Shown here one piece after another: positions 1 to 64,000 of a DNA stretch of 64,000 nt. The DNA is taken from the NCBI RefSeq assembly GCF_001905845.1, contig NZ_LIVZ01000015.1, forward strand, positions 62,001 through 126,000, written 5' to 3'. This DNA is from Streptomyces sp. TSRI0107. GTDB taxonomy: Bacteria > Actinomycetota > Actinomycetes > Streptomycetales > Streptomycetaceae. How positions within the stretch are numbered: the stretch's first letter is position 1; every line of letters begins with the position of its first letter. The position numbers and the translations under genes are program-made. The notes under the pieces were generated by a model. The model made no database searches, was not told the origin of the DNA, and saw nothing but the letters and a program-made list of their open reading frames with translations.

Positions 1-195
1 TTGGTTCTGGTTGCGGGGCCGAGGCGAGCCGGCCGTCACACGTTTCTCGATGCGGTGCCGGAGGTGGTCGGTGAGTTGCGCGCAGCCGCTCGGAGCCGAG
101 CGTGGGCCTGGCGCCGGTGCGTCGTACTCCACCATCTTGTACGCGGAGTCCAGGTACGGCGCGTCGGCCGAGACCGCGACGCGGGTGCCGACCAG
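1..195 (-). pseudogene. Nicotinate phosphoribosyltransferase remnant
   Basis: One reverse-strand frame encodes GTRVAVSADAPYLDSAYK (about 130-190), which resembles the conserved late part of actinobacterial nicotinate phosphoribosyltransferases (first step of NAD salvage from nicotinate). The expected following segment is absent. The frame instead passes to LTDHLRHRIEKRV (about 50-90), which looks like the C-terminal tail of the same family. The 5' two thirds of a gene are missing, because the alcohol dehydrogenase starts at 303. I read this as an internally deleted, decayed gene. NAD-salvage genes of this type often sit beside universal stress and alcohol dehydrogenase genes in streptomycete dormancy clusters, which fits the neighbours. 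Recognition is from memory of the family over a short stretch, so confidence is low. Confidence 0.35.
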
Positions 196-302
196 AGGTC
201 GCCGCCGTCCTGCCGTACGGCCGAGCCGGGCCCGGTTGCCCGGGTCTCCTTCCGGAGCGACGGTTGAGGGAGCCGGGCGAGTCGGCCAGGGAGTGGGTGA
301 CC

Positions 303-1334
303 ATGCGAGCGCTCGTCTACCACGGCCCCGGGCAGATCTCCTGGGACACGGTCAAGGATCCGGTGATCGAGGACCCCGCCGACGCCGTCGTACGCGTCGA
401 CGCCACCAGCGTCTGCGGCACCGATCTGCACATCCTTCGCGGAGACCTGCCCGAGGTCAGGCCGGGGACGGTCCTCGGCCACGAGGCCGTCGGCGAGGTC
501 GTGGAGGTCGGCGGCGACGTGCACGGCCTGCGCCCGGGGGACCAGGTGATCGTGTCGTCGGTCTCGGCCTGCGGGCACTGCCAGTCGTGCCGTGACGGCA
601 TGTACGGACAGTGCCGCGGTGGCGGCGGATGGGTGCTGGGGAATGCGATCGACGGGACCCAGGCCGAGCTGGTGCGGGTGCCCTTCGCCGACTTCTCCGC
701 CCACCGGCGGCCGTGGAACCTCCCTCTCGATGACGCGGTCCTGCTCTGCGAAGTCCTCCCCACCGCCTACGAGGTCGGGGTGCGGAACGGACATGTGAGC
801 CCGGGAGACGTCGTGGCGGTGGTGGGCGCGGGCCCCGTCGGTCTCGCCGCGGCCGTCGTCGCGCGGCTCCTCACGCCCCGCCGGATCATCGTGGTGGACC
901 TGTCCACCACGAGGCTGGAGGCGGCGGCCCGGCTGCGGCTCGCCGATGCCGCCGAACTGCCGGGGAAGATGATCGCCGAACTGTCCGAGGGACCCGGCGC
1001 CGACGTGGTCATCGAGGCGTCGGGCGAACCGGACGGCTTCGTCCTGTGCACCCGCGCCGTCCGCACCGGTGGGCACATCGCCGGCATCGGCACGCACGGC
1101 AGAGCGGTCACCCTGCATCTGGAGTCCCTCTGGCGCAAGAACGTCGTGATCAGCACCGGGCAGGTGGACACGTCCTCCACCCCCTGGCTGATGGAGCTGG
1201 TGCAGTACGGACGCCTGCAGGTCTCCCCCCTGGTCAGCCACACCTTCACCTTCGATCAGATGCGGGACGCCTACGACGTCTTCTCGCACAGCGCCACCTC
1301 CGGCGCTCTCAAAGTCGTGATGCACCGCCGGTGA
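303..1334 (+). CDS. Zinc-dependent alcohol dehydrogenase (MDR family)
   Basis: A 343-residue medium-chain dehydrogenase that would oxidise an alcohol or reduce an aldehyde with NAD(P) in the cytosol. Visible features are the catalytic zinc ligands in VCGTDLH (Cys38) and GHE (His60, Glu61), a structural-zinc cluster of four cysteines in CGHCQSC...C (about 92-106), and a Rossmann GAGPVG near residue 180. The start at MRALVYHGPGQ matches the usual N terminus of the family and the paralogue at 6173-7243. Longer in-frame starts have no family support. The universal stress gene follows after 78 bases in the same direction, probably as one unit. The true substrate cannot be told from sequence. Confidence 0.93.
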   Translation: MRALVYHGPGQISWDTVKDPVIEDPADAVVRVDATSVCGTDLHILRGDLPEVRPGTVLGHEAVGEVVEVGGDVHGLRPGDQVIVSSVSACGHCQSCRDGMYGQCRGGGGWVLGNAIDGTQAELVRVPFADFSAHRRPWNLPLDDAVLLCEVLPTAYEVGVRNGHVSPGDVVAVVGAGPVGLAAAVVARLLTPRRIIVVDLSTTRLEAAARLRLADAAELPGKMIAELSEGPGADVVIEASGEPDGFVLCTRAVRTGGHIAGIGTHGRAVTLHLESLWRKNVVISTGQVDTSSTPWLMELVQYGRLQVSPLVSHTFTFDQMRDAYDVFSHSATSGALKVVMHRR

Positions 1335-1412
1335 AGCTCCACGTGATGCCGCTCGCGCCCGAGCGCGACATGGTGGACGTGAGCGTCCGGCCGTCGAAGG
1401 GCAGGAGGAGCG

Positions 1413-2282
1413 ATGAGCAGCTTGGTGACCGTAGGAGTCGACGGTTCGGAGCAGAGCCTCGACGCCGTCGCCTGGGCGGCTCGTGAGGCCGAGTACCGCG
1501 ACGCCGGCCTGCGCGTGGTGAACGCCGTCAGCGACCCGCCGGCCGTGGCGTGGGATCCCGTGCTGGCGAGGGCGGCCACGGACCGTCTCCGCGTGGACGC
1601 GGAGCAACTGCTGGCCGACGCCGAGGCACGGGCGCGGTCGGTGGCCCCGGAGATCGACGTCTCGGGGGTGGTCCTGCACGGTGACCCTCTGACCGTGCTG
1701 GAGGCGCAGTCCCTGTCGTCGCAGCTGGTCGTCGTGGGCAGCAGGGGCCTCGGCGGGTTCAAGAGCCTGCTGCTGGGCTCGACCGCGATCGGGCTCGCGG
1801 CGCACGGTCGGTGTCCCGTTCTCGTCGTACGCGAGCCGGTGGAGCCGTCGGGGCCGATCCTGCTCGGGGTCGACGGATCCCCCGCCGGCGCGGCGGCCGT
1901 GCGGTTCGCCATGGAGGCAGCCGCCGCGCGGGGCGCGCGAGTCGTCGCCCTGCACGCGTGGACGAACTGGAACGCGCCCATGCCCCGTCCGCACGACCCG
2001 GATGAGCCGTACGCCAACCCGCCCGGCTCGCTCGCCGCCGCCGAGGATCGGCTGCTGACCGAGGCACTGGCGGGCACCGGCGAGCGGTATCCGGACGTGA
2101 AGGTGGAGCACCGCACGGTGCACGGACCGACCCGGCCGGCACTGATCGAGGCCAGCCGTTCCGCCCGGCTCACCGTCGTGGGCTCGCGCGGCCGTGGCGG
2201 CTTCAGCGGCCTGCTGCTCGGGTCGGTCAGCCAGGCCGTGCTCCATCACGCGTCGAGCCCCGTGGCAGTCGTCCGGGGCTGA
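1413..2282 (+). CDS. Tandem universal stress protein (UspA family)
   Basis: A 289-residue cytoplasmic protein made of two UspA domains (about 4-140 and 148-289). Each ends with the ATP-binding signature G-2x-G-9x-G-S/T, seen as GSRGLGGF..LLLGST and GSRGRGGF..LLLGSV, so nucleotide binding is likely in both halves. Such tandem proteins accumulate during oxygen limitation and stationary phase in actinobacteria, but their biochemical role is not settled. The ATG at 1413 follows a GGAGGAG ribosome site. It lies 78 bases after the alcohol dehydrogenase on the same strand, and that pairing recurs in streptomycete dormancy islands. The gene looks intact. Confidence 0.95.
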   Translation: MSSLVTVGVDGSEQSLDAVAWAAREAEYRDAGLRVVNAVSDPPAVAWDPVLARAATDRLRVDAEQLLADAEARARSVAPEIDVSGVVLHGDPLTVLEAQSLSSQLVVVGSRGLGGFKSLLLGSTAIGLAAHGRCPVLVVREPVEPSGPILLGVDGSPAGAAAVRFAMEAAAARGARVVALHAWTNWNAPMPRPHDPDEPYANPPGSLAAAEDRLLTEALAGTGERYPDVKVEHRTVHGPTRPALIEASRSARLTVVGSRGRGGFSGLLLGSVSQAVLHHASSPVAVVRG

Positions 2283-2350
2283 CGAGGAGGGCGGCGCCTG
2301 CCGCACGAGCCGCAGACCGACGAGCCGCGGACCGCCGCCACGCGGCCTTG

Positions 2351-2400
2351 GCGAGGCGGTGACGGCGCGAGGCGGTGACCGGCCCGAGACGGTGACCGGC
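2351..2400. repeat. Three tandem 16-17 bp repeats
   Basis: The unit GCGAGGCGGTGACCGGC occurs three times in a row with small changes, between the convergent universal stress and flavodoxin genes. It has no coding role that I can see. It may be replication slippage or part of a transcription end region. Confidence 0.7.
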
Positions 2401-2419
2401 TCCACCCGTCCGCCGCCGG

Positions 2420-2926
2420 TCAGAGCAGGGCGGGCGCCGCCATCTCGTCGGCGACCCGTGCCGCCCACCGTTCGATGCCGGGGAAGTCCCGGAAGTCGCC
2501 GCCCCTGCCGTCGCGCAGGATCATCCGGGCGACGAAGCCTCGCGCGCCCTCCTCCAGGCAGCCGCCGAACGTGATGTGCTCCTGCGCGTCGAGCCGGACC
2601 ATGACGCGCCGCACGCCGGGCACGGGCGGAATGTCCCGCTCGCCGGCCGAGGAGTCCAGCGGGCCGCTGCTGAACAGCCACAGCGGACGCTCGGCCAGGG
2701 CGCGGCGGTGCCGCCGGACGAACCGGCGGGCGTCCTTGTGCCACCGCCCGGCGTACAGGGCGCCGCCGACCACGACGGCGTCGTACGGCGTGACGTCGTC
2801 GACCGCGCCGGCCGGCGCCGTCTCCACGGTGAGCCCCCGCGTGCGCAGCACATCGGCGACGGTCTCGGCGATGCGCGCGGTGGAGCCGTTCGTCGTGCCG
2901 TAGGCGACCAGCACTTTCTCCGTCAT
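2420..2926 (-). CDS. Flavodoxin-domain protein
   Basis: A 168-residue protein of the flavodoxin/HemG-like class. The N terminus VLVAYGTTNGSTARIAE carries the phosphate-binding loop (T/S-x-T-G/N-x-T pattern) that holds FMN, followed by the alternating beta-alpha order of the fold (YDAVVVGGALYAGRW near residue 50). It is expected to be a cytoplasmic electron carrier or FMN-dependent reductase. Similar proteins are common members of streptomycete hypoxia islands. It lies 42 bases downstream of the GNAT/acyl-CoA synthetase gene on the same strand, so the two are probably cotranscribed. Partner proteins are unknown. Confidence 0.88.
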   Translation of the reverse strand: MTEKVLVAYGTTNGSTARIAETVADVLRTRGLTVETAPAGAVDDVTPYDAVVVGGALYAGRWHKDARRFVRRHRRALAERPLWLFSSGPLDSSAGERDIPPVPGVRRVMVRLDAQEHITFGGCLEEGARGFVARMILRDGRGGDFRDFPGIERWAARVADEMAAPALL

Positions 2927-2968
2927 GGTGATCAGCCGTCCTCTCGGTGCTTCACTTCCGTTCCCCCC

Positions 2969-5662
2969 TCAGCGGAGCCGGCGCAGATACGGGTCCCGGG
3001 GCCGGCGGGGCAGCAGGCGCAGCCGCGCGTCCAGCACGGTGACGCCGCCCGGGGTGGCGAGTACGGGGTTGAAGTCGGCCTCCGCCAGCTGCGGCAGGTC
3101 GCTCGCCATGCGGGACAGCCGCAGCAGCAGCCCTTCGAGTCCTTCCAGGTCGACGGGGCCGCCGCCCTGAGCCCCGACCAGCAGCGGAGCGCAGCGCGGA
3201 GAGAGGATCAGGTCGTGGACGTCGTGGTCGGTGAGCGGGGCCAGGCGCGCCGCGTGGTCGGCGAGCACCTCGGTGGCGGTGCCGCCGAGACCGAACAGCA
3301 CCAGCGGACCGAACACCTCGTCCTGGACCACACCGGCGAACAGTTCGGTGCCGCGGTCGGCGAGCGGCTGGACGACCACGCCGGTGAGCAGGCCCTCGAA
3401 CCGGGTCTCCAGGTCCCGGTAGGCGGCCCGCACCTGGGCGTCTCCCCGGAGGTCCAGATGTACGGCGTGCTGCGCGCTCTTGTGCACCAGCCCGGGCCAG
3501 TAGCCCTTCATCACCACACGGCCGTCGGCGCCGCGCAGCCGCTCGGCGGCGCGGGCCGCCGCGTCCTCGGTGTCGGCCCAGGCCCAGGGCAGTTGGGGAA
3601 TGCCGTAACACTCCAGGAGCGCGGCGCCGCGGTGGGGGTCGAGCCAGCCGCCGTCCGGGTGGGTGGCGAGGTAGGCGTCGACCGCGCGGCGGGCCCGTTC
3701 CGTCTCCACGTCGGGGAGAGCGGGAACGGTGCCGACGGGCCTCGCCAGCCAGGCCGCCCGGCGAGCGGCGTGGGCCAGGGCGCGTGCGGCGGCCTGGGGT
3801 TCCGCGTACGACGGTACGGTCGTGCCGCCGGACGCCGGCAGCAGCTCGACCGGGAGGGCCTGCTCCAGCCGGATCGCGACGACCGGCTTCAGCGCGCGGC
3901 CGGGGGCCTGTGTGACGGCCCGCAGGAGGTCGTCGCCGGTCGCCGCGGCCACGGCGGTGGGGACCAGGGCGACGAGGACGGCGTCGACACCGTCGTACCG
4001 CATGATCCGGTCCAGGCAGTCACCGAGCTGTTCCTCGCCGACGGCGGCGGTGGTGTCGAGGGGGTTGCCCACGGCCGCGCCCTCGGGCAGGACCGCGCGC
4101 AGGTCCTCGGCCAGTCCGGGAGTGGGCGGCGGCAGGACCAGGCCGGCCTCCGCGCAGGCGTCCGCGGCGAGGACTCCGGCACCGCCCGCGTTGGTGACGA
4201 TCGCGACGCGCGGCCCGGCGGGCAGCGGCTGGGAGTGCAGCAGAGCGGCGGTCTCCAGGAGTTCCCCGATCGAGTGGGTGGCGGTGATCCCCGCCTGTGT
4301 GAACAGGGCCCGCCGGGTCATGGTGCGGGTGGCCGCGGCGGCGGTGTGCGAGGCCGCGGCACGCCGGCCGGCCTCCGTGCGTCCGGCGTCGACGGTGAGC
4401 ACGGGTATGCGGCGGGTGACGCGTCGGGCGGTGCGGGAGAAGGCGCGCGGGTTGCCGAAGGACTCCAGGTGCAGCAGGGCGAGGTCGGTGCGGCCGTCGC
4501 ACTCCCACCACTGGAGCAGGTCGTTGCCGCTGACGTCGTACTTCTCGCCCAGGGACGCGAAGGACGACACGCCGATGCCGAGCCGGGACAGCCCGTCGAG
4601 CAGGGCGATGCCCACGCCGCCCGACTGGACGGCGACACCCGCGGTGCCGGGGCGCGGATGGTCGGCGGCGAAGGTGGCGTCGAGACGGACGCCGGGCTCG
4701 GTGTTGGAGACGCCGAGGCAGTTGGGCCCGACCAGGCGCATGCTGTACGCGCGGCAGGCCGAGACGAGGTCCCGCGCCTGGCCGGCGTCGAGCCCCGCGG
4801 TGACGACGAGCAGCGCGCGTGCTCCCGCCTCTCCGCACTGCTGCGCGACGACGGGAACCGATGCGGCCGGCACGGCGACGACCACGAGATCGGGCGGGAC
4901 GGGCAGCGCGGTCACCGACGGGTGGCACGGCACGCCGAACAGGGACGTGGCAGCGGGGTTGACCGCGAACAAGCGGCCGTTGAAGCGCCCGGCCTTCAGA
5001 TGGTGCAGGATGGCCCGGCCGACCGAGCCCGGCCTGCGCCCGGCACCCACCACGGCGACGGTGCGCGGTCGCAGGAGGGCCTGGAGGCTGGCGGTGCCGG
5101 CGGCCCGTCCGCGTTCCTCCACGGCCGACAGGTAGGTGTCACTCGTGTCGAGCGCGATGCTGCAGCGCACCTCGGGGCCGTCGAAGTGCCGGGCCGTTCG
5201 CAGTCCCAGGTCGGCGAAGAGTTTCAGCACCGGGCGGTTCTCGCTGAGCGCGTCGGCCGTGAAGTCCGTGACGCCGTCGGCACGGGCGGCCGAGACCAGA
5301 TGCTCCATGAGCAGCGTGCCCACCCCGCGGTGGTGGAGCCCGTCGGCGACGGCTATGGAGATGTCGGCCTCACCGCCGGTGCCGCCCGTGTCGTATTCGG
5401 CCAGCCCGATCACCCGTCCCTGCCGCTCGGCGAGCAGGGCGCGGTATCCGGGGCGCGGCGGGGCGCAGGCGCGGTCGGCGGCCGCACGCGCGGATGCGGG
5501 ATTGGCCGAGAAGAAGCGCAGTCGCAGGTTGTCCGGGGACATCTGCTCGTACAGGGCCCGCAGTTGAGCGTGGTCGTCGGGTTCCACCGGGCGGATGCAC
5601 ACGGTGGTGCCGTCCATGAGCAGGGCGTGGACCGGTGCGCGGGTGATCGTCTCGTCCCTCAT
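2969..5662 (-). CDS. GNAT acetyltransferase fused to NDP-forming acyl-CoA synthetase
   Basis: An 897-residue fusion. Residues about 14-175 form a GNAT domain (QGRVIGLAEYD and GVGTLLMEHL are the acetyl-CoA-binding strand and loop). A CoA-binding Rossmann domain follows (VAVVGAGRRPGSVG, about 195-290), then two succinyl-CoA-synthetase-like domains and a C-terminal ATP-grasp region (about 640-897). The architecture matches the actinobacterial protein lysine acetyltransferases that control acetyl-CoA synthetase. Unlike enterobacterial Pat, where the catalytic histidine of the synthetase part is reported lost, both candidate histidines remain (ASHTAAA and LVHKSAQ). Genuine acyl-CoA synthetase activity is therefore possible. 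Two DevR-like inverted repeats lie 147-235 bases upstream. The flavodoxin gene follows. Confidence 0.92.
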   Translation of the reverse strand: MRDETITRAPVHALLMDGTTVCIRPVEPDDHAQLRALYEQMSPDNLRLRFFSANPASARAAADRACAPPRPGYRALLAERQGRVIGLAEYDTGGTGGEADISIAVADGLHHRGVGTLLMEHLVSAARADGVTDFTADALSENRPVLKLFADLGLRTARHFDGPEVRCSIALDTSDTYLSAVEERGRAAGTASLQALLRPRTVAVVGAGRRPGSVGRAILHHLKAGRFNGRLFAVNPAATSLFGVPCHPSVTALPVPPDLVVVAVPAASVPVVAQQCGEAGARALLVVTAGLDAGQARDLVSACRAYSMRLVGPNCLGVSNTEPGVRLDATFAADHPRPGTAGVAVQSGGVGIALLDGLSRLGIGVSSFASLGEKYDVSGNDLLQWWECDGRTDLALLHLESFGNPRAFSRTARRVTRRIPVLTVDAGRTEAGRRAAASHTAAAATRTMTRRALFTQAGITATHSIGELLETAALLHSQPLPAGPRVAIVTNAGGAGVLAADACAEAGLVLPPPTPGLAEDLRAVLPEGAAVGNPLDTTAAVGEEQLGDCLDRIMRYDGVDAVLVALVPTAVAAATGDDLLRAVTQAPGRALKPVVAIRLEQALPVELLPASGGTTVPSYAEPQAAARALAHAARRAAWLARPVGTVPALPDVETERARRAVDAYLATHPDGGWLDPHRGAALLECYGIPQLPWAWADTEDAAARAAERLRGADGRVVMKGYWPGLVHKSAQHAVHLDLRGDAQVRAAYRDLETRFEGLLTGVVVQPLADRGTELFAGVVQDEVFGPLVLFGLGGTATEVLADHAARLAPLTDHDVHDLILSPRCAPLLVGAQGGGPVDLEGLEGLLLRLSRMASDLPQLAEADFNPVLATPGGVTVLDARLRLLPRRPRDPYLRRLR

Positions 5663-5808
5663 CGCCGATTCTCCTCACCGCTTGTCATTGGTGCGGCACC
5701 GAGCGGGCGCCCCGGCAAGACCCGGCTGCGCCGATGGAGCGGTTCATCGCGCTGCCTCCTCGTCGGCGGTCTGCTTCCAGCATCGCGGCGGGCCGAGCGT
5801 GTCCACAG

Positions 5809-5821
5809 GGGCCGAATGTCC
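5809..5821. promoter_or_regulatory. DevR/OsdR-like inverted repeat, box 1
   Basis: GGGCCGAATGTCC fits the mycobacterial DosR/DevR pattern GGGAC-NWWN-GTCC with one difference (A to C). It lies 147 bases upstream of the GNAT/synthetase start. Streptomycete OsdR controls comparable stress islands, so this is a plausible activator site. This is inferred from motif and context only. Confidence 0.5.
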
Positions 5822-5883
5822 TGGGCCGAGACCGACCGGCCCACCCCGGCTGGGCCCGGCATCGGCCGTACGGCGTCGGCGCA

Positions 5884-5897
5884 GGGCCGTACGTCCC
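5884..5897. promoter_or_regulatory. DevR/OsdR-like inverted repeat, box 2
   Basis: GGGCCGTACGTCCC is a near-perfect inverted repeat with TA at the centre and matches the GGGNC-N4-GNCCC form. It is centred 75-76 bases from box 1, about seven helical turns, so two dimers could bind the same face of the DNA. The likely target is the leftward gene starting at 5662. Confidence 0.55.
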
Positions 5898-6172
5898 GCC
5901 GCGCGCCTCTTGCCACCACGGGGCTCGTGCGGTGTGCTTGAAGTGACGGGAAGGACCTGACTTGGACGCGGGGAAGCGGCTCGCGGCCGCGCACCGCGCA
6001 ATGAGGATCCGCAAGAAGCGGGTGAGTCCTTCCCGCCTTTCACGCCGCGCTCATGGATCCGGAGGTCCGGAGCCCCGTCACCCCGCGCCACTGCCGGCGC
6101 CTCGACACTCCGACGTGCCTGTGGCCGTTGCCGTGGCCGCCGACGTACACACGAGCACTCCGCCGTCGGCGA

Positions 6173-7243
6173 TCAGTGCGTCACGACGGCCACTTCCTCA
6201 TGCGACTCCCCGCCGAGCACCACCTTGAGCGCACCGGTGTCGGCGGCCCGAGCGAACACGTCGTACGCCTCCGCCATGTGCTGCAGCGGGAAGGTGTGGG
6301 TGACCAGTGCGGGGGCGGGCAGCCGGCCGGCGGCCGCCATCCGCAGCAGGGTGGGCGTCGAGTGGGTGTCGACGAGACCGGTGGTGAGGGTCAGGTTCTT
6401 GATCCACAATTCTTCCAGGTGCAGTTGCGCCGGCTTGCCGTGAACGCCGACGTTGGCGACGTGGCCGCCGGGCCGCACCATGCGGGTGCACAGCTCGAAG
6501 GCCTCGGGCAGTCCGACGGCCTCGATGACCACGTCCGCGCCGAGCCCGTCCGTCAGATCGGCGATCAGCTCCTCGGGCGCCTCCGCCGGGTCCGCCACCG
6601 CGTCGGCGCCCAGCTTCCGCGCGGCCTCCCGTCGCGCCGCGGCCGGGTCGACGGCGAGGATCCGCTCGGGGCTGAACAGCCGTGCGGTGGCGATGGCCGC
6701 GAGGCCGATGGGCCCGGCGCCGACGACGGCGACGGTGTCGCCGGGCCGTACTCGTCCGTTCAGGACGCCGACCTCGTAGGCGGTCGGGAAGATGTCCGCC
6801 AGGAGTACGGCGTCCCGGTCCGGGAGCGTGGCGGGCAGCGGGTGCACCGACAGGTCGGCGTGCGGGACGCGCACGTACTCCGCCTGGGTGCCGTCGATCA
6901 GATGGCCGAGGATCCAGCCTCCGCCGCCCCGGCACTGGCCGTACATCGCCTTACGGCAGTAGGCGCAGCGCCCGCAGGCCGTGATGCAGGAGATCAGGAC
7001 CCGGTCGCCCGGGCGGACCGAACGCACGTCGGCACCGGTCTCCACGACCTCGCCCACCGCCTCGTGCCCGAGAACCGTGCCGGGGCGCACCTCAGGCACG
7101 TCGCCCTTGAGGATGTGCAGGTCGGTGCCGCAGATGGTGACGGAGTCGACGCGCACGATCGCGTCGGTGGGCTCCTTCACGTCCGGATCCGCCACGTCCT
7201 CCCAGGAGGACTGGCCGGGGCCGTGGAACACGTAGCCCTTCAT
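6173..7243 (-). CDS. Zinc-dependent alcohol dehydrogenase, second copy
   Basis: A 356-residue MDR dehydrogenase, clearly paralogous to the enzyme at 303-1334 (MKGYVFHGPGQ against MRALVYHGPGQ). The catalytic zinc ligands are in ICGTDLH and GHEAVGE, the structural-zinc cysteines in CGRCAYC...C, and the NAD fold in VGAGPIG. I start it at the ATG at 7243, preceded by GGAAGG. A start 30 codons upstream would add residues that are not family-like. It is divergent from the copper-binding gene at 7399. A role as a fermentative or detoxifying dehydrogenase under low oxygen is likely from context; the substrate is unknown. Confidence 0.93.
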   Translation of the reverse strand: MKGYVFHGPGQSSWEDVADPDVKEPTDAIVRVDSVTICGTDLHILKGDVPEVRPGTVLGHEAVGEVVETGADVRSVRPGDRVLISCITACGRCAYCRKAMYGQCRGGGGWILGHLIDGTQAEYVRVPHADLSVHPLPATLPDRDAVLLADIFPTAYEVGVLNGRVRPGDTVAVVGAGPIGLAAIATARLFSPERILAVDPAAARREAARKLGADAVADPAEAPEELIADLTDGLGADVVIEAVGLPEAFELCTRMVRPGGHVANVGVHGKPAQLHLEELWIKNLTLTTGLVDTHSTPTLLRMAAAGRLPAPALVTHTFPLQHMAEAYDVFARAADTGALKVVLGGESHEEVAVVTH

Positions 7244-7398
7244 GATGATCCTTCCTGGATTCACGCACAGAGCTTTGCTTGCCCCCTCATCCAGCTTGTG
7301 CCGTGACGCGGCGCCTCGCTTGGGCACCGTCACGTTTGCGGCTGCGTGCTCGTGCCCACCCGGCAGACGCGAACGGCATCCGGAGGAGGCGATCCACG

Positions 7399-7812
7399 GT
7401 GACCATGGTCAACGTCAACGACATGCTCGACACCTACCCCGCCGACCTGGGACAGGTGGACCGGGCCAAGCTGACCCGCTGTATCGAGGAGTGTCAGGCC
7501 TGCGCCCAGGCGTGCACGGCCTGCGCGGACGCGTGCCTGTCCGAGGGCATGGTCGGCGACCTCACCAAGTGCATCCGCACCGACATGGACTGCGCCGACA
7601 TCTGCAACGCCACCGCCGCCGTCCTGTCCCGGCACACCGGCTACGACGCCAACATCACCCGCGCGATCCTCACCGCGTGCGCCACCGCCTGCAAGGCCTG
7701 CGGCGACGAGTGCGCCACACACGCCGACACCCACGAGCACTGCCGCCTGTGCGCCGAGGCCTGCCGCTCCTGCGAGCAGGCATGCAACGACCTCATCCAG
7801 GCACTGGGCTGA
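7399..7812 (+). CDS. Cys-rich four-helix copper-storage protein (Csp/DUF326-like)
   Basis: A 137-residue protein with 18 cysteines arranged as CxxxC and CxxC pairs along four predicted helices, for example CIEECQACAQAC, ACKACGDEC and CRLCAEACRSC, with no signal peptide. This is the pattern of cytosolic Csp3-like proteins, whose cysteines line the inside of a four-helix bundle and hold many Cu(I) ions. Expected role: copper storage and detoxification. The GTG at 7399 is nine bases after GGAGGAGG; the ATG two codons later is an alternative. It is divergent from the alcohol dehydrogenase and monocistronic as far as visible. Confidence 0.9.
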   Translation: MTMVNVNDMLDTYPADLGQVDRAKLTRCIEECQACAQACTACADACLSEGMVGDLTKCIRTDMDCADICNATAAVLSRHTGYDANITRAILTACATACKACGDECATHADTHEHCRLCAEACRSCEQACNDLIQALG

Positions 7813-8038
7813 CACACCGCGGCACGTGCGTCAGCGGGGTGGGCGCGGACCGTGTCCCAATGGGTCGTCGTGGGGGCGCGGCCTCAGGGTTGTTCCCGTC
7901 CAGGGCACAGGTCGAGGGGATCGCACAGCTGGATCACCTGATAGGGATCTTCCCCGAGGTCCGCGCCGCGCAAGCGGTGGCTGGGTGCACGCGCCCGGTC
8001 TGATGCTCGGTGAGGAATCCGCGGGGTATCGAACCGCC

Positions 8039-9304
8039 ATGCGCTGCCTGTTTCGAGGGCCGGAGGAAGTTCTGCTAGGCCGCAGGGACGAGTGGCGCTT
8101 CCGCAGCCCGGAAGTAACGGCGTGGGGCGGCTGGATCACCGTGAAGTACGAGGCCGTCGCCTGGATCAATCACGCCGGGCCGTTGCGGGTGGGGCCGTGG
8201 CGGATCAGCGCCGACGAAGAAAGCTGGCTGATCGAACTCCGGCCACCCAGAGCATTGGTGAATGTCAAGTGGAGCCGCATCGAGGTCAAGCTGGGTGACC
8301 TGGATGCCCATCGCGTTCTTCCGCCGGGGGCCTCTGCGGGCGGTGGCAGCCTGGTGTGGACCGAGCAGTGGCCGCTGAAGGTCCAGGCCTACCTGAAGCC
8401 GCCTTGGCAGGGGTCTTTCGCCACGTGGGCCCCCCGGCAGGCTTCGTCGAGCCAGCTGAGAGTCGCCTCGTGGTGGGGGTTCGCGTCACTGCTGATCGTG
8501 GTGGCGGCCGTCAGCTACCGGTGGCCGCCCCAGCCGGGCTCGTCCCGCTGGTGGACGCGGTGGCGGTTCCGCAGGAACGACGGGAGGGGACACAGTGCCG
8601 GCCTGGCCCGGGCGGGCCCTGGAGTGGGCCGTGCTGAGTGCGGCGGTCGCCCTGGCCCTGCTCCTGGTGATCCCCGGCGTACCCACAGCGGACGTGCAGC
8701 CTCGGTACACGCTCATCAGCGTCGCGGCAGGCCTGGTCATGATCGTCGTCGCCCGGCCGTGGTCGCCCGCCCCGACGTGGGACGCCCGCGGGTCCACGGA
8801 CGAGGACCTGGCCGTCCTCGAACGCGTCCGGCGCCGTCAGGCCGTCGCCGTGCTGACGGCTGCCGCGGGAGTCGCCGCTGTCGCCTTGCTGGTGGCCTTG
8901 GCACCTCGGCTCTTCAGGCTGCCGGATGTCGCGCCGGCGAAACCGCTGCCGGCCTTGGCGCTCTTCGGGCTCGCCGTGATGGGAACAGCGGTGATGTGGC
9001 TGTGGCTCGCGGCGATGACGGCCTGGGCGTGGCGCTTCGCGCAGGAAGGAGGACTGGCCAGGAAATGGAGAATTGCGCGGGATGTCCGCACAGATCGCCT
9101 ACCTCCTGGCCCAGGTCGCCATCGCGGCTTCCATCTGGAGCCAGCTGGCCGCACGCGGCGGTGATCCGCCGTAGGAACCGGCGTGCGTCGGAGCGTCACC
9201 ACCTCCGCTCCCGGGCACGGCCGAGGGCCTGTGCACGTGACCTTCGCTGCCCCAAGGCCGATACTTCCGACAGGAGCGTTTCGGCCGACCGACGTACGAG
9301 CTGA
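8039..9304 (+). CDS. Unknown membrane-anchored protein; 3' end doubtful
   Basis: Residues 1 to about 185 look genuinely coding: a beta-rich soluble domain (WRFRSPEVTAWGGWITVKYE, then WLIELRPPRALVNVKW) followed by one membrane segment (WWGFASLLIVVAAVSY) and a basic tail RWRFRRND. Past about 8595 the frame stays open to 9304 but becomes Arg/Gly/Pro-rich and runs across the whole next gene, so the real stop has probably been lost or shifted. The start at 8039 is chosen for GGGG about 11 bases upstream; 8003 is possible. I recognise no family. It and the next gene probably form a translationally coupled membrane pair. Confidence 0.45.
   Translation: MRCLFRGPEEVLLGRRDEWRFRSPEVTAWGGWITVKYEAVAWINHAGPLRVGPWRISADEESWLIELRPPRALVNVKWSRIEVKLGDLDAHRVLPPGASAGGGSLVWTEQWPLKVQAYLKPPWQGSFATWAPRQASSSQLRVASWWGFASLLIVVAAVSYRWPPQPGSSRWWTRWRFRRNDGRGHSAGLARAGPGVGRAECGGRPGPAPGDPRRTHSGRAASVHAHQRRGRPGHDRRRPAVVARPDVGRPRVHGRGPGRPRTRPAPSGRRRADGCRGSRRCRLAGGLGTSALQAAGCRAGETAAGLGALRARRDGNSGDVAVARGDDGLGVALRAGRRTGQEMENCAGCPHRSPTSWPRSPSRLPSGASWPHAAVIRRRNRRASERHHLRSRARPRACARDLRCPKADTSDRSVSADRRTS
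8595..9164 (+). CDS. Unknown four-TM membrane protein
   Basis: A GTG start six bases after GGGAGGGG gives 189 residues with four hydrophobic segments: WAVLSAAVALALLLVIPGV (about 11-29), LISVAAGLVMIVVA (about 40-53), a long one near 84-106, and ALFGLAVMGTAVMWLWLA (about 121-138). A charged stretch (TDEDLAVLERVRRRQ) lies between segments two and three. It starts exactly where credible coding of the preceding gene ends. Its last 30 residues (Arg/Pro/Gly-rich) look out of frame, while a hydrophobic frame opens at 9082. A late frameshift is therefore possible. Function unknown. Confidence 0.65.
   Translation: MPAWPGRALEWAVLSAAVALALLLVIPGVPTADVQPRYTLISVAAGLVMIVVARPWSPAPTWDARGSTDEDLAVLERVRRRQAVAVLTAAAGVAAVALLVALAPRLFRLPDVAPAKPLPALALFGLAVMGTAVMWLWLAAMTAWAWRFAQEGGLARKWRIARDVRTDRLPPGPGRHRGFHLEPAGRTRR
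9082..9174 (+). CDS. Possible 30-residue hydrophobic small protein or shifted tail
   Basis: ATG at 9082, with GGAG about 13 bases upstream, opens a 30-codon frame (MSAQIAYLLAQVAIAASIW...) ending at 9174. It has one membrane-like helix, read one frame away from the gene at 8595. It is either a small membrane protein overlapping that gene or its original C terminus displaced by a frameshift. Sequence alone cannot decide. Confidence 0.3.
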   Translation: MSAQIAYLLAQVAIAASIWSQLAARGGDPP

Positions 9305-9323
9305 GCTCACCAGGAGGCTACCC

Positions 9324-10316
9324 ATGAGGATGCTGATCAACGTCCCGGAAACCGTCGTCGCGGACGCGCTGCGGGGTATGGCGGCCGCGCATCCCGAGTT
9401 GATCGTGGATGTGGAGAACCGGGTGATCGTGCGGCGGGACGCGCCCGTCGAGGGGAAGGTCGGGCTCGTCTCCGGCGGCGGGTCGGGGCATGAGCCGTTG
9501 CACGGCGGGTTCGTGGGGCCCGGGATGCTGTCGGCGGCCTGTCCGGGGGAGGTGTTCACCTCACCGGTGCCCGATCAGATGGTGCGGGCGGCGGCGGCCG
9601 TGGACAGCGGGGCAGGGGTGCTGTTCATCGTCAAGAACTACACCGGTGACGTGCTGAACTTCGACATGGCGGCGGAGCTCGCCGAGGACGAGGGCATCCA
9701 GGTCGCCAAGGTGCTGGTCAACGACGACGTGGCCGTCACCGACAGTCTGTACACCGCCGGGCGGCGCGGCACCGGTGCCACGCTGTTCGTGGAGAAGATC
9801 GCGGGGGCCGCCGCCGACGAGGGGCAGCCGTTGGAGCGGGTCGAGGCGGTCGCCCGGCAGGTCAACGAGAACGCGCGCAGCTTCGGCGTGGCGCTGAGCG
9901 CCTGCACCACGCCCGCCAAGGGCAGCCCCACCTTCGATCTTCCGCCGGGCGAGCTGGAGTTGGGCATCGGCATCCACGGCGAGCCGGGCCGTGAGCGGCG
10001 GGCGATGATGACGTCGGGCGAGATCGCCGACTTCGCGGTGAACGCCGTGCTGGAGGACCTCGACCCGCGCAGTCCGGTCCTGGTCCTGGTCAACGGCATG
10101 GGGGCGACGCCGCTGCTGGAGCTGTACGGGTTCAACGCCGAGGTGCAGCGGGTGCTCGCCCAGCGTGGGGTCGCCGTCGCCCGCACCCTCGTCGGGAACT
10201 ATGTGACCTCCCTCGACATGGCGGGTGCCTCGGTCACCCTGTGCCAGGTCGACGAGGAGCTGCTGCGGCTGTGGGACGCGCCGGTGCGCACGCCGGGGCT
10301 GCGCTGGGGTATGTGA
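9324..10316 (+). CDS. dhaK: Dihydroxyacetone kinase, DhaK subunit
   Basis: A 330-residue subunit that binds dihydroxyacetone covalently for phosphorylation to DHAP by the PEP-dependent DhaKLM system. Family features include VSGGGSGHEPLHGGFVG near residue 50, KNYTGDVLNFDMA near 110, and GIGIHGEPG near 218, whose His forms the hemiaminal bond with the substrate. The ATG at 9324 has GGAGG seven bases upstream. dhaL follows after 55 bases and dhaM overlaps dhaL, giving the standard K-L-M operon. Role: glycerol/dihydroxyacetone catabolism in the cytosol. The length is normal. Confidence 0.96.
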   Translation: MRMLINVPETVVADALRGMAAAHPELIVDVENRVIVRRDAPVEGKVGLVSGGGSGHEPLHGGFVGPGMLSAACPGEVFTSPVPDQMVRAAAAVDSGAGVLFIVKNYTGDVLNFDMAAELAEDEGIQVAKVLVNDDVAVTDSLYTAGRRGTGATLFVEKIAGAAADEGQPLERVEAVARQVNENARSFGVALSACTTPAKGSPTFDLPPGELELGIGIHGEPGRERRAMMTSGEIADFAVNAVLEDLDPRSPVLVLVNGMGATPLLELYGFNAEVQRVLAQRGVAVARTLVGNYVTSLDMAGASVTLCQVDEELLRLWDAPVRTPGLRWGM

Positions 10317-10371
10317 CCTGGCGGCCGACGCGGCCGACGTGATCCACCCACCTCTCACGCAAGGAGATCCA

Positions 10372-10971
10372 GTGCTCGACGCCGATTTCTTCCGCCGTTG
10401 GATGACGGCGACCGCCGCGTCCGTGGACCGCGAGGCGGAACGGCTCACGGCCCTCGACTCACCCATCGGGGACGCCGACCACGGCAGCAACATGCAGCGC
10501 GGGTTCGCCGCCGTGACCGCGGCGGTGGAGAAGGAGGCTCCCGCGACGCCGGGGGCCGTGCTGATCCTGTCCGGGCGGCAGCTCATCTCGACGGTCGGCG
10601 GCGCGTCCGGGCCGCTGTACGGCACCCTGCTGCGGCGCACCGGCAAGGCACTGGGTGACGCCGGCGAGGTGGGAGAGGAGGAGTTGGCGCGGGCGCTGCG
10701 GGAGGGGGTGGACGCGGTGATGGCGCTGGGCGGTGCCGCGCCCGGCGACAAGACCATGATCGACGCCCTGGTGCCGGCGGTGGACGCGCTCGGTGACGGC
10801 TTCGGCGCGGCGCGGGCCGCCGCCGAGCAGGGCGCGATCGCGACGACGCCGTTGCAGGCCCGCAAGGGGCGGGCGAGCTATCTCGGTGAGCGGAGCATCG
10901 GTCACCAGGATCCGGGCGCCACCTCGGCGGCGCTGCTGGTCGCGGGTCTCGCGGAGGCCGCCGGTGAGTGA
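10372..10971 (+). CDS. dhaL: Dihydroxyacetone kinase, DhaL subunit
   Basis: A 199-residue nucleotide-binding subunit. DSPIGDADHGSNMQRG near residue 28 supplies the aspartates that hold the two magnesium ions and ADP in this family, and GGASGPLYGTLL follows. In PEP-dependent systems ADP stays bound as a cofactor and is rephosphorylated by DhaM. The GTG start follows AAGGAG. It lies between dhaK and dhaM, and its stop overlaps the dhaM start by eight bases, suggesting translational coupling. Confidence 0.96.
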   Translation: MLDADFFRRWMTATAASVDREAERLTALDSPIGDADHGSNMQRGFAAVTAAVEKEAPATPGAVLILSGRQLISTVGGASGPLYGTLLRRTGKALGDAGEVGEEELARALREGVDAVMALGGAAPGDKTMIDALVPAVDALGDGFGAARAAAEQGAIATTPLQARKGRASYLGERSIGHQDPGATSAALLVAGLAEAAGE

Positions 10972-11383
10972 CACGACGGCCGGGAAGCTCGTGGGGATCG
11001 TGCTGGTGTCGCACAGCGCGCAGGTCGCCGCGTCGGTCGCGGACCTCGCGCGGGGGCTGGCGGGCGGCGGTGCGGAGGTGCCCGTGGCGCCGGCGGGCGG
11101 CACGGAGGGCGGGGAGCTGGGCACCAGCGCCGAGTTGATCGCCGCGGCGGCCGCCTCCGTGGACCGGGGGGCCGGTGTCGCCGTGCTCACCGATCTCGGC
11201 AGCGCCGTCCTCACCGTGAAGGCACTGCTCGCCGAGGGCGACGAACTGCCCGCCGGGGCCCGTCTGGTGGACGCCCCGTTCGTGGAGGGCGCCGTCGCCG
11301 CCGTGGTCACGGCCGCCACCGGAGCGGACCTGGACGCGGTGATCGCGGCGGCGCGGGAGGCGTACGACTACCGCAAGGTGTGA
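10964..11383 (+). CDS. dhaM: PTS-dependent dihydroxyacetone kinase phosphotransferase, DhaM subunit
   Basis: A 139-residue EIIA-mannose-type domain. IVLVSHSAQVA near residue 12 contains the phospho-accepting histidine, and LTDLGSAVLTVKALL near residue 75 fits the fold. Only the EIIA part is present, without the HPr and EI extensions of enterobacterial DhaM. It must therefore receive phosphate from the cell's general PTS proteins. The GTG start overlaps dhaL. Its last 25 codons, ending AYDYRKV, are duplicated twice in the non-coding DNA immediately downstream (see the repeat entry), which is unusual. Confidence 0.94.
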   Translation: MSDTTAGKLVGIVLVSHSAQVAASVADLARGLAGGGAEVPVAPAGGTEGGELGTSAELIAAAAASVDRGAGVAVLTDLGSAVLTVKALLAEGDELPAGARLVDAPFVEGAVAAVVTAATGADLDAVIAAAREAYDYRKV

Positions 11384-11790
11384 ACCCTGCCCCGCGAGGG
11401 AGTCGCCCACGCGCGCCACGCCGGCGCCGGGCCAAGGTGCCGGGCCGGCGACCCGCCGCCCACGCCCCGCCGCCCGTCACCACCATGATCACGGCCGCCA
11501 CCGAAGCGGGCCCGGACACGGTGGCCGCGGCGGCGCGGCAGGCGTACGACTACCGCAAGGCGTGAACCCGACCCCGCGCGGGAGACGCCCACCCGCGCCG
11601 GGCCAAGATACCTGGGCCAGCGCCCCACCGCCCGCGCCCCGCCGCCCTTCACCTACGCCTCGTCGCCGCCGTGATCACGGCCGCCCCCGAAACGGGCCCG
11701 GACACGGTGGCCGCGGCGGCGCGGCAGGCGTACGACTACCGCAAGGCGTGAACCCGACCCCGCGCGGTAGACACCCACGCGCCGTCGCCC
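11287..11790 (+). repeat. Three tandem copies of the dhaM 3' end (182/186 bp period)
   Basis: The DNA coding the DhaM tail, its stop codon and about 90 downstream bases recur three times: GTACGACTACCGCAAG begins at 11362, 11544 and 11730. Copies two and three still encode AAARQAYDYRKA-stop and are identical over 75 bp (11507-11581 and 11693-11767), whereas copy one has diverged. The pattern points to an old partial duplication of dhaM followed by a more recent second duplication. The 445 bases between dhaM and the TetR gene contain nothing else recognisable. Confidence 0.9.
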
Positions 11791-11828
11791 GCGGCCCGAC
11801 CCCGCGCCCCGTCACTCACACCCCACCC

Positions 11829-12467
11829 TCACCGCACCCCCTCCCCCACCACCACCAGCGCCGAGCGCATCGTCTTCGCCAGTTCCGCCTCTGCCGTCCC
11901 GGCGTCGTGGGCGGTGTCGGCGGTGTTCCAGGCGTAGTGTTCGACGGCCGCGCGGAGGGCGGCGTTGAACATGGCCGCCTGGATGGTGGGGCGCAGGTCG
12001 TCGGGCGGGAGGCCGGCGCGTTCGGCGAGGGCGCGGGCGAACGCCGGTTCCGCCTCGTCGTAGGTCTGCAGCCAGACCGCGCGCAGTCCGGGTTCGGTGC
12101 GGGTGAGGCGTACGAGCGCGCCGAAGGTGGCGCTCTCCGGTCCGGCCGTCCGGCGCGGGCCGGGGGTGAAGGCCCGGTCGAGGGCGGCCTCGAGGTCCTG
12201 GCCGGGCCGCCATTCGTGCAGGCACCGGGCGATCACGTCGATCCCGGCGGTGAACAGCGGCCGGACGCAGCTCTCCTTGCTCGGGAAGTACCGCCAGACC
12301 GTGCGGGCCGAGACGCCGACCGCCTGTCCGATCTGCTCGCCCGTGGTCGCGGCGACGCCCTGACGGACGAACAGGTCGACCGCGGCGCGGGCGATCTCCA
12401 GCCGGATCTCCGCCTTGCGTTCCTCGGTCAGGGGCGGTCGGCCCGTGCGTCCGCCTGCTGCGGTCAT
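11829..12467 (-). CDS. TetR-family transcriptional regulator
   Basis: A 212-residue regulator. The N-terminal helix-turn-helix lies around residues 30-65 (TGEQIGQAVGVSARTVWRYFPSKE), preceded by the usual long first helix. The variable C-terminal domain (about 80-212) would bind an unknown ligand. I chose the ATG at 12467 because GGAGGAAGAG lies directly before it; an in-frame GTG at 12482 is possible. The adjacent chitosanase gene is on the same strand and upstream of it. No obvious operator was found, and the target cannot be named. Confidence 0.9.
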   Translation of the reverse strand: MTAAGGRTGRPPLTEERKAEIRLEIARAAVDLFVRQGVAATTGEQIGQAVGVSARTVWRYFPSKESCVRPLFTAGIDVIARCLHEWRPGQDLEAALDRAFTPGPRRTAGPESATFGALVRLTRTEPGLRAVWLQTYDEAEPAFARALAERAGLPPDDLRPTIQAAMFNAALRAAVEHYAWNTADTAHDAGTAEAELAKTMRSALVVVGEGVR

Positions 12468-12542
12468 CTCTTCCTCCGGCACCGGTGATCAATGTCCGGC
12501 ATTCTCCCCGAACCGACGAACACGGCGGACACGACTGCCGTG

Positions 12543-13310
12543 TCACCGGTCCCCGGGAGTCCGGTCACGCCGCCCTGACGCCCCCTCACTCCCCGTCTCA
12601 CTCCCCGCCTCACTCCCCGCGACGAACCGCCGCGCCAGCCGCTCCCCCTCCGCGACGGCCGCGGCGTGGCTCTCGATGGGTGAGGCCTGGGAGTCCCTGA
12701 AGACGATGTAGGTGACGCCGGAGTCCGTTCCGCCGCGCCGCGGATCGGGTGGGATGCCGAGGCCTTCGGCGGTGGCGTACGACGCCTCGCCGATGATGTG
12801 ACTCGGGCCGGTGTCGCCGACGACGGCGTACTGGACCCGGTCGTCGTGGACGACGACGGCGACCGAGCCGCCGCGTACCCCGTGGTCCCGGTAGTCCCAG
12901 ATGTCGCTGGGGGTGGGGACGACGATGTAGGGCAGTTCCTCGGCGCTCAGGTAGCGGCCGTCGGACTGGGTGTGGGCCGTGGCGGACGAGAAGTGCGGGT
13001 CGGTGCCGGCGTTGCAGAGGCGGCCGGGGCGGCCGTCGCAGTCGATGTCCATGTCCGCCGTCCAGAAGACGGCCTCGCTGGTGCCGCAGACCGGGATGTC
13101 GGCGGGTTTTCCCTCGTCGCTGCGGTAGTCGCCGCGGGAGACGCGGGGGCAGTCCCGTGCTCGGGCCAGCAGGTCGGCGGCGCGGACGGTGCCTTCGCGA
13201 TGGGCGACCGGCGCCATCAGGGGCCGGGCCGGGGCGGCGGCGCCGGCGAGGGTCGCCGGGGCGAGCAGGGCGGCGCTTGCCGCGGCCAGCGTGAATGCCT
13301 GGACACGCAC
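12543..13310 (-). CDS. Secreted chitosanase, glycoside hydrolase family 75
   Basis: A 255-residue exported protein with a signal peptide (about 1-27, AAASAALLAPATLAGAAA). The body fits GH75 chitosanases: the conserved AVFWTADMDIDCDG near residue 80, HTQSDGRYLSAEELPYIVVP near 113, and VGDTGPSHIIGEASYA near 165. It should cut beta-1,4-linked glucosamine in partly deacetylated chitosan outside the cell. The C terminus carries a short Gly/Ser/Glu repeat (GSEAGSETGSEG). The GTG start is 10 bases from GAGAGG. It is divergent from a fibronectin-III lipoprotein across a 363-base gap. Confidence 0.9.
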   Translation of the reverse strand: MRVQAFTLAAASAALLAPATLAGAAAPARPLMAPVAHREGTVRAADLLARARDCPRVSRGDYRSDEGKPADIPVCGTSEAVFWTADMDIDCDGRPGRLCNAGTDPHFSSATAHTQSDGRYLSAEELPYIVVPTPSDIWDYRDHGVRGGSVAVVVHDDRVQYAVVGDTGPSHIIGEASYATAEGLGIPPDPRRGGTDSGVTYIVFRDSQASPIESHAAAVAEGERLARRFVAGSEAGSETGSEGASGRRDRTPGDR

Positions 13311-13673
13311 GATCGGGAAGCCTCTCGTCGGGGGCTGACGGGCACTCAGGCCAATCTGCGACTCCGGGCATCTCGTGGCCAGCCGGAGGGGGCCGGACGG
13401 CGCACGGCTCTCAAGTGCTGGTGGGGGCCGGGGGCCTGAGCCTGTGTCGGCTCGGGCCGCCCGGCCGCCCGCAACCGGAGCGCGGGATCAGCGACGACAG
13501 CGGTCCGCGCCGCGGACGTGAACTCCCCTGTCCTGGTGGCGAGTTCGCCTGCGGGAGGATTCAGCATACGCATATCGGCGGAGGCGTCACCAACACACCC
13601 TCTTGATGTGGCCGCGTCAGCGGCGTCATATTGGTCCGGACCATTCCGTCGTCCCGCCCCGGGAGGCCGAGTC
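13311..13673. other. Divergent promoter region
   Basis: This 363-base gap separates the leftward chitosanase and the rightward fibronectin-III lipoprotein. It must hold both promoters. Apart from the palindrome at 13632-13643 I see no gene, RNA or repeat in it. Confidence 0.6.
13632..13643. promoter_or_regulatory. TGGTCCGGACCA palindrome (GntR/DasR-like site)
   Basis: A perfect 12-bp palindrome 30 bases before the lipoprotein start. Its arms TGGTC/GACCA match the DasR-responsive element TGGTCTAGACCA apart from the two central bases. With a chitosanase next door, control by a GntR-family amino-sugar regulator is plausible but unproven. Confidence 0.4.
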
Positions 13674-14648
13674 GTGCGACGCGTTCCCGTGCCCGCGCTC
13701 CTGCTGTGCGGCACCCTGACCCTGGCGGTGTCCTGCGGCTGGGGCGGGGACGGCGGCGAGACCGGCGCGGCACCCGGCGCGCCGACCGGGGTCACCGCGG
13801 CGGCGGGCAGCGCGACCAGCGTGCACGTGATGTGGAACGCGGTGTCCGCGGAGGCCGGGGTGAGCGGCTACGAGGTGTATCGCGGGCGCACCAAGATCAA
13901 GGACGTGCCGGGCTCCGAGCACATGGTGGACGTCACCCGGCTGCGTCCGTCCACCGCCTATGTCTTCACCGTGCGCGCCCGCGACGCGGACGGGCGGCTC
14001 GGGCCGCCCAGCCGGGAGGTCCGGGCCACCACCCCCGCCGCCGTGGCGGCGGACCGCTCGGCGCCGTCCCGGCCGGACGGGGTGCGGGGGCGGACGACGG
14101 GAAGCCGGGCCGTGCAGCTGAGCTGGGAGGCGGCGACGGACGACCGGGGTGTGGTGTCGTACGACATCCACCAGGGCGGCACGAAGATCCACAGTGTGGG
14201 CGGGACACAGACGGCGACGGTCGTCACGGGGCTTCGGCCCGGCACCCGGTACTCCTTCACCGTCCGGGCCCGGGACGCGGCGGACAACGTGTCCCCGGCG
14301 AGCACCGTCGTCCGGCTCTCCACCGCGGCCGGCGACGACGACGGACGCGGCACCGCGCCCACCGGGTTCCGGGCCGCCGCCCGCAGCGAGGCGGGCGCCC
14401 ACTACCTCGACCTGTCCTGGGTGCCGCCCCGCGCCGACGGGGAGATCACGGAGTACGAGATCCAGCTCGACGGGCGGCCGGCCACTTCCCTCGTCTGGGG
14501 CGGGACCGTGCCGCGCGGGAAGGCGTCGTACAGCTTCTACCTGGGCCGGGAGGACGGCGTACGGCACCGGGTGCGGATCCGTGCCAAGCTGCCGGACGGC
14601 ACCTGGGGCGGCTTCTCGGCGGAGCGGACGGTCACGACGGGCGGCTGA
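13674..14648 (+). CDS. Fibronectin type III lipoprotein
   Basis: A 324-residue exported protein. The N terminus VPALLLCGTLTLAVSC ends in a lipobox (AVSC), so it should be lipid-anchored outside the membrane. Three fibronectin-III repeats follow (about 35-125, 130-220 and 228-322), each showing the SGYEVYR / VSYDIHQ / TEYEIQL strand and a TxYxFTVRARD-type strand. There is no catalytic domain. In streptomycetes such modules usually accompany carbohydrate-active enzymes, so it may bind or display polysaccharide. The GTG at 13674 follows GGGAGG. It is divergent from the GH75 gene. Confidence 0.85.
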   Translation: MRRVPVPALLLCGTLTLAVSCGWGGDGGETGAAPGAPTGVTAAAGSATSVHVMWNAVSAEAGVSGYEVYRGRTKIKDVPGSEHMVDVTRLRPSTAYVFTVRARDADGRLGPPSREVRATTPAAVAADRSAPSRPDGVRGRTTGSRAVQLSWEAATDDRGVVSYDIHQGGTKIHSVGGTQTATVVTGLRPGTRYSFTVRARDAADNVSPASTVVRLSTAAGDDDGRGTAPTGFRAAARSEAGAHYLDLSWVPPRADGEITEYEIQLDGRPATSLVWGGTVPRGKASYSFYLGREDGVRHRVRIRAKLPDGTWGGFSAERTVTTGG

Positions 14649-14827
14649 GGGCCGCCACCCGGACGGCGCGGGCGTCGCCCGGACGGCGGCACACGTCACC
14701 TGAGTGGGTGCGGCCCGCATGCGCGACAGGCGCGGGGGACATTGGCTGACCCTGAGGCAGCACGGGCGTTCCCCGACCCAGGCGGCGCAAGGGATGTACC
14801 GCCAACCGTGCCGCCGGAGGGCAGACC

Positions 14828-15367
14828 ATGCGCAACCGTCAACGACTCCTCCGATCCGGGCTGGCCGTGGCCGCCTCCGCCGCGCTGCCGCTCGCCGTGG
14901 CCGCCCACCAGGCCGACGCGGTCTCCGGGATCTCGGTGAGCACCAACGGCTCCACCGTCTCGGTGGTGACCAGCGCCTGCACCCAGGTCGGCGGCAGCTG
15001 GGGCAACGCCTCCCTGCTGACCAGCAACCAGACCAGCTTCGGCCAGGGCCGTCAGGCGGCGCTGACGGGCACGGCCAGCCTGCAGTCGGCCGCCTGGTCC
15101 GATGTGAGCCCGGGGACCTACACGGTCATCGTGGTGTGCTCCAACGGCACCACCGCGGGCAGCCAGTCCGTCATCGTCTCCGCGCCCACACCCACGCCGA
15201 CGGCCACCGCGACGCCGTCGCCCTCGCGGGGCGTGATGGGCGGCATGGGCGGCGGCACCAAGGACTACGGCACGGTCACGCTGGTGGCGGGCGGTGTGCT
15301 GGCCGGGGCCGGGGCCATCGCGGCGGGCTGGTTCCTGCGCCGCCGTTCCAAGCCCTACCGGCTCTGA
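14828..15367 (+). CDS. Exported surface protein with C-terminal anchor
   Basis: A 179-residue protein with a signal peptide (about 1-32), a Ser/Thr/Val-rich beta domain holding two cysteines (SACTQ and VVCSN, about 50 residues apart and likely a disulphide), a Thr/Pro spacer (APTPTPTATATPSPS), one C-terminal membrane helix and the basic end RRRSKPYRL. The layout resembles sortase substrates, but no LPxTG-like motif precedes the helix. It is probably membrane-anchored. The ATG at 14828 follows GGAGGGCAGACC. Its last 13 bases overlap the convergent PadR gene. Function unknown. Confidence 0.85.
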   Translation: MRNRQRLLRSGLAVAASAALPLAVAAHQADAVSGISVSTNGSTVSVVTSACTQVGGSWGNASLLTSNQTSFGQGRQAALTGTASLQSAAWSDVSPGTYTVIVVCSNGTTAGSQSVIVSAPTPTPTATATPSPSRGVMGGMGGGTKDYGTVTLVAGGVLAGAGAIAAGWFLRRRSKPYRL

Positions 15368-15906
15368 TCCGGCGGCAGCTCGGCGAACTCCGCGAGCGCG
15401 TGGGTGAGCCACTGGGTCCAGAAGGTCTCCAGGTCGATGCCCGCCCGCAGCACCAGATGCCGCAGCCGGTCCTGAGCGCTGTCCCGGCCGGGCGGGAAGT
15501 CCCGCTTCTCGATCTCCTGGTACTCGGCCAGCTGCCGTCGGTGCAGCTCCAGATGGCGGCGCAGATCGTCCGCCAGACCGTCGGTGCCGACCACCGCCCC
15601 AGCGCGCAGCCGCAGCAGCATGGTGTCGCGGTGCGGCTTGGGGTCCTGCGACGCGGCGGTCCAGCGGGCCAGTTCGGCGCGGCCGGCGGGCAGCACCTCG
15701 TAGCTCTTCTTCTGGCCGCGGGCCGGCTGCTCGCTGGGCAGCGCCCGGATCAGGCCGTCGGCCTCCAGTTTTCCCAGCTCGCGATAGATCTGCTGATGCG
15801 TCGCCGACCAGAAGTAGCCGATCGACTTGTCGAACCGTCGGGTCAGCTCCAGCCCCGAGGAGGGCTTCTCGAGCAGAGCGGTGAGGATCGCGTGCGGGAG
15901 TGACAT
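15355..15906 (-). CDS. PadR-family transcriptional regulator
   Basis: A 183-residue PadR regulator. The winged helix occupies residues 1-85 (MSLPHAILTALLEKPSSG, FWSATHQQIYRELGKLEADGLI), followed by the helical dimer domain (about 95-175). It probably represses the adjacent dienoyl-CoA reductase gene, which lies just upstream on the same strand; the palindrome at 18022-18035 is the likely operator. I start it at the ATG at 15906; nine more in-frame codons exist upstream. The 3' end overlaps the convergent surface-protein gene by 13 bases. Confidence 0.92.
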   Translation of the reverse strand: MSLPHAILTALLEKPSSGLELTRRFDKSIGYFWSATHQQIYRELGKLEADGLIRALPSEQPARGQKKSYEVLPAGRAELARWTAASQDPKPHRDTMLLRLRAGAVVGTDGLADDLRRHLELHRRQLAEYQEIEKRDFPPGRDSAQDRLRHLVLRAGIDLETFWTQWLTHALAEFAELPPDQSR

Positions 15907-15948
15907 GGGGGCCATCCTAGGGACGGCCCCCACGCCCGGTCGGGCGCA

Positions 15949-18018
<2,070 letters not shown>

Positions 18019-18021
18019 TTA

Positions 18022-18035
18022 TGCAACTAGTTGCA
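18022..18035. promoter_or_regulatory. Palindromic operator TGCAACTAGTTGCA
   Basis: A perfect 14-bp palindrome, AT-rich against its surroundings, 58 bases before the reductase start codon. Its size and form suit a PadR- or MarR-type dimer, and a PadR gene lies downstream in the same transcription unit. It is probably the autoregulated operator. Confidence 0.65.
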
Positions 18036-18099
18036 CAACAAGGGGCCGCAGGACGTGACGGGACGCACACCCGCGGCGACCGCCGTCACCTCCCGCGGG

Positions 18100-18468
18100 T
18101 CAGCGGCTTTCCAGGATCAGGTGCAGTTCGCGCTCCTGGTCTCCGGAGGCCGCGCTCATGTCGTGGACCGAGAACAGCGAGTCCAGGGTCATACGGAACC
18201 GGTCGATCGCCCAGTAACCGCCCTGCACGTCGGCGGTGACGGGGGCCGAGAGCCGGGCGGGGCGGCCCCCCTCGTGGGCGTCGGCAACGTCGAACGTGCC
18301 GAGCCAGACCATGGGGCGCGTCTCGTGCCACTGCTCGGGCACGTCCTCGGCGCACCGGTCGGACGCGAAGCACGAGCACAGGGTGTCGAAGACGATCCGG
18401 GCGTCCTCCTTGCTGCAACCGCTGATCTCCACGGAGACGGACTCCGGGTGGGACCGTTCGGCGTTCAT
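18100..18468 (-). CDS. Conserved-looking hypothetical protein
   Basis: A 122-residue soluble protein without signal peptide or membrane helix. It contains three cysteines in ISGCSKEDARIVFDTLCSCF near the N terminus and a beta-rich C-terminal half (YWAIDRFRMTLDSLFSVHD, ELHLILES). The ATG at 18468 is preceded by GAGAGGAGCGGTC, a good ribosome site, and codon use is normal for the window. I recognise no family. It stands alone between the divergently arranged reductase operator and the phosphatase gene. Confidence 0.7.
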   Translation of the reverse strand: MNAERSHPESVSVEISGCSKEDARIVFDTLCSCFASDRCAEDVPEQWHETRPMVWLGTFDVADAHEGGRPARLSAPVTADVQGGYWAIDRFRMTLDSLFSVHDMSAASGDQERELHLILESR

Positions 18469-18686
18469 GGTGACCGCTCCTCTCGTGGCAGTGCCGGGGG
18501 TGCGCGAGTGCCCCGCGCGACGGCCCGCACTCACTCAGGAAAGCACCGGCGCCAGGAGAGCACCACCGGCGACAGCCGCTCACCGTGCGACACGAGCCGC
18601 CCCTATTGCACCGCTCACGGGTGATTCGTCCGACGCGTCGGGTCGTATCGGGGGATGGTGGAGAAGGGCGGGGTGGCGTAAGAGAG

Positions 18687-20837
18687 ATGGTTGAGCGCAG
18701 GACGACAAGGGGAGTCGGCACGGGGGACGGCGTGCCGAGGCCGAAGGCGGTGCGTGCGATGGGTGCAACGGGGCCTCCCGTGGCCGACGGATCCGAGCCG
18801 GAGCGCGGCTCGGACCGGCCCAGCGGGCTGCTCGACGTGCTCGGCGTGGCCTCCGTGGTCCTCGACGCCGAGGGGCGGATCGTGCTGTGGAGCCCCCAGG
18901 CGGCGGAACTGTTCGGCTATTCGGCGGACGAGGCGCTGGGCCGGTTCGCGGCCCGGCTGATGCTGCACGAGCAGCACTTCGGCCTGGCCGTGAAACTGTT
19001 CGCCGACGTCCTGGCCACGGGCCGGAGCTGGGCGGGCGCCTTCCCGGTGCGCCACAAGGACGGCAGCACCCGGCTGGTGGAGTTCCGCAACATGCGGCTG
19101 CTGGACGACCAGGGCGACACCTACGCCCTCGGGCTCGCCGCCGACCACTCCACGGTGCGCCGGCTGGAGCGGGACGTGGCACTGTCGGCCCGGCTGGTGG
19201 CCCAGTCGCCGATCGGGCTCGCCGTCCTCGACACCGCGCTGCGGTACGTCTCCGTGAACCCGGCGCTGGAGCGGATCGACGGCATCCCGGCCGAACTGCA
19301 CCTCGGCCGGACCGTGCGCGAGGTGCTGCCCCTGATGGAGGCCGACGCCCTGGAGGCCGCGGCGCGCCGGGTCCTGGAGACCGGGCAGGCGGTCGTCGAC
19401 CGCTCCTGGGTCGGGCGCACCCCGGCCGACCCGGACGAGGACCACGCCTGGTCGGTGTCGCTCTACCGGCTGGAGGACGCGCTCGGCACGGTGCTCGGGG
19501 TGGCGCTCTCCGTGGCGGACGTCACCGACCAGTACCGGGCGGGCGCGGAGGCCGAACGGGCCCGGCGGCGCCTGGCGCTGATCGCCGACGCGTCCGCGCA
19601 CGTCGGCACCACGCTCGATCTGGAGCTGACCGCCAGCGAACTGGCCGACGTCGCCGTGCCCGAGCTGGCCGACGTGGCCGCCGTGGACCTGCTGGAGGCG
19701 GTGGTGGAGGGCCGCCCCAGCAGCCTGGGCCCGGCCGAGGCCGCCGTGATCCGCGCCCTCGCGGTCCGCGCGGAGGGGTCGCCGGAGGCGCTGACCGCCG
19801 CCGACCCGCCGGGGCAGGTGGCCCGCTACGGACCGGACCGGCTGGTCACCGAGTGCGTGCGTACGGGGCGGCCGGTGCTGGTGCCGCACGTCAAGGACGA
19901 CGACCTGCCGCGCATCGCGCGCTCGCCGGAGGCCGCCGTGCTGCTCGGCCGGGCGGGCGTCCACTCGTATCTGGCCGTGCCGCTGATCGCCCGCGGCGAG
20001 GTGCTGGGCGCCCTGGACCTGAAACGGACCGGCAATCCGCTGCCGTTCGGCGAGGACGATCTGCTGCTGGCCCGGGAGCTGGCGGCCCGGGCGGCGGTGC
20101 AGATCGACAACGCCCGCTGGTACCAGAACGCCCGCGACACCGCCCTCACCCTCCAGCGCAGTCTGCTGCCCAGCCATCCGCCGGTCACCGGCGGCCTGGA
20201 GGTGGCGTCCCGCTACCAGCCGGCCGGGGCCACCATCGAGGTCGGCGGCGACTGGTTCGACGTGATCCCGCTGGACAACGGCAAGACCGCGCTGGTCGTC
20301 GGCGATGTGATGGGCAGCGGCATAAACGCCGCCGCGACCATGGGCCGGCTGCGCACCGCCACCAACACCCTCGCCTCCCTCGACCTCGACCCGGCCCGGC
20401 TGCTCGAACACCTGGACAAGATCACGGAGGGCCTGGACCACTCCATCGCCACCTGCCTGTACGCCGTCCACGATCCACGGCTGCGGCAGTGCCGGATCGC
20501 CAACGCCGGGCATCTGCCGCCCGTGCGGGTGCGCGCCGGGAACGGTCCGGTCCTGCTCGACCTGCCCACCGGGGCGCCGCTGGGCGTCGGCGGGGTCGCG
20601 TTCTCGACGACCGTGTTCGACCTCGACCCGGGCGATCAGCTGGTCCTCTACACCGACGGGCTGGTCGAGACCCGCCGGCACTCCCTCGACGAGCGGCTCG
20701 ACACCCTGCTGGGCCTGCTCGACGACCCGGAACGGCCGCTGGACGAGGTCTGCGACCTGCTGGTGCGCACCCTGCACCACCCCGACAACCACGACGACGT
20801 GGCGCTGCTCATCGCCCGCGCCCGCACCGAGGACTGA
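18687..20837 (+). CDS. PAS/GAF-sensor PP2C-type (SpoIIE) phosphatase
   Basis: A 716-residue cytoplasmic sensor phosphatase. Two PAS domains occupy about 45-270 (VVLDAEGRIVLWSPQAAELFGY; LAVLDTALRYVSVNPAL). A GAF domain follows (about 290-460, ending DLLLARELAARAAVQIDNARW). The C-terminal SpoIIE-like PP2C domain (about 475-716) holds the metal ligands in GGDWFDV, GDVMGSG and DNHDDVALL. There is no HATPase anti-sigma domain. These enzymes dephosphorylate anti-anti-sigma factors in streptomycete sigma-B-like networks. A CCGACGCGTCGG palindrome lies upstream (18630-18641). No sigma-factor partner is in view. Confidence 0.93.
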   Translation: MVERRTTRGVGTGDGVPRPKAVRAMGATGPPVADGSEPERGSDRPSGLLDVLGVASVVLDAEGRIVLWSPQAAELFGYSADEALGRFAARLMLHEQHFGLAVKLFADVLATGRSWAGAFPVRHKDGSTRLVEFRNMRLLDDQGDTYALGLAADHSTVRRLERDVALSARLVAQSPIGLAVLDTALRYVSVNPALERIDGIPAELHLGRTVREVLPLMEADALEAAARRVLETGQAVVDRSWVGRTPADPDEDHAWSVSLYRLEDALGTVLGVALSVADVTDQYRAGAEAERARRRLALIADASAHVGTTLDLELTASELADVAVPELADVAAVDLLEAVVEGRPSSLGPAEAAVIRALAVRAEGSPEALTAADPPGQVARYGPDRLVTECVRTGRPVLVPHVKDDDLPRIARSPEAAVLLGRAGVHSYLAVPLIARGEVLGALDLKRTGNPLPFGEDDLLLARELAARAAVQIDNARWYQNARDTALTLQRSLLPSHPPVTGGLEVASRYQPAGATIEVGGDWFDVIPLDNGKTALVVGDVMGSGINAAATMGRLRTATNTLASLDLDPARLLEHLDKITEGLDHSIATCLYAVHDPRLRQCRIANAGHLPPVRVRAGNGPVLLDLPTGAPLGVGGVAFSTTVFDLDPGDQLVLYTDGLVETRRHSLDERLDTLLGLLDDPERPLDEVCDLLVRTLHHPDNHDDVALLIARARTED

Positions 20838-20902
20838 CCGGGTGCGGGCTCCCGCCGGGGTGCCGCCCGCGCCGCTTGTCGAACGGGCGCAGACCGGCGG
20901 CT

Positions 20903-21787
20903 CTACCCGCGCCGCTCCCCGAACGCCACCGGCCGGCCGGTGAAGGCGTCCAGCAGCACCCGGTCGCCGACCGGCCGGTCCAGCCGCACCGTCACCTCGG
21001 CGGCGAGCAGTTCCGCGGTGCACGGGCCGTCGTCGGCGCCGGCGACCGACGCGGACAGCACCACGCTGCCCGCCGTCTCCAGCACGTGGACGGCGGGGCC
21101 GTCGTCGCAACCGCCGTGCCAGGCGACGACGGTGACGGTCCGTCCGTCCACGGCCACCCGGCCCGGCCCCGGCAGCGGCCCCAGCTCGTCGCCCAGTGTG
21201 TCCCGGGCCGGGCCGATCGGCGACCGCGGCGGCTCGGACGGGCTGGCCGCGGCCTGCTTCAGCGGGGTGCCGTACCCGTCGAGCGTGAACAGCCACGCCG
21301 GTACGGTCGCCGGGCCGCGGTCGGTGGCCAGCGTCATCTCGCCGAGCCGCACGCCGGTCACGGTGAGCGGCGCGCGGCCGTCGGAGCGGTCCAGGTCCGC
21401 GAACGCCTCCCGGGCGTCCGTCAGCGGCAGGGTGAGCGAGCCGCCGCCCTTCCACCGCACCGTCCCCTCCTCGCGTGGTACGTCGGGGAGTTCGCCCCGC
21501 AGCTCGAAGTCCCGGGCGGCGTAGGCCTCCTTGTCGGTGCCGCGCAAGGCACCCTCGGGCAGCTGGACCGTCTCCCCCGACGGGTGGTAGCCCGCGCGCC
21601 ACACCTCGGCGGCCCGCGAGCCGTCCCAGGCCTCGGCGACCAGCCGGGCACGCACGGCGGCGCCCGGCGACGGGCCGCCGGTGCCGCCGCGCTGTTCGCC
21701 CGCGTAGGCGGCGAGCGCGCCGCCGCCTACGGCGACCAGAAGCGACACGCCGACGAGTCGGACCGAGCGGGCGTGTGTCCTGCGCAT
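20903..21787 (-). CDS. Exported protein of unknown function
   Basis: A 294-residue protein with an N-terminal hydrophobic signal or anchor (VRLVGVSLLVAVGGGALAAY, about 9-28) and a large extracytoplasmic, Pro/Gly-rich beta domain. Three cysteines are visible, including GGCDDGP and DDGPCTAELL, which may pair. No lipobox cysteine follows the hydrophobic stretch, so it is either secreted or anchored by that helix. The domain does not remind me of an enzyme family. It is convergent with the phosphatase gene and precedes a 308-base gap with decayed repeats. Confidence 0.75.
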   Translation of the reverse strand: MRRTHARSVRLVGVSLLVAVGGGALAAYAGEQRGGTGGPSPGAAVRARLVAEAWDGSRAAEVWRAGYHPSGETVQLPEGALRGTDKEAYAARDFELRGELPDVPREEGTVRWKGGGSLTLPLTDAREAFADLDRSDGRAPLTVTGVRLGEMTLATDRGPATVPAWLFTLDGYGTPLKQAAASPSEPPRSPIGPARDTLGDELGPLPGPGRVAVDGRTVTVVAWHGGCDDGPAVHVLETAGSVVLSASVAGADDGPCTAELLAAEVTVRLDRPVGDRVLLDAFTGRPVAFGERRG

Positions 21788-22095
21788 GGGCTCTCCAAGG
21801 GGGTGGTCGGCTGCTACCGCTCCTGTGACGCCCGAAGGCGGCGGGGCGTTCGCCGGAGGGCGGCTCCTGTGCCGCGTCCGCGAAGCGGCGCCGCCTGCTC
21901 GCGGGCGGGCGGCACGCCGGCCACATCATCTCCCGGGCGTCGCGGCGAGCCGGACGGGACTTCGCGGACAAGTCCTGCGGGATACGACGCCGCCTGCCCG
22001 AGGGCGTGCCTCGCGCCAGACGCTCGCGGCCTGGTCCGGCGTCACCAAGCCACCTGCCGGGCGTGGCGAGCCAGACGGGACTTGGGGCGCACGTC
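21788..22095. repeat. Decayed direct repeat in gene-free gap
   Basis: The 308-base gap has no gene. A 19-bp sequence GGCGAGCCGGACGGGACTT (21944-21962) recurs with one mismatch at 22065-22083. Both copies lie in longer similar blocks that include CGCCTGC..CGGGC segments about 100-125 bases apart. The first copy also forms a GGACTT...AAGTCC stem. This looks like an old tandem duplication; no product is evident. Confidence 0.6.
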
Positions 22096-22908
22096 CTAAA
22101 CGGCGGCGTCCCCTCCCCTGACCCCGATCACGACCTGGGCGTACAGCTCCTCGGAGACCGCCAGGCGGGTCGTCAGACCGGCCCGGGTGAAGGCCTCCAC
22201 GGCCGCCGGGGCCTGCCGTTCGCTCGTCTCGACCAGTACGCAGCCGCCGGGCGCCAGCCAGTGCGGGGCCCCGGCGGCGACCCGGCGGGCGAGGTCGAGG
22301 CCGTCGGTGCCGCCGTCGAGGGCGGTCAGCGGCTCGTGGTCGCGGGCTTCCGCGGGCAGCAGGCCGACCTCGCCGGTGGGGACGTACGGCACGTTGGCGG
22401 CGAGGATGTCCACGCGGCCGCGCAGCGCGGTGGGCAGCGCTTCGAACAGGTCGCCCTCGTACACCCGCCCGCCCGGACCGGCGAGGTTGCGGCGGGCGCA
22501 GCGCACCGCGGCCGGGTCGATGTCGGCGGCGTGCAGTTCGACGGCGCCGAGCGCGTCCGCCAGGGCGGCGCCGACCGCGCCGGAGCCGCAGCACAGGTCG
22601 ACGACGACACGCGCGTCCGGCGCCTGCGCGAGGGCCTGTTCGACAAGGAACTCGGTGCGGCGGCGGGGGACGAAGACGCCGGGTTCGACGGTGACGCGCA
22701 GACCGCGGAACCCGGCCCAGCCGAGGACGAGTTCGAGGGGCAGCCCGGCGACCCGGCGGTCCACCAGGGCGGCGAGTTCGTCCGGGGTGCGGGCGGCGCC
22801 GAGGATCAGTTCGGCCTCGTCCTCGGCGAACACACAGCCCGCGGCGCGCAGCGCGGCGACGACGGAGGAACGGGAGGAGGGTGTGGGAGAGACAGGTGAA
22901 AAGGGCAT
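22096..22908 (-). CDS. PrmC/HemK-related N5-glutamine methyltransferase
   Basis: A 270-residue class I SAM methyltransferase. VVVDLCCGSGAVGAAL near residue 100 binds SAM, AADIDPAAV follows, and the substrate motif is NVPYVP near residue 170 instead of the NPPY of true PrmC. This variant is typical of the PrmC-related subfamily found beside the genuine release-factor methyltransferase, so its substrate may not be a release factor. The start at MPFSPVSP is preceded by a 178-base leader with a strong hairpin (22978-23023). Confidence 0.9.
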   Translation of the reverse strand: MPFSPVSPTPSSRSSVVAALRAAGCVFAEDEAELILGAARTPDELAALVDRRVAGLPLELVLGWAGFRGLRVTVEPGVFVPRRRTEFLVEQALAQAPDARVVVDLCCGSGAVGAALADALGAVELHAADIDPAAVRCARRNLAGPGGRVYEGDLFEALPTALRGRVDILAANVPYVPTGEVGLLPAEARDHEPLTALDGGTDGLDLARRVAAGAPHWLAPGGCVLVETSERQAPAAVEAFTRAGLTTRLAVSEELYAQVVIGVRGGDAAV

Positions 22909-22977
22909 GTACCCAGAGCCTTTCGGGAGCCGAAGGGTGCCCTCGCGGTCAGCCGGACCGGCGATCCGCGCCGTGGT

Positions 22978-23023
22978 GAGGTGAGGACACCCGAGCCGTC
23001 ACAGCGGTAATGGGTCTCACCTC
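22978..23023 (-). promoter_or_regulatory. Long hairpin in the leader of the PrmC-like gene
   Basis: Read leftward, GAGGTGAG pairs perfectly with CTCACCTC, continues with an ACCC/GGGT pair, and closes on a small inner loop. It ends about 70 bases before the methyltransferase start and has no T-run. It could be a terminator of an upstream transcript, an attenuator or part of a structured RNA. I found no match to a riboswitch consensus I know. Confidence 0.5.
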
Positions 23024-23086
23024 CCAGGCTTCGCGCGGCCGGGTACGTCCACGGCCGGACCGTCACCCTATCCCAACCTCCGCCGC

Positions 23087-24124
23087 TCAGACGCCGACCG
23101 CCTCCTCGGCTTCCTCCTCCGCCTCCCGCCCGGCGCGGGACCGCTGGGCGTCGACGGCGGCCCGGCGGGTGCCGCCGCGCTCGTACGCGCCGGCGATCGC
23201 GGTCAGGGCGAGGCCCGCCAGCAGCCAGGCGACGAGGGTCCACACGCTGCGGCCGAGTCCGTCACCGTCGAAGTACAGGACGCTGCGGGCGCCCTCGACG
23301 AATCCCGCGCCGTTCCAGAAGGCGTGCAGGGTGCCGAAGAAGCCGTTCTGCAGCTCGGGCCGGAACAAACCGCCGGAGCTGGTGAAGTTGAGCATCACGA
23401 ACAGCACCATCATGGCGAGCGTGGTCCAGCGCTTGAGGAAGGTGTGCAGGCCGACGCCGGTCAGCAGGATGCCCGCCGAGTACAGCCAGGCCAGCCCCCA
23501 GACCCCGGCGAGGTCGTGGTGGGCGAGGTGGAAGACGGGACCGGCGAGCAGGGCGCCGATGCCGCTGACCACGACGGAGACGCCGAGCGTCAGCAGGGCC
23601 CGCAGCGGCATCGGCAGGGTGCCGCCGGCGCCGCCGAGCACGGCGACCGAGGCGTAGGAGCCGATGCTCACGGCGATCATCAGGAAGAACAGGCCCTGTC
23701 CGGTGGGGTCGTCGTCGACCGGGGTCGCCACGTCGGTCACCTTCAGCGGGAGGCCCCGCTCCGCGGCGACGGGTGTGAAGACCTTCTCGACCGCCATGGC
23801 TCCCATGTCGGAGGCGGCGGTGGCGACGAGGACCTCGGGTGTCCTGGCGCTCGGCACGTAGGCGCCGGTGATGTCACGGGACTTCAGCAGGTCGACGGCC
23901 CGCTCGCGGTCCGGCACGGTGCGTACGTCGAGGGCGTCGCCCGCCTCGTGCTCGACGGACCGGGCGAACGTCTTCACCTGAGCGCCGGTGCCGACGACGG
24001 CGATGGGCAGATGGTTCGGTTCGGGGGTCACGAACGCCCCCATGTACGCCAGTCCCATGCCCACGCACATCAGCAGCGGCGTGATCAGGTGCGTGAGCAC
24101 ATGGCGCAGCGCGGGTGACCGCAT
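23087..24124 (-). CDS. YhgE/ABC-2-type multi-pass membrane protein
   Basis: A 345-residue protein with one N-terminal helix (LITPLLMCVGMGLAYMGAFV), an extracytoplasmic domain (about 40-160), then five or six membrane helices (IAVSIGSYASVAVLGG, LLTLGVSVVVSGIGALLAG, WGLAWLYSAGILLTGVGL, a further pair) and an acidic C terminus. This layout is that of YhgE/Pip or ABC-2 transporter-like permeases, which often pump lipids or toxic compounds. No ATPase gene is adjacent. The start at 24124 has GGAGGG seven bases before. It is divergent from a MarR regulator, with a shared operator between them, so export of the MarR ligand is likely. Confidence 0.85.
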   Translation of the reverse strand: MRSPALRHVLTHLITPLLMCVGMGLAYMGAFVTPEPNHLPIAVVGTGAQVKTFARSVEHEAGDALDVRTVPDRERAVDLLKSRDITGAYVPSARTPEVLVATAASDMGAMAVEKVFTPVAAERGLPLKVTDVATPVDDDPTGQGLFFLMIAVSIGSYASVAVLGGAGGTLPMPLRALLTLGVSVVVSGIGALLAGPVFHLAHHDLAGVWGLAWLYSAGILLTGVGLHTFLKRWTTLAMMVLFVMLNFTSSGGLFRPELQNGFFGTLHAFWNGAGFVEGARSVLYFDGDGLGRSVWTLVAWLLAGLALTAIAGAYERGGTRRAAVDAQRSRAGREAEEEAEEAVGV

Positions 24125-24149
24125 GCTCCGGCCCTCCAATTGGTTGGCA

Positions 24150-24184
24150 TATACAACTCTCATTTCAAGTTGTACTATACAACT
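24150..24184. promoter_or_regulatory. MarR-type operator between divergent genes
   Basis: AGTTGTA-CTA-TACAACT (24168-24184) is an inverted repeat. A further TACAACT half-site upstream (24151-24157) forms a second, wider repeat. The stretch is AT-rich and lies in the 80-base gap between the membrane-protein and marR starts. It is probably bound by the MarR protein to control both genes. Confidence 0.7.
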
Positions 24185-24204
24185 AGAAGCGTGAGGGAGG
24201 TCCC

Positions 24205-24657
24205 GTGACAGCAGCCGAGGCCGTGGAGGCCATTCAGCGCGAGATGACGGTCTTCGCCCGCCGCGCCCGCGCCTCGGCGGGGCGGCTGCACCCGGAGCTG
24301 TCGCTCGTGTCGTACACCCTGCTCGGTCATCTGGAGGAGCGCGGCGGCCGCCGCGCCACCGACCTGGCCGCGCACTACGCCCTCGACAAGTCGACCGTCA
24401 GCCGTCAGGTGGCCGCGCTGGAGCGGGCCGGGCTGATCGAACGGCGGCTCGACCCGGACGACCACCGGGTCCAGGTGCTGCATCTGACCGACACCGGCCG
24501 GCAGCTCCTCGCCCAGGTCACCGAGAGCCGCCGGGCGGCGTTCCGGGAGCGGCTGGCGGACTGGCCGGAGGAGGATCTGGAGCGGTTCGCCGCGTATCTG
24601 ATCCGGTACAACGCCTGGACACCGCCGGACGACGGCGACAACGGCGAAGACGGCTGA
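24205..24657 (+). CDS. MarR-family transcriptional regulator
   Basis: A 150-residue regulator. The winged helix-turn-helix occupies about 35-100 (RATDLAAHYALDKSTVSRQVAALERAGLI, then the wing RRLDPDDHRVQVLHLT), flanked by dimerisation helices. The GTG start follows GGGAGG. It is divergent from the YhgE-like membrane protein with palindromic sites between them, the usual arrangement for a repressor of an exporter that is released by the exported compound. The ligand is unknown. Confidence 0.93.
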   Translation: MTAAEAVEAIQREMTVFARRARASAGRLHPELSLVSYTLLGHLEERGGRRATDLAAHYALDKSTVSRQVAALERAGLIERRLDPDDHRVQVLHLTDTGRQLLAQVTESRRAAFRERLADWPEEDLERFAAYLIRYNAWTPPDDGDNGEDG

Positions 24658-24682
24658 GACTCCGAGGGCTCCCGGCCCGGGA

Positions 24683-25402
24683 CTACCGCGCGGCCGGTGC
24701 CGCCACCACGCGCTCCGGCACCCGCGCCGACAGGAACGCCGTCGTGCGGCGCAGCCGGAAGCCCAGGGACTCGTACAGGCGGATGGCCCCGGTGTTGTCC
24801 GCGCCGGTGTGCAGGAACGGGGTCTCGCCGCGTTCCCGGATGCCGTGGGCGACGGCGAGGATCAGCCGGGTCGCCAGGCCCTCGCCGCGTACGACGGGGT
24901 CGGTGCACACCGCGCTGATCTCGGTCCAGCCGGGCGGCCGCAGCCGCTCCCCGGCCATGGCGACCAGTACGCCGTCGCGCCGGATGCCCAGGTAGTCGCC
25001 GAGTTCTATGGTGCGGGGCAGGAAGGGGCCGGGCCGGGTGCGGGCGACCAGGTCGAGCATCTCCGGTACGTCGGCGGGGCCGAGTGGGACCGCCTCCGGG
25101 TCCGGTGCGGCGGCGAGCCCGGCGTCCACGTACTGCACGCCCGGCATCCGGAAGGTGATCTCCCAGTCGTCCGGCACCGGCCCCCGGTACCCGAGCAGCG
25201 GCACCTCGCCGCCGGGGCCCGCCAGCGCCGCCAGGTCCGCCCAGTCGCGGGCGTCGGGCTCGTCGGGCAGGGCCAGCCAGGGAGTGACGTCGACGGGGTA
25301 GCGCAGGATCCGGCCGTGCCGCTCGGCGAAATGGGCGTGCGGGCCCGTGAGCGCGGCACGCGCGGGGTGGTCGAGGACATGCCCTCCGGTCGCTTCCTGC
25401 AT
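24683..25402 (-). CDS. GNAT-family N-acetyltransferase
   Basis: A 239-residue protein. The N-terminal half (about 1-120) is a degenerate or accessory domain. The C-terminal half is a standard GNAT fold: GVLVAMAGERL, the acetyl-CoA loop VRGEGLATRLI, and NTGAIRLYESLGFRL. The substrate (small amine or protein) cannot be told. The ATG at 25402 follows AGGAG at suitable spacing. It is convergent with marR after 25 bases and divergent from the molybdopterin oxidoreductase gene. Confidence 0.9.
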   Translation of the reverse strand: MQEATGGHVLDHPARAALTGPHAHFAERHGRILRYPVDVTPWLALPDEPDARDWADLAALAGPGGEVPLLGYRGPVPDDWEITFRMPGVQYVDAGLAAAPDPEAVPLGPADVPEMLDLVARTRPGPFLPRTIELGDYLGIRRDGVLVAMAGERLRPPGWTEISAVCTDPVVRGEGLATRLILAVAHGIRERGETPFLHTGADNTGAIRLYESLGFRLRRTTAFLSARVPERVVAAPAAR

Positions 25403-25583
25403 CACTCCTGCTCCCTCTCGCCGCCACCGGCGGGGACTCGCCGCCGCCACCGGCGCTCTCCGGTACCACCAGAGATCAAGAGGGCGCGACCTGCGGGTAT
25501 TCCCGGGCGCCAGGACGTTCACACGCCTGTCACGATCGACCCCGGGCGTCGGGGCGGGGCCCGGAGGCACGTACCGTTGAACC

Positions 25584-26181
<598 letters not shown>

Positions 26182-26189
<8 letters not shown>

Positions 26190-26937
26190 CACCTTCACTC
26201 CCCCGAGCCGGTTCGCCATCCCGGGCCGGATCGCCGTGACCCACCAGGGCGCGAACGTCTGGCAGACCGCCACCCTCATCGAGATCCGCCGGGAGACCCC
26301 GCGCGCCGCCACCTTCCGGTTCGCGGTGCCCGCCTGGGTGGGCCACGTGCCCGGCCAGCACCTGCAGCTGCGGCTGACCGCCGGGGACGGCTACACCGCC
26401 CAGCGCCACTACTCGCTGGCGTCCGCGCCCGACGGCTCCGGGCACATCGAGCTGACCCTGGACCATGTCGAGGGCGGTGAGGTCTCCGGCTGGTTCCACA
26501 ACGAGGCCCGGCCCGGCGACCGGGTCGAGGTGCGCGGCCCGGTCAGCGGCTTCTTCGCCTGGCCCGGCGACCGGCCCGCGCTGCTGATCGGCGCCGGCTC
26601 CGGCGTCGTGCCGCTGATGTCGATGGTCCGGCACCACCGGGCGCTCGGCCTCGACGTGCCCCTGCGGCTGCTGGTGTCCGCGCGCAGCCCCGAGGAGCTG
26701 ATCTACGCGCGGGAGTACGGCGCCGAGACCACGCCGGTGTTCACCCGGAGCGCTCCGGACGGCTCGCCGGTGGGCCGGATGACGGCCGCGCACCTGGCGC
26801 CGGTCCTGGCCGAGCGGCCCGCGGGCGGCTGGGAGGCGTACATCTGCGGCTCCAACGCCTTCGCCGAGCACGCGTCCCGGCTGCTGGTGGAAGCCGGGCA
26901 GCCGGTGGACCGCATCCGCATCGAACGCTTCGGCTGA
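26182..26937 (+). CDS. FAD/NAD(P)-binding ferredoxin reductase-type protein
   Basis: A 251-residue flavoprotein reductase. The FAD motif RHYSLAS lies near residue 74, the NAD(P) motif LLIGAGSGVVPLMSM near 135, and CGSNAFAE near 225 closes the nicotinamide site. It has no 2Fe-2S domain at either end. It overlaps the molybdopterin oxidoreductase gene by eight bases (GTG start) and so is probably made in equal amount and passes electrons from NAD(P)H to it. The length is normal for the two-domain form. Confidence 0.92.
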
Positions 26938-26991
26938 GCCCGGCCGGAACCGCCCGGCCGCGATCGCCCGCCCGTACTCGGCGTGAAGGAC

Positions 26992-27006
26992 CCCCGTCGG
27001 ACGGGG
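26992..27006. promoter_or_regulatory. CCCCGT-CGG-ACGGGG inverted repeat
   Basis: A perfect 6-bp inverted repeat with a 3-bp centre, 50 bases before the Rv1733c-like start. It could be an operator or the short terminator of the reductase gene. The role is undecided. Confidence 0.35.
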
Positions 27007-27055
27007 TACGAGACGCATGTGGGTACTCGCACGCGGACGCGGCGAGGAGGCGGAG

Positions 27056-27640
27056 ATGCGAACCCGGGTGCGCGGCTGGCGATGGCGGTGCAGTCCGCTG
27101 CGACGCCGGTCGGACGTGGTGGAGGCGTGGACGGTGCTCGTCATGACCGTCCTGCTGGTGCTGGGCGCGCCGCTGGCCGGCGTGGCCGCCGGCTGGTGGG
27201 CGCACCAGGACGCGCGGTCGACGGCGGCCGAGCAGCGCGCGGACCGGCAGCGGGTGCGGGCCGAGGTGGTCGGCCGCGTCGCCGACACGGTGCCCGCCGT
27301 GCAGGGCGGCCGGGAGTACGCGTACCGCGTGAGCGTCCGCTGGACCGACCCCGAGCAGGGCGTCCGGACGGCCGTCGCCCGGGTCCCGGTGGGCACCGAG
27401 CGGGGCGACACCGTCGACGTGTGGCTGGACGAGCGCGGCCGCAGCGTGGCCCCGCCGCCGGACGGCACCGCGATCTGGCAGCACACCCTCGCCATGGGCA
27501 TCTGTGCCGCGGGCGGCGCGGTCGGGGTGGTCGTCCTCGGCCACCTGCTGGTCCGCCACACGGCGATGCGGCACCGGCTGGCCGAGTGGGATCGGGACTG
27601 GGCGCGCACCGAGCCGGAGTGGACCCGCCGGTGGGCGTGA
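27056..27640 (+). CDS. Rv1733c-like two-TM membrane protein
   Basis: A 194-residue protein with a basic N terminus (RGWRWRCSPLRRRSD), a membrane helix near 25-50, an extracytoplasmic domain (about 55-140) and a second helix near 150-170 (LAMGICAAGGAVGVVVLGHLL). The WRW..NPLRRRSD-like N terminus and topology match the Rv1733c family, whose mycobacterial founder is a DevR-regulated dormancy antigen. Streptomycetes carry many copies. The ATG at 27056 has GAGGCGGAG just before it; a start at 27017 would add 13 residues. Function unknown. Confidence 0.8.
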   Translation: MRTRVRGWRWRCSPLRRRSDVVEAWTVLVMTVLLVLGAPLAGVAAGWWAHQDARSTAAEQRADRQRVRAEVVGRVADTVPAVQGGREYAYRVSVRWTDPEQGVRTAVARVPVGTERGDTVDVWLDERGRSVAPPPDGTAIWQHTLAMGICAAGGAVGVVVLGHLLVRHTAMRHRLAEWDRDWARTEPEWTRRWA

Positions 27641-27763
27641 CCGGCCGGCGCAGGGCGACTCGCGCCGCTTCGTGCGGGCGAAAGTTTTCGGACCTGGCGA
27701 TCGATCATGGCGCCGCCTTACGGTGTGATCACCACCCGGCCCTCTCCCCAAAGGCGGTCCTCC

Positions 27764-28732
27764 ATGGCCTTGTTCGACCTCCCGCTCGACGAGCTGCGCG
27801 CGTACCGCAGTGACGCGAACGAGCCAGAGGACTTCGACGCCTTCTGGTCCAAGACGCTCCAGGAGGCCCGCGAGCACGACCTGGACGCCCGGTTCGAGCC
27901 GGTCGACACCGGCCTGTCGACCGTGCGGGTCCACGACGTGACGTTCGCCGGGTTCGGCGGCCACCCGGTGAAGGGATGGCTGATCCTGCCCGCCGGGGCG
28001 CGGGAACCGCTGCCGCTGGTGGTGGAGTTCGTCGGCTACGGCGGCGGGCGCGGCCTGCCCCACGAGCATCTGCTGTGGGCGTCCACCGGCCGGGCGCACT
28101 TCGTGATGGACACCCGCGGCCAGGGCAGCGCCTGGGGCGGCGGGGGCGGCACCGCCGACCCGGTGGGCGGTGCCCCTGCCTACCCCGGCTTCATGACCCG
28201 GGGTATCGACGCACCGGAGAACTACTACTACCGCCGGGTGTTCACGGACGCCGTACGGGCCGTCGAGGCGGCCCGCTCGCACCCGCTGACCGACGCCTCG
28301 CGGACCGTCGCGGTCGGCGCCAGCCAGGGCGGCGGCATCACGCTCGCGGTGGGCGGCCTGGTGCCGGACCTGGTGGCGATCGCGCCGGACGTGCCGTTCC
28401 TGTGCGACTTCCCGCGCGCGACGACGGTGACGGACCGCCACCCGTACCGGGAGATCGGCCTCTACCTGAAGACGCACCGCGGCCGCACCGAGGACGCCCT
28501 GCGCACCCTGTCCTACTTCGACGGTGTCCACTTCGCCGCCCGCGGCCGGGCGCCCGCGCTGTTCTCGGCGGCGCTGGAGGACCAGACCTGCCCGCCCTCG
28601 ACCGTGTTCGCGGCGTTCAACGCCTGGGCGCACGACGAGAAGGCGATCGAGGTGTACGACTTCAACGACCACGAGGGCGGCGGCCCTTACCAGGAGCAGG
28701 CCAGGCTGCGCTGGCTGCGCTCGTACGCCTGA
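27764..28732 (+). CDS. Acetylxylan esterase / cephalosporin C deacetylase-like (CE7)
   Basis: A 322-residue alpha/beta hydrolase that removes acetyl groups from xylo-oligosaccharides or related esters. Evidence: the N-terminal DLPLDELRAYRSDANEPEDFDAFW, the oxyanion region DTRGQGSAWGG, the nucleophile in VGASQGGGI near residue 190, and the late Asp (LEDQTCPP) and His (NDHEGGG) of the triad. There is no signal peptide, so it probably acts on imported oligosaccharides. The start at MALFDLPLD is preceded by AAAGGCGG. It is monocistronic in view. Confidence 0.93.
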   Translation: MALFDLPLDELRAYRSDANEPEDFDAFWSKTLQEAREHDLDARFEPVDTGLSTVRVHDVTFAGFGGHPVKGWLILPAGAREPLPLVVEFVGYGGGRGLPHEHLLWASTGRAHFVMDTRGQGSAWGGGGGTADPVGGAPAYPGFMTRGIDAPENYYYRRVFTDAVRAVEAARSHPLTDASRTVAVGASQGGGITLAVGGLVPDLVAIAPDVPFLCDFPRATTVTDRHPYREIGLYLKTHRGRTEDALRTLSYFDGVHFAARGRAPALFSAALEDQTCPPSTVFAAFNAWAHDEKAIEVYDFNDHEGGGPYQEQARLRWLRSYA

Positions 28733-28834
28733 TCTCGCGGGTGAACGCTTCCCTCCAGTCCGACCAGTCGGTACGTTCATTCGGCGCCCGGTGCGCAGCA
28801 GCGCGCCGGGTACTCGACGGACGACGGAGGATGC

Positions 28835-30001
28835 ATGTCCGAGCGCGAGCCGGAAGTCCACGGCCACTGCGACAGCCGCTTCTCGGCAGTACGAACGGCG
28901 TTCGAGGAGAACTTCCGCGACCGCGGCGAGCTGGGTGCCGCGGTCGCCGTCACGGTCGGCGGGGTGACCGTCGTGGACCTGTGGGGCGGCTGGGCCGACC
29001 CGGCCCGCACCCGCCCCTGGGAGCGCGACACGCTGGTCAACGTCTGGTCCACCACCAAGGGACCGGTCGCCCTGTGCGCGCACGTCCTGACCGACCGGGG
29101 CCTGCTCGACCTGGACGCGCCGGTCGCCACGTACTGGCCGGAGTTCGCCGCGGCCGGCAAGGAGAAGGTGCTCGTCCGGCATCTCCTGTCGCACCGCGCC
29201 GGGCTGAGCGGCCCGCGCGAGCCGCACTCCTTCGCGGACCTGTGCGACTGGGAGCTGACCACGGCCCGGCTCGCGGCGACGGAGCCGTGGTGGGAGCCGG
29301 GCACCCGCTCCGGGTACCACGCGCTGACCTACGGCCATCTGGTGGGCGAGGTGGTGCGCCGGGTGTCCGGTCTGCGGCCGGGCGCCTTCCTGGAGCGGGA
29401 GGTCACGGGGCCGCTCGGCGCCGACTTCACCATCGGGCTGCCGGAGCGGGAGGCCGGGCGCGCCGCGACCCTGGTGCACGCGCCTGCCGTCCGGAACAGT
29501 GAACAGGCGGCGGCGTTCAGCCAGTTGACGCCCGCCGCGCTGGCCGCGCTGACCAACCCGGCGGTGGGTGCGAAGGAGGCCAACACGCCCGCGTGGCGGG
29601 CCGCCGAGATACCCGCCGCGAACGGTCACGGCACCGCCCGCGCGGTCGCCGCCCTCTACGGCGTACTGGCCGGCCGGGGCACGTACGGCGGCCACCGTGT
29701 GCTGTCCGCCGAGGCGGCCGAGCGGGTGCGCGAAGGGCAGGGCGCCTGCCGGGACCTGGTGCTCGGTGCCGGGTTCGACGGGGAGACGGAGGCCGGGCTC
29801 GGCCTGTGGCTGAGCGGGCCGCACGGCTCGTACGGGCCCAACCCGCGGGCCTTCGGCCATGACGGCTTCGGCGGTTCCTGCGGGCTGGCGGACCCGGAGG
29901 CGGGAGTGTCGCTGGGCTATGTGATGAACCGCATGGGCCCGCGCATCGCGGACGACCCGCGGAAGATGGCGCTGGTGGAGGCCGTGTACAGCGCTCTGTG
30001 A
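28835..30001 (+). CDS. Beta-lactamase-fold serine hydrolase (class C-like esterase)
   Basis: A 388-residue protein of the class C beta-lactamase/EstB group. The SxxK motif is STTK near residue 72 (NVWSTTKGPVALC), the tyrosine motif is YHA near 166, and HDGFGGS near 345 replaces KTG. It has no signal peptide, which argues for a cytosolic esterase or peptidase and against a periplasmic lactamase. The ATG at 28835 follows GGAGGATGC. A GntR regulator gene with a palindromic operator lies downstream. Confidence 0.9.
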   Translation: MSEREPEVHGHCDSRFSAVRTAFEENFRDRGELGAAVAVTVGGVTVVDLWGGWADPARTRPWERDTLVNVWSTTKGPVALCAHVLTDRGLLDLDAPVATYWPEFAAAGKEKVLVRHLLSHRAGLSGPREPHSFADLCDWELTTARLAATEPWWEPGTRSGYHALTYGHLVGEVVRRVSGLRPGAFLEREVTGPLGADFTIGLPEREAGRAATLVHAPAVRNSEQAAAFSQLTPAALAALTNPAVGAKEANTPAWRAAEIPAANGHGTARAVAALYGVLAGRGTYGGHRVLSAEAAERVREGQGACRDLVLGAGFDGETEAGLGLWLSGPHGSYGPNPRAFGHDGFGGSCGLADPEAGVSLGYVMNRMGPRIADDPRKMALVEAVYSAL

Positions 30002-30065
30002 GACACCGGGAGGGGCGGCCCGCGCGGTGCGGTTTCGGCCGAACCGCCGGGTTGCCCTTCCCTGG

Positions 30066-30077
30066 TGGTTTAGACCA
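30066..30077. promoter_or_regulatory. TGGTTTAGACCA site upstream of gntR
   Basis: This matches the DasR/HutC-type element TGGTCTAGACCA at 11 of 12 positions and lies 66 bases before the GntR start, inside an unusually AT-rich stretch (ATGCTAATTG). Autoregulation by the adjacent GntR protein, or control by DasR, are both possible. Confidence 0.55.
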
Positions 30078-30142
30078 ATGCTAATTGTGGTGGCGCAATG
30101 AGCCCGCACGGCTACGGCACGTCACCAACAGGAGGGCGCGGC

Positions 30143-30937
30143 ATGGCCCGCACCACCCCGCACGACCGTCCCCGGACCGCCGACCGGACGACCGACCGGC
30201 CCGCCGACCGGCCCGCCCACCGCGCCGACGATCCGCCGCTGTACTGGCGGATCGCCCTGGAGCTGCTGGGCGAACTGCGCGACGGCAGCATCCCGCCCGG
30301 CGAACGGCTGCCCGGGGAACGGCACTTGGCCGACCACTACGGGGTCAGCCGGGAGACCGTACGGCAGGCGCTGGAGGTGCTGCGCCGCGACGGCCTGGTC
30401 GCCACCGACCGGCGCGGCAGCCACGCCGCCCTGCCCGGTCCGCCGGTCGAGCACCTGTCCTCGCTCGCCTTCCCCGTCGGCGCCCGGCGCCCCGCCGACC
30501 CGCGCGCCGTCGACCGGGCCACCGTCGCCTGGGAGACGCCGCCGCCGGAACACGCCGAGGCGCTGGGGCTCGCCCCGCACCGGCCGACGCTGGTGCACCG
30601 CTACGAGGCCGCCGGAGCCGACGGCCGGAGCCGGCGCACGGCGATGACCTCCTTCTCGGCGGTGGTCCTCGCCGAGGTCGAGGAGCTGGCCCGCTACCGC
30701 GACCGCGCCGACGGCACCTCCTCGGCGCAGCTGCGCCGCGCCTACGACTGGATGCGCCGGGCCGGTCTGGCGCTGCACCACCGCGACACCATCACCCGCA
30801 TCCCGGACGCGCCATCGGTCCGGGTGACCCGGCTCGTACAGGACCAGTACGCACGGCCGTTGGAGATCACCGACCTCGTCGTGGACGCCCAACAGGAGGC
30901 GCTGGTCTACGAATTCACTCTCCCGGCGGCGGTCTGA
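30143..30937 (+). CDS. GntR-family regulator (HutC subfamily)
   Basis: A 264-residue regulator. After a Pro/Arg/Asp-rich N terminus, the winged helix spans about 30-95 (LPGERHLADHYGVSRETVRQALEVLRRDGLV). The C-terminal UTRA-type effector domain (about 115-260) ends with PLEITDLVVDAQQEALVYEF, typical of HutC-like proteins that sense sugars, amino acids or urocanate. GGAGG lies eight bases before the ATG at 30143; an in-frame ATG at 30098 would sit 20 bases after the operator-like site. Targets are unknown. Confidence 0.9.
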   Translation: MARTTPHDRPRTADRTTDRPADRPAHRADDPPLYWRIALELLGELRDGSIPPGERLPGERHLADHYGVSRETVRQALEVLRRDGLVATDRRGSHAALPGPPVEHLSSLAFPVGARRPADPRAVDRATVAWETPPPEHAEALGLAPHRPTLVHRYEAAGADGRSRRTAMTSFSAVVLAEVEELARYRDRADGTSSAQLRRAYDWMRRAGLALHHRDTITRIPDAPSVRVTRLVQDQYARPLEITDLVVDAQQEALVYEFTLPAAV

Positions 30938-30953
30938 CCCCCCACGCCGAACG

Positions 30954-31685
30954 CTACGGGAGCCGCCGGGCCGCCACCGTCCGGACCCGTGGGCTCCCGT
31001 CCCGCCGGTGCCCGAACTCCGGCAGGGCGTACAGCTCCACGGCGAACCCGGCGCGGGCCAGCTCCCGCCGGACCTCGCCGAGCGCGAAGGTGCGGTAGTA
31101 CATGACGAACGGCGGCCGCCACACGGCGTTGCGGACCCGCATCGCCACGTCGAAGCCCAGCAGCGCCCAGTACGCGCGCGAGGCCGGGCGGGGCGGGGCG
31201 ACGACCGGGAAGACGAAACGGCCGCCCGGCCGCAGCACGGAACGCACCTGCGCGAACAGGCCCGGCAGCTCGGCCGGCAGGAAGTGCCCGAACGCCCCGA
31301 AGCTGACGACGACGTCGAACGCGGGCCCGAAGGGCAGCGCACGGGCGTCCGCCCGCACCCAGGAGAGCGCCGGCCCGCCCGCCGAGGGCCGGACCCGCCG
31401 ACGGGCCACGTCGAGCATGCCCGCGCTGAAATCCACCCCGACGACACCGCGCTCGCAGACCCGCGCCAGTGTCCCGACGCCCGCACCGGTGCCGCAGCAC
31501 AGGTCGAGCCCGGTCCCGAAGGGTCCCATCCGGCGCAGCGCCGTGCCGACGGCGTCCAGCACGGAGTCCGGGGTGCGGAACGGGGTGTGGTCGAACTTCG
31601 GCGCGAGCAGGTCGTAGCCGCGCTCGACCGACGACAGCGCCTGGACGGCGAGTTCGCGGAGGCTGGGACCTTCGGGGCTGAACAT
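30954..31685 (-). CDS. Class I SAM-dependent methyltransferase
   Basis: A 243-residue methyltransferase. GLDLCCGTGAGVGTL near residue 58 is SAM motif I, VVGVDFSAGMLDVAR motif II, and FDVVVSFGAFGHF motif III/IV. The C-terminal part (PPFVMYYRTFALGEVRREL) resembles the generic Methyltransf_11/25 group, so the acceptor cannot be predicted. It is convergent with the GntR gene (16-base gap) and divergent from the short rho gene. Start at MFSPEGPSL; a GTG two codons upstream is possible. Confidence 0.9.
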   Translation of the reverse strand: MFSPEGPSLRELAVQALSSVERGYDLLAPKFDHTPFRTPDSVLDAVGTALRRMGPFGTGLDLCCGTGAGVGTLARVCERGVVGVDFSAGMLDVARRRVRPSAGGPALSWVRADARALPFGPAFDVVVSFGAFGHFLPAELPGLFAQVRSVLRPGGRFVFPVVAPPRPASRAYWALLGFDVAMRVRNAVWRPPFVMYYRTFALGEVRRELARAGFAVELYALPEFGHRRDGSPRVRTVAARRLP

Positions 31686-31731
31686 CCACACCAGCTTACG
31701 CGGTCACGAGCATCGGGACCGATCCATGTGC

Positions 31732-31737
31732 TAGGGT
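31732..31737 (+). promoter_or_regulatory. Probable -10 element of the short rho gene
   Basis: TAGGGT within GTGCTAGGGTGG fits the streptomycete -10 pattern TAGRRT. No convincing -35 was found. If used, it gives a leader of about 200 bases containing the pyrimidine tract at 31781-31808. Confidence 0.4.
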
Positions 31738-31780
31738 GGCCTCAGCACTTGTGTACGCCCCGTCGTGGGCGCCGGTGTCG

Positions 31781-31808
31781 TTTCTTTCTCTTTCTTCTCT
31801 CTCACCTC
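31781..31808 (+). promoter_or_regulatory. Pyrimidine-rich leader tract upstream of rho
   Basis: Twenty-seven of 28 bases are C or T (TTTCTTTCTCTTTCTTCTCT and onward), very unusual at this GC content. It lies about 145 bases before the rho start codon. Rho loads on unstructured pyrimidine-rich RNA, and rho genes in other bacteria repress themselves by premature termination in the leader. This tract is a candidate rut-like site. Confidence 0.5.
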
Positions 31809-31951
31809 GCGGTACGGCTCACGAGCCACGATTTTCGGTTTCCCCGCCGAGGTGTCTCCGCCGCCCCAGGGCGCCTTCCGTCCGGCCCTGCCCTCCATGC
31901 GGCCTCTCCCCCTCGTCTGCTTCTTCCGCAGTCCTCGAAAGGACCCGTCCC

Positions 31952-33097
31952 ATGACCACCACCTTGGAACACCCTCCGCTCCAGCAGTCCTCCCCCGCGT
32001 CCCAGGCCGTCAGCGGGATCCTGGACATCGACGCGGGCGGGAAGGGGCACCTGCGCGCGGCGCACTTCCTGCCGTCGCCCGCCGATCCCCACGTCCCCGC
32101 CGCGCTGATCCGCCGTCACGGGCTGCGCAAGGGCGACCTCGTCGAGGGCGTGAGCGGCGCGCGGCGCACGCTGGCCGGCGTCGAGCGGATCGACGGCCGT
32201 ACGCCCGAACAGGCGCGCGGCCGACGGCAGTTCCGCGACCTCACCCCGCTGCACCCCGTACGGCGGCTGCGCCTGGAGCATCCGGCCGCCGGGCTCACCG
32301 GCCGGGTCGCCGACCTCATCACGCCGGTCGGCAAGGGCCAGCGCGGGCTGATCGTGGCCCCGCCCAAGACCGGCAAGACGGTCCTGCTCCAGCAGTTCGC
32401 CGCCGCGATCGCCGGCAACCACCCCGAGTGCCGTCTCATGGTCGTCCTGCTCGACGAGCGCCCCGAGGAAGTCACCGACATGCGGCGCTCGGTGCGGGGC
32501 GAGGTGTACGCCTCGACCTTCGACCGGACGCCGGCGCAGCACATCGCACTGGCCGAACTCGTCGTCGAGCGGGCCAAGCGGCACGTCGAGCGGGGCGAGG
32601 ACGTGGTGGTCCTGCTCGACTCGCTGACCCGGCTGTGCCGGGCCCACAACAACGCGGCGGCCTCCGGCGGCCGCACGCTCAGCGGCGGTGTCGACGCGGG
32701 GGCGCTGCTCGGCCCCAAGCGGTTCTTCGGCGCCGCGCGCCGGGCCGAGGAGGGCGGTTCGCTCACCATCCTCGCGACAGCGCTGGTGGAGACCGGGTCA
32801 CGGGCCGACGAGTACTTCTTCGAGGAGCTGAAGAGCACCGGCAACATGGAGCTCCGGCTCAGCCGCGAGCTCGCCTCCCGCCGGGTGTTCCCGGCCGTCG
32901 ACATCACCGCGTCCGGCACCCGCCGCGAGGAACTGCTGCTCTCCCCCGCCGAGTCCGCCGCCGTGCGCGGGCTGCGCCGCGCCCTGCGGTCCCGGGACCC
33001 GGAGGCCGACCTGCAGACGCTGCTCCAGCGGATGCGCGAGACCCCGGACAACGCGACGTTCCTGCGGCGGATCCAGCCGACGCTGCCGTCGGGCTAG
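31952..33097 (+). CDS. Short transcription termination factor Rho paralogue
   Basis: A 381-residue Rho. A cold-shock-type RNA-binding domain (about 18-95, GILDIDAGGKGHLR...GLRKGDLVEG) is followed by the hexameric ATPase core: Walker A PPKTGKTVLLQ, Walker B VVVLLDSLTRL, Q-loop SGGRTLSGGVD, and the Arg-finger region GSRADEYFFEELKSTGN. Ordinary streptomycete Rho is far longer, with an N-terminal insertion that is missing here; the N-terminal helix bundle is also absent. The RNP-like motif reads GKGHLR where GYGFLR is usual. It is therefore probably a second Rho with altered RNA preference. The ATG follows GAAAGGACC. Confidence 0.93.
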   Translation: MTTTLEHPPLQQSSPASQAVSGILDIDAGGKGHLRAAHFLPSPADPHVPAALIRRHGLRKGDLVEGVSGARRTLAGVERIDGRTPEQARGRRQFRDLTPLHPVRRLRLEHPAAGLTGRVADLITPVGKGQRGLIVAPPKTGKTVLLQQFAAAIAGNHPECRLMVVLLDERPEEVTDMRRSVRGEVYASTFDRTPAQHIALAELVVERAKRHVERGEDVVVLLDSLTRLCRAHNNAAASGGRTLSGGVDAGALLGPKRFFGAARRAEEGGSLTILATALVETGSRADEYFFEELKSTGNMELRLSRELASRRVFPAVDITASGTRREELLLSPAESAAVRGLRRALRSRDPEADLQTLLQRMRETPDNATFLRRIQPTLPSG

Positions 33098-33179
33098 CGC
33101 GTACGGCATCCGGGTGCACGCGTGCGGTGTACGGCGCGGGCAGCGTTGTGGACGCGGGGCACCTTTCTAGGTTGATCGT

Positions 33180-34355
33180 ATGACGATCGGATTCTCATCC
33201 CGGATGGCTGTGTCGGCCTGCGGGGCGTGTCTGGCGGGCGCCCTGGCTCTCGCGCCCGTCGCGACGGCCGCCCAGACCCGTACCGACCCCGGCGGGCCGG
33301 GCGGGGAGCGGGCGGCGGCGCCGTCCCCGTCGCTGCTGTACCGGTCCGGCACCCACGTCCGGCCGCTCGCCGGAGCGCCCGAGGTCCCGGAGGTCTCCGC
33401 GCTGTCCTGGCTGGTGGCCGACGCCGACACCGGCGAGGTGCTGGCCGCGCACGACGCGCACCGCGAGCTGCCGCCCGCGAGCACCCTGAAGACCCTGTTC
33501 GCGCTCACCGTGCTGCCGGTGCTGCCCGGCGGCATCCGGCATCGCGTCGAGGCGGAGGAACTGGAGGGCATCGGGGAGGGCAGCAGCCTGGTCGGGATCG
33601 CCGAGGGCCGCTCCTACCGGGTGTCCGACCTGTGGCGCGGCGTCTTCCTCAGCTCCGGCAACGACGCCGTGCGGGTGCTGGCCGGGCTCAACGGCGGCTG
33701 GCGGACCACCGCGAAGCGGATGCAGGCCAAGGCCCGGGCGCTCGGGGCGCGGGACACGCACGTGGTGTCTCCCGACGGCTACGACGAACCGGGCCAGGTG
33801 TCCTCGGCGTACGACCTGGCCGTGTTCGGCCGCGCCGGACTGCGCAACGAGGACTTCGCCCGGTACTGCGGACTGGCGGAGGCCCGCTTCCCGGGCGGCG
33901 ACGGCCGGCGGTACAGCATCCAGAACACCAACCGGCTGCTGACCGGCGCCGACGGCGTCGAGCCCTACCCGGGACTGATCGGCGTCAAGAACGGCTACAC
34001 CAGCAACGCGGGCAACACCCTGGTCGCCGCGGCGCGCAGGGGCGAGCGGACCATCGTGGTGTCGGTGATGAACCCGCAGTGGGGCAACGGGCTGGAGGTC
34101 TACGAGGAGGCCCGCTGGCTGCTCGACTGGGGGTTCGACGCGACCGGCCGGGTCGATCCGGTCGGCTCGCTGGACGCCCTGCGGGTCCCGCCCAGGCCGG
34201 GCCCCGACGCGGTACCGGCGGCGGCACCTCCCGCCCCGGCTACCGCCGGGCCCGGCTGGCCGGAGACCGCGGAGATCGGTCTCGCCGCGGTGCTGGGCGC
34301 CGCGTTGGTCGCGCTGGCGCTGCGGCTGGTGTGCGGCCGTGCGGTACCGGAGTGA
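33180..34355 (+). CDS. D-alanyl-D-alanine carboxypeptidase (class C PBP)
   Basis: A 391-residue exported penicillin-binding protein that trims pentapeptides of peptidoglycan. It has a signal peptide (about 1-30). The SxxK motif is STLK (ASTLKTLFAL, near residue 101), SGN lies in SSGNDAVRV, and KNG in GVKNGYTSNAGNT near 280. A C-terminal membrane helix (EIGLAAVLGAALVALALRL) anchors it to the membrane. All three active-site motifs are intact. Its 3' 256 bases overlap the open frame of the convergent mannosyltransferase. Confidence 0.94.
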   Translation: MTIGFSSRMAVSACGACLAGALALAPVATAAQTRTDPGGPGGERAAAPSPSLLYRSGTHVRPLAGAPEVPEVSALSWLVADADTGEVLAAHDAHRELPPASTLKTLFALTVLPVLPGGIRHRVEAEELEGIGEGSSLVGIAEGRSYRVSDLWRGVFLSSGNDAVRVLAGLNGGWRTTAKRMQAKARALGARDTHVVSPDGYDEPGQVSSAYDLAVFGRAGLRNEDFARYCGLAEARFPGGDGRRYSIQNTNRLLTGADGVEPYPGLIGVKNGYTSNAGNTLVAAARRGERTIVVSVMNPQWGNGLEVYEEARWLLDWGFDATGRVDPVGSLDALRVPPRPGPDAVPAAAPPAPATAGPGWPETAEIGLAAVLGAALVALALRLVCGRAVPE

Positions 34356-35455
34356 CGGGTCGGCAGCCGGAGCAGCAGGCCGAGGGTGATCCAGGCGTAG
34401 GCGTTGCCGCCGAGGAAGCCGTCGACGCCGGACGCGTCGTGGAACCACAGCCACACCACGCTGGTGCACAGCACCGCGTACAGGGCGCCCGCGAGGCGCG
34501 CCCGGCCGGCGCGGACCAGCACGGCGAACGACGGAAGCAGCCACACGAGATGGTGCACCCAGGTCACCGGGCTGACCAGACAGGCCGTCAGCCCGGTCAG
34601 CGCGAACGCGGCAGGCCAGTCGCCCGCCGCCACCGCCTGCCTGGACCGCCACGCCCACACGCCGAGGACGAGCAGCACGGCCACCGCCCACACGGCGTGG
34701 CCGGGCTGGCCGAGGCGGGCGAGGACACCCTGGAGGGACTGGTTGGAGACGTAGTCGAGCCGGCCCACCCGGCCGGTGTCCCACAGCGCCCGCGTCCAGT
34801 AGAAGCGGGAGGCCTCCGGCGCGACCCACGCGGCGAACGCCGTCGCGCCGGCGGCCACGCCGGTCGCCAGCGCCGCGGACCGCCCCCGGCGGGCGAGCAG
34901 CAGCAGGCCGATGAAGAGCGCGGGCGTCAGTTTGACCGCCGCCGCGAGCCCGATGCCGACGCCCGCGTACCGGCCCCGGCCCGTGGCCAGCAGCCAGGCG
35001 TCGCCCAGCACCAGCGCCAGCAGCACCAGGTTGACCTGCCCGAAGCTGACGGTGTCGCGGATCGGTTCGTACAGCGCGAGCGCACAGGCGGCCAGGGCGC
35101 AGCCGTACCAGCCGTAGCGCCGCCAGGCGTCGCCCGTCAGCACCCGCAGGGTCACGGCGAGGGCGGCCAGGTCCAGCAGCAGGGCGATCACGATCGCGGT
35201 GCCCAGCCCGACGAGAGCCATCGGCAGCATGGCGACGGCCGCGAACGGCGGGTAGGTGAATCCGTACGGCGTCCCCGGCACCCGGTAGTCGTAGAGGGGC
35301 TCGCCGTCGTGGATCCAGTGGTGGACCGCGCCGTGGTAGACGCGCAGGTCGAACCAGTCCCGCAGCAGCGGCACGGTCGCGGTGAAGACGGTCACGGCGC
35401 CGGCGAGGAGCAGGACGAGCAGCAGCCGGCCGCGGTCGGTGCGGGGAACGTTCAT
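34100..35455 (-). CDS. GT87-type polyprenol-phosphate mannosyltransferase
   Basis: A 451-residue integral membrane glycosyltransferase (GT-C fold, DUF2029/GT87). The first loop after helix one carries DWFDLRVYHGAVHHW, whose Asp is the usual catalytic position, and YGFTYPPFAAVAMLP follows; about ten hydrophobic segments come next. It starts with a 4-base ATGA overlap with the upstream MptB-like gene, so the two are coupled and probably build a lipoglycan. Conserved sequence ends near 34345. The last 80 residues (Ser/Ala/Gly/Pro-rich) run antisense to the carboxypeptidase gene and are probably not functional. Confidence 0.85.
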   Translation of the reverse strand: MNVPRTDRGRLLLVLLLAGAVTVFTATVPLLRDWFDLRVYHGAVHHWIHDGEPLYDYRVPGTPYGFTYPPFAAVAMLPMALVGLGTAIVIALLLDLAALAVTLRVLTGDAWRRYGWYGCALAACALALYEPIRDTVSFGQVNLVLLALVLGDAWLLATGRGRYAGVGIGLAAAVKLTPALFIGLLLLARRGRSAALATGVAAGATAFAAWVAPEASRFYWTRALWDTGRVGRLDYVSNQSLQGVLARLGQPGHAVWAVAVLLVLGVWAWRSRQAVAAGDWPAAFALTGLTACLVSPVTWVHHLVWLLPSFAVLVRAGRARLAGALYAVLCTSVVWLWFHDASGVDGFLGGNAYAWITLGLLLRLPTRHSGTARPHTSRSASATNAAPSTAARPISAVSGQPGPAVAGAGGAAAGTASGPGLGGTRRASSEPTGSTRPVASNPQSSSQRASS

Positions 35456-36846
35456 GCCGTGCGTCCCATGACCGGTGCCTGCGCGGCCTGGTGGGCCTGC
35501 CACAGCACGACCACGGCGAGGGCGCCGCCGGACACCGCCAGCAGCAGCTGGCCGAGGTCCGCCGGTCCGCCGCTGGGCAGCACGGCGAGGGCGAGCAGAC
35601 CGGTCACGGCGGCCACCCGGTGGCGTACCGAGGTGGTGGGGGCGGCCGCGGCGATGAGGAACAGGCCCCACAGCGCGTACCAGGGGCGGATCGCCGGTCC
35701 GAACGCGGCCACCGCGGCGAGGCTCAGGCCGAGCGCGTACACGGGGCGCGAGCGCAGCCGCACCCAGATGAACAGCAGTGCCGCCGCCGTCAGCGCGAGG
35801 CCGAGGACGTGCCAGACGGGGACGGCGAGCGGGGCCAGGTCGCTGCCGAGGCGGTCCAGCAGGGCGGCGGTCGCGCGGCCGAGCAGGCTGGTGAGGGCCC
35901 AGTTGTGCGGGGAGACAGGGGTGTCGAGGGCGGCTGTCCAGCCGTAGCCGGTGCCCGCGACGGCCGTCGCGGCGACGGTGGTGGCGGCCGCGGCCCCCGC
36001 GGTCGTCAGGACCGCCGGTACGGGACGTCGGCCCGCGCGCGTCCGGAGCAGGACCACAGCGGCCAGCCCCAGCACCGCGGGTGCCTTGACCAGGGCGGCG
36101 AGGGTCACGAGGACCGTGCCGAGAACCGGTCGGCGGCCGAGCGCGGCGACCAGGCCGACCCCGAGCAGGCCCAGCATCATCGCGTCGTTGTGGGCACCCG
36201 CCACCAGGTGCAGCAGCACCAGCGGGTTGAGCGCGCCGAGCCACAGCGCGGCGGCCGGGTCCGCGCCGCTGTGCCGGGCGAGCCGGGGCAGCGCGGCCGC
36301 CATCAGGGCGACGCCGAGCAGGGCGAGGAGCCGCATCCCCATCAGCCCGGCGGGGAGTTCGCCGCGGGTCACCCCTGACAGCGCGGAGGCCACGGCGAGG
36401 AACACCGGTCCGTACGGGGCCGCGGTGTGCTGCCAGAGGGGGGCGACCTCGTCGGCCAGCGGACCGCCGAGGGCGGACGGGCCGTGGGTGTAGACGTCGA
36501 TCCGGGCGTCGACCATCGCGCCCTGCGCGAGGTAGCTGTAGACGTCCCGGCTGAACAGCGGCGGGGCGAGCAGCAGCGGCGCCGCCCAGACGGCGAGGAC
36601 GAGCAGCAGGGTGCGGGGAGTGGGCGGCTGGGGCCCGCGGACCAGCCGCCCGAGCAGTGCCCAGGCGGCGATCAGCAGGACGACGCCGAAGTAGACCCCG
36701 ACCAGGCCGAGGGCGGCAGCCGCCGACGCCGGGGAGAGCACGTCGCGGACCGGCAGGGCTCCGGCGGTCTCACCGCCCAGGGCGAGGACGGCGGTGCCGG
36801 CCAGTCCCAGAATCTGGCAGCGGCGGAGATCGACGGAGGAAGCCAT
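35452..36846 (-). CDS. Polyprenol phosphomannose-dependent alpha-1,6-mannosyltransferase (MptB-like)
   Basis: A 464-residue multi-pass GT-C enzyme expected to add mannose from polyprenyl-phosphomannose to a membrane lipoglycan on the outer face of the membrane. Diagnostic are SRDVYSYLAQGAMVDAR near residue 100, followed by DVYTHGPSAL and APYGPVFLAVA, typical of the MptB group, with about twelve hydrophobic helices. The ATG at 36846 is chosen; a GTG three codons earlier is possible. It overlaps the GT87 gene by four bases. Confidence 0.9.
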   Translation of the reverse strand: MASSVDLRRCQILGLAGTAVLALGGETAGALPVRDVLSPASAAAALGLVGVYFGVVLLIAAWALLGRLVRGPQPPTPRTLLLVLAVWAAPLLLAPPLFSRDVYSYLAQGAMVDARIDVYTHGPSALGGPLADEVAPLWQHTAAPYGPVFLAVASALSGVTRGELPAGLMGMRLLALLGVALMAAALPRLARHSGADPAAALWLGALNPLVLLHLVAGAHNDAMMLGLLGVGLVAALGRRPVLGTVLVTLAALVKAPAVLGLAAVVLLRTRAGRRPVPAVLTTAGAAAATTVAATAVAGTGYGWTAALDTPVSPHNWALTSLLGRATAALLDRLGSDLAPLAVPVWHVLGLALTAAALLFIWVRLRSRPVYALGLSLAAVAAFGPAIRPWYALWGLFLIAAAAPTTSVRHRVAAVTGLLALAVLPSGGPADLGQLLLAVSGGALAVVVLWQAHQAAQAPVMGRTA

Positions 36847-36954
36847 GGCCAACACTCGGTCAGCGTGTCAACGCGGGGTGGCCGGAAAACGAAGCGGGGC
36901 CCTCGGGGCGGCGGCCTGCGTGTGACCGCCGCGTGATCGGTGCCGGTGAGGGCG

Positions 36955-38274
36955 TCAGAGGAACCGGGAGCTGGACACCGGGCCCGACGACGTCAGGCCT
37001 GCCCGGTCGCCCCGCAGCCAGGAGCCCCGGACGGCGGTGACGAACTCGGCGAGCCGTTCGTCCGGGTCGGCGGGTGCCGATCCGTCCCCTTCGTCGGCCG
37101 ACGGATCGGCCGCCAGGATCTCCGCGGCGATCTCCTCCTCGGGCCGCCCGTCGGGGGCGCCGCGCTCGATGTTCCCGTCCTCGTCCGCCCGCAGCTGCCC
37201 CTCCCAGGGGGCCGTCGCCGACTGGTGCAGCAGCGTGACGCTGTCGGCGGTGACGACCGGCGGGTCGGTCCAGTTGCAGGCGTGCTCGTGCAGCACCTGT
37301 CCCGGCACCCGCTCGACGAGCCCGCCGAGGATGTCCGGGCCTCCGGGCGCGCCGGCCATCTCGTTCAGGTCGTACGCGACGACGACGGTGTCCTCCCGGC
37401 CGGGTGCGAACGGCTCGGCCGGCAGTTCCAGCAGCCGGGCCGCGGCCAGGCCGAGGATCCTGCTGCCGCGGTCCGGCAGCAGGGACACCGACGTGGGGCG
37501 CAGCCCGGCGGCGCCGAGGACCGTCCTCAGCCGCAGCAGGCCCCGCAGGCACTGGTCGTGGGAGTCCTGCAGCCAGGCGAACCGCCCGGCCATGCCCGCG
37601 TCGAAGCCGTACGGGGACAGCGTGCCGAGCACGGTGCCGCCCATGACGTACTGCCATCCCCGGAGATCGGCCTGGTCCAGCGGGCTCACCGGCTCGGCGC
37701 TCGCCGCCCGCTCCAGCATGCCGCGCTGACGGGCCTGCGCGGGCAGCCACATCGGGTCGTCCGGATCGGACAGCAGCACGTGCTGGCGGCGGGCCAGGGC
37801 CAGGTCGCCGGCCATGACGGCGTTGTGGACCAGCAGATAGCGGTCCGGCCAGTCGGCGAACTCGTTCTCTCGCGCGAGCAGGACGTCCGCCGCCTCGCGG
37901 TGGCGGCCTTCGCGCTCGTACGCCGAGACCAGCTCGCGCAGGACCGCCGCGGAACCCGGAGCCTGGTCCAGTGCCGTGCGCAGGGCCGGTATCGCCAGGT
38001 AGGGCACGCCGCGCTCCACGCACGCGTACCCGAAGTCGTAGAGCGCCCGCGGGTTTCCGGGGCGGGCGGCCAGGGCGCCGGCGGCCGTGTGCAGGTCGTC
38101 GAAGCCGGCCGCGCCGGCGGCCCGGCCGACGACCAGGGCGACCTCGCCCAGCGGCAGGTCGTCGGTGCCGTGCCGCAACTGGCGCAGGGCTCCGGGGATG
38201 TCCCCCTCGTCGAGGGCTTCCCAGGCCTTGAGCAGTTCGGGGGTCTTCGGTCGGCGATTCCTGCGCGAGAACAT
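36955..38274 (-). CDS. TPR-like protein of unknown function
   Basis: A 439-residue cytoplasmic protein. The N-terminal half (about 10-190) is made of helical repeats resembling tetratricopeptides (RALYDFGYACVERGVPYLAIPALRTAL, VLRELVSAYEREGRHREAADVL), normally a protein-binding scaffold. The C-terminal half is a less clear alpha/beta domain (TVVVAYDLNEM) with an acidic linker near residue 390. The start at MFSRRNRRPKTPELL follows GAGGATCGG. It sits between the mannosyltransferase pair and the glutaminase gene on the same strand, but gaps of 68-108 bases leave cotranscription open. Confidence 0.82.
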   Translation of the reverse strand: MFSRRNRRPKTPELLKAWEALDEGDIPGALRQLRHGTDDLPLGEVALVVGRAAGAAGFDDLHTAAGALAARPGNPRALYDFGYACVERGVPYLAIPALRTALDQAPGSAAVLRELVSAYEREGRHREAADVLLARENEFADWPDRYLLVHNAVMAGDLALARRQHVLLSDPDDPMWLPAQARQRGMLERAASAEPVSPLDQADLRGWQYVMGGTVLGTLSPYGFDAGMAGRFAWLQDSHDQCLRGLLRLRTVLGAAGLRPTSVSLLPDRGSRILGLAAARLLELPAEPFAPGREDTVVVAYDLNEMAGAPGGPDILGGLVERVPGQVLHEHACNWTDPPVVTADSVTLLHQSATAPWEGQLRADEDGNIERGAPDGRPEEEIAAEILAADPSADEGDGSAPADPDERLAEFVTAVRGSWLRGDRAGLTSSGPVSSSRFL

Positions 38275-38342
38275 GAGCCGATCCTCACCGGCGGCCGGGC
38301 CCTTCCTCAAGTGCGTTTTCGCGGGGCGGGCCGGTGCCGGTG

Positions 38343-39275
38343 TCAGAAGACCGACAGTCCCGTGAGCGTCGTGAAACGGTCCAGGGCCGCCACCCCCGCC
38401 ACCGAGTTGCCCCGCTCGTCCAGCCCCGGGCTCCAGACGCACAGCGTGCAGCGGCCCGGGACGACCGCGATGATGCCGCCGCCCACCCCGCTCTTGCCGG
38501 GCAGGCCGACCCGGTAGGCGAAGTCGCCGGCCGCGTCGTAGGTGCCGCAGGTCAGCATCACCGCGTTGACCTGCTTGGCCTGGCTGCGGCTGAGCAGCCG
38601 GGAGCCGTCGGCGCGGACGCCGTGGCGGGCCAGGAAGGCGGTGGCGCGGGCCAGGTCGGCGCAGGAGGCCCGCAGGGAGCACTGGCGGAAGTACTGCTCC
38701 AGCAGCAGCGGCACCGGGTTGTCGATGTTGCCGTACGACGCCATGAAGTGGGCGAGAGCTGCGTTGCGGTCGCCGTGCGCGGCCTCGGAGGCGGCGACCT
38801 CCTCGTCGTAGGACAGCTCCTGGTTGCCGGACTCGGCTCGCAGGAACTCCAGGAGGGTGCCCGACGCGTCGCCGGTGCGGGTCTGGAGGCGGTCGGTGAC
38901 GACGAGCGCGCCCGCGTTGATGAACGGGTTGCGCGGGATGCCGTTCTCGTACTCCAGCTGCACCAGGGAGTTGAACGGGTTGCCGGACGGTTCGCGGCCC
39001 ACGTGCTCCCAGAGTTCGTCGCCCTCGCGGGCCAGGTCGAGAGCGAGGGTGAAGACCTTGGTGACGGACTGCGTGGAGAACGGCTCGCGCCAGTCCCCCA
39101 CGCCGTACACCGTGCCGTCCGGCTCCGCGACGGCCATGCCGAAGCGGCGCGGGTCGCAGGCGGCGAGCGCCGGGATGTAGTCGGCGGGCCGGCCTCGGCC
39201 TGGGGTCCGCTCGATCTCCTCGGCGATGCGCTCCAGGACCGGCTGGAAGCTCGTCGACGATGTCATGATCACCAT
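38343..39275 (-). CDS. glsA: Glutaminase
   Basis: A 310-residue enzyme of the serine-dependent glutaminase family that releases ammonia from glutamine to give glutamate. Motifs: FSTQSVTKVFTLAL with the SxxK nucleophile near residue 67, NPFINAGALVV near 115, MASYGNIDN, and GLPGKSGVGGGI near 255. There is no signal peptide. GGAGG lies before the ATG at 39275 (a second ATG follows three codons later). It is the last gene of a leftward amide-metabolism set after aspartase (55-base gap), consistent with shared use of amide nitrogen. Confidence 0.95.
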   Translation of the reverse strand: MVIMTSSTSFQPVLERIAEEIERTPGRGRPADYIPALAACDPRRFGMAVAEPDGTVYGVGDWREPFSTQSVTKVFTLALDLAREGDELWEHVGREPSGNPFNSLVQLEYENGIPRNPFINAGALVVTDRLQTRTGDASGTLLEFLRAESGNQELSYDEEVAASEAAHGDRNAALAHFMASYGNIDNPVPLLLEQYFRQCSLRASCADLARATAFLARHGVRADGSRLLSRSQAKQVNAVMLTCGTYDAAGDFAYRVGLPGKSGVGGGIIAVVPGRCTLCVWSPGLDERGNSVAGVAALDRFTTLTGLSVF

Positions 39276-39330
39276 TGTGCCTCCGTGCCGTTCCCGGTGC
39301 GCATCGGCGAGGTCGTCCGCTCCGCGCGCG

Positions 39331-40740
39331 TCAGACGACGGGCGAGCCGTTGCCCGCGACGACCTCGGGCCGCAGCAGCGCGGCCAGCTTCTCCTGGGGC
39401 AACAGCCCCTTCTCCAGGACGAGTTCGGCCACGCCCCGACCGGTGGCCAGCGCCTCCTTGGCGATGTCGGTGGCCGCCGTGTACCCGATGTGCGGGTTGA
39501 GGGCGGTGACCAGGCCGATGGAGTTCTCCACACTGGCCCGCAGCACCTCGGTGTTGGCGGTGATCCCGGCGACGCAGCGCTCGGCGAGGGTGACGCAGGC
39601 GTTGCGCAAGTGGGTGATGCTCTCCGAGAGGGAGTGCAGGATGATCGGCTCGAAGGCGTTGAGCTGGAGCTGTCCGGCCTCGGCGGCCATGGTGATGGCG
39701 ACGTCGTTGCCGATCACCTCGAAGGCGACCTGGTTGACGACCTCGGGGATCACCGGGTTGACCTTGCCGGGCATGATGGACGAACCGGCCTGCACGGGCG
39801 GCAGGTTGATCTCGCCGAGGCCGGCGCGCGGCCCGGAGGACAGCAGGCGCAGGTCGTTGCAGCTCTTGGAGAGCTTGACGGCGATCCGCTTGAGCACACC
39901 GGACATCTGCACGAACGCGCCGCAGTCCTGGGTGGCCTCGACCAGGTTGGCGGCGGTCACCAGCGGCAGGCCGGTGATGTCGGCGAGGTGGCGGCGGGCG
40001 GCCTCGGCGTAGCCGACGGGCGCGTTCAGGCCGGTGCCGATGGCGGTCGCGCCCAGGTTGATCTCGTGGATCAGCTCGACGGCCTCGGCGAGACGGCTGC
40101 GGTCCTCGTCGAGCATGACGGCGTACGCCGAGAACTCCTGCCCGAGTGTCATCGGCACGGCGTCCTGGAGCTGGGTGCGGCCCATCTTCAGCACGTCGCG
40201 GAACTCGACGGCCTTGCGGGCGAAGGCGTCCTGGAGCACCGACATCGCCTTGAGCAGGCCGCGCACCGCGAACACCGTCGCGATCTTGACGGCGGTCGGG
40301 TAGACGTCGTTGGTGGACTGGGAGAGGTTGACGTCCTCGTTGGGGTGCAGGAACGCGTACTGGCCCTTGTCGTGGCCCAGCAGCTCCAGCGCCCGGTTGG
40401 CGACGACCTCGTTGGCGTTCATGTTGGTGGAGGTGCCGGCCCCGCCCTGCACGACGTCCACCACGAACTGGTCGTGCAGTTCACCGCCCCGGATCTCCCG
40501 GCAGGCGGCGACGATCGCCGCGGCCTTCCTCGGGTCCAGCAGCCCCAGCTCCTCGTTGGCGAGCGCGGCCGCCTCCTTGACGGCGGCCAGGGCGGTGATC
40601 AGATGCGGGTAGGCGGAGATCGGCGTGCCGGTGATGGCGAAGTTCTCGGTGGCGCGCAGGGTGTGGACACCCCAGTAGGCGTCGGCGGGAACGTCCCGGT
40701 CACCGAGGAGGTCGTGCTCGCGGCGGGTGGCGGCGGTCAT
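39331..40740 (-). CDS. aspA: Aspartate ammonia-lyase
   Basis: A 469-residue lyase converting L-aspartate to fumarate and ammonia, acting as a cytosolic tetramer. The fumarase/aspartase signature [11 protein letters not shown] near residue 320 provides the catalytic serine loop; [20 protein letters not shown] near 100 and [14 protein letters not shown] near 135 complete the active site. The start at [14 protein letters not shown] fits the family. It follows asparaginase on the same strand, so asparagine taken up by the permease would pass through aspartate to fumarate. Confidence 0.96.
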
Positions 40741-40864
40741 GGGGTACGGGTCGCTTTCTCGGAAGAGGGAGGGGAAGTGCCGGGTAGGGGCGCGGGGAAC
40801 TGCGCGACCGGCCACGGACGGCCGGCGGACCGGCTACGACGCGCAGTCCCCCTTCGATCCGTGA

Positions 40865-41875
40865 TCAGGACGTCACAGGAACCGGCTCCAGCGCCCGCAC
40901 CGGCCGCACACTGCCGACCGGCAGCCCACCGCCGAGCAGCGGCTCGCCCGCGAACTCGGCGAGCGTGGACGGCTCGACGCCCGCGAGGGCCAACGCCGCC
41001 GCGGCGACGGGAATCCGCGCGCGGTTCGCACCGTCCGCGATCTTGACGGCGATGGCGCGGCCGTCCGGCAGCGCGGCGACCTGCACGCCCTCGAAGCCGT
41101 CCTTGGCGAGCAGCCCCGGCACGGCCCGCATCAGCGCGGCCACGTCCCGCCCGGCGCCGGAGGCCATCTCCGCGTGCTCGCGCATCGCGTCCGCGACCCG
41201 TGCCTCGGGCGTACCGGCCGCGGCGGTCGTGATACGGGCGGCGGCGCGGGCGAGGCCGTGCAGGGAGACGGAGAACAGCGGCGCCCCGCAGCCGTCGACG
41301 GTGACCGCGGCGACCCGCTGCCCGGTCAGGTCCTCGACGATCTCGGCGATCGCCTGCTGAAGGGGATGCCCGGGGTCGAGGTAGTCCTCCAGAGACCAGC
41401 CGTTGAGCCGGCAGGTGTACAGCATGGCCGCGTGCTTGCCGGAGCAGTTCTGGGCGAGCCGGGACGGCGCCCGGCCCTCGCGCACCCAGGCGTCCCGGAA
41501 CGCCGGGTCGTACGGCATGTCGGGCGTGTTGCGCAGGTGGTCCTCGGTGAGCCCGGCCGACTCGAGGATCCGCCGGGCCCCGGCGAGGTGGCGTTCCTCG
41601 CCGGAGTGGCTGGCGGCGGCGAGCGACAGCAGCTCCCCGTCGAGCGGCAGTCCGGCCCGCACCATGGCCGTGGCCTGGACCGGCTTGAGCGCCGAGCGCG
41701 GGTAGAAGGCCGCCTCGATGTCGCCAAGCTGGAAGGTGACCTGGCCGTCGGCGCCGAGGACGACGACGGAGCCGTAGTGGACGCCCTCGACGACGCCGCC
41801 GCGGACGAGGTGGGCGACGGGGGCGTGGCGGGGTTCACGGACGGGGGGTGCGTCCGCGACGGAACTGCTGTACAT
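40865..41875 (-). CDS. L-asparaginase II (thermolabile AnsA-type)
   Basis: A 336-residue enzyme of the PF06089-type asparaginases, unrelated to the E. coli enzymes, hydrolysing asparagine to aspartate and ammonia. The serine-lysine pair is in YPRSALKPVQ near residue 54; CSGKHAAML near 118 and TVDGCGAPLFS near 165 contain the conserved cysteines and glycines of this family. I use the ATG at 41875. A GTG at 41923 overlaps the permease stop by four bases and would add 16 residues, so translational coupling is possible. Confidence 0.93.
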   Translation of the reverse strand: MYSSSVADAPPVREPRHAPVAHLVRGGVVEGVHYGSVVVLGADGQVTFQLGDIEAAFYPRSALKPVQATAMVRAGLPLDGELLSLAAASHSGEERHLAGARRILESAGLTEDHLRNTPDMPYDPAFRDAWVREGRAPSRLAQNCSGKHAAMLYTCRLNGWSLEDYLDPGHPLQQAIAEIVEDLTGQRVAAVTVDGCGAPLFSVSLHGLARAAARITTAAAGTPEARVADAMREHAEMASGAGRDVAALMRAVPGLLAKDGFEGVQVAALPDGRAIAVKIADGANRARIPVAAAALALAGVEPSTLAEFAGEPLLGGGLPVGSVRPVRALEPVPVTS

Positions 41876-41919
41876 CACTGCCTGGTTCTTCGGGGGGTCG
41901 GTGTCGGCCGGGGCGTGGT

Positions 41920-43389
41920 TCACACGTCGGCCCTGGTGGGGGTCTCGGGGGTGTTCCCGATCCGGCCGCGGACGGCGTACCAGCCCGCGACCAGCGCTGC
42001 GGCGATCAACGGCAGGCACAGCACGGTGGTGCGTCCGGCGCCGCCGTCGGCGTACATGAGGACCAGGACGGAGGCGAGGAAGGCCAGCGTCACGATCTCG
42101 GTCCAGGGGGAGCCCGGCAGCCGGTAGCCGGGGCGGTCCAGTTCGCCCTGCCGGGCCTTCCGCCAGAAGAGCAGGTGGCAGAGCATGATCATGCCCCAGG
42201 TGGCGAGGATGCCGATCGCGGCGAAGTTCAGCACGATCTCGAAGGCCTCGGCCGGGACGACGAAGTTGAGGCCGACGCCGAGGACGCACATACCGCTGGT
42301 GAGCAGGATGCCGCCGTACGGGACCTGGTTGCGGCTCATCCGCGCGGTGAACCTGGGGGCGGATCCGGCCACGGCCATGGAGCGCAGGATGCGGCCGGTG
42401 GAGTAGAGGCCGGAGTTGAGCGAGGACATCGCCGCGGTGAGCACGACGAGGTTCATGATGCCGCCGGCCGCGGGGACGCCGATGTTGGAGAGCACGGTGA
42501 CGAAGGGGCTCTCCCCCGCCTTGTACGACGACCAGGGCAGCAGCATGGAGAGCAGCACCACCGAGCCGACGTAGAACAGGCCGACGCGCCACATGATGGA
42601 GTTGATCGCCTTCGGCATGATCTTCTCGGGGTTCTCGGTCTCGCCCGCGGCGACGCCGACCAGCTCGACCGAGGCGTAGGCGAAGACGACGCCCTGGATG
42701 ATCAGCAGCATCGGCAGCAGGCCGTTGGGAAAGACGCCGCCGTTGTCGGTGATCAGCGACGGACCGGGGGTGTGGCCGTCGACGGGGTGCTGGGTGACCA
42801 GCAGGAAGATGCCGATGCACATGAAGACGACGAGCGCGCCGACCTTGACGATCGCGAACCAGAACTCCAGTTCGCCGAACATCTTCACCGAGATCAGGTT
42901 CACGGTGAGCACGACGGCGAGCGCGATCAGGGCGAGCACCCACTGCGGGACGTCGGAGAACATGCCCCAGTAGTGGGTGTAGGTGGCGACCGCGGTGATG
43001 TCGGCGATGCCGGTGGTGGCCCAGTTGAGGAAGTACATCCAGCCCGCGGTGTATGCGCCCTTCTCGCCCATGAACTCCCGGGCGTACGACACGAAGGCGC
43101 CGGATGAGGGCCGGTACAGCACGAGTTCGCCGAGGGCGCGCACGACGAGGAAGGCGAAGACGCCGCACACCGCGTAGGCGATGAAGAGGGAGGGGCCGGC
43201 GTCGGCGAGGCGACCGCCGGCGCCGAGGAAGAGGCCGGTGCCGATGGCGCCGCCGATGGCGATCATGTTGACGTGCCGGGACTTCAGGGACTTGCTGTAG
43301 CCCTCGTCTCCGGCGTCTACATGGCCGGAACGTTTCTGCACAGCGTTGTGCCCGGTCTGCACCTCTTTGTGCAGGGACTGCTCGCTCAC
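41920..43389 (-). CDS. Amino acid permease (asparagine/APC family)
   Basis: A 489-residue proton-coupled transporter with twelve predicted helices. The first begins [16 protein letters not shown] (about 45-60), the substrate-site motif of the AnsP/GabP group, and an amphipathic N terminus [11 protein letters not shown] precedes it. The gene lies between the FadR-type regulator (4-base GTGA overlap) and asparaginase, so asparagine or aspartate import is the best guess. The GTG start at 43389 is set by that overlap. Confidence 0.93.
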
Positions 43390-44117
43390 GCCTCGGGTCC
43401 GCCTTCCATGGGGGTGTCCGTGCGCGCGGGACGCACGATGTGGGTGAGGGTGGTCTCGACGCGGTCGAGGTGGTGGGACATCGCCTCGACGGCGTCGTGC
43501 TCGGAACCGTCGACCAGCGCCTCGACGATGGCCCGGTGCTCGCGGTTGGACTGCTCGCGCCGGCCGCCGACCTCGTTCAGGAACGCCGACTGGCGGGCCA
43601 GCGCGTCCCGGATCTCCTCGATGACCCGGCGGAACACCGGGTTCTGGGCGGCCTCGGCCACGGCAAGATGGAAGAGGGTGTCCATCGCCACCCACGCGGT
43701 GGTGTCGGTCTCCCGCTCCATCCGCTCCATCAGGTGGGCCAGGTGGTCCAGGTTCTCGGGCGTGCGGCGCAGCGCCGCGTACCCGGCGACCGGGATCTCG
43801 ACGTGCCGGCGCACCTCGAGCAGATCGCTGGCCGCGTAGTCGCCGAAGGTGGGGTCCTCGACGCTGTTCGCCACCACGAAGGTGCCCTTGCCGGTCTTGG
43901 CCACGGTCAGCCCGAGGGCCTGCAGCGCACGCAGCGCCTCACGCAGCACGGGCCGGGAGACCTCAAGGGTGCGGCACAGTTCCGCCTCGGAGGGCAGCTT
44001 GTCGCCGACGGCGTACTCGCCGCGCTCGATGGCGCCACGCAGGTGGGTGAGCACCGCTTCCATGGCACTGACGCGCCGCGGGCCGGGAAAGGCTGTCTGG
44101 CTGTCTGACAGGTTCAC
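43386..44117 (-). CDS. FadR-subfamily GntR regulator
   Basis: A 243-residue regulator. The winged helix spans about 18-85 ([32 protein letters not shown]), followed by an all-helical FCD effector domain (about 95-230) with the metal-binding Asp/His pattern seen in DTLFHLAV and HRAIVEAL. It is the first gene of the leftward asparagine locus and overlaps the permease by four bases, so it probably senses asparagine, aspartate or a product and controls its own operon. A GTG start two bases downstream of the predicted transcription start suggests a leaderless message. Confidence 0.92.
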
Positions 44118-44125
44118 GGGGGTTG

Positions 44126-44155
44126 ATCCTGCGGGTAGCGCCAGGGGCGTGTCAA
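44126..44155 (-). promoter_or_regulatory. Promoter of the asparagine locus
   Basis: On the reverse strand TTGACA (44150-44155) and CAGGAT (44126-44131) are separated by 18 bases. Transcription would begin near 44119, almost at the regulator's GTG (44117). This is a strong consensus-like promoter for this genome. Confidence 0.6.
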
Positions 44156-44235
44156 GAGAAGCGAAAGGAAAGATTCACGGAGGCGGTGTCATGCATTGAT
44201 CCTTTTCATGGAGTGACCTCCTTCGGGCGGCGCCG

Positions 44236-44598
44236 CTATCCCCACACCGCCCGGGCCAGCGCGACCCCCGCGAACGCCGCTCCCAGGCCGGCCACCACGC
44301 TCGCCGCCGCGTTGACCGCCGCCTGCGTCCGCGCCCCGGTCTCGGCGAGGCGGAAGGTCTCGTACGAGAAGGTCGAGTACGTGGTCAGGGCGCCGCACAG
44401 GCCCGTGCCGAGCAGCAGCCGCAGCGGGGAGGCGACGGCCGCGCCGGTCAGCAGGCCGAGGACGAGGCAGCCGGTGACGTTGACCGTGAAGGTGCCCCAG
44501 GGGAAGACCGAGTCGTGGCGGGCCTGCACCGCCCGGTCGGTGAGGTAGCGCAGCGGGGCGCCGATCATGCCGCCCGCGACGACCAGCAGCCAGTTCAC
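44236..44598 (-). CDS. crcB: Fluoride exporter CrcB/FluC, copy 1
   Basis: A 120-residue four-helix protein of the Fluc family of fluoride channels. [14 protein letters not shown] near residue 9, [13 protein letters not shown] near 32 and [15 protein letters not shown] near 67 carry the polar track and sodium site. Dimers of antiparallel subunits form two pores. Its ATG overlaps the DUF190 stop (ATGA), and a second CrcB lies upstream. The two would therefore form a heterodimer with fixed opposite orientations. Confidence 0.95.
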
Positions 44599-44942
44599 CC
44601 GGCCCCCTCCCCCGCGCCGGGGCGGACGACCTCGCAGTGGTCGAGGGTCACCAGTCCGTCGGTGACCAGTTCGTCCAGGTCGGGCAGGAAGGCCCGTACG
44701 CGTTCCTCGGTGTCGACGATCACGACGGCCACCGGCAGGTCCTCGCTCAGCGACAGCAGCCGGGACGTGTGGACCACCGAGGACGCCCCGAAGCCCTCGA
44801 CGCCGCGGAAGACACTGGCCCCGGCGAGGCCCGCCGCGTGCGCGCGGTGCACGATCTCCGAGTGGACGGGCCGATGGTGCCAGGTGTCCTGCTCGCCGAC
44901 GAGGACGGTGAGGCGCAGGGCGGGGCCGGTCGTCCGGGTCAT
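44595..44942 (-). CDS. DUF190 protein
   Basis: A 115-residue soluble PII-like ferredoxin-fold protein of the DUF190 family ([60 protein letters not shown]). It overlaps both flanking crcB genes by four bases. In actinobacteria this order is common and suggests a regulatory or signalling role for fluoride export, but the mechanism is unknown. Confidence 0.93.
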
Positions 44943-45403
44943 CGTTGCCTCACTTTCAGCAGCCGGCGGGCCGCGCCGGCGGCGAGCCACACCGCGGTGA
45001 GCGCCGCGAGCAGGGTCGCGGCGAGGTAGGCGAACGCCGTGGTGAGGCGGCCGGCTTCGATCAGCCGCTGGGCCTCGACGGCGTAGGTGGAGAAGGTGGT
45101 GAAGCCGCCGAGCACTCCGGTGCCGAAGAAGGGGCGGACCAGCGGGTGCGCGGGGCGCACCTCCGTGACGGCCACCAGGAAGACGCCGATCACGGCGCAG
45201 CCGGCGACGTTGACCCAGAACGTCGTCCAGGGAAAGCCGGCCGGCGCGGCGGGCCACCACAGGGAGGCCGCGTAACGGGCGGTGGCGCCGAGGCCGCCGC
45301 CGAGGGCGACGACGCCGACGACGGGGGCCTGGGCGCGCCAGGCGGGCCGCTGCGGTGCGGGGGCGGGGGCGGTACGCAAAGGGGTGCTGTCCGGGCTTGT
45401 CAT
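44939..45403 (-). CDS. crcB: Fluoride exporter CrcB/FluC, copy 2
   Basis: A 154-residue CrcB protein with a longer Pro/Ala-rich N terminus (about 1-30) before the first helix. Core motifs: [16 protein letters not shown] near residue 37, [13 protein letters not shown] near 60, and [16 protein letters not shown] near 96. It heads the crcB-DUF190-crcB operon; each junction overlaps by four bases. I looked for the fluoride riboswitch pattern upstream and did not find it. Confidence 0.94.
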
Positions 45404-45476
45404 GGTCGGTCGGTTCCTGCTCGCCTGGGTTTCACGAGCGGCCGGTCGACAGGGTAGCTCCGAGGTCGTACGGGGG

Positions 45477-46430
45477 TCACTTCGGCGCCGGTGCCGCGCA
45501 GACCGCGACCCCGCGTTCCTGGACACTGCCCAGCACCAGCAGCTCGCCGGTACGGCAGACGCTGGTCACCATGCGGTAGCCGGAGCGGCGGCGGGTGAGG
45601 TGGTGGACGGTCTCTCCGTGGTCGTCGACCGCGAGGACGCCGATCGTGCCGGAGGGGCGGAAGGGGGCTTGGAGGGCGAGCCGGGCGGCGGCGCGACGTA
45701 CGGCGGGGGCGGTGCGGTGCAGCAGGTCGAGGGGCGGGACGCGGGGGCCGGCCAGGGACACCCAGACCGGTTCGCCGGGGGCGCCGCGCCAGAGGTTGTC
45801 GGGCATGCCCGGCAGGTTCTCGACGAACGGCTCGGTGCGCCCTGCGCGCGGACCGGTGATCCAGTGGCGGCTGAGGCGGCGGGCGCCGGTCTCGGCGACG
45901 ACCAGGAAGCTCTCGTCGGCGCTCGGCGCCAGGCCGTTGGCGAACTGGAGGCCTTCGGCGACCACGTCGAGACCGCCGTCGGGGGTGAGCCGCAGCAGCC
46001 GTCCGGTGCCGGTGTGTTCGACGATGTCGCCGATCCACTGGCTGAGGGGGTAGCGGCTGCTGGAGACGGTGAAGTACACCGTGCCGTCGGAGAGCGCGAC
46101 GGCGTTGCTGCAGAACCGCAGCCGCTCCCCCGCCACCGCGTCCGCGAGGAGGTCGACGGTGCCGTCGGCGAGGTCGACGCGCAGCAGTCCGCGTTCGGCG
46201 TCGCACACCAACAGCGCGTCGTCGGGGAGGAGTTCGAGGCCGAGGGGGCGGCCGCCGGTGTCGGCGAGTGTGGTGACGCTGGGCGTGCCGTCCAGTCCGT
46301 CGAGGCGCAGGATGCGGCCGTCCTCGACGCCGGTGAGCACCCGGCCGCGGTCGTCGGCGACGACGTCCTCCGGGCCGTGGCCGCCAACGTCGACGTAGCG
46401 CAGGGGAACGAGCGTGGCTGATCGGTCCAT
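45477..46430 (-). CDS. SMP-30/strictosidine synthase-like beta-propeller protein
   Basis: A 317-residue six-bladed propeller of the strictosidine synthase-like/SMP-30 class. [22 protein letters not shown] near residue 15, [26 protein letters not shown] near 65, [18 protein letters not shown] near 130, and [12 protein letters not shown] near 200 follow the family blade order. There is no signal peptide. Related proteins hydrolyse lactones or esters, but many have no known activity. Start at [10 protein letters not shown]; three more codons are possible. Confidence 0.88.
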
Positions 46431-46510
46431 GGCGCCCATCCTGTCAGGTGACGCGCCGTCAGCAGTAGGCGTGGGGAGTGAGCATCACGAGTGGGCGTCG
46501 GGCGCGGCCG

Positions 46511-46795
46511 TCACCAGCCCTTTTCGAAGATGCGGGCCACCTCCGCGGCCCGGACCTCGTCGCGGCGGTAGTGGACTTGGTCACCGATCCGGTGGCTGCG
46601 GAGCAGGCCGAGGGCGGCGAGGAGGGCGAGGTGGGTGTCGGCGACCGGGCGCGGCAGGCCGAGTTTCGCGGCGACGGCGTCGGCGGTGACGCCGTGCGTG
46701 GGACAGGTGTCGGGATGCGGCGGGAAGTGGGCGGCCGGATCCTTGAGCCATTCCAGGATGCGCATGCGGGTGTCGTTGACGGGAGTCCTCAGCAT
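46511..46795 (-). CDS. Small ArsR-like winged-helix regulator
   Basis: A 94-residue single-domain regulator (TRMRILEWLKDPAAHF; VTADAVAAKLGLPRPVADTHLALLAALGLL; VHYRRDEV as the wing). Unlike metal sensors of the ArsR family it shows no CxC pair; one Cys/His cluster (HPDTCPTH) could bind metal. The short length and GGGGGACGAG ribosome site support a real gene. Its target is unknown; the next gene downstream on the strand is the propeller protein. Confidence 0.85.
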   Translation of the reverse strand: MLRTPVNDTRMRILEWLKDPAAHFPPHPDTCPTHGVTADAVAAKLGLPRPVADTHLALLAALGLLRSHRIGDQVHYRRDEVRAAEVARIFEKGW

Positions 46796-46928
46796 CTCGT
46801 CCCCCTCGGTCGGGCCCCTCACTGCCGGTTTTCCCCGCGCGGCGCGGGGCGAGACATCGCATCCCGGCCTCCGCGCCTCCTGTCCGATGTCGAACGGGTC
46901 TTCGACTCCCGGTGGCGGGAAAGGCCGA

Positions 46929-46968
46929 GGGCCCGGCCGCGCGGGTGCGTACTCGCGCGGCCGGGCCC
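46929..46968. terminator. Strong hairpin after the galactanase gene
   Basis: A perfect 15-bp stem (GGGCCCGGCCGCGCG against CGCGCGGCCGGGCCC) with a 10-base loop, about 57 bases past the leftward galactanase stop. It has no T-run, which is usual for streptomycete terminators. Confidence 0.8.
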
Positions 46969-47024
46969 CGGGGTGCGTTGGCCGGCGGTGGCCGAAGCGG
47001 CTCAGCGGGAGCCGGCCGGCGGGC

Positions 47025-48584
47025 TCAGCGGTGGCCGAACCACGCCATCGCCGGGAGCGCCCGGTCGTCGTAGCCGAACAGGGCCTGGTTCTCCCAGCCG
47101 TTGCCGGAGGAGGCGTCGGTGGGGTCCCAGCCGTTGCCGGTCACCGCCGTCCAGGTGGCCTCCCAGTAGAAGACACCGAGGCCGCGGCCGTTCGGGACGG
47201 CCTCGACGATGCTCGCGATGTCGTTCATCCACTTCGTCTGCCCGGCGGTGGTGGCCGGGTAGCCGGCGACGAGCTCCTCGGAGAGGTCGATGATGTTCTC
47301 GTGCGCGTCCTCGCTGTCGAGCCGGAAGGGGTAGGCCGTCTCGGCGACGAACACCGGCTTGCCGTAGCGGGTGGCGGCGTCGTCCAGGGTGGTCTGGAAG
47401 TCGTACAGGGAGCCGTGCCAGTAGCCGTAGAACGACAGGCCGATGGCGTCGAACTTCACGCCGTTGGCCACCGCCGAGTCGAACCACCAGCGGGTGCCGC
47501 TCAGGTCACCGCCCTTGGCGAGGTGCAGGGCCACGGTGGTGGAGGAGCTGACCGCCTTGACCGCGTCGTAGCCGGAGTTGAGCAGTCCGGCCAGCTGGGA
47601 CCAGTTGCTTGTGGAGCCCTCGTTCCACAGCATGCCGCCGTTGATCTCGTTGCCGACCTGGACCATGTCGGCGGTGGTGCCCTGGGCCTTCAGCGCGTTC
47701 AGCACGTCGTACGTGTGGTTGTACACGTCCGTCTTCAACTGGCTGTAGGAGTGGCTCGCCCAGGCGGCCGGCTTGGACTGGGCGCCCGGGTCGGCCCAGG
47801 TGTCCGAGTAGTGGAAGTCGACGAGCAGTTTCATGCCCTGCGCCTTGATCCGCTTGGCCTGGGCGAGCACGCGCGTCTTGTTGTGGTAGCCGTCGGCGGG
47901 GTTCACCCAGACCTTCAGCCGGGCGTAGTTCATGCCGGCGGACTTCATGACGGCGAGCGGGTCGGCCTTGCCGCCGGAGCTGGTCCGGTAGACCCCGCCG
48001 AGGGCCTCGCTCTTGGCGATGGAGGAGACGTCGGCGCCGTGGATGGTGGTGCCGGACGTGCCCGAGGTGAACGTCAGGTCGTCGACGTTGATCCAGTTGC
48101 CCGCGTTGGCGTCGCTGTTGATGCTGATCGTGCACTGGTTGGTGGTCACGTCGACCGGTACGACGATGCGGATCCAGCCGTCGGCGGAGACCGGCAGGTC
48201 CGTGCGCTGTTCGGCGCCGCCGCAGTTCTTCAGGGCTATGTACGCGGAGTTCTGGCCGCCGCCGGAGCGGACCCAGGCGGTCAGCTTGTACTTGCCGTTG
48301 GTCAGGCCGGAGAGGTACTGGTACGTCTCCACCTTGTAGGCGGTGGACGCCCAGTGGCTCAGCCGGTAGGCGCCGCCGTGGCCGCCGGCCTCGGTGAAGG
48401 AGGCGCCGGTGGAGCCGTACTCGGACCAGCCGCCCGGGGTGGCGGAACCCGCGCCGTCGGCCTCGAAGCCGCCGTTGGTGAGGGTGCTCGCCGCCTGGGC
48501 GGTCTGCGCGGGCAGGAAGGTGAGGGCGAGCCCGGCGGCGAGCGGCAGCAGCAGGGCTCTCAGGGTGCGTCTGGGATGGAACAT
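47025..48584 (-). CDS. ganA: Secreted arabinogalactan endo-beta-1,4-galactanase (GH53)
   Basis: A 519-residue exported enzyme. After a signal peptide (about 1-31) there is a carbohydrate-binding beta-sandwich (about 33-172, starting STLTNGGFEADG, CBM61-like), then the GH53 barrel (about 180-519). The acid/base glutamate is in VQVGNEINGGML near 316 and the nucleophile in VFVAETAYPF near 418. It cuts galactan side chains of pectin outside the cell into oligosaccharides for the ABC importer at 50938-54079. A terminator separates it from the beta-galactosidase gene, so it should have its own promoter. Confidence 0.95.
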   Translation of the reverse strand: MFHPRRTLRALLLPLAAGLALTFLPAQTAQAASTLTNGGFEADGAGSATPGGWSEYGSTGASFTEAGGHGGAYRLSHWASTAYKVETYQYLSGLTNGKYKLTAWVRSGGGQNSAYIALKNCGGAEQRTDLPVSADGWIRIVVPVDVTTNQCTISINSDANAGNWINVDDLTFTSGTSGTTIHGADVSSIAKSEALGGVYRTSSGGKADPLAVMKSAGMNYARLKVWVNPADGYHNKTRVLAQAKRIKAQGMKLLVDFHYSDTWADPGAQSKPAAWASHSYSQLKTDVYNHTYDVLNALKAQGTTADMVQVGNEINGGMLWNEGSTSNWSQLAGLLNSGYDAVKAVSSSTTVALHLAKGGDLSGTRWWFDSAVANGVKFDAIGLSFYGYWHGSLYDFQTTLDDAATRYGKPVFVAETAYPFRLDSEDAHENIIDLSEELVAGYPATTAGQTKWMNDIASIVEAVPNGRGLGVFYWEATWTAVTGNGWDPTDASSGNGWENQALFGYDDRALPAMAWFGHR

Positions 48585-48666
48585 CGTCGTCCGTCGTCCC
48601 TTCGACGTAAGGGGGGATGGAGACCTCCGCGCCCCGGGCAGGGCCTGCCCGGAGTGGTGGAGGCGG

Positions 48667-48708
48667 CCCCTCCGCCCGCGGCTCTTCCGGCTCGCGCGGG
48701 CGGAGGGG
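48667..48708. terminator. Strong hairpin between beta-galactosidase and galactanase
   Basis: A perfect 14-bp stem (CCCCTCCGCCCGCG with CGCGGGCGGAGGGG) and a 14-base loop, 26 bases past the beta-galactosidase stop. It should largely uncouple the two leftward genes. Confidence 0.85.
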
Positions 48709-48733
48709 AGTCGGTTCGGCCCTCGGGCCGGGT

Positions 48734-50755
48734 TCAGCCGTCGAGCCGGACGACCCGTACGGCTCCCGCGGGGACCTCGACGCGGCCCGCGGCGCGCTCG
48801 CCCGTCAGCAGCTCGGTGCCGGGCGCCTCAAGCGGCACCTTGGCGTCGGTGCCGGTGTGGTTGACGGCGAACAGGTACGTGCCCGACTCGCCGGTGCGCA
48901 GCACCACTTCGACGTCCCGCGGCAGGTCGGCGCGCGGGGCGAGGCGCGCGTCCTCGGCGGCCCGGCCGAGGACCGCGTCGATGCCGTCCGCGCCGAGGCG
49001 GGTGGAGACGTACCAGGCGGTGCCCTCGCCGAGGCGGTGGCGGGTGACGGCGGGGCGGCCGGCGGTGAGGCCGTCGGCGTACGTCCACACCGTCTCGGCG
49101 CCGCGCGGCACCACGAACTCCGTCCACACGTCGGCGGCCAGTTCGCCGCCGTCGGGACCGGTGACCCGGACCGTTTCGCCCTTCAGCAGTGGCGAGAACT
49201 CCTCGACGGTCAGGCCGAGGACGTCGCGCAGCGCGCCCGGGTAGGCGCCCTCGTGGACGGCGTCGTGCTCGTCGACGATGCCGGAGAAGTACGACACCAG
49301 CAGGGTGCCGCCGTTCTCGACGTACCGGGTGAGGTTGCGGCCGGCGGCCTCGGTCATCAGATACAGCGCGGGCACCACGACCAGGGGGTAGGCCGACAGG
49401 TCGGCCTCCGGGTGGGCGAAGTCGACGGTGAGGTGGCGGTCGTAGAGCACCTCGTAGAAGGCGTCGGCGCGTTCGCGGGCGTCGTGGTCCTCGCTGGGCC
49501 GCCAGTCCAGGTTCTGCGCCCACCAGGAGTGCCAGTCCCACAGGACGGCCACGTCGGCCCGCGTGCGGGTGCCGCGGATCTCGTTCAGCGTGCCGAGGGA
49601 GGCGCCGAGTTCGACGACCTCGCGCCAGACGCGGGTGTCGGTGCCGCCGTGCGGGACCATCGCGGAGTGGAACTTCTCGGCGCCGCGCCGGGACTGCCGC
49701 CACTGGAAGAACATGGCGCCCTCGGAGCCGCGCGCCACGTGGGCGAGGGAGTTGCGGGCCATCTGGCCGGGTGCCTTGGCGGGGTTGCGGGCCTGCCAGT
49801 TGACGCCGGAGGTGGAGTGCTCCAGGAGCAGCCAGGGGGCGCCGCCGGCGACCGAGCGGGTGAGGTCGGCGGCCATGGCGAGGTTGACGTGGGTGCGGCG
49901 GCCGTCGGTGATCAGGTAGTGGTCGTTGGTGACGAGGTCGACCTCGCGGCCCCACGCCCAGTAGTCGATGGAGTCGCACTGGCTGAGCGCGGTCATGAAG
50001 TTGGTGGTGACCGGGACGCCGGGCGAGAGGCGGTGCAGGATGTCCCGCTCCGCCACGAAGTTCTCGCGGATGGTGGCGTCGGCGAACCGCCGGTAGTCCA
50101 GCGCCTGGCCGGGGTTGCCGACGGTGGGCGTGCGGCGCGGCGGGTTGATCTGCTCGAAGCCGGTGTACCGCTGGCCCCAGAAGGCGGTGCCCCAGGCCTC
50201 GTTGACCGCGTCGACCGTGCCGTACGTGTCCGCCAGCCAGCGGCGGAAGTGGGCGGCGCAGCTGTCGCAGTAGCAGGCCGAGACCGGCACCCCGTACTCG
50301 TTGTGCACGTGCCACATGGCGAGTGCGGGGTGGTCGCCGTAGCGCTCGGCGAGCCTGGTGGCGATGTTCGCGGCGGCCGCCCGGTAGTCGGCGTTGCTGT
50401 GGCAGATGGCGCCGCGGGAGCCGAACTCGTGGCGGATGCCGTCGGCGGTCACCGGCAGCGCCTCGGGGTGCGCGCGGTAGAACCAGACCGGGGGCACCAC
50501 GGTGGGGGTGCCGAGGTCGACGCGGACGCCGTTGTCGTGCAGCAGGTCCAGCAGGCGGTCGAGCCAGCCGAAGTCGTACTGCCCGGGTGAGGGCTCCAGC
50601 AGCGCCCAGGAGAAGATCCCCACGCTCACCATGGAGACGCCGGCCTCCCGCATCAGCCGTACGTCCTCGTGCCAGACGCTTTCCGGCCACTGCTCGGGGT
50701 TGTAGTCCCCACCGAAGGCGAGCCTGGTGAGGCCCTTGGGGGTGGTCTCCGGCAT
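48734..50755 (-). CDS. ganB: Beta-galactosidase, glycoside hydrolase family 42
   Basis: A 673-residue cytosolic enzyme that splits galacto-oligosaccharides. The GH42 barrel starts at FGGDYNPEQWPESVWHEDV. The acid/base glutamate is in HVHNEYGVP near 147 and the nucleophile in LLLEHSTSGVNW near 300. Cysteines in SACYCDSC near 155 fit the zinc cluster of the family. The trimerisation domain (about 395-600) and small C-terminal domain follow. It is divergent from the sugar-binding protein gene across a 182-base regulatory region with a lac-like operator. Confidence 0.96.
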   Translation of the reverse strand: MPETTPKGLTRLAFGGDYNPEQWPESVWHEDVRLMREAGVSMVSVGIFSWALLEPSPGQYDFGWLDRLLDLLHDNGVRVDLGTPTVVPPVWFYRAHPEALPVTADGIRHEFGSRGAICHSNADYRAAAANIATRLAERYGDHPALAMWHVHNEYGVPVSACYCDSCAAHFRRWLADTYGTVDAVNEAWGTAFWGQRYTGFEQINPPRRTPTVGNPGQALDYRRFADATIRENFVAERDILHRLSPGVPVTTNFMTALSQCDSIDYWAWGREVDLVTNDHYLITDGRRTHVNLAMAADLTRSVAGGAPWLLLEHSTSGVNWQARNPAKAPGQMARNSLAHVARGSEGAMFFQWRQSRRGAEKFHSAMVPHGGTDTRVWREVVELGASLGTLNEIRGTRTRADVAVLWDWHSWWAQNLDWRPSEDHDARERADAFYEVLYDRHLTVDFAHPEADLSAYPLVVVPALYLMTEAAGRNLTRYVENGGTLLVSYFSGIVDEHDAVHEGAYPGALRDVLGLTVEEFSPLLKGETVRVTGPDGGELAADVWTEFVVPRGAETVWTYADGLTAGRPAVTRHRLGEGTAWYVSTRLGADGIDAVLGRAAEDARLAPRADLPRDVEVVLRTGESGTYLFAVNHTGTDAKVPLEAPGTELLTGERAAGRVEVPAGAVRVVRLDG

Positions 50756-50842
50756 GGATGTCTCCCGGGTAATCGATCATTTGGGAACGTGCACACACAA
50801 CGGTGGCGGTGTGAGCCCAACATAACCGCACAGCAACAACCA

Positions 50843-50871
50843 TTGACAAGTGTCCGGGATGTTTCTCTACT
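50843..50871 (+). promoter_or_regulatory. Promoter of the galacto-oligosaccharide ABC operon
   Basis: TTGACA (50843-50848) and TCTACT (50866-50871) with a 17-base spacer, a near-ideal housekeeping promoter for this genus. The operator at 50871-50884 begins at the last base of the -10, so repressor binding would block transcription. Confidence 0.75.
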
Positions 50872-50884
50872 GTGAACGCTCACA
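50871..50884. promoter_or_regulatory. LacI-type operator TGTGAACGCTCACA
   Basis: The arms TGTGA/TCACA are perfectly inverted around ACGC, which is nearly the classical lac-type palindrome. It covers the predicted transcription start of the ABC operon. The LacI-family gene at the end of that operon is the natural candidate to bind it. Confidence 0.75.
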
Positions 50885-50937
50885 GAAGCATGGCAGGTTC
50901 TCGCGACAGGCGAGGACCCAGGTCAGGGGAGATATCC

Positions 50938-52257
50938 ATGCCGAACACGAAGCGCCGTCGCCTGGTGGCCACCACCGTCGCCGTCACACTCGGCGCCACC
51001 GTCCTCGCCGCCTGCGGCTCGGAGGACGGGGACAGCGAGGCCCGGTCCGGGCCCGTCTCGCTCACGTACTGGACCTGGACGCCCGGCATGGACAAGGTCG
51101 TCGACCTGTGGAACAAGGGCCCGGGCAAGAAGGAGCAGATCACCGTCACGGTGAAGAAGCAGGCGTCCGGCGACACCCTGGTCACCAAGATCCTCACCGC
51201 CCACAAGGCCGGCAAGGCGCCCGACCTGGTGCAGGCCGAGTACCAGGCGCTGCCGACCCTGGTCAGCAATGACGCGCTCGCCGACATATCGGGCGAGGTC
51301 GGCGGCGCGAAGGACAAGTTCGCCGAGGGCGTCTGGCAGCAGACCACGCTGGGCACGGACGCGGTGTACGCGGTTCCGCAGGACATCGGGCCGATGATGT
51401 TCTACTACCGCGAGGACCTGTTCGAGGAGTACGGCCTGAAGGTCCCGACCACCTGGGAGCAGTTCGCCGAGACCGCCCGCGCGCTGAAGAAGAAGGCTCC
51501 GGACAAGGACCTCACCACCTTCTCCGCCAACGACTCCGGCCTCTTCGCGGGCCTCGCCCAGCAGGCCGGGGCCAAGTGGTGGAGCACCGAGGGCCAGAAG
51601 TGGAAGGTCGGCATCAACGACCCGGCGACCCGGAAGGTCGCCGAGTTCTGGGGCGGCCTCGTGAAGGAGGGCGCCATCAACAACCAGCCGATGTACACCC
51701 CGGCCTGGAACAAGGCGCTCAACACCGGCAAGCAGATCGCCTGGGTCAGCGCCGTCTGGGCGCCCGGCACGCTGACCACCGCCGCGCCCGACACCAAGGG
51801 CAAGTGGGCCATGGCCCCGCTCCCCCAGTGGTCCGGCAGCGAGAACGTCACCGGCAGCTGGGGCGGCTCGTCCACCGCCGTCACCACGGACTCCGGCAAC
51901 AAGGAGGCCGCCGCCAAGTTCGCCGCCTGGCTGAACACCGACGGCGAGGCGCTGAACGCGCTGGCCAAGGAGAGCGGCATCTACCCGGCCTCCACCGCCG
52001 CCCAGCTCAGCGGCGCCTTCACCAAGTCGCCGGAGTACTTCTCCAACCAGGCCGACTTCTACACCCAGGCCGCCGAGATCGCGCAGACCACCGCGCCGTC
52101 CGCGTGGGGCCCGAACGTGAACGTCGCGTACACCACCTTCAAGGACGCCTTCGGCGCCGCCGCCAAGAACAAGTCGGACTTCACGGCCGCCCTGGACACC
52201 ATGCAGGAGGCCACCGTCGCCGACATGAAGAAGCAGGGCTTCGAGGTTTCCGAGTGA
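50938..52257 (+). CDS. Sugar ABC transporter substrate-binding lipoprotein
   Basis: A 439-residue family 1 extracellular solute-binding protein. The signal peptide ends in the lipobox LAAC (residue 23), so the protein is lipid-anchored outside. SLTYWTWTPG, VQAEYQALPTLVSNDALAD and VPQDIGPMMFYYREDLFEE follow the maltose-binding-protein-like fold. It starts the operon; the first permease begins in its stop codon (GTGA). With galactanase and beta-galactosidase next to it, galacto-oligosaccharides are the likely ligand. GGGGAG precedes the ATG. Confidence 0.95.
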   Translation: MPNTKRRRLVATTVAVTLGATVLAACGSEDGDSEARSGPVSLTYWTWTPGMDKVVDLWNKGPGKKEQITVTVKKQASGDTLVTKILTAHKAGKAPDLVQAEYQALPTLVSNDALADISGEVGGAKDKFAEGVWQQTTLGTDAVYAVPQDIGPMMFYYREDLFEEYGLKVPTTWEQFAETARALKKKAPDKDLTTFSANDSGLFAGLAQQAGAKWWSTEGQKWKVGINDPATRKVAEFWGGLVKEGAINNQPMYTPAWNKALNTGKQIAWVSAVWAPGTLTTAAPDTKGKWAMAPLPQWSGSENVTGSWGGSSTAVTTDSGNKEAAAKFAAWLNTDGEALNALAKESGIYPASTAAQLSGAFTKSPEYFSNQADFYTQAAEIAQTTAPSAWGPNVNVAYTTFKDAFGAAAKNKSDFTAALDTMQEATVADMKKQGFEVSE

Positions 52258-53177
52258 CGACCGCACGCCGGAAGTCGTACGGGGTCAAGGGGGCCCCGTA
52301 CGCCTTCCTCCTCCCCGCCACGATCCTGTTCGCCCTGTTCTTCGCGCTGCCCATCGGGTACGCGGTCTGGCTCAGCTTCCGCAAGGTGAAGGTGTCCGGC
52401 CTCGGCCTGGGCTCCGGCGCCCGCACGGAGGTCTGGGCCGGCCTGGAGAACTACACCGCCGCGCTCTCCGACAGCGAGCTGCTGGACGGCGCGCTGCGCG
52501 TGCTCGGCTACGGCTGCCTCGTCGTCCCGCTGATGCTGGGCCTCGCCCTGCTGTTCGCGCTGATGCTCGACTCCGACAAGGTGCGGCTCGCCCCGTTCAC
52601 CCGGCTCGCGATCTTCCTGCCGTACGCCATCCCCGGCGTGGTGGCCGCGCTGCTGTGGGGCTTCCTCTACCTGCCGGACGTGAGCCCGTTCTACTTCGTG
52701 CTCGACAGGCTGGGCCTGCCGCAGCCGGACCTGCTGGACGGCGGGCCGCTCTATCTCGCCCTGTCGAACATCGCGGTCTGGGGCGGCACCGGCTTCAACA
52801 TGATCGTCATCTACACCTCGCTGCGGTCGATCCCGGCCGAGGTGTACGAGGCGGCGAAGCTGGACGGCGCCACCCCGCTGCAGATCGCGCTGCGCATCAA
52901 GATCCCGATGGTGGCGCCCTCGCTGGTGCTGACCTTCTTCTTCTCGATCATCGCGACGCTCCAGGTGTTCAACGAGCCGACCACCCTCAAGCCGCTCACC
53001 AACTCCGTGTCCACGACGTGGAGTCCGCTGATGAAGGTGTACCAGGACGCCTTCGGCAAGGGTGACATCCACGCGGCGGCCGCCCAGGCCACGATCATCG
53101 CCCTGGCCACGCTGCTGCTGTCCTTCGGCTTCCTGCGGGCCGCGAACCGTCGTCAGAAGCAGGAGGCGGCACGATGA
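52254..53177 (+). CDS. Sugar ABC transporter permease, MalF-like
   Basis: A 307-residue inner-membrane permease with six helices. The EAA loop that contacts the ATPase is YEAAKLDGATPLQIALRIKIP near residue 200. GTG start overlapping the binding-protein stop. It would form a heterodimer with the next gene product. No ATPase gene lies in the locus, so a shared MsiK-type ATPase encoded elsewhere is presumably used, as is normal for streptomycete sugar importers. Confidence 0.95.
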   Translation: MTTARRKSYGVKGAPYAFLLPATILFALFFALPIGYAVWLSFRKVKVSGLGLGSGARTEVWAGLENYTAALSDSELLDGALRVLGYGCLVVPLMLGLALLFALMLDSDKVRLAPFTRLAIFLPYAIPGVVAALLWGFLYLPDVSPFYFVLDRLGLPQPDLLDGGPLYLALSNIAVWGGTGFNMIVIYTSLRSIPAEVYEAAKLDGATPLQIALRIKIPMVAPSLVLTFFFSIIATLQVFNEPTTLKPLTNSVSTTWSPLMKVYQDAFGKGDIHAAAAQATIIALATLLLSFGFLRAANRRQKQEAAR

Positions 53178-54079
53178 GTTCTCTTGCCATCGCCAAGACC
53201 GACACGGCCACGGACGCCACGCCCGGCACCGGCCGGCGCCCGCCGCTGCGCCGCCGGATCGCGCTGATCCCGACGGTGACGCTGCTGCTCGGCGCGCTGT
53301 ACTGCCTGCTGCCCGTGGCGTGGGTGGTGATCGCCTCGACGAAGTCCGGCAGCGAGCTGTTCTCCACGTTCACCTTCCTGCCGGGCTCCGGCTTCACCGA
53401 GAACCTCTCGGACCTGAGCGCCTACCGCGACGGCGTGTACTGGCAGTGGATGGCCAACTCCGCCCTCTACGCGGTCCTCGGCGCCCTGCTGTCCACGGCG
53501 GTGTCGTCCTTCGCCGGGTACGCGCTGGCGACGTACCGCTTCCGCGGCCGCGAGACGATGTTCAACGTGCTGCTCGCGGGCGTGCTGATGCCCCCGGTGA
53601 TCCTCGCGATCCCGCAGTACCTGCTGCTGGCGAAGGCCGACCTCACCGACTCCTACCTGTCGGTGCTGCTGCCGCAGATCCTCTCGCCGTACGGCGTCTA
53701 CCTCGCCCGCATCTACGCGGCGGCCGCCGTGCCGGGCGACGTCGTGGAGGCCGGGCGGATGGACGGCGCGAGCGAGTGGCGGATCTTCACCCGGATCGCG
53801 CTGCCGATGATGCTGCCGGGCCTGGTGACGGTCTTCCTGTTCCAGTTCGTGGCGATCTGGAACAACTTCCTGCTGCCGTACATCATGCTCAGCGACGACG
53901 AGAAGTTCCCGATCACGCTCGGTCTGTACACGCTGCTGGAGCAGGGCTCCAACACCCCGGCGCTGTACACGCTGGTGATCACCGGCGCGTTCCTCGCGGT
54001 GCTCCCCCTGGTCGCGCTGTTCCTGGTCATCCAGCGGTTCTGGAGCCTGGATCTGCTGTCCGGGGCCGTAAAGTCATGA
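53174..54079 (+). CDS. Sugar ABC transporter permease, MalG-like
   Basis: A 301-residue permease with six helices and the EAA loop VVEAGRMDGASEWRIFTRIALP near residue 190. It overlaps the MalF-like gene by four bases and the LacI gene by four bases, so all are translated from one message. The N-terminal 30 residues (Thr/Ala-rich, then RRPPLRRRI) are cytoplasmic. It completes the importer with the MalF-like subunit. Confidence 0.95.
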   Translation: MSSLAIAKTDTATDATPGTGRRPPLRRRIALIPTVTLLLGALYCLLPVAWVVIASTKSGSELFSTFTFLPGSGFTENLSDLSAYRDGVYWQWMANSALYAVLGALLSTAVSSFAGYALATYRFRGRETMFNVLLAGVLMPPVILAIPQYLLLAKADLTDSYLSVLLPQILSPYGVYLARIYAAAAVPGDVVEAGRMDGASEWRIFTRIALPMMLPGLVTVFLFQFVAIWNNFLLPYIMLSDDEKFPITLGLYTLLEQGSNTPALYTLVITGAFLAVLPLVALFLVIQRFWSLDLLSGAVKS

Positions 54080-55107
54080 CCATGGGCAATACGGGGGGCC
54101 GGCGCAAGCCGCCGACGATTCACGACGTGGCGCGCGAGGCGGGCGTCTCGCGCGGCACCGTCTCGCGCGTGCTCAACGGCGGCCACTACGTCAGCCCGGC
54201 GGCACAGGAGGCGGTCAACGCCGCCATCCGCAAGACCGGGTACGTCGTCAACCGGCACGCGCGCTCCCTGATCACCGGCCGCTCGGACTCCGTCGGCTTC
54301 CTGCTGACGGAGCCCCAGGAGCGGTTCTTCGAGGACCCCAACTTCAACGTCCTGCTGCGCGGCTGCACCCAGGCGCTGGCCGCGCACGACATCCCGCTGC
54401 TGCTGATGCTGGCGGGCACCGAGGACGAACGGCGGCGCATAACGCGGTACATCACCGCCGGGCACGTCGACGGGGTGCTGCTGGTCTCCAGCCACTCCGG
54501 TGACCCGGTCGCCCAGGAGCTGCGCGAGGCGGGCGTGCCGCTGGTCGCCTGCGGCAAGCCGATCGGGCTGGGCTCCAAGGTGAGTTACGTCGCCGCCGAC
54601 GACCGGGACGGCGCCCGGGACATGGTCCGGCATCTGCTCTCTCTCGGCCGGCGCAGGATCGGCGTGGTGACCGGTCCGCTCGACACGCCCGGCGGTGTGG
54701 AGCGGCTCGCCGGTTACAAGGAGGTGCTGGCCGAGGCAGGCCTCCCGGTCGACGACGACCTCATCGTCTCCGGCGACTACAGCCGCGCCAGCGGCGAGGC
54801 GGGCGCCGAGCGGCTGCTCGCGCAGGCCCCCGGCATGGACGCGGTGTTCGTCGCCTCCGACCTGATGGCCCAGGGCGTGCTCACCGCGCTGCAGCGGGCC
54901 GGGCGGCGGGTGCCGCAGGACATCGCCGTCGGCGGCTTCGACGACTCCCCCGCCGCGCTCGCCGCGAGCCCCGAGCTGACGACCATACGGCAGCCGTGGG
55001 ACCGGATCAGCGCCGAGATGGTGCGGGTGCTGCTCGCCCAGATCGGGGGCGAGGACCCGGCGGCGGTGATCCTGCCGACGGAGCTGGTGAGGCGGGAGTC
55101 CACCTGA
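54076..55107 (+). CDS. LacI-family repressor of the galactan locus
   Basis: A 343-residue regulator. The N-terminal helix-turn-helix is PPTIHDVAREAGVSRGTVSR (about 12-31), followed by the hinge helix and a periplasmic-binding-protein-like effector domain (about 65-340, VGFLLTEPQERFF; AVFVASDLMAQGVL; GGFDDSPAA). It is the last gene of the ABC operon with a 4-base overlap. The operator at 50871-50884 would let it repress its own operon, and possibly the divergent beta-galactosidase, until a galactose-containing sugar binds. Confidence 0.94.
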   Translation: MTMGNTGGRRKPPTIHDVAREAGVSRGTVSRVLNGGHYVSPAAQEAVNAAIRKTGYVVNRHARSLITGRSDSVGFLLTEPQERFFEDPNFNVLLRGCTQALAAHDIPLLLMLAGTEDERRRITRYITAGHVDGVLLVSSHSGDPVAQELREAGVPLVACGKPIGLGSKVSYVAADDRDGARDMVRHLLSLGRRRIGVVTGPLDTPGGVERLAGYKEVLAEAGLPVDDDLIVSGDYSRASGEAGAERLLAQAPGMDAVFVASDLMAQGVLTALQRAGRRVPQDIAVGGFDDSPAALAASPELTTIRQPWDRISAEMVRVLLAQIGGEDPAAVILPTELVRREST

Positions 55108-55123
55108 GGGCCTGACGGACGGC

Positions 55124-55897
55124 TCATGCCTCGCCCGCCGCGAGGAACATCGGCAGGGCCGCGAACAGCCGGTCCTGTCCGGCACGAACGCGCTGCTCGG
55201 CGATCCAGCCGGCGGCGCGTTCGGCGTCCACGGCGCCCGAGTCCGCCACGGTGCGGGCCAGGGCGGTCACGAAGGGCAGGGCGTCCGGTCCGGTGAGGAC
55301 CGTCGTGCGGACCTCGACGGTTACGTCCCGGAAGCCCGCGTCCTTCAGCAGCGTGCGGTGGCGGCGGGCCGCGCGGGGCGCGGTGACCAGGTCGGCGCGG
55401 GCGTGCACCAGGGTGCGGGTGAGTGCGGGGTCGTCGGAGTCGATGACGAAGGCGTCCCAGTCCTGGGCGGCCAGCACCGCCCGGCCACCGGGCACGAGCA
55501 CGCGGCGGGCCTCGGCGAGGGCGCGGTCGGGGGCGGCGAGTTCGTGGAAGACCTTGTCGGCGCGGTAGCCGTCGACCGAGCGGTCGCCGAGCGGCAGGTC
55601 GTAGGCGTCGCCCGCCCGGAAGTCGGCGTCCGGCCACCGGGTCCGGGCGGCGGCGAGCATCCGTGCGTCCACGTCGACGCCCACCGCGGCCACGCCGCGC
55701 CGCGTCAGTTCGGCCACCGCCCGTCCGGCCCCGCAGCCGACGTCGACGACCGAGCGGGCGGCGCCCAGCAGGCCGTAGGAGAGGTTCCGCAGTTCCCGCG
55801 CGGCGGGCAGCCGGTCGGCGGCGTCGAGCCGGGCGAGGAGAGGGGCGAGGGTGTCGACGGGGCCGACGGGGAGCTTGGGAGGCTGCTGCTTAGTCAT
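55124..55897 (-). CDS. SAM-dependent methyltransferase
   Basis: A 257-residue class I methyltransferase. VVDVGCGAGRAVAEL near residue 50 is the SAM loop, AVGVDVDARMLAAAR motif II, GDAYDLPLGDRSVD motif III. It resembles the ubiE/Methyltransf_11 class; substrate unknown. It is divergent from a MerR regulator with only 55 bases between starts, so MerR probably controls it. It is convergent with the LacI gene (16-base gap). Confidence 0.9.
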   Translation of the reverse strand: MTKQQPPKLPVGPVDTLAPLLARLDAADRLPAARELRNLSYGLLGAARSVVDVGCGAGRAVAELTRRGVAAVGVDVDARMLAAARTRWPDADFRAGDAYDLPLGDRSVDGYRADKVFHELAAPDRALAEARRVLVPGGRAVLAAQDWDAFVIDSDDPALTRTLVHARADLVTAPRAARRHRTLLKDAGFRDVTVEVRTTVLTGPDALPFVTALARTVADSGAVDAERAAGWIAEQRVRAGQDRLFAALPMFLAAGEA

Positions 55898-55952
55898 GGG
55901 CGTCAGCGTGCGACTTAATGTCGGCGTGAGGTCAACCGAGCGGGACGAGACG

Positions 55953-56348
55953 ATGAGCATCGGGGCGCTGGCCGGACGCTTCGGGCTGGCCGCGCACGTG
56001 CTGCGGCACTGGGAGTCGGTGGGGCTGCTGACCCCGGCCCGCGACGCGGCGGGCCGACGGCGGTACGGCGCCGCCGACGTGGTGCGGGTGGGGGTGATCC
56101 TGCGGGGCAAGGAGGCGGGGCTGTCGCTGGAGGCGATCCGTACGCTCACGTCCGGTGACCATCGCGCCCGGCGGGACGTGCTGCGCCGGGAGGCGGAGGC
56201 GCTGCGGGCCCGGATCGCGGCGGCGCGGGTCTCGCTGTCGCTGGTCGAGTGCGCGCTGGGCTGCACCCACGAGGAGCTGTCGGACTGCCCCCACTTCCGG
56301 CGGCAGGTCGCCGGCCTGACGGGCTCGCTCCAGGGCGGGGCCACCTAG
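55953..56348 (+). CDS. MerR-family regulator
   Basis: A 131-residue regulator. The winged helix is MSIGALAGRFGLAAHVLRHW and onward to about residue 70. A coiled dimer helix (about 75-110) and a short Cys/His tail (CALGCTHEELSDCPHF) follow, which could bind metal or sense redox or drugs. The ATG at 55953 follows GGGACGAG; a GTG at 55926 is possible. Its stop codon TAG is shared with the left end of the inverted-repeat element that follows, so its C terminus may differ from the ancestral one. Confidence 0.9.
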   Translation: MSIGALAGRFGLAAHVLRHWESVGLLTPARDAAGRRRYGAADVVRVGVILRGKEAGLSLEAIRTLTSGDHRARRDVLRREAEALRARIAAARVSLSLVECALGCTHEELSDCPHFRRQVAGLTGSLQGGAT

Positions 56349-56531
56349 GGCCTGTCGTTTGGATCATCCCGGCGTCGCGGAGTCTGGCACGCACATCTGC
56401 CGCGTTGTCGTCACTCGCCGACGCGCCGCGTCGACTCCCTCCTCCGCCTTGCAGCTGCACGCACCAGACCCCGCTCGACTCGGCCAGGACGCACCGTCCC
56501 TCGCAGCCGGCCTGATCCAAACGACAGGCCC
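56348..56531. mobile_element. 184-bp inverted-repeat element (MITE-like) at the merR stop
   Basis: Perfect 19-bp terminal inverted repeats, GGGCCTGTCGTTTGGATCA at the left (56348-56366) and its complement at the right (56513-56531), flanked on both sides by TA (56346-56347 and 56532-56533). The symmetry extends outward to CCTA/TAGG. The 146-bp interior has no open frame of note. Size, repeats and TA flanks fit a miniature element moved by an IS5/IS630-like transposase encoded elsewhere. The merR stop lies at the left junction. Confidence 0.85.
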
Positions 56532-56605
56532 TAGGACCAAGGCCCTATGCCGGATCGGACCCTGGCCCGCCGACGGTGTGCCGCCGGCTGCCTAGGGTGA
56601 GGGGC

Positions 56606-57442
56606 ATGCCTGACACGACGCCGTTCGACCTCGACGCCTACCTTCGCCGGATCGGATGGGAGGGGCCGCGGCGCGCCGACCTGGCGACGCTGCGGGGCCT
56701 GCACCTGGCCCATATCCGGGCCATCCCCTTCGAGAACCTGGAGGCACTGCACGGCCGAGCACCGTCCCTGGACCCGGACGACCTGATGGCCAAGCTGGTG
56801 CACAGCCGCCGGGGCGGCTACTGCTACGAGCACAACCTGCTGTTCTCGGCCGCGCTCGAAGCGCTCGGTTTCCGGGTGACCGGACTGGCCGCGCGTGTCG
56901 TCGTCGGCGCCGACCGGTTCGAGAGCCGCCCGCGCACCCACATGGCGCTGCTGGTCACCGCACCGGGCGACCCGCAGCCGTACCTCACGGACGTCGGCTT
57001 CGGGGCGATCGGCTCGCTGCTGGAGCCGGTGCCGCTGATCGCCGGCACCGAGTTCCACGACGCGGGGCGCCGCCATCGGCTCGTGCACGCGCCCCACGGG
57101 GGGCCGCTGGAGATGTGGGTGCTGGAGGCGTACGACGAGAGCGGCGACGACGGCCCGTGGGTGGCGCAGTACGCGTTCACCCTGGACCCGTTCGAGCGGG
57201 CCGACTACGAGGTGTTCAACTGGCATGTGGGGACGAACCCGCGGTCGCCGTTCACCGGGCGCCTGTACGTCCAGCGGGTCACGGCCGACGGACATCTCCT
57301 CCTGGAGGACGGCCTCCTCACCGAGACGCGGGCCGACGGCTCGGTCAGGAAGCGGGAACTGGCAGGCGAGGCGGAGGCGCGTCAGGTGCTGGACGCGGAC
57401 TTCGGCATCGCCGTCCCGGACGGGATCACGCTGCTGACCTGA
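56606..57442 (+). CDS. nat: Arylamine N-acetyltransferase
   Basis: A 278-residue NAT enzyme that transfers acetyl from acetyl-CoA to arylamines or hydrazines. The catalytic triad is visible: Cys in RRGGYCYEHN near residue 73, His in RTHMALLV near 113, Asp in YLTDVGFG near 128. FENLEALHGR near 45 is also conserved. The start at MPDTTPFDLDAYL follows GGTGAGGGG. The inverted-repeat element lies 75 bases upstream and may have changed its promoter. Confidence 0.95.
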   Translation: MPDTTPFDLDAYLRRIGWEGPRRADLATLRGLHLAHIRAIPFENLEALHGRAPSLDPDDLMAKLVHSRRGGYCYEHNLLFSAALEALGFRVTGLAARVVVGADRFESRPRTHMALLVTAPGDPQPYLTDVGFGAIGSLLEPVPLIAGTEFHDAGRRHRLVHAPHGGPLEMWVLEAYDESGDDGPWVAQYAFTLDPFERADYEVFNWHVGTNPRSPFTGRLYVQRVTADGHLLLEDGLLTETRADGSVRKRELAGEAEARQVLDADFGIAVPDGITLLT

Positions 57443-57451
57443 CGTCCGCCG

Positions 57452-57850
57452 TCAGGGACGCGCCAGCAGCGTGCGCACGCCGTCCGAGGTGAGGGTCAGC
57501 CCGTGGGACGAGCTGGCGTCGATGGTGAGGGACAGGTCGTCGGAGGGCCACTGCGCGGCCAGCACGCCCAGCGGGACCAGGCGGTAGCGGGAGACGAACG
57601 GCAGCAGTCCGGCCATCTCCAGCTCGGACGTGAACACGGGCACGACCGGCACGCCGTCCGGCTGCTCCAGGACGGGCAGCGCCACGGCGGAGGGGTCGGT
57701 CGCGTCGGCCTCCGTGACGTCGTCGGGCACGGGGATGAGCACGTCGCTGTGCGCGAGGGTGTCCAGCGCGTCGGTGTCCTCGGTGTCCCGGGCCAGCGCG
57801 TCGAGCGCCCGGGAGGCGGCGTTGGTGCCGTTCTCGGCTGGTGTGTCCAT
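57452..57850 (-). CDS. SseB-like domain protein
   Basis: A 132-residue soluble protein with an acidic N terminus (about 1-45) and an SseB-type domain (VLEQPDGVPVVPVFTSELEM; LTIDASSSHGLTLTSDGV). Such domains occur in actinobacterial proteins of unknown role. The ATG at 57850 gives the compact form; longer frames upstream are not convincing. It is convergent with nat (9-base gap). Confidence 0.85.
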   Translation of the reverse strand: MDTPAENGTNAASRALDALARDTEDTDALDTLAHSDVLIPVPDDVTEADATDPSAVALPVLEQPDGVPVVPVFTSELEMAGLLPFVSRYRLVPLGVLAAQWPSDDLSLTIDASSSHGLTLTSDGVRTLLARP

Positions 57851-58008
57851 GGCGGGTCCCCAGGTAGCGGCGGTCGTACGGTGCGTCCGGCCCAAGATCG
57901 GGATCGGGCGCGGTGTTCCTCGCGTACCCGAAGGGGCCGGTCCCATGCGCCGGCCATGCGTTAACGCGCCGGAAAACCGGCTGAGCCGGGTGGCGTGCGC
58001 GTGTTTCC

Positions 58009-58659
58009 ATGGCGGGCATGCCGACCGTCGACCGTCTGGTGGCCTTCGCGGCCATGTCGTCGCTGCTGATCGTCGTCCCCGGGCCGAGTGTGCTGTTCGT
58101 CGTCGGGCGGGCCCTCGCCGCGGGGCGGCGCGCCGCGCTGACCTCCGTCCTGGGGAACACGCTGGGCGCGTATGTGCTGGTCGTCGCGGTGGCCCTGGGG
58201 GTGGGGTCGCTCGTCGAGCGCTCGGTCGTGGTCTTCACGGTGCTCAAGCTCGCGGGCGCCGCCTGGCTGCTGTACCTGGGGGTGAGGGCGTGGCGGCAGC
58301 GAGGCGCGCTGCGGGGCGCGCTCACCGGCGGCGGGGGTGCCGGGCAGGGCGGGCTGCGCACGCTGTGGGAGGGGTTCGCGGTGGGGGTGGCCAACCCCAA
58401 GACGATGGTGTTCTTCGCCGCCGTACTCCCCCAGTTCGTCGACCGGGACGCCGGGCACGTGGTCGCGCAGATGCTCCTGCTGGGTCTCGTCTTCAACGTC
58501 ATCGCGCTGGCCTGCGACAGTGTCTGGGGGCTGGCCGCGGCCACGGCCCGCGACTGGTTCGCCCGCTCTCCCCGGCGGCTCTCCCTGGTGGGCGGCGCCG
58601 GCGGCCTGACGATGATGGGGCTGGGTGTGACGGTGGCGGTGACGGGGCGCAAGGACTGA
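58009..58659 (+). CDS. LysE/RhtB-family amino acid exporter
   Basis: A 216-residue membrane protein with six helices. The family signature VPGPSVLFVVGRALAAGRRA near residue 24 is complete; GVANPKTMVFFAAVLPQF near 126 is the second conserved block. It would export an amino acid or derivative such as homoserine lactone or lysine. The start may also be the ATG three codons later. It stands alone before the DUF2795 gene (78-base gap). Confidence 0.92.
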   Translation: MAGMPTVDRLVAFAAMSSLLIVVPGPSVLFVVGRALAAGRRAALTSVLGNTLGAYVLVVAVALGVGSLVERSVVVFTVLKLAGAAWLLYLGVRAWRQRGALRGALTGGGGAGQGGLRTLWEGFAVGVANPKTMVFFAAVLPQFVDRDAGHVVAQMLLLGLVFNVIALACDSVWGLAAATARDWFARSPRRLSLVGGAGGLTMMGLGVTVAVTGRKD

Positions 58660-58737
58660 TCCGTCGTGCGGCCGTGGTGAGCACCGGGGCGCTCGTGGTT
58701 ACCCGGTAGGGGCGGACACGAGCTTGGAGAGGCAGCC

Positions 58738-59058
58738 ATGGACCGAGCGACGAGTGCCCGCGACGTGGTGGACGCCATCAAGGACGTCGACTTCCCCGCG
58801 GACAAGGAGAAACTGATCGATGCGGCACGCCGGGCGGGGGCCTCGCAGGACGTCGTTGCCGCGCTGCGCGGCATGCCGCAGGAGAACTACACGAACCGCG
58901 ACGATGTGGCCCGGTCGGTGCGGTTGGCCCCGGATTCCGACCTCGGCCTGACGCGCGCCCAGCAGGCGGAGCAGGCCCGCATGGGCGGCAAGCCGGGCCA
59001 GTCGCAGCATCTGCGGGACGCGCCGAAGACGCCGATACAGGAGGAGCTGGACCGCTGA
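58738..59058 (+). CDS. DUF2795 protein
   Basis: A 106-residue soluble protein. The helical DUF2795 repeat occupies about 8-60 (VVDAIKDVDFPADKEKLIDAARRAGASQDVVAALRGMP), followed by a charged, probably disordered tail. This family is widespread in actinobacteria, often stress-linked, without known function. GGAG lies shortly before the ATG at 58738. It is convergent with katG, with a strong bidirectional terminator in between. Confidence 0.9.
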   Translation: MDRATSARDVVDAIKDVDFPADKEKLIDAARRAGASQDVVAALRGMPQENYTNRDDVARSVRLAPDSDLGLTRAQQAEQARMGGKPGQSQHLRDAPKTPIQEELDR

Positions 59059-59062
59059 CGCG

Positions 59063-59104
59063 ACGGCGCCCGGGCCGGCCGTTGAGGGCCGCCCCGGGCG
59101 CCGT
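59063..59104. terminator. Bidirectional terminator between DUF2795 and katG genes
   Basis: A perfect 12-bp stem (ACGGCGCCCGGG with CCCGGGCGCCGT) and an 18-base loop, five bases past the DUF2795 stop. It can stop transcription from both convergent genes. Confidence 0.85.
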
Positions 59105-59154
59105 GTGCTGCCGGGCCGCTTGACCGCTGGACTGCCGGACTGCCGTCAGCCCGG

Positions 59155-59188
59155 AGTCATGATCGAGCCACAGTCATGATCAAGCCAC
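59155..59188. repeat. Two tandem 17-bp repeats after katG
   Basis: AGTCATGATCGAGCCAC is followed directly by the same sequence with one change (G to A), nine bases past the katG stop. TCATGA forms a small palindrome in each copy. Function unknown; slippage is likely. Confidence 0.75.
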
Positions 59189-59196
59189 TGTCACGG

Positions 59197-61443
<2,247 letters not shown>

Positions 61444-61452
61444 TCACGGAGC

Positions 61453-61887
61453 TCAGGAACTGCTGGTGGAACAGGCGGGGCACAGGCCCCAGTAGATGAC
61501 CTCGGCCTCGTCGATCGCGAAGCCGCGGTCATCCGACGCGGTCAGGCAGGGGGCGTGGCCGACGGCGCAGTCGACGTCGGCGACGACGCCGCACGAACGG
61601 CACACGAGGTGGTGGTGGTTGTCCCCGACCCGGCCCTCGTAGAGGGTCGGGCTGCCGGGGGGCTCGATGCGGCGGACGAGTCCCGCCGAGGCGAGCGCGT
61701 GCAGTGCCTCGTACACGGCTTGCAGCGAGATGTGGCCCACGCGCTCGCGCACTCCGGCGGCGATCGCCTCGACGCCGAGGTGGTCGCCGGCGCGCACGGT
61801 CTCGAGCATCGCGACGCGGGCGGCCGTCACCCGCAGGCCGGCACCGCGCAGTTCGTCGGCGGTGGTCGGGGGCCCGGATGCGGTCAT
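61453..61887 (-). CDS. furA: Fur-family regulator of katG (FurA/CatR)
   Basis: A 144-residue Fur-family repressor. The winged helix is about 15-85 (LRGAGLRVTAARVAMLETV; HISLQAVYEALHALASAGLV). The metal and dimer domain holds HHHLVCRSCGVVADVDC and the C-terminal CPAC, which together form the structural-zinc CxxC pairs. In streptomycetes the homologue represses its own furA-katG operon and is released by peroxide. The ATG at 61887 is used; a TTG three codons earlier is possible. Upstream lies a very AT-rich promoter. Confidence 0.95.
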   Translation of the reverse strand: MTASGPPTTADELRGAGLRVTAARVAMLETVRAGDHLGVEAIAAGVRERVGHISLQAVYEALHALASAGLVRRIEPPGSPTLYEGRVGDNHHHLVCRSCGVVADVDCAVGHAPCLTASDDRGFAIDEAEVIYWGLCPACSTSSS

Positions 61888-61904
61888 GGGGGCCAACCTA
61901 CCGG

Positions 61905-61945
61905 CTAAACACGAACTATTAAAGAAAACAAACCGTTCAAGTTGA
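61905..61945 (-). promoter_or_regulatory. AT-rich furA-katG promoter/operator
   Basis: About 65% AT over 41 bases, against roughly 27% for the window. On the reverse strand TTGAAC (-35-like) is followed 16 bases later by TAGTTC. AACAAACCGTTCAA is a probable part of the FurA box. The start codon is less than 40 bases downstream. Confidence 0.55.
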
Positions 61946-62004
61946 GTGGCCGTACCAGGGGGTCCGGGCGACGGGAGGGTGGTGCGGTTCGGGGCCGGGG
62001 CGGA

Positions 62005-64000
62005 TCAGCGGCTGTGGACGCCCACTTCGTGGAGCGAGTAGCCCCAGCCGGTGCCGCGCTCCACGCCCTGGACACGGACGTGGCGGGCCGGCGTGGGCGT
62101 GAACCGCGCGGTGTCCAGGCCGCCGTCACCGGCCGTCGTGGACCAGGCGGTCCGCCAGTTCACGCCGTCCGTGGAGAGCTCGACACGGTACGACTTCCCG
62201 TACGCGCGTTCCCAGTCGAGGGTGACGCGGCCGACCAGCCGGGTGGCGCCCAGGTCGACGCGCAGCCACTGGCCGTCGCTCCACTCGCTGGCCCAGCGGG
62301 TGTCCCGGGAGCCGTCGACGGCCCGGCCCGGCGCGTAGCTGGTGAAGGGGTTCCACCACTCGGTGGAACTGGCCGTGGCGGTGGCGCCGGCGGCCAGGTT
62401 CGTCTCCGCCCGGTGTCCTTCGACGGCGCCCCAGGTGCCGAGGTAGGACTCGGCGCCGCGGAACAGGTCGTCGACCACGTCCCGGCCGCCGACCTGCCGG
62501 ATGTCCTCGATCCAGTCGGGGACGAGCCCGTAGTGGGCGGCGCCGTCGGTGTTCAGGTCCCAGGTGCGTTCGCCGGTGGTCTGACGGTCGATGAGGGAGC
62601 CGCCGTCGACGCTGCGGAACGGGTAGCGGACGGGGTTGCCGGTGTCGGCGCCCCGCGGGCCCGGCCAGCCGCCGACGCCGTTCATGTCGGTGCCGTAGCC
62701 GTAGCCGGCGTCGTACTTCTCGCGCAGCGCGTCGGTGCGCCGGGCCTCGGCGACGAAGCCCTCGGAGCCGTGCATGTACTGGGCGATGAAGCCGCCGAGG
62801 CGGTAGACGCGCTCGGTCCAGTCCTGGTCCATCCAGCTGTGCGAGGAGAGCACGCCCGGGTAGGACTCGGCCTCGAAGATGTCGAGCACCCGGCCGGTGG
62901 CCTTGACGCTCATGTGGTCGATCTCGAGCATCATCTTGCGCTGCATCATGCCGCGCACGGCGTACTCGCCGAGCGCGGTGAGTCCGCGCGCGTTGCACCG
63001 GGCGTCCTCGTCGTACGAGGGGACGGCGACGCCCGCCGGGAGCCGCTTCTCGGCAGACGGGGCCGCGGCGAGGCCGATGGGGTTGTCGGCCTGCGGGCCG
63101 GTGCACTTCTCGGTCTTCCAGAAGGTGCCGGTGGACAGGAACTGGCCGACGTTGATGGCGGTGCCGAGCGTGCCGGAGTCGAAGCGGACGCCGCACAGCG
63201 CGTTGTCGAACTTGTGGCACAGGAACATGCTGCGCACGCCCAGCGCGTACAGCTCGTCCAGCCCCTTGTCGATGTCCTCCTTGCTGCACTGCGGCACGTC
63301 GAGGATCTGCTTGCAGCCGAAGGGCTCGGAGGTCTCGACGCCGAGGACCACGGCCAGCTTGCCCTGCTCGATCACCCGGCGGGCCTGCGCGCTGTCGGTG
63401 ACGACGCGGAACCAGCCCTTGCCGGGGCCGCCGTACATCCGGTCGACGTAGGCCTGGAGGTCGTAGGTCAGCTTGGCCTGGAGCCGGATGGAGGTCATCT
63501 CGTCGCAGCCGCGGTCCTTGAAGAAGTAGACCGAGCAGATCACGCCGTTGGTGACGAGGTCGTTGACGAGCACCCGCTGGCCGCCGCGCCAGGCGCGTTC
63601 CACCCAGGCGTAGTAGTTCTGCTGGTGGGTGAGGGAGTCGTGGGCGGGCCAGTCCTTGAAGGTGGGCCAGCCGACGGGGTCGTGCCTGCCGTCGCCGCCG
63701 TTGGTGATGAAGTCGAAGACCGCCAGCGATCCGTCGGGGTAGTGCTCGGAGCAGTCCTTGAGGGCGTCGGCGATGCCCGCCTCGGAGAAGGTCTTGCCGC
63801 AGATGAGCCGGCCGCCGAAGGCCTCGTTGGAGAACAGGTGGTTGTGGGCGTCGACGAATCCGCGCACCTCGCCCTGGGCGTCGGTGCCGGTGAAGGGCTC
63901 GCCGGTGACGCCGATCGCCGAGTCGGGGGCGGGGCGTGCGGTGGGGGTCCACCAGTCGGTTCCGGCCGCGGAGCTGGGCGCGGTGCCCAGGACCATGGCC
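62005..64000 (-). CDS. Secreted metallo-dependent-hydrolase-like protein with discoidin domain, 5' partial
   Basis: The frame is open through the right edge; the residues [11 protein letters not shown] at the edge look like the end of a signal peptide, so only the N-terminal part of the leader is missing. The main domain (about 40-500 of the visible part) contains [12 protein letters not shown], a metal-binding DxHxH-type motif, and later LEIDHMSVK and SSHSW, the order expected of an amidohydrolase-superfamily barrel. A C-terminal F5/8 type C (discoidin/CBM32-like) domain (about 535-663, [19 protein letters not shown]) should bind sugar. Substrate unknown; dipeptidase-like hydrolysis is possible. 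Confidence 0.8.

Follow-up and report, generated by a model that had tools for sequence, protein, structure and literature searches.

The promoter of a gene that encodes an 897-residue fusion protein, for which we coined the working name GNAT-ACS, is best read from its sequence as a new target of the transcriptional regulator OsdR and a member of the known OsdR/DevR regulon. We consider it highly probable that this promoter is activated by OsdR, a protein of the DevR/DosR type, and the flavodoxin gene that lies behind GNAT-ACS would probably be activated with it. By analogy with the biology of OsdR and DevR, GNAT-ACS is probably turned on when oxygen runs low. The gene was analyzed within a window of 64,000 nucleotides, the whole stretch of DNA under study, which corresponds to C7:62001-126000 (contig C7) of a Streptomyces-type genome of 8.74 Mb and 73% GC.

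The OsdR (SCO0204) regulon, its consensus and the classes of neighbouring genes have been published for S. coelicolor, as given in the available part of that report (PMC5069765). Its main text does not contain the terms 'acyl-CoA', 'CoA synthetase' or 'flavodoxin', and the available part of a paper on OsdR-correlated genes of S. lividans (PMC6302529) is without 'CoA synthetase', 'CoA ligase' and 'flavodoxin'. No paper naming GNAT-ACS or its promoter as an OsdR target was found in a search of openly accessible articles. As an OsdR target, GNAT-ACS would extend the dormancy-type regulon of Streptomyces by an enzyme with metabolic and protein-modifying roles, which many species keep together with the box.

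Genes of the region

The genes that surround the promoter are the following:

2420-2926, minus strand: gene of a Flavodoxin_5 protein of 168 aa, 42 bp downstream of GNAT-ACS
2969-5662, minus strand: GNAT-ACS gene, coding for a fusion of GNAT, CoA-binding, Succ_CoA_lig and ATP-grasp_5 domains (Pfam), 897 aa
5663-6172: intergenic region between the GNAT-ACS start and the end of the Zn-dehydrogenase gene
6173-7333, minus strand: Zn-dehydrogenase gene, whose 3' end faces the GNAT-ACS upstream region

Co-transcription of GNAT-ACS and the flavodoxin gene is plausible because the latter follows so closely on the same strand, and the two probably form one transcript.

OsdR boxes upstream of GNAT-ACS

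The original prediction had described two motifs similar to the DosR/DevR site in this intergenic region, and both were located where it placed them, GGGCCGAATGTCC at 5809-5821 and GGGCCGTACGTCCC at 5884-5897. As 16-mers they span 5808-5823 and 5883-5898, with centres at 5815.5 and 5890.5, 75 bp apart. Their resemblance to DosR/DevR-type sites was evaluated with a symmetric matrix of 16 columns, derived from the 25 S. coelicolor sequences of Table 1 of PMC5069765, sites that according to the available part of that report are mostly predicted and only in some cases tested by gel shift. Matrix scoring confirmed the match to the published OsdR consensus, the 16-nt palindrome AGGGCCGATCGGCCCT being the same as that of the S. 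coelicolor regulon (PMC5069765, available part). This palindrome is found upstream of GNAT-ACS with 16.3 bits at 5883 and, in addition, with 8.4 and 8.7 bits, the 8.4-bit copy having been overlooked in the original prediction. The sites are:

5883-5898: distal strong OsdR box (right box), AGGGCCGTACGTCCCG, 16.3 bits
5862-5877: very weak OsdR-like site, 4.5 bits, its centre 21 bp from that of the distal box; not significant alone
5828-5843: additional box, GAGACCGACCGGCCCA, 8.4 bits, at the position of the primary box of the orthologues
5808-5823: proximal OsdR box at the secondary position (left box), GGGGCCGAATGTCCTG, 8.7 bits, spaced 20 bp centre to centre from 5828-5843

The right box is the highest match to the matrix in the 64 kb window, where the runner-up reaches 12.5 bits, and it scores above every match in an own-genome background of 33 segments of 20 kb (660 kb, taken at round coordinates), which contained one match of at least 14 bits and none of at least 15 bits. 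The left box is unremarkable alone, given that about 195 matches per Mb of at least 8 bits and about 95 per Mb of at least 9 bits occur in the same genome. The frequency of sites like the left box, together with counts of the bare core that lie at or below the control, is what would favour the idea that the palindromes are chance products of a genome of 73% GC. Nonetheless, among 3000 dinucleotide shuffles of the region 5663-6172 a single one reached 16.3 bits and none carried three sites of at least 8.4 bits, which speaks against chance, as does the conservation of the box described below.

Placement of OsdR-like motifs in the genome

Bare patterns were not enriched. The loose core GGGNCNNNNGNCCC gave 8 matches in the window against 11.2 expected; across the 8.74 Mb of the genome the pattern GGGMCGWWCGKCCC, which was picked after sight of the window site and of the USP/Crp site, was found 3 times and its reversed control 4 times, and GGGMCGNNCGKCCC 43 times as compared with 92 for its reversed control. 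A further genome-wide pattern, GGGNCCNNNNGGNCCC (62 places against 103 in the control), was mis-specified and was set aside. This lack of over-representation by count is a point against the reading as an OsdR-activated promoter.

What sets the OsdR-like motifs apart in this genome is their placement, not their count. Of the three places of GGGMCGWWCGKCCC, one is the GNAT-ACS promoter, another, 10 kb away, separates a cNMP-binding gene from a USP gene, and the third is directly upstream of osdR. Four of the 43 places of GGGMCGNNCGKCCC fall within C7:57.8-67.9 kb (one of these, at 61621, scores below 9 on the matrix), and two fall at C23:349.9-354.2 kb, within 4.5 kb of osdR. A tandem of OsdR boxes that score 16.3 and 12.8 bits and are spaced by 20 bp occupies C7:57858-57893, 4.1 kb short of the window; the divergent cNMP-binding (Crp-like) and USP genes on either side of it resemble the pair SCO0168/SCO0167c in the OsdR Table 1 of S. 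coelicolor (PMC5069765, available part). The longest ORF proposed by the gene finder for the cNMP-binding gene overlaps this site, and a later start codon, selected by eye, was taken as the probable real one. Two more boxes at C7:59395-59470 (14.7 and 14.1 bits), 2.5 kb short of the window, precede an Hsp20 gene. The classes of neighbouring genes, namely the cNMP-binding/USP pair, Zn-dehydrogenases, USP, pyridoxamine oxidase and PPDK, are also like those of the S. coelicolor regulon, as far as the available part of PMC5069765 describes it.

On the contig that carries osdR, six OsdR-like boxes, five of them at steps of 22-23 bp, were observed at C23:349896-350094, about 4 kb from osdR.

Conservation of the box in orthologous promoters

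The orthologous promoters were taken from the best 80 of 104 related loci; one locus (L111) was dropped given that its gene start was missing, leaving 79 promoters. Gene starts were extrapolated where the match began past residue 1 and some of them do not fall on a start codon, which makes the distances in those loci approximate. A box scoring at least 14 bits is present no more than 350 bp upstream of the start in 71 of the 79 promoters, and in 52 of these 71 it lies at -101 to -96. The eight promoters below 14 bits comprise three with boxes of 11.2-13.1 bits at -98 or -99 and five with none above 7.5 bits. Across the 80 loci, 73 matches of at least 14 bits fall within the 250 bp upstream. 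A further 106 are spread over the rest of the flanks, where several USP, cNMP-binding, PPDK and dehydrogenase genes are located; no match of this strength was found in the first 2690 bases counted from the match start. A box some 100 bp before the start codon, as in many GNAT-ACS orthologues, is also a feature of several genes in Table 1 of PMC5069765 (available part).

A second draw, which yielded loci for 29 of 44 further matches (in L160, L165, L167 and L168 the assumed start is not a start codon), had the box in 21 of 29 loci and lacked it in 8; the count becomes 13 of 20 after removing promoters of the first set. The sequences are related, and neither set of counts is made of independent cases.

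The near-fixed place of the box in the orthologues, with none of that strength in their coding sequences, argues strongly against a chance origin, which we hold to be highly improbable. Another possibility is that GC-rich palindromes in this position form termination or RNA hairpins behind the dehydrogenase gene at 6173-7333, since the 3' end of that gene is on one side of them and GNAT-ACS on the other. A terminator scan revealed no terminator-like site in 5500-6300, and across the orthologues the spacing between box and GNAT-ACS is maintained (mostly near -99) whereas the neighbouring genes, as recognised by 12 query proteins, differ, making a hairpin function exceedingly improbable. The reading as OsdR sites, as put forward in the original prediction, is in turn backed by the conserved box and by the presence of both an OsdR orthologue and an OsdK-like kinase in the genome.

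Architecture of the promoter

For the analysis of the layout, 66 promoters were chosen and aligned on a box of at least 13 bits, so that part of the conservation within the box follows from this choice of rows; the same does not apply to the fixed position of the box or to the downstream elements. In the 66 aligned promoters the box is followed by a second, degenerate box (about CCCGGACAGCCCATGGG) and then by about CTGGAYGCTCGAAGTG. In 57 of 74 promoters the distance from the start of the box to that of a GGAYGCT-like element is 59-61 bp. What the orthologues conserve is a unit of three parts: the primary box; a second box, degenerate, at some 22-24 bp from it; and, at a distance of about 60 bp from the first, a -10-like element.

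In the window the primary position corresponds to 5828-5843 and the secondary position to 5808-5823, 20 bp apart; from the primary box at 5828 to the start of CGATGCTGGAAG the distance is 58 bp. By the same counting, GACGCTGGAAGCAG is found 60 bp from the 16.3-bit box of the cNMP-binding gene in the same genome. Two further elements were assigned downstream of the boxes:

5779-5784, minus strand: predicted -10 element GATGCT, then GGAAG; counterpart of the GGAYGCTNNAAG-like element in orthologous promoters
5685-5747, minus strand: leader ORF of 20 codons (MNRSIGAAGSCRGARSVPHQ), preceded by GAGGAGG as a strong ribosome site, within the longer leader

A sigma-70 scan of 5500-6300 detected nothing. 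From the -10 element a transcription start near 5772 is predicted, relative to which the centres of the boxes would lie near -43, -63 and -118. The distance from the -10-like element to the start codon is about 32 nt in the aligned orthologues and about 116 nt in the window, where the spacing between the -10-like element and the ATG of the leader ORF is roughly that of the GNAT-ACS start in the orthologues.

The original prediction had viewed its two motifs, separated by about seven helical turns, as a pair. The spacing of 75 bp is real, but the orthologues do not show it, and we rejected it as a functional unit. By sequence comparison the left box is a secondary site, the right box an additional distal site, and 5828-5843 the box that takes the conserved position. 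The window thus differs from the orthologues in that the box at the primary position is weak and a strong one lies 55 bp further upstream. A distant orthologue (L119) also has several boxes, at -234, -212 and -161; the best orthologue found is 82% identical, and no close relative was found in which the arrangement of a distal box and a weak box at 5828 could be compared.

DevR promoters have been described, in the available part of PMC3029386, as carrying closely packed sites to which binding is cooperative, the proximal one lying over the -35 element, and M. tuberculosis hspX is reported in the available part of PMC7018068 to have a distal primary site together with proximal primary and secondary ones (sites P1, S and P2). 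This packed layout with the proximal site over the -35 region fits the window, its start site being a predicted one. As far as these two sources are available, the predicted sites of the GNAT-ACS promoter resemble those of hspX and other DevR promoters in number (at least two), close packing and unequal strength, with the proximal one over what would be the -35 region, and differ from them by GC-richer base preferences, by the weakness of the two proximal sites, and in that they are predicted (PMC3029386, PMC7018068). The layout may be used to seek further OsdR targets.

OsdR and its putative kinase

The genome encodes a DevR orthologue at C23:353394-354041 that is 62% identical to M. tuberculosis DevR, the next paralogue reaching 43%, and a GAF-GAF-HisKA_3-HATPase kinase (OsdK-like) follows it; both assignments come from sequence matches. 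In contrast to S. coelicolor, osdR is on a contig other than that of the window.

Many DevR-like sequences are present in the genome (73 matches at E <= 0.001, several of them regulators 38-43% identical to DevR), and this abundance is the reason to ask if the boxes are bound by another response regulator of the NarL/LuxR type from the same genome and not by OsdR. We judge this improbable, in view of the single clear DevR orthologue, of its helix EKTVKN, which is identical to that of DevR, and of the perfect box AGGGCCGTTCGGCCCT just upstream of osdR, which at 21.2 bits is the highest-scoring box in the own-genome sequence that was scanned.

The distribution of both genes was examined in 150 Streptomyces genomes, 41 of which carry a GNAT-ACS match of E <= 1e-150. 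With E <= 1e-75 as the limit, an OsdR relative is present in all 41 and in 98 of the other 109; at about 1e-95, a cut set post hoc, it is present in 40 of 41 as compared with 64 of 109, one of these 64 (G059, 1.2e-95) lying on the cut. An OsdR-like gene is within 25 kb of GNAT-ACS in at least 20 of the 41 genomes, a figure that comes from related genomes and has no chance expectation attached.

A proposed mode of activation

Activation of GNAT-ACS by OsdR would proceed as follows. As oxygen falls, the OsdK-type sensor kinase would phosphorylate OsdR, which would then bind cooperatively to the two proximal boxes in tandem at 5828-5843 and 5808-5823, centred by prediction near -63 and -43, and also to the stronger distal box at 5883-5898, centred near -118. 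Overlap of the proximal site with the -35 region would let OsdR help RNA polymerase at the weak -10 element GATGCT. Under low-oxygen stress the product would serve to acetylate proteins, to make ATP as an ADP-forming acyl-CoA ligase, or to do both.

The GNAT-ACS enzyme

Two residues of GNAT-ACS are candidates for the catalytic histidines known from ADP-forming acyl-CoA synthetases: His439 in the alpha-like part, the putative phosphohistidine, which all 81 of 81 sequences share, and His727 in the ATP-grasp part, which 80 of 81 share. The acidic residue of the GNAT domain, presumably at the position of the catalytic Glu of SlPatA-type acetyltransferases, is Glu in 65 of 81 sequences and Asp in 16, among them the protein of the window. 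His439 aligns with the SHT motif of the ADP-forming acyl-CoA synthetase 8wzu. GNAT-ACS shares with 8wzu and 4xyl the CoA-binding, Succ_CoA_lig and ATP-grasp parts, and differs from them by its N-terminal GNAT domain and in that its activity is predicted from sequence. The fusion of an N-terminal GNAT domain to an acyl-CoA-synthetase-like part is also that of SlPatA from S. lividans (GNAT structure 4nxy; PMC4053389, available part); the window protein is a different paralogue from the SlPatA-like gene of the same genome. The latter (G000 C12:587825-590554, L170; SlPatA-like by eye on comparison with 4nxy) is the only other such fusion at E <= 1e-10 in the genome, is 37-40% identical to GNAT-ACS, has Gly in place of His439, and has a best upstream OsdR score of 5.6 bits.

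Because His439 and His727 are kept in GNAT-ACS and the SlPatA-like paralogue has Gly at the first position, GNAT-ACS may be an ATP-making ADP-forming ligase as well as a protein acetyltransferase. The description 'protein-acetylating' in the original prediction covers only part of the predicted activity, since the ligase part keeps its candidate catalytic histidines.

In M. tuberculosis, the GNAT protein Rv0998 acetylates DosR at K182, and a DosR with the acetyl-mimicking change K182Q has almost no DNA binding, as stated in the available part of PMC5861037. The lysine that matches K182 is conserved in OsdR. A more speculative scheme, which we think unlikely, is that of a two-headed low-oxygen enzyme: the ligase half would convert acetyl-CoA, ADP and phosphate into acetate and ATP, and the GNAT half would acetylate proteins from the same acetyl-CoA pool, including OsdR at this lysine, thus damping its own regulon when acetyl-CoA is plentiful. 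The question that opens here is if oxygen limitation couples energy-yielding acetate formation to protein acetylation, with feedback on the regulator.

Downstream genes and other features

A flavodoxin match downstream on the same strand is present in 62 of the best 80 of 104 loci, mostly about 770 bp after GNAT-ACS, as compared with the gap of 42 bp in the window. At the one locus whose gap was read (L061:7700-8450) an ORF that is CBS-domain-like by eye lies between GNAT-ACS and the flavodoxin gene; it is absent at this place in the window. Elsewhere in the window, a tRNA-Ser gene (anticodon gct) at 55995-56082 lies inside a predicted minus-strand ORF at 55124-56344; this could mean that the ORF is a false prediction or that the tRNA gene marks a site of insertion.
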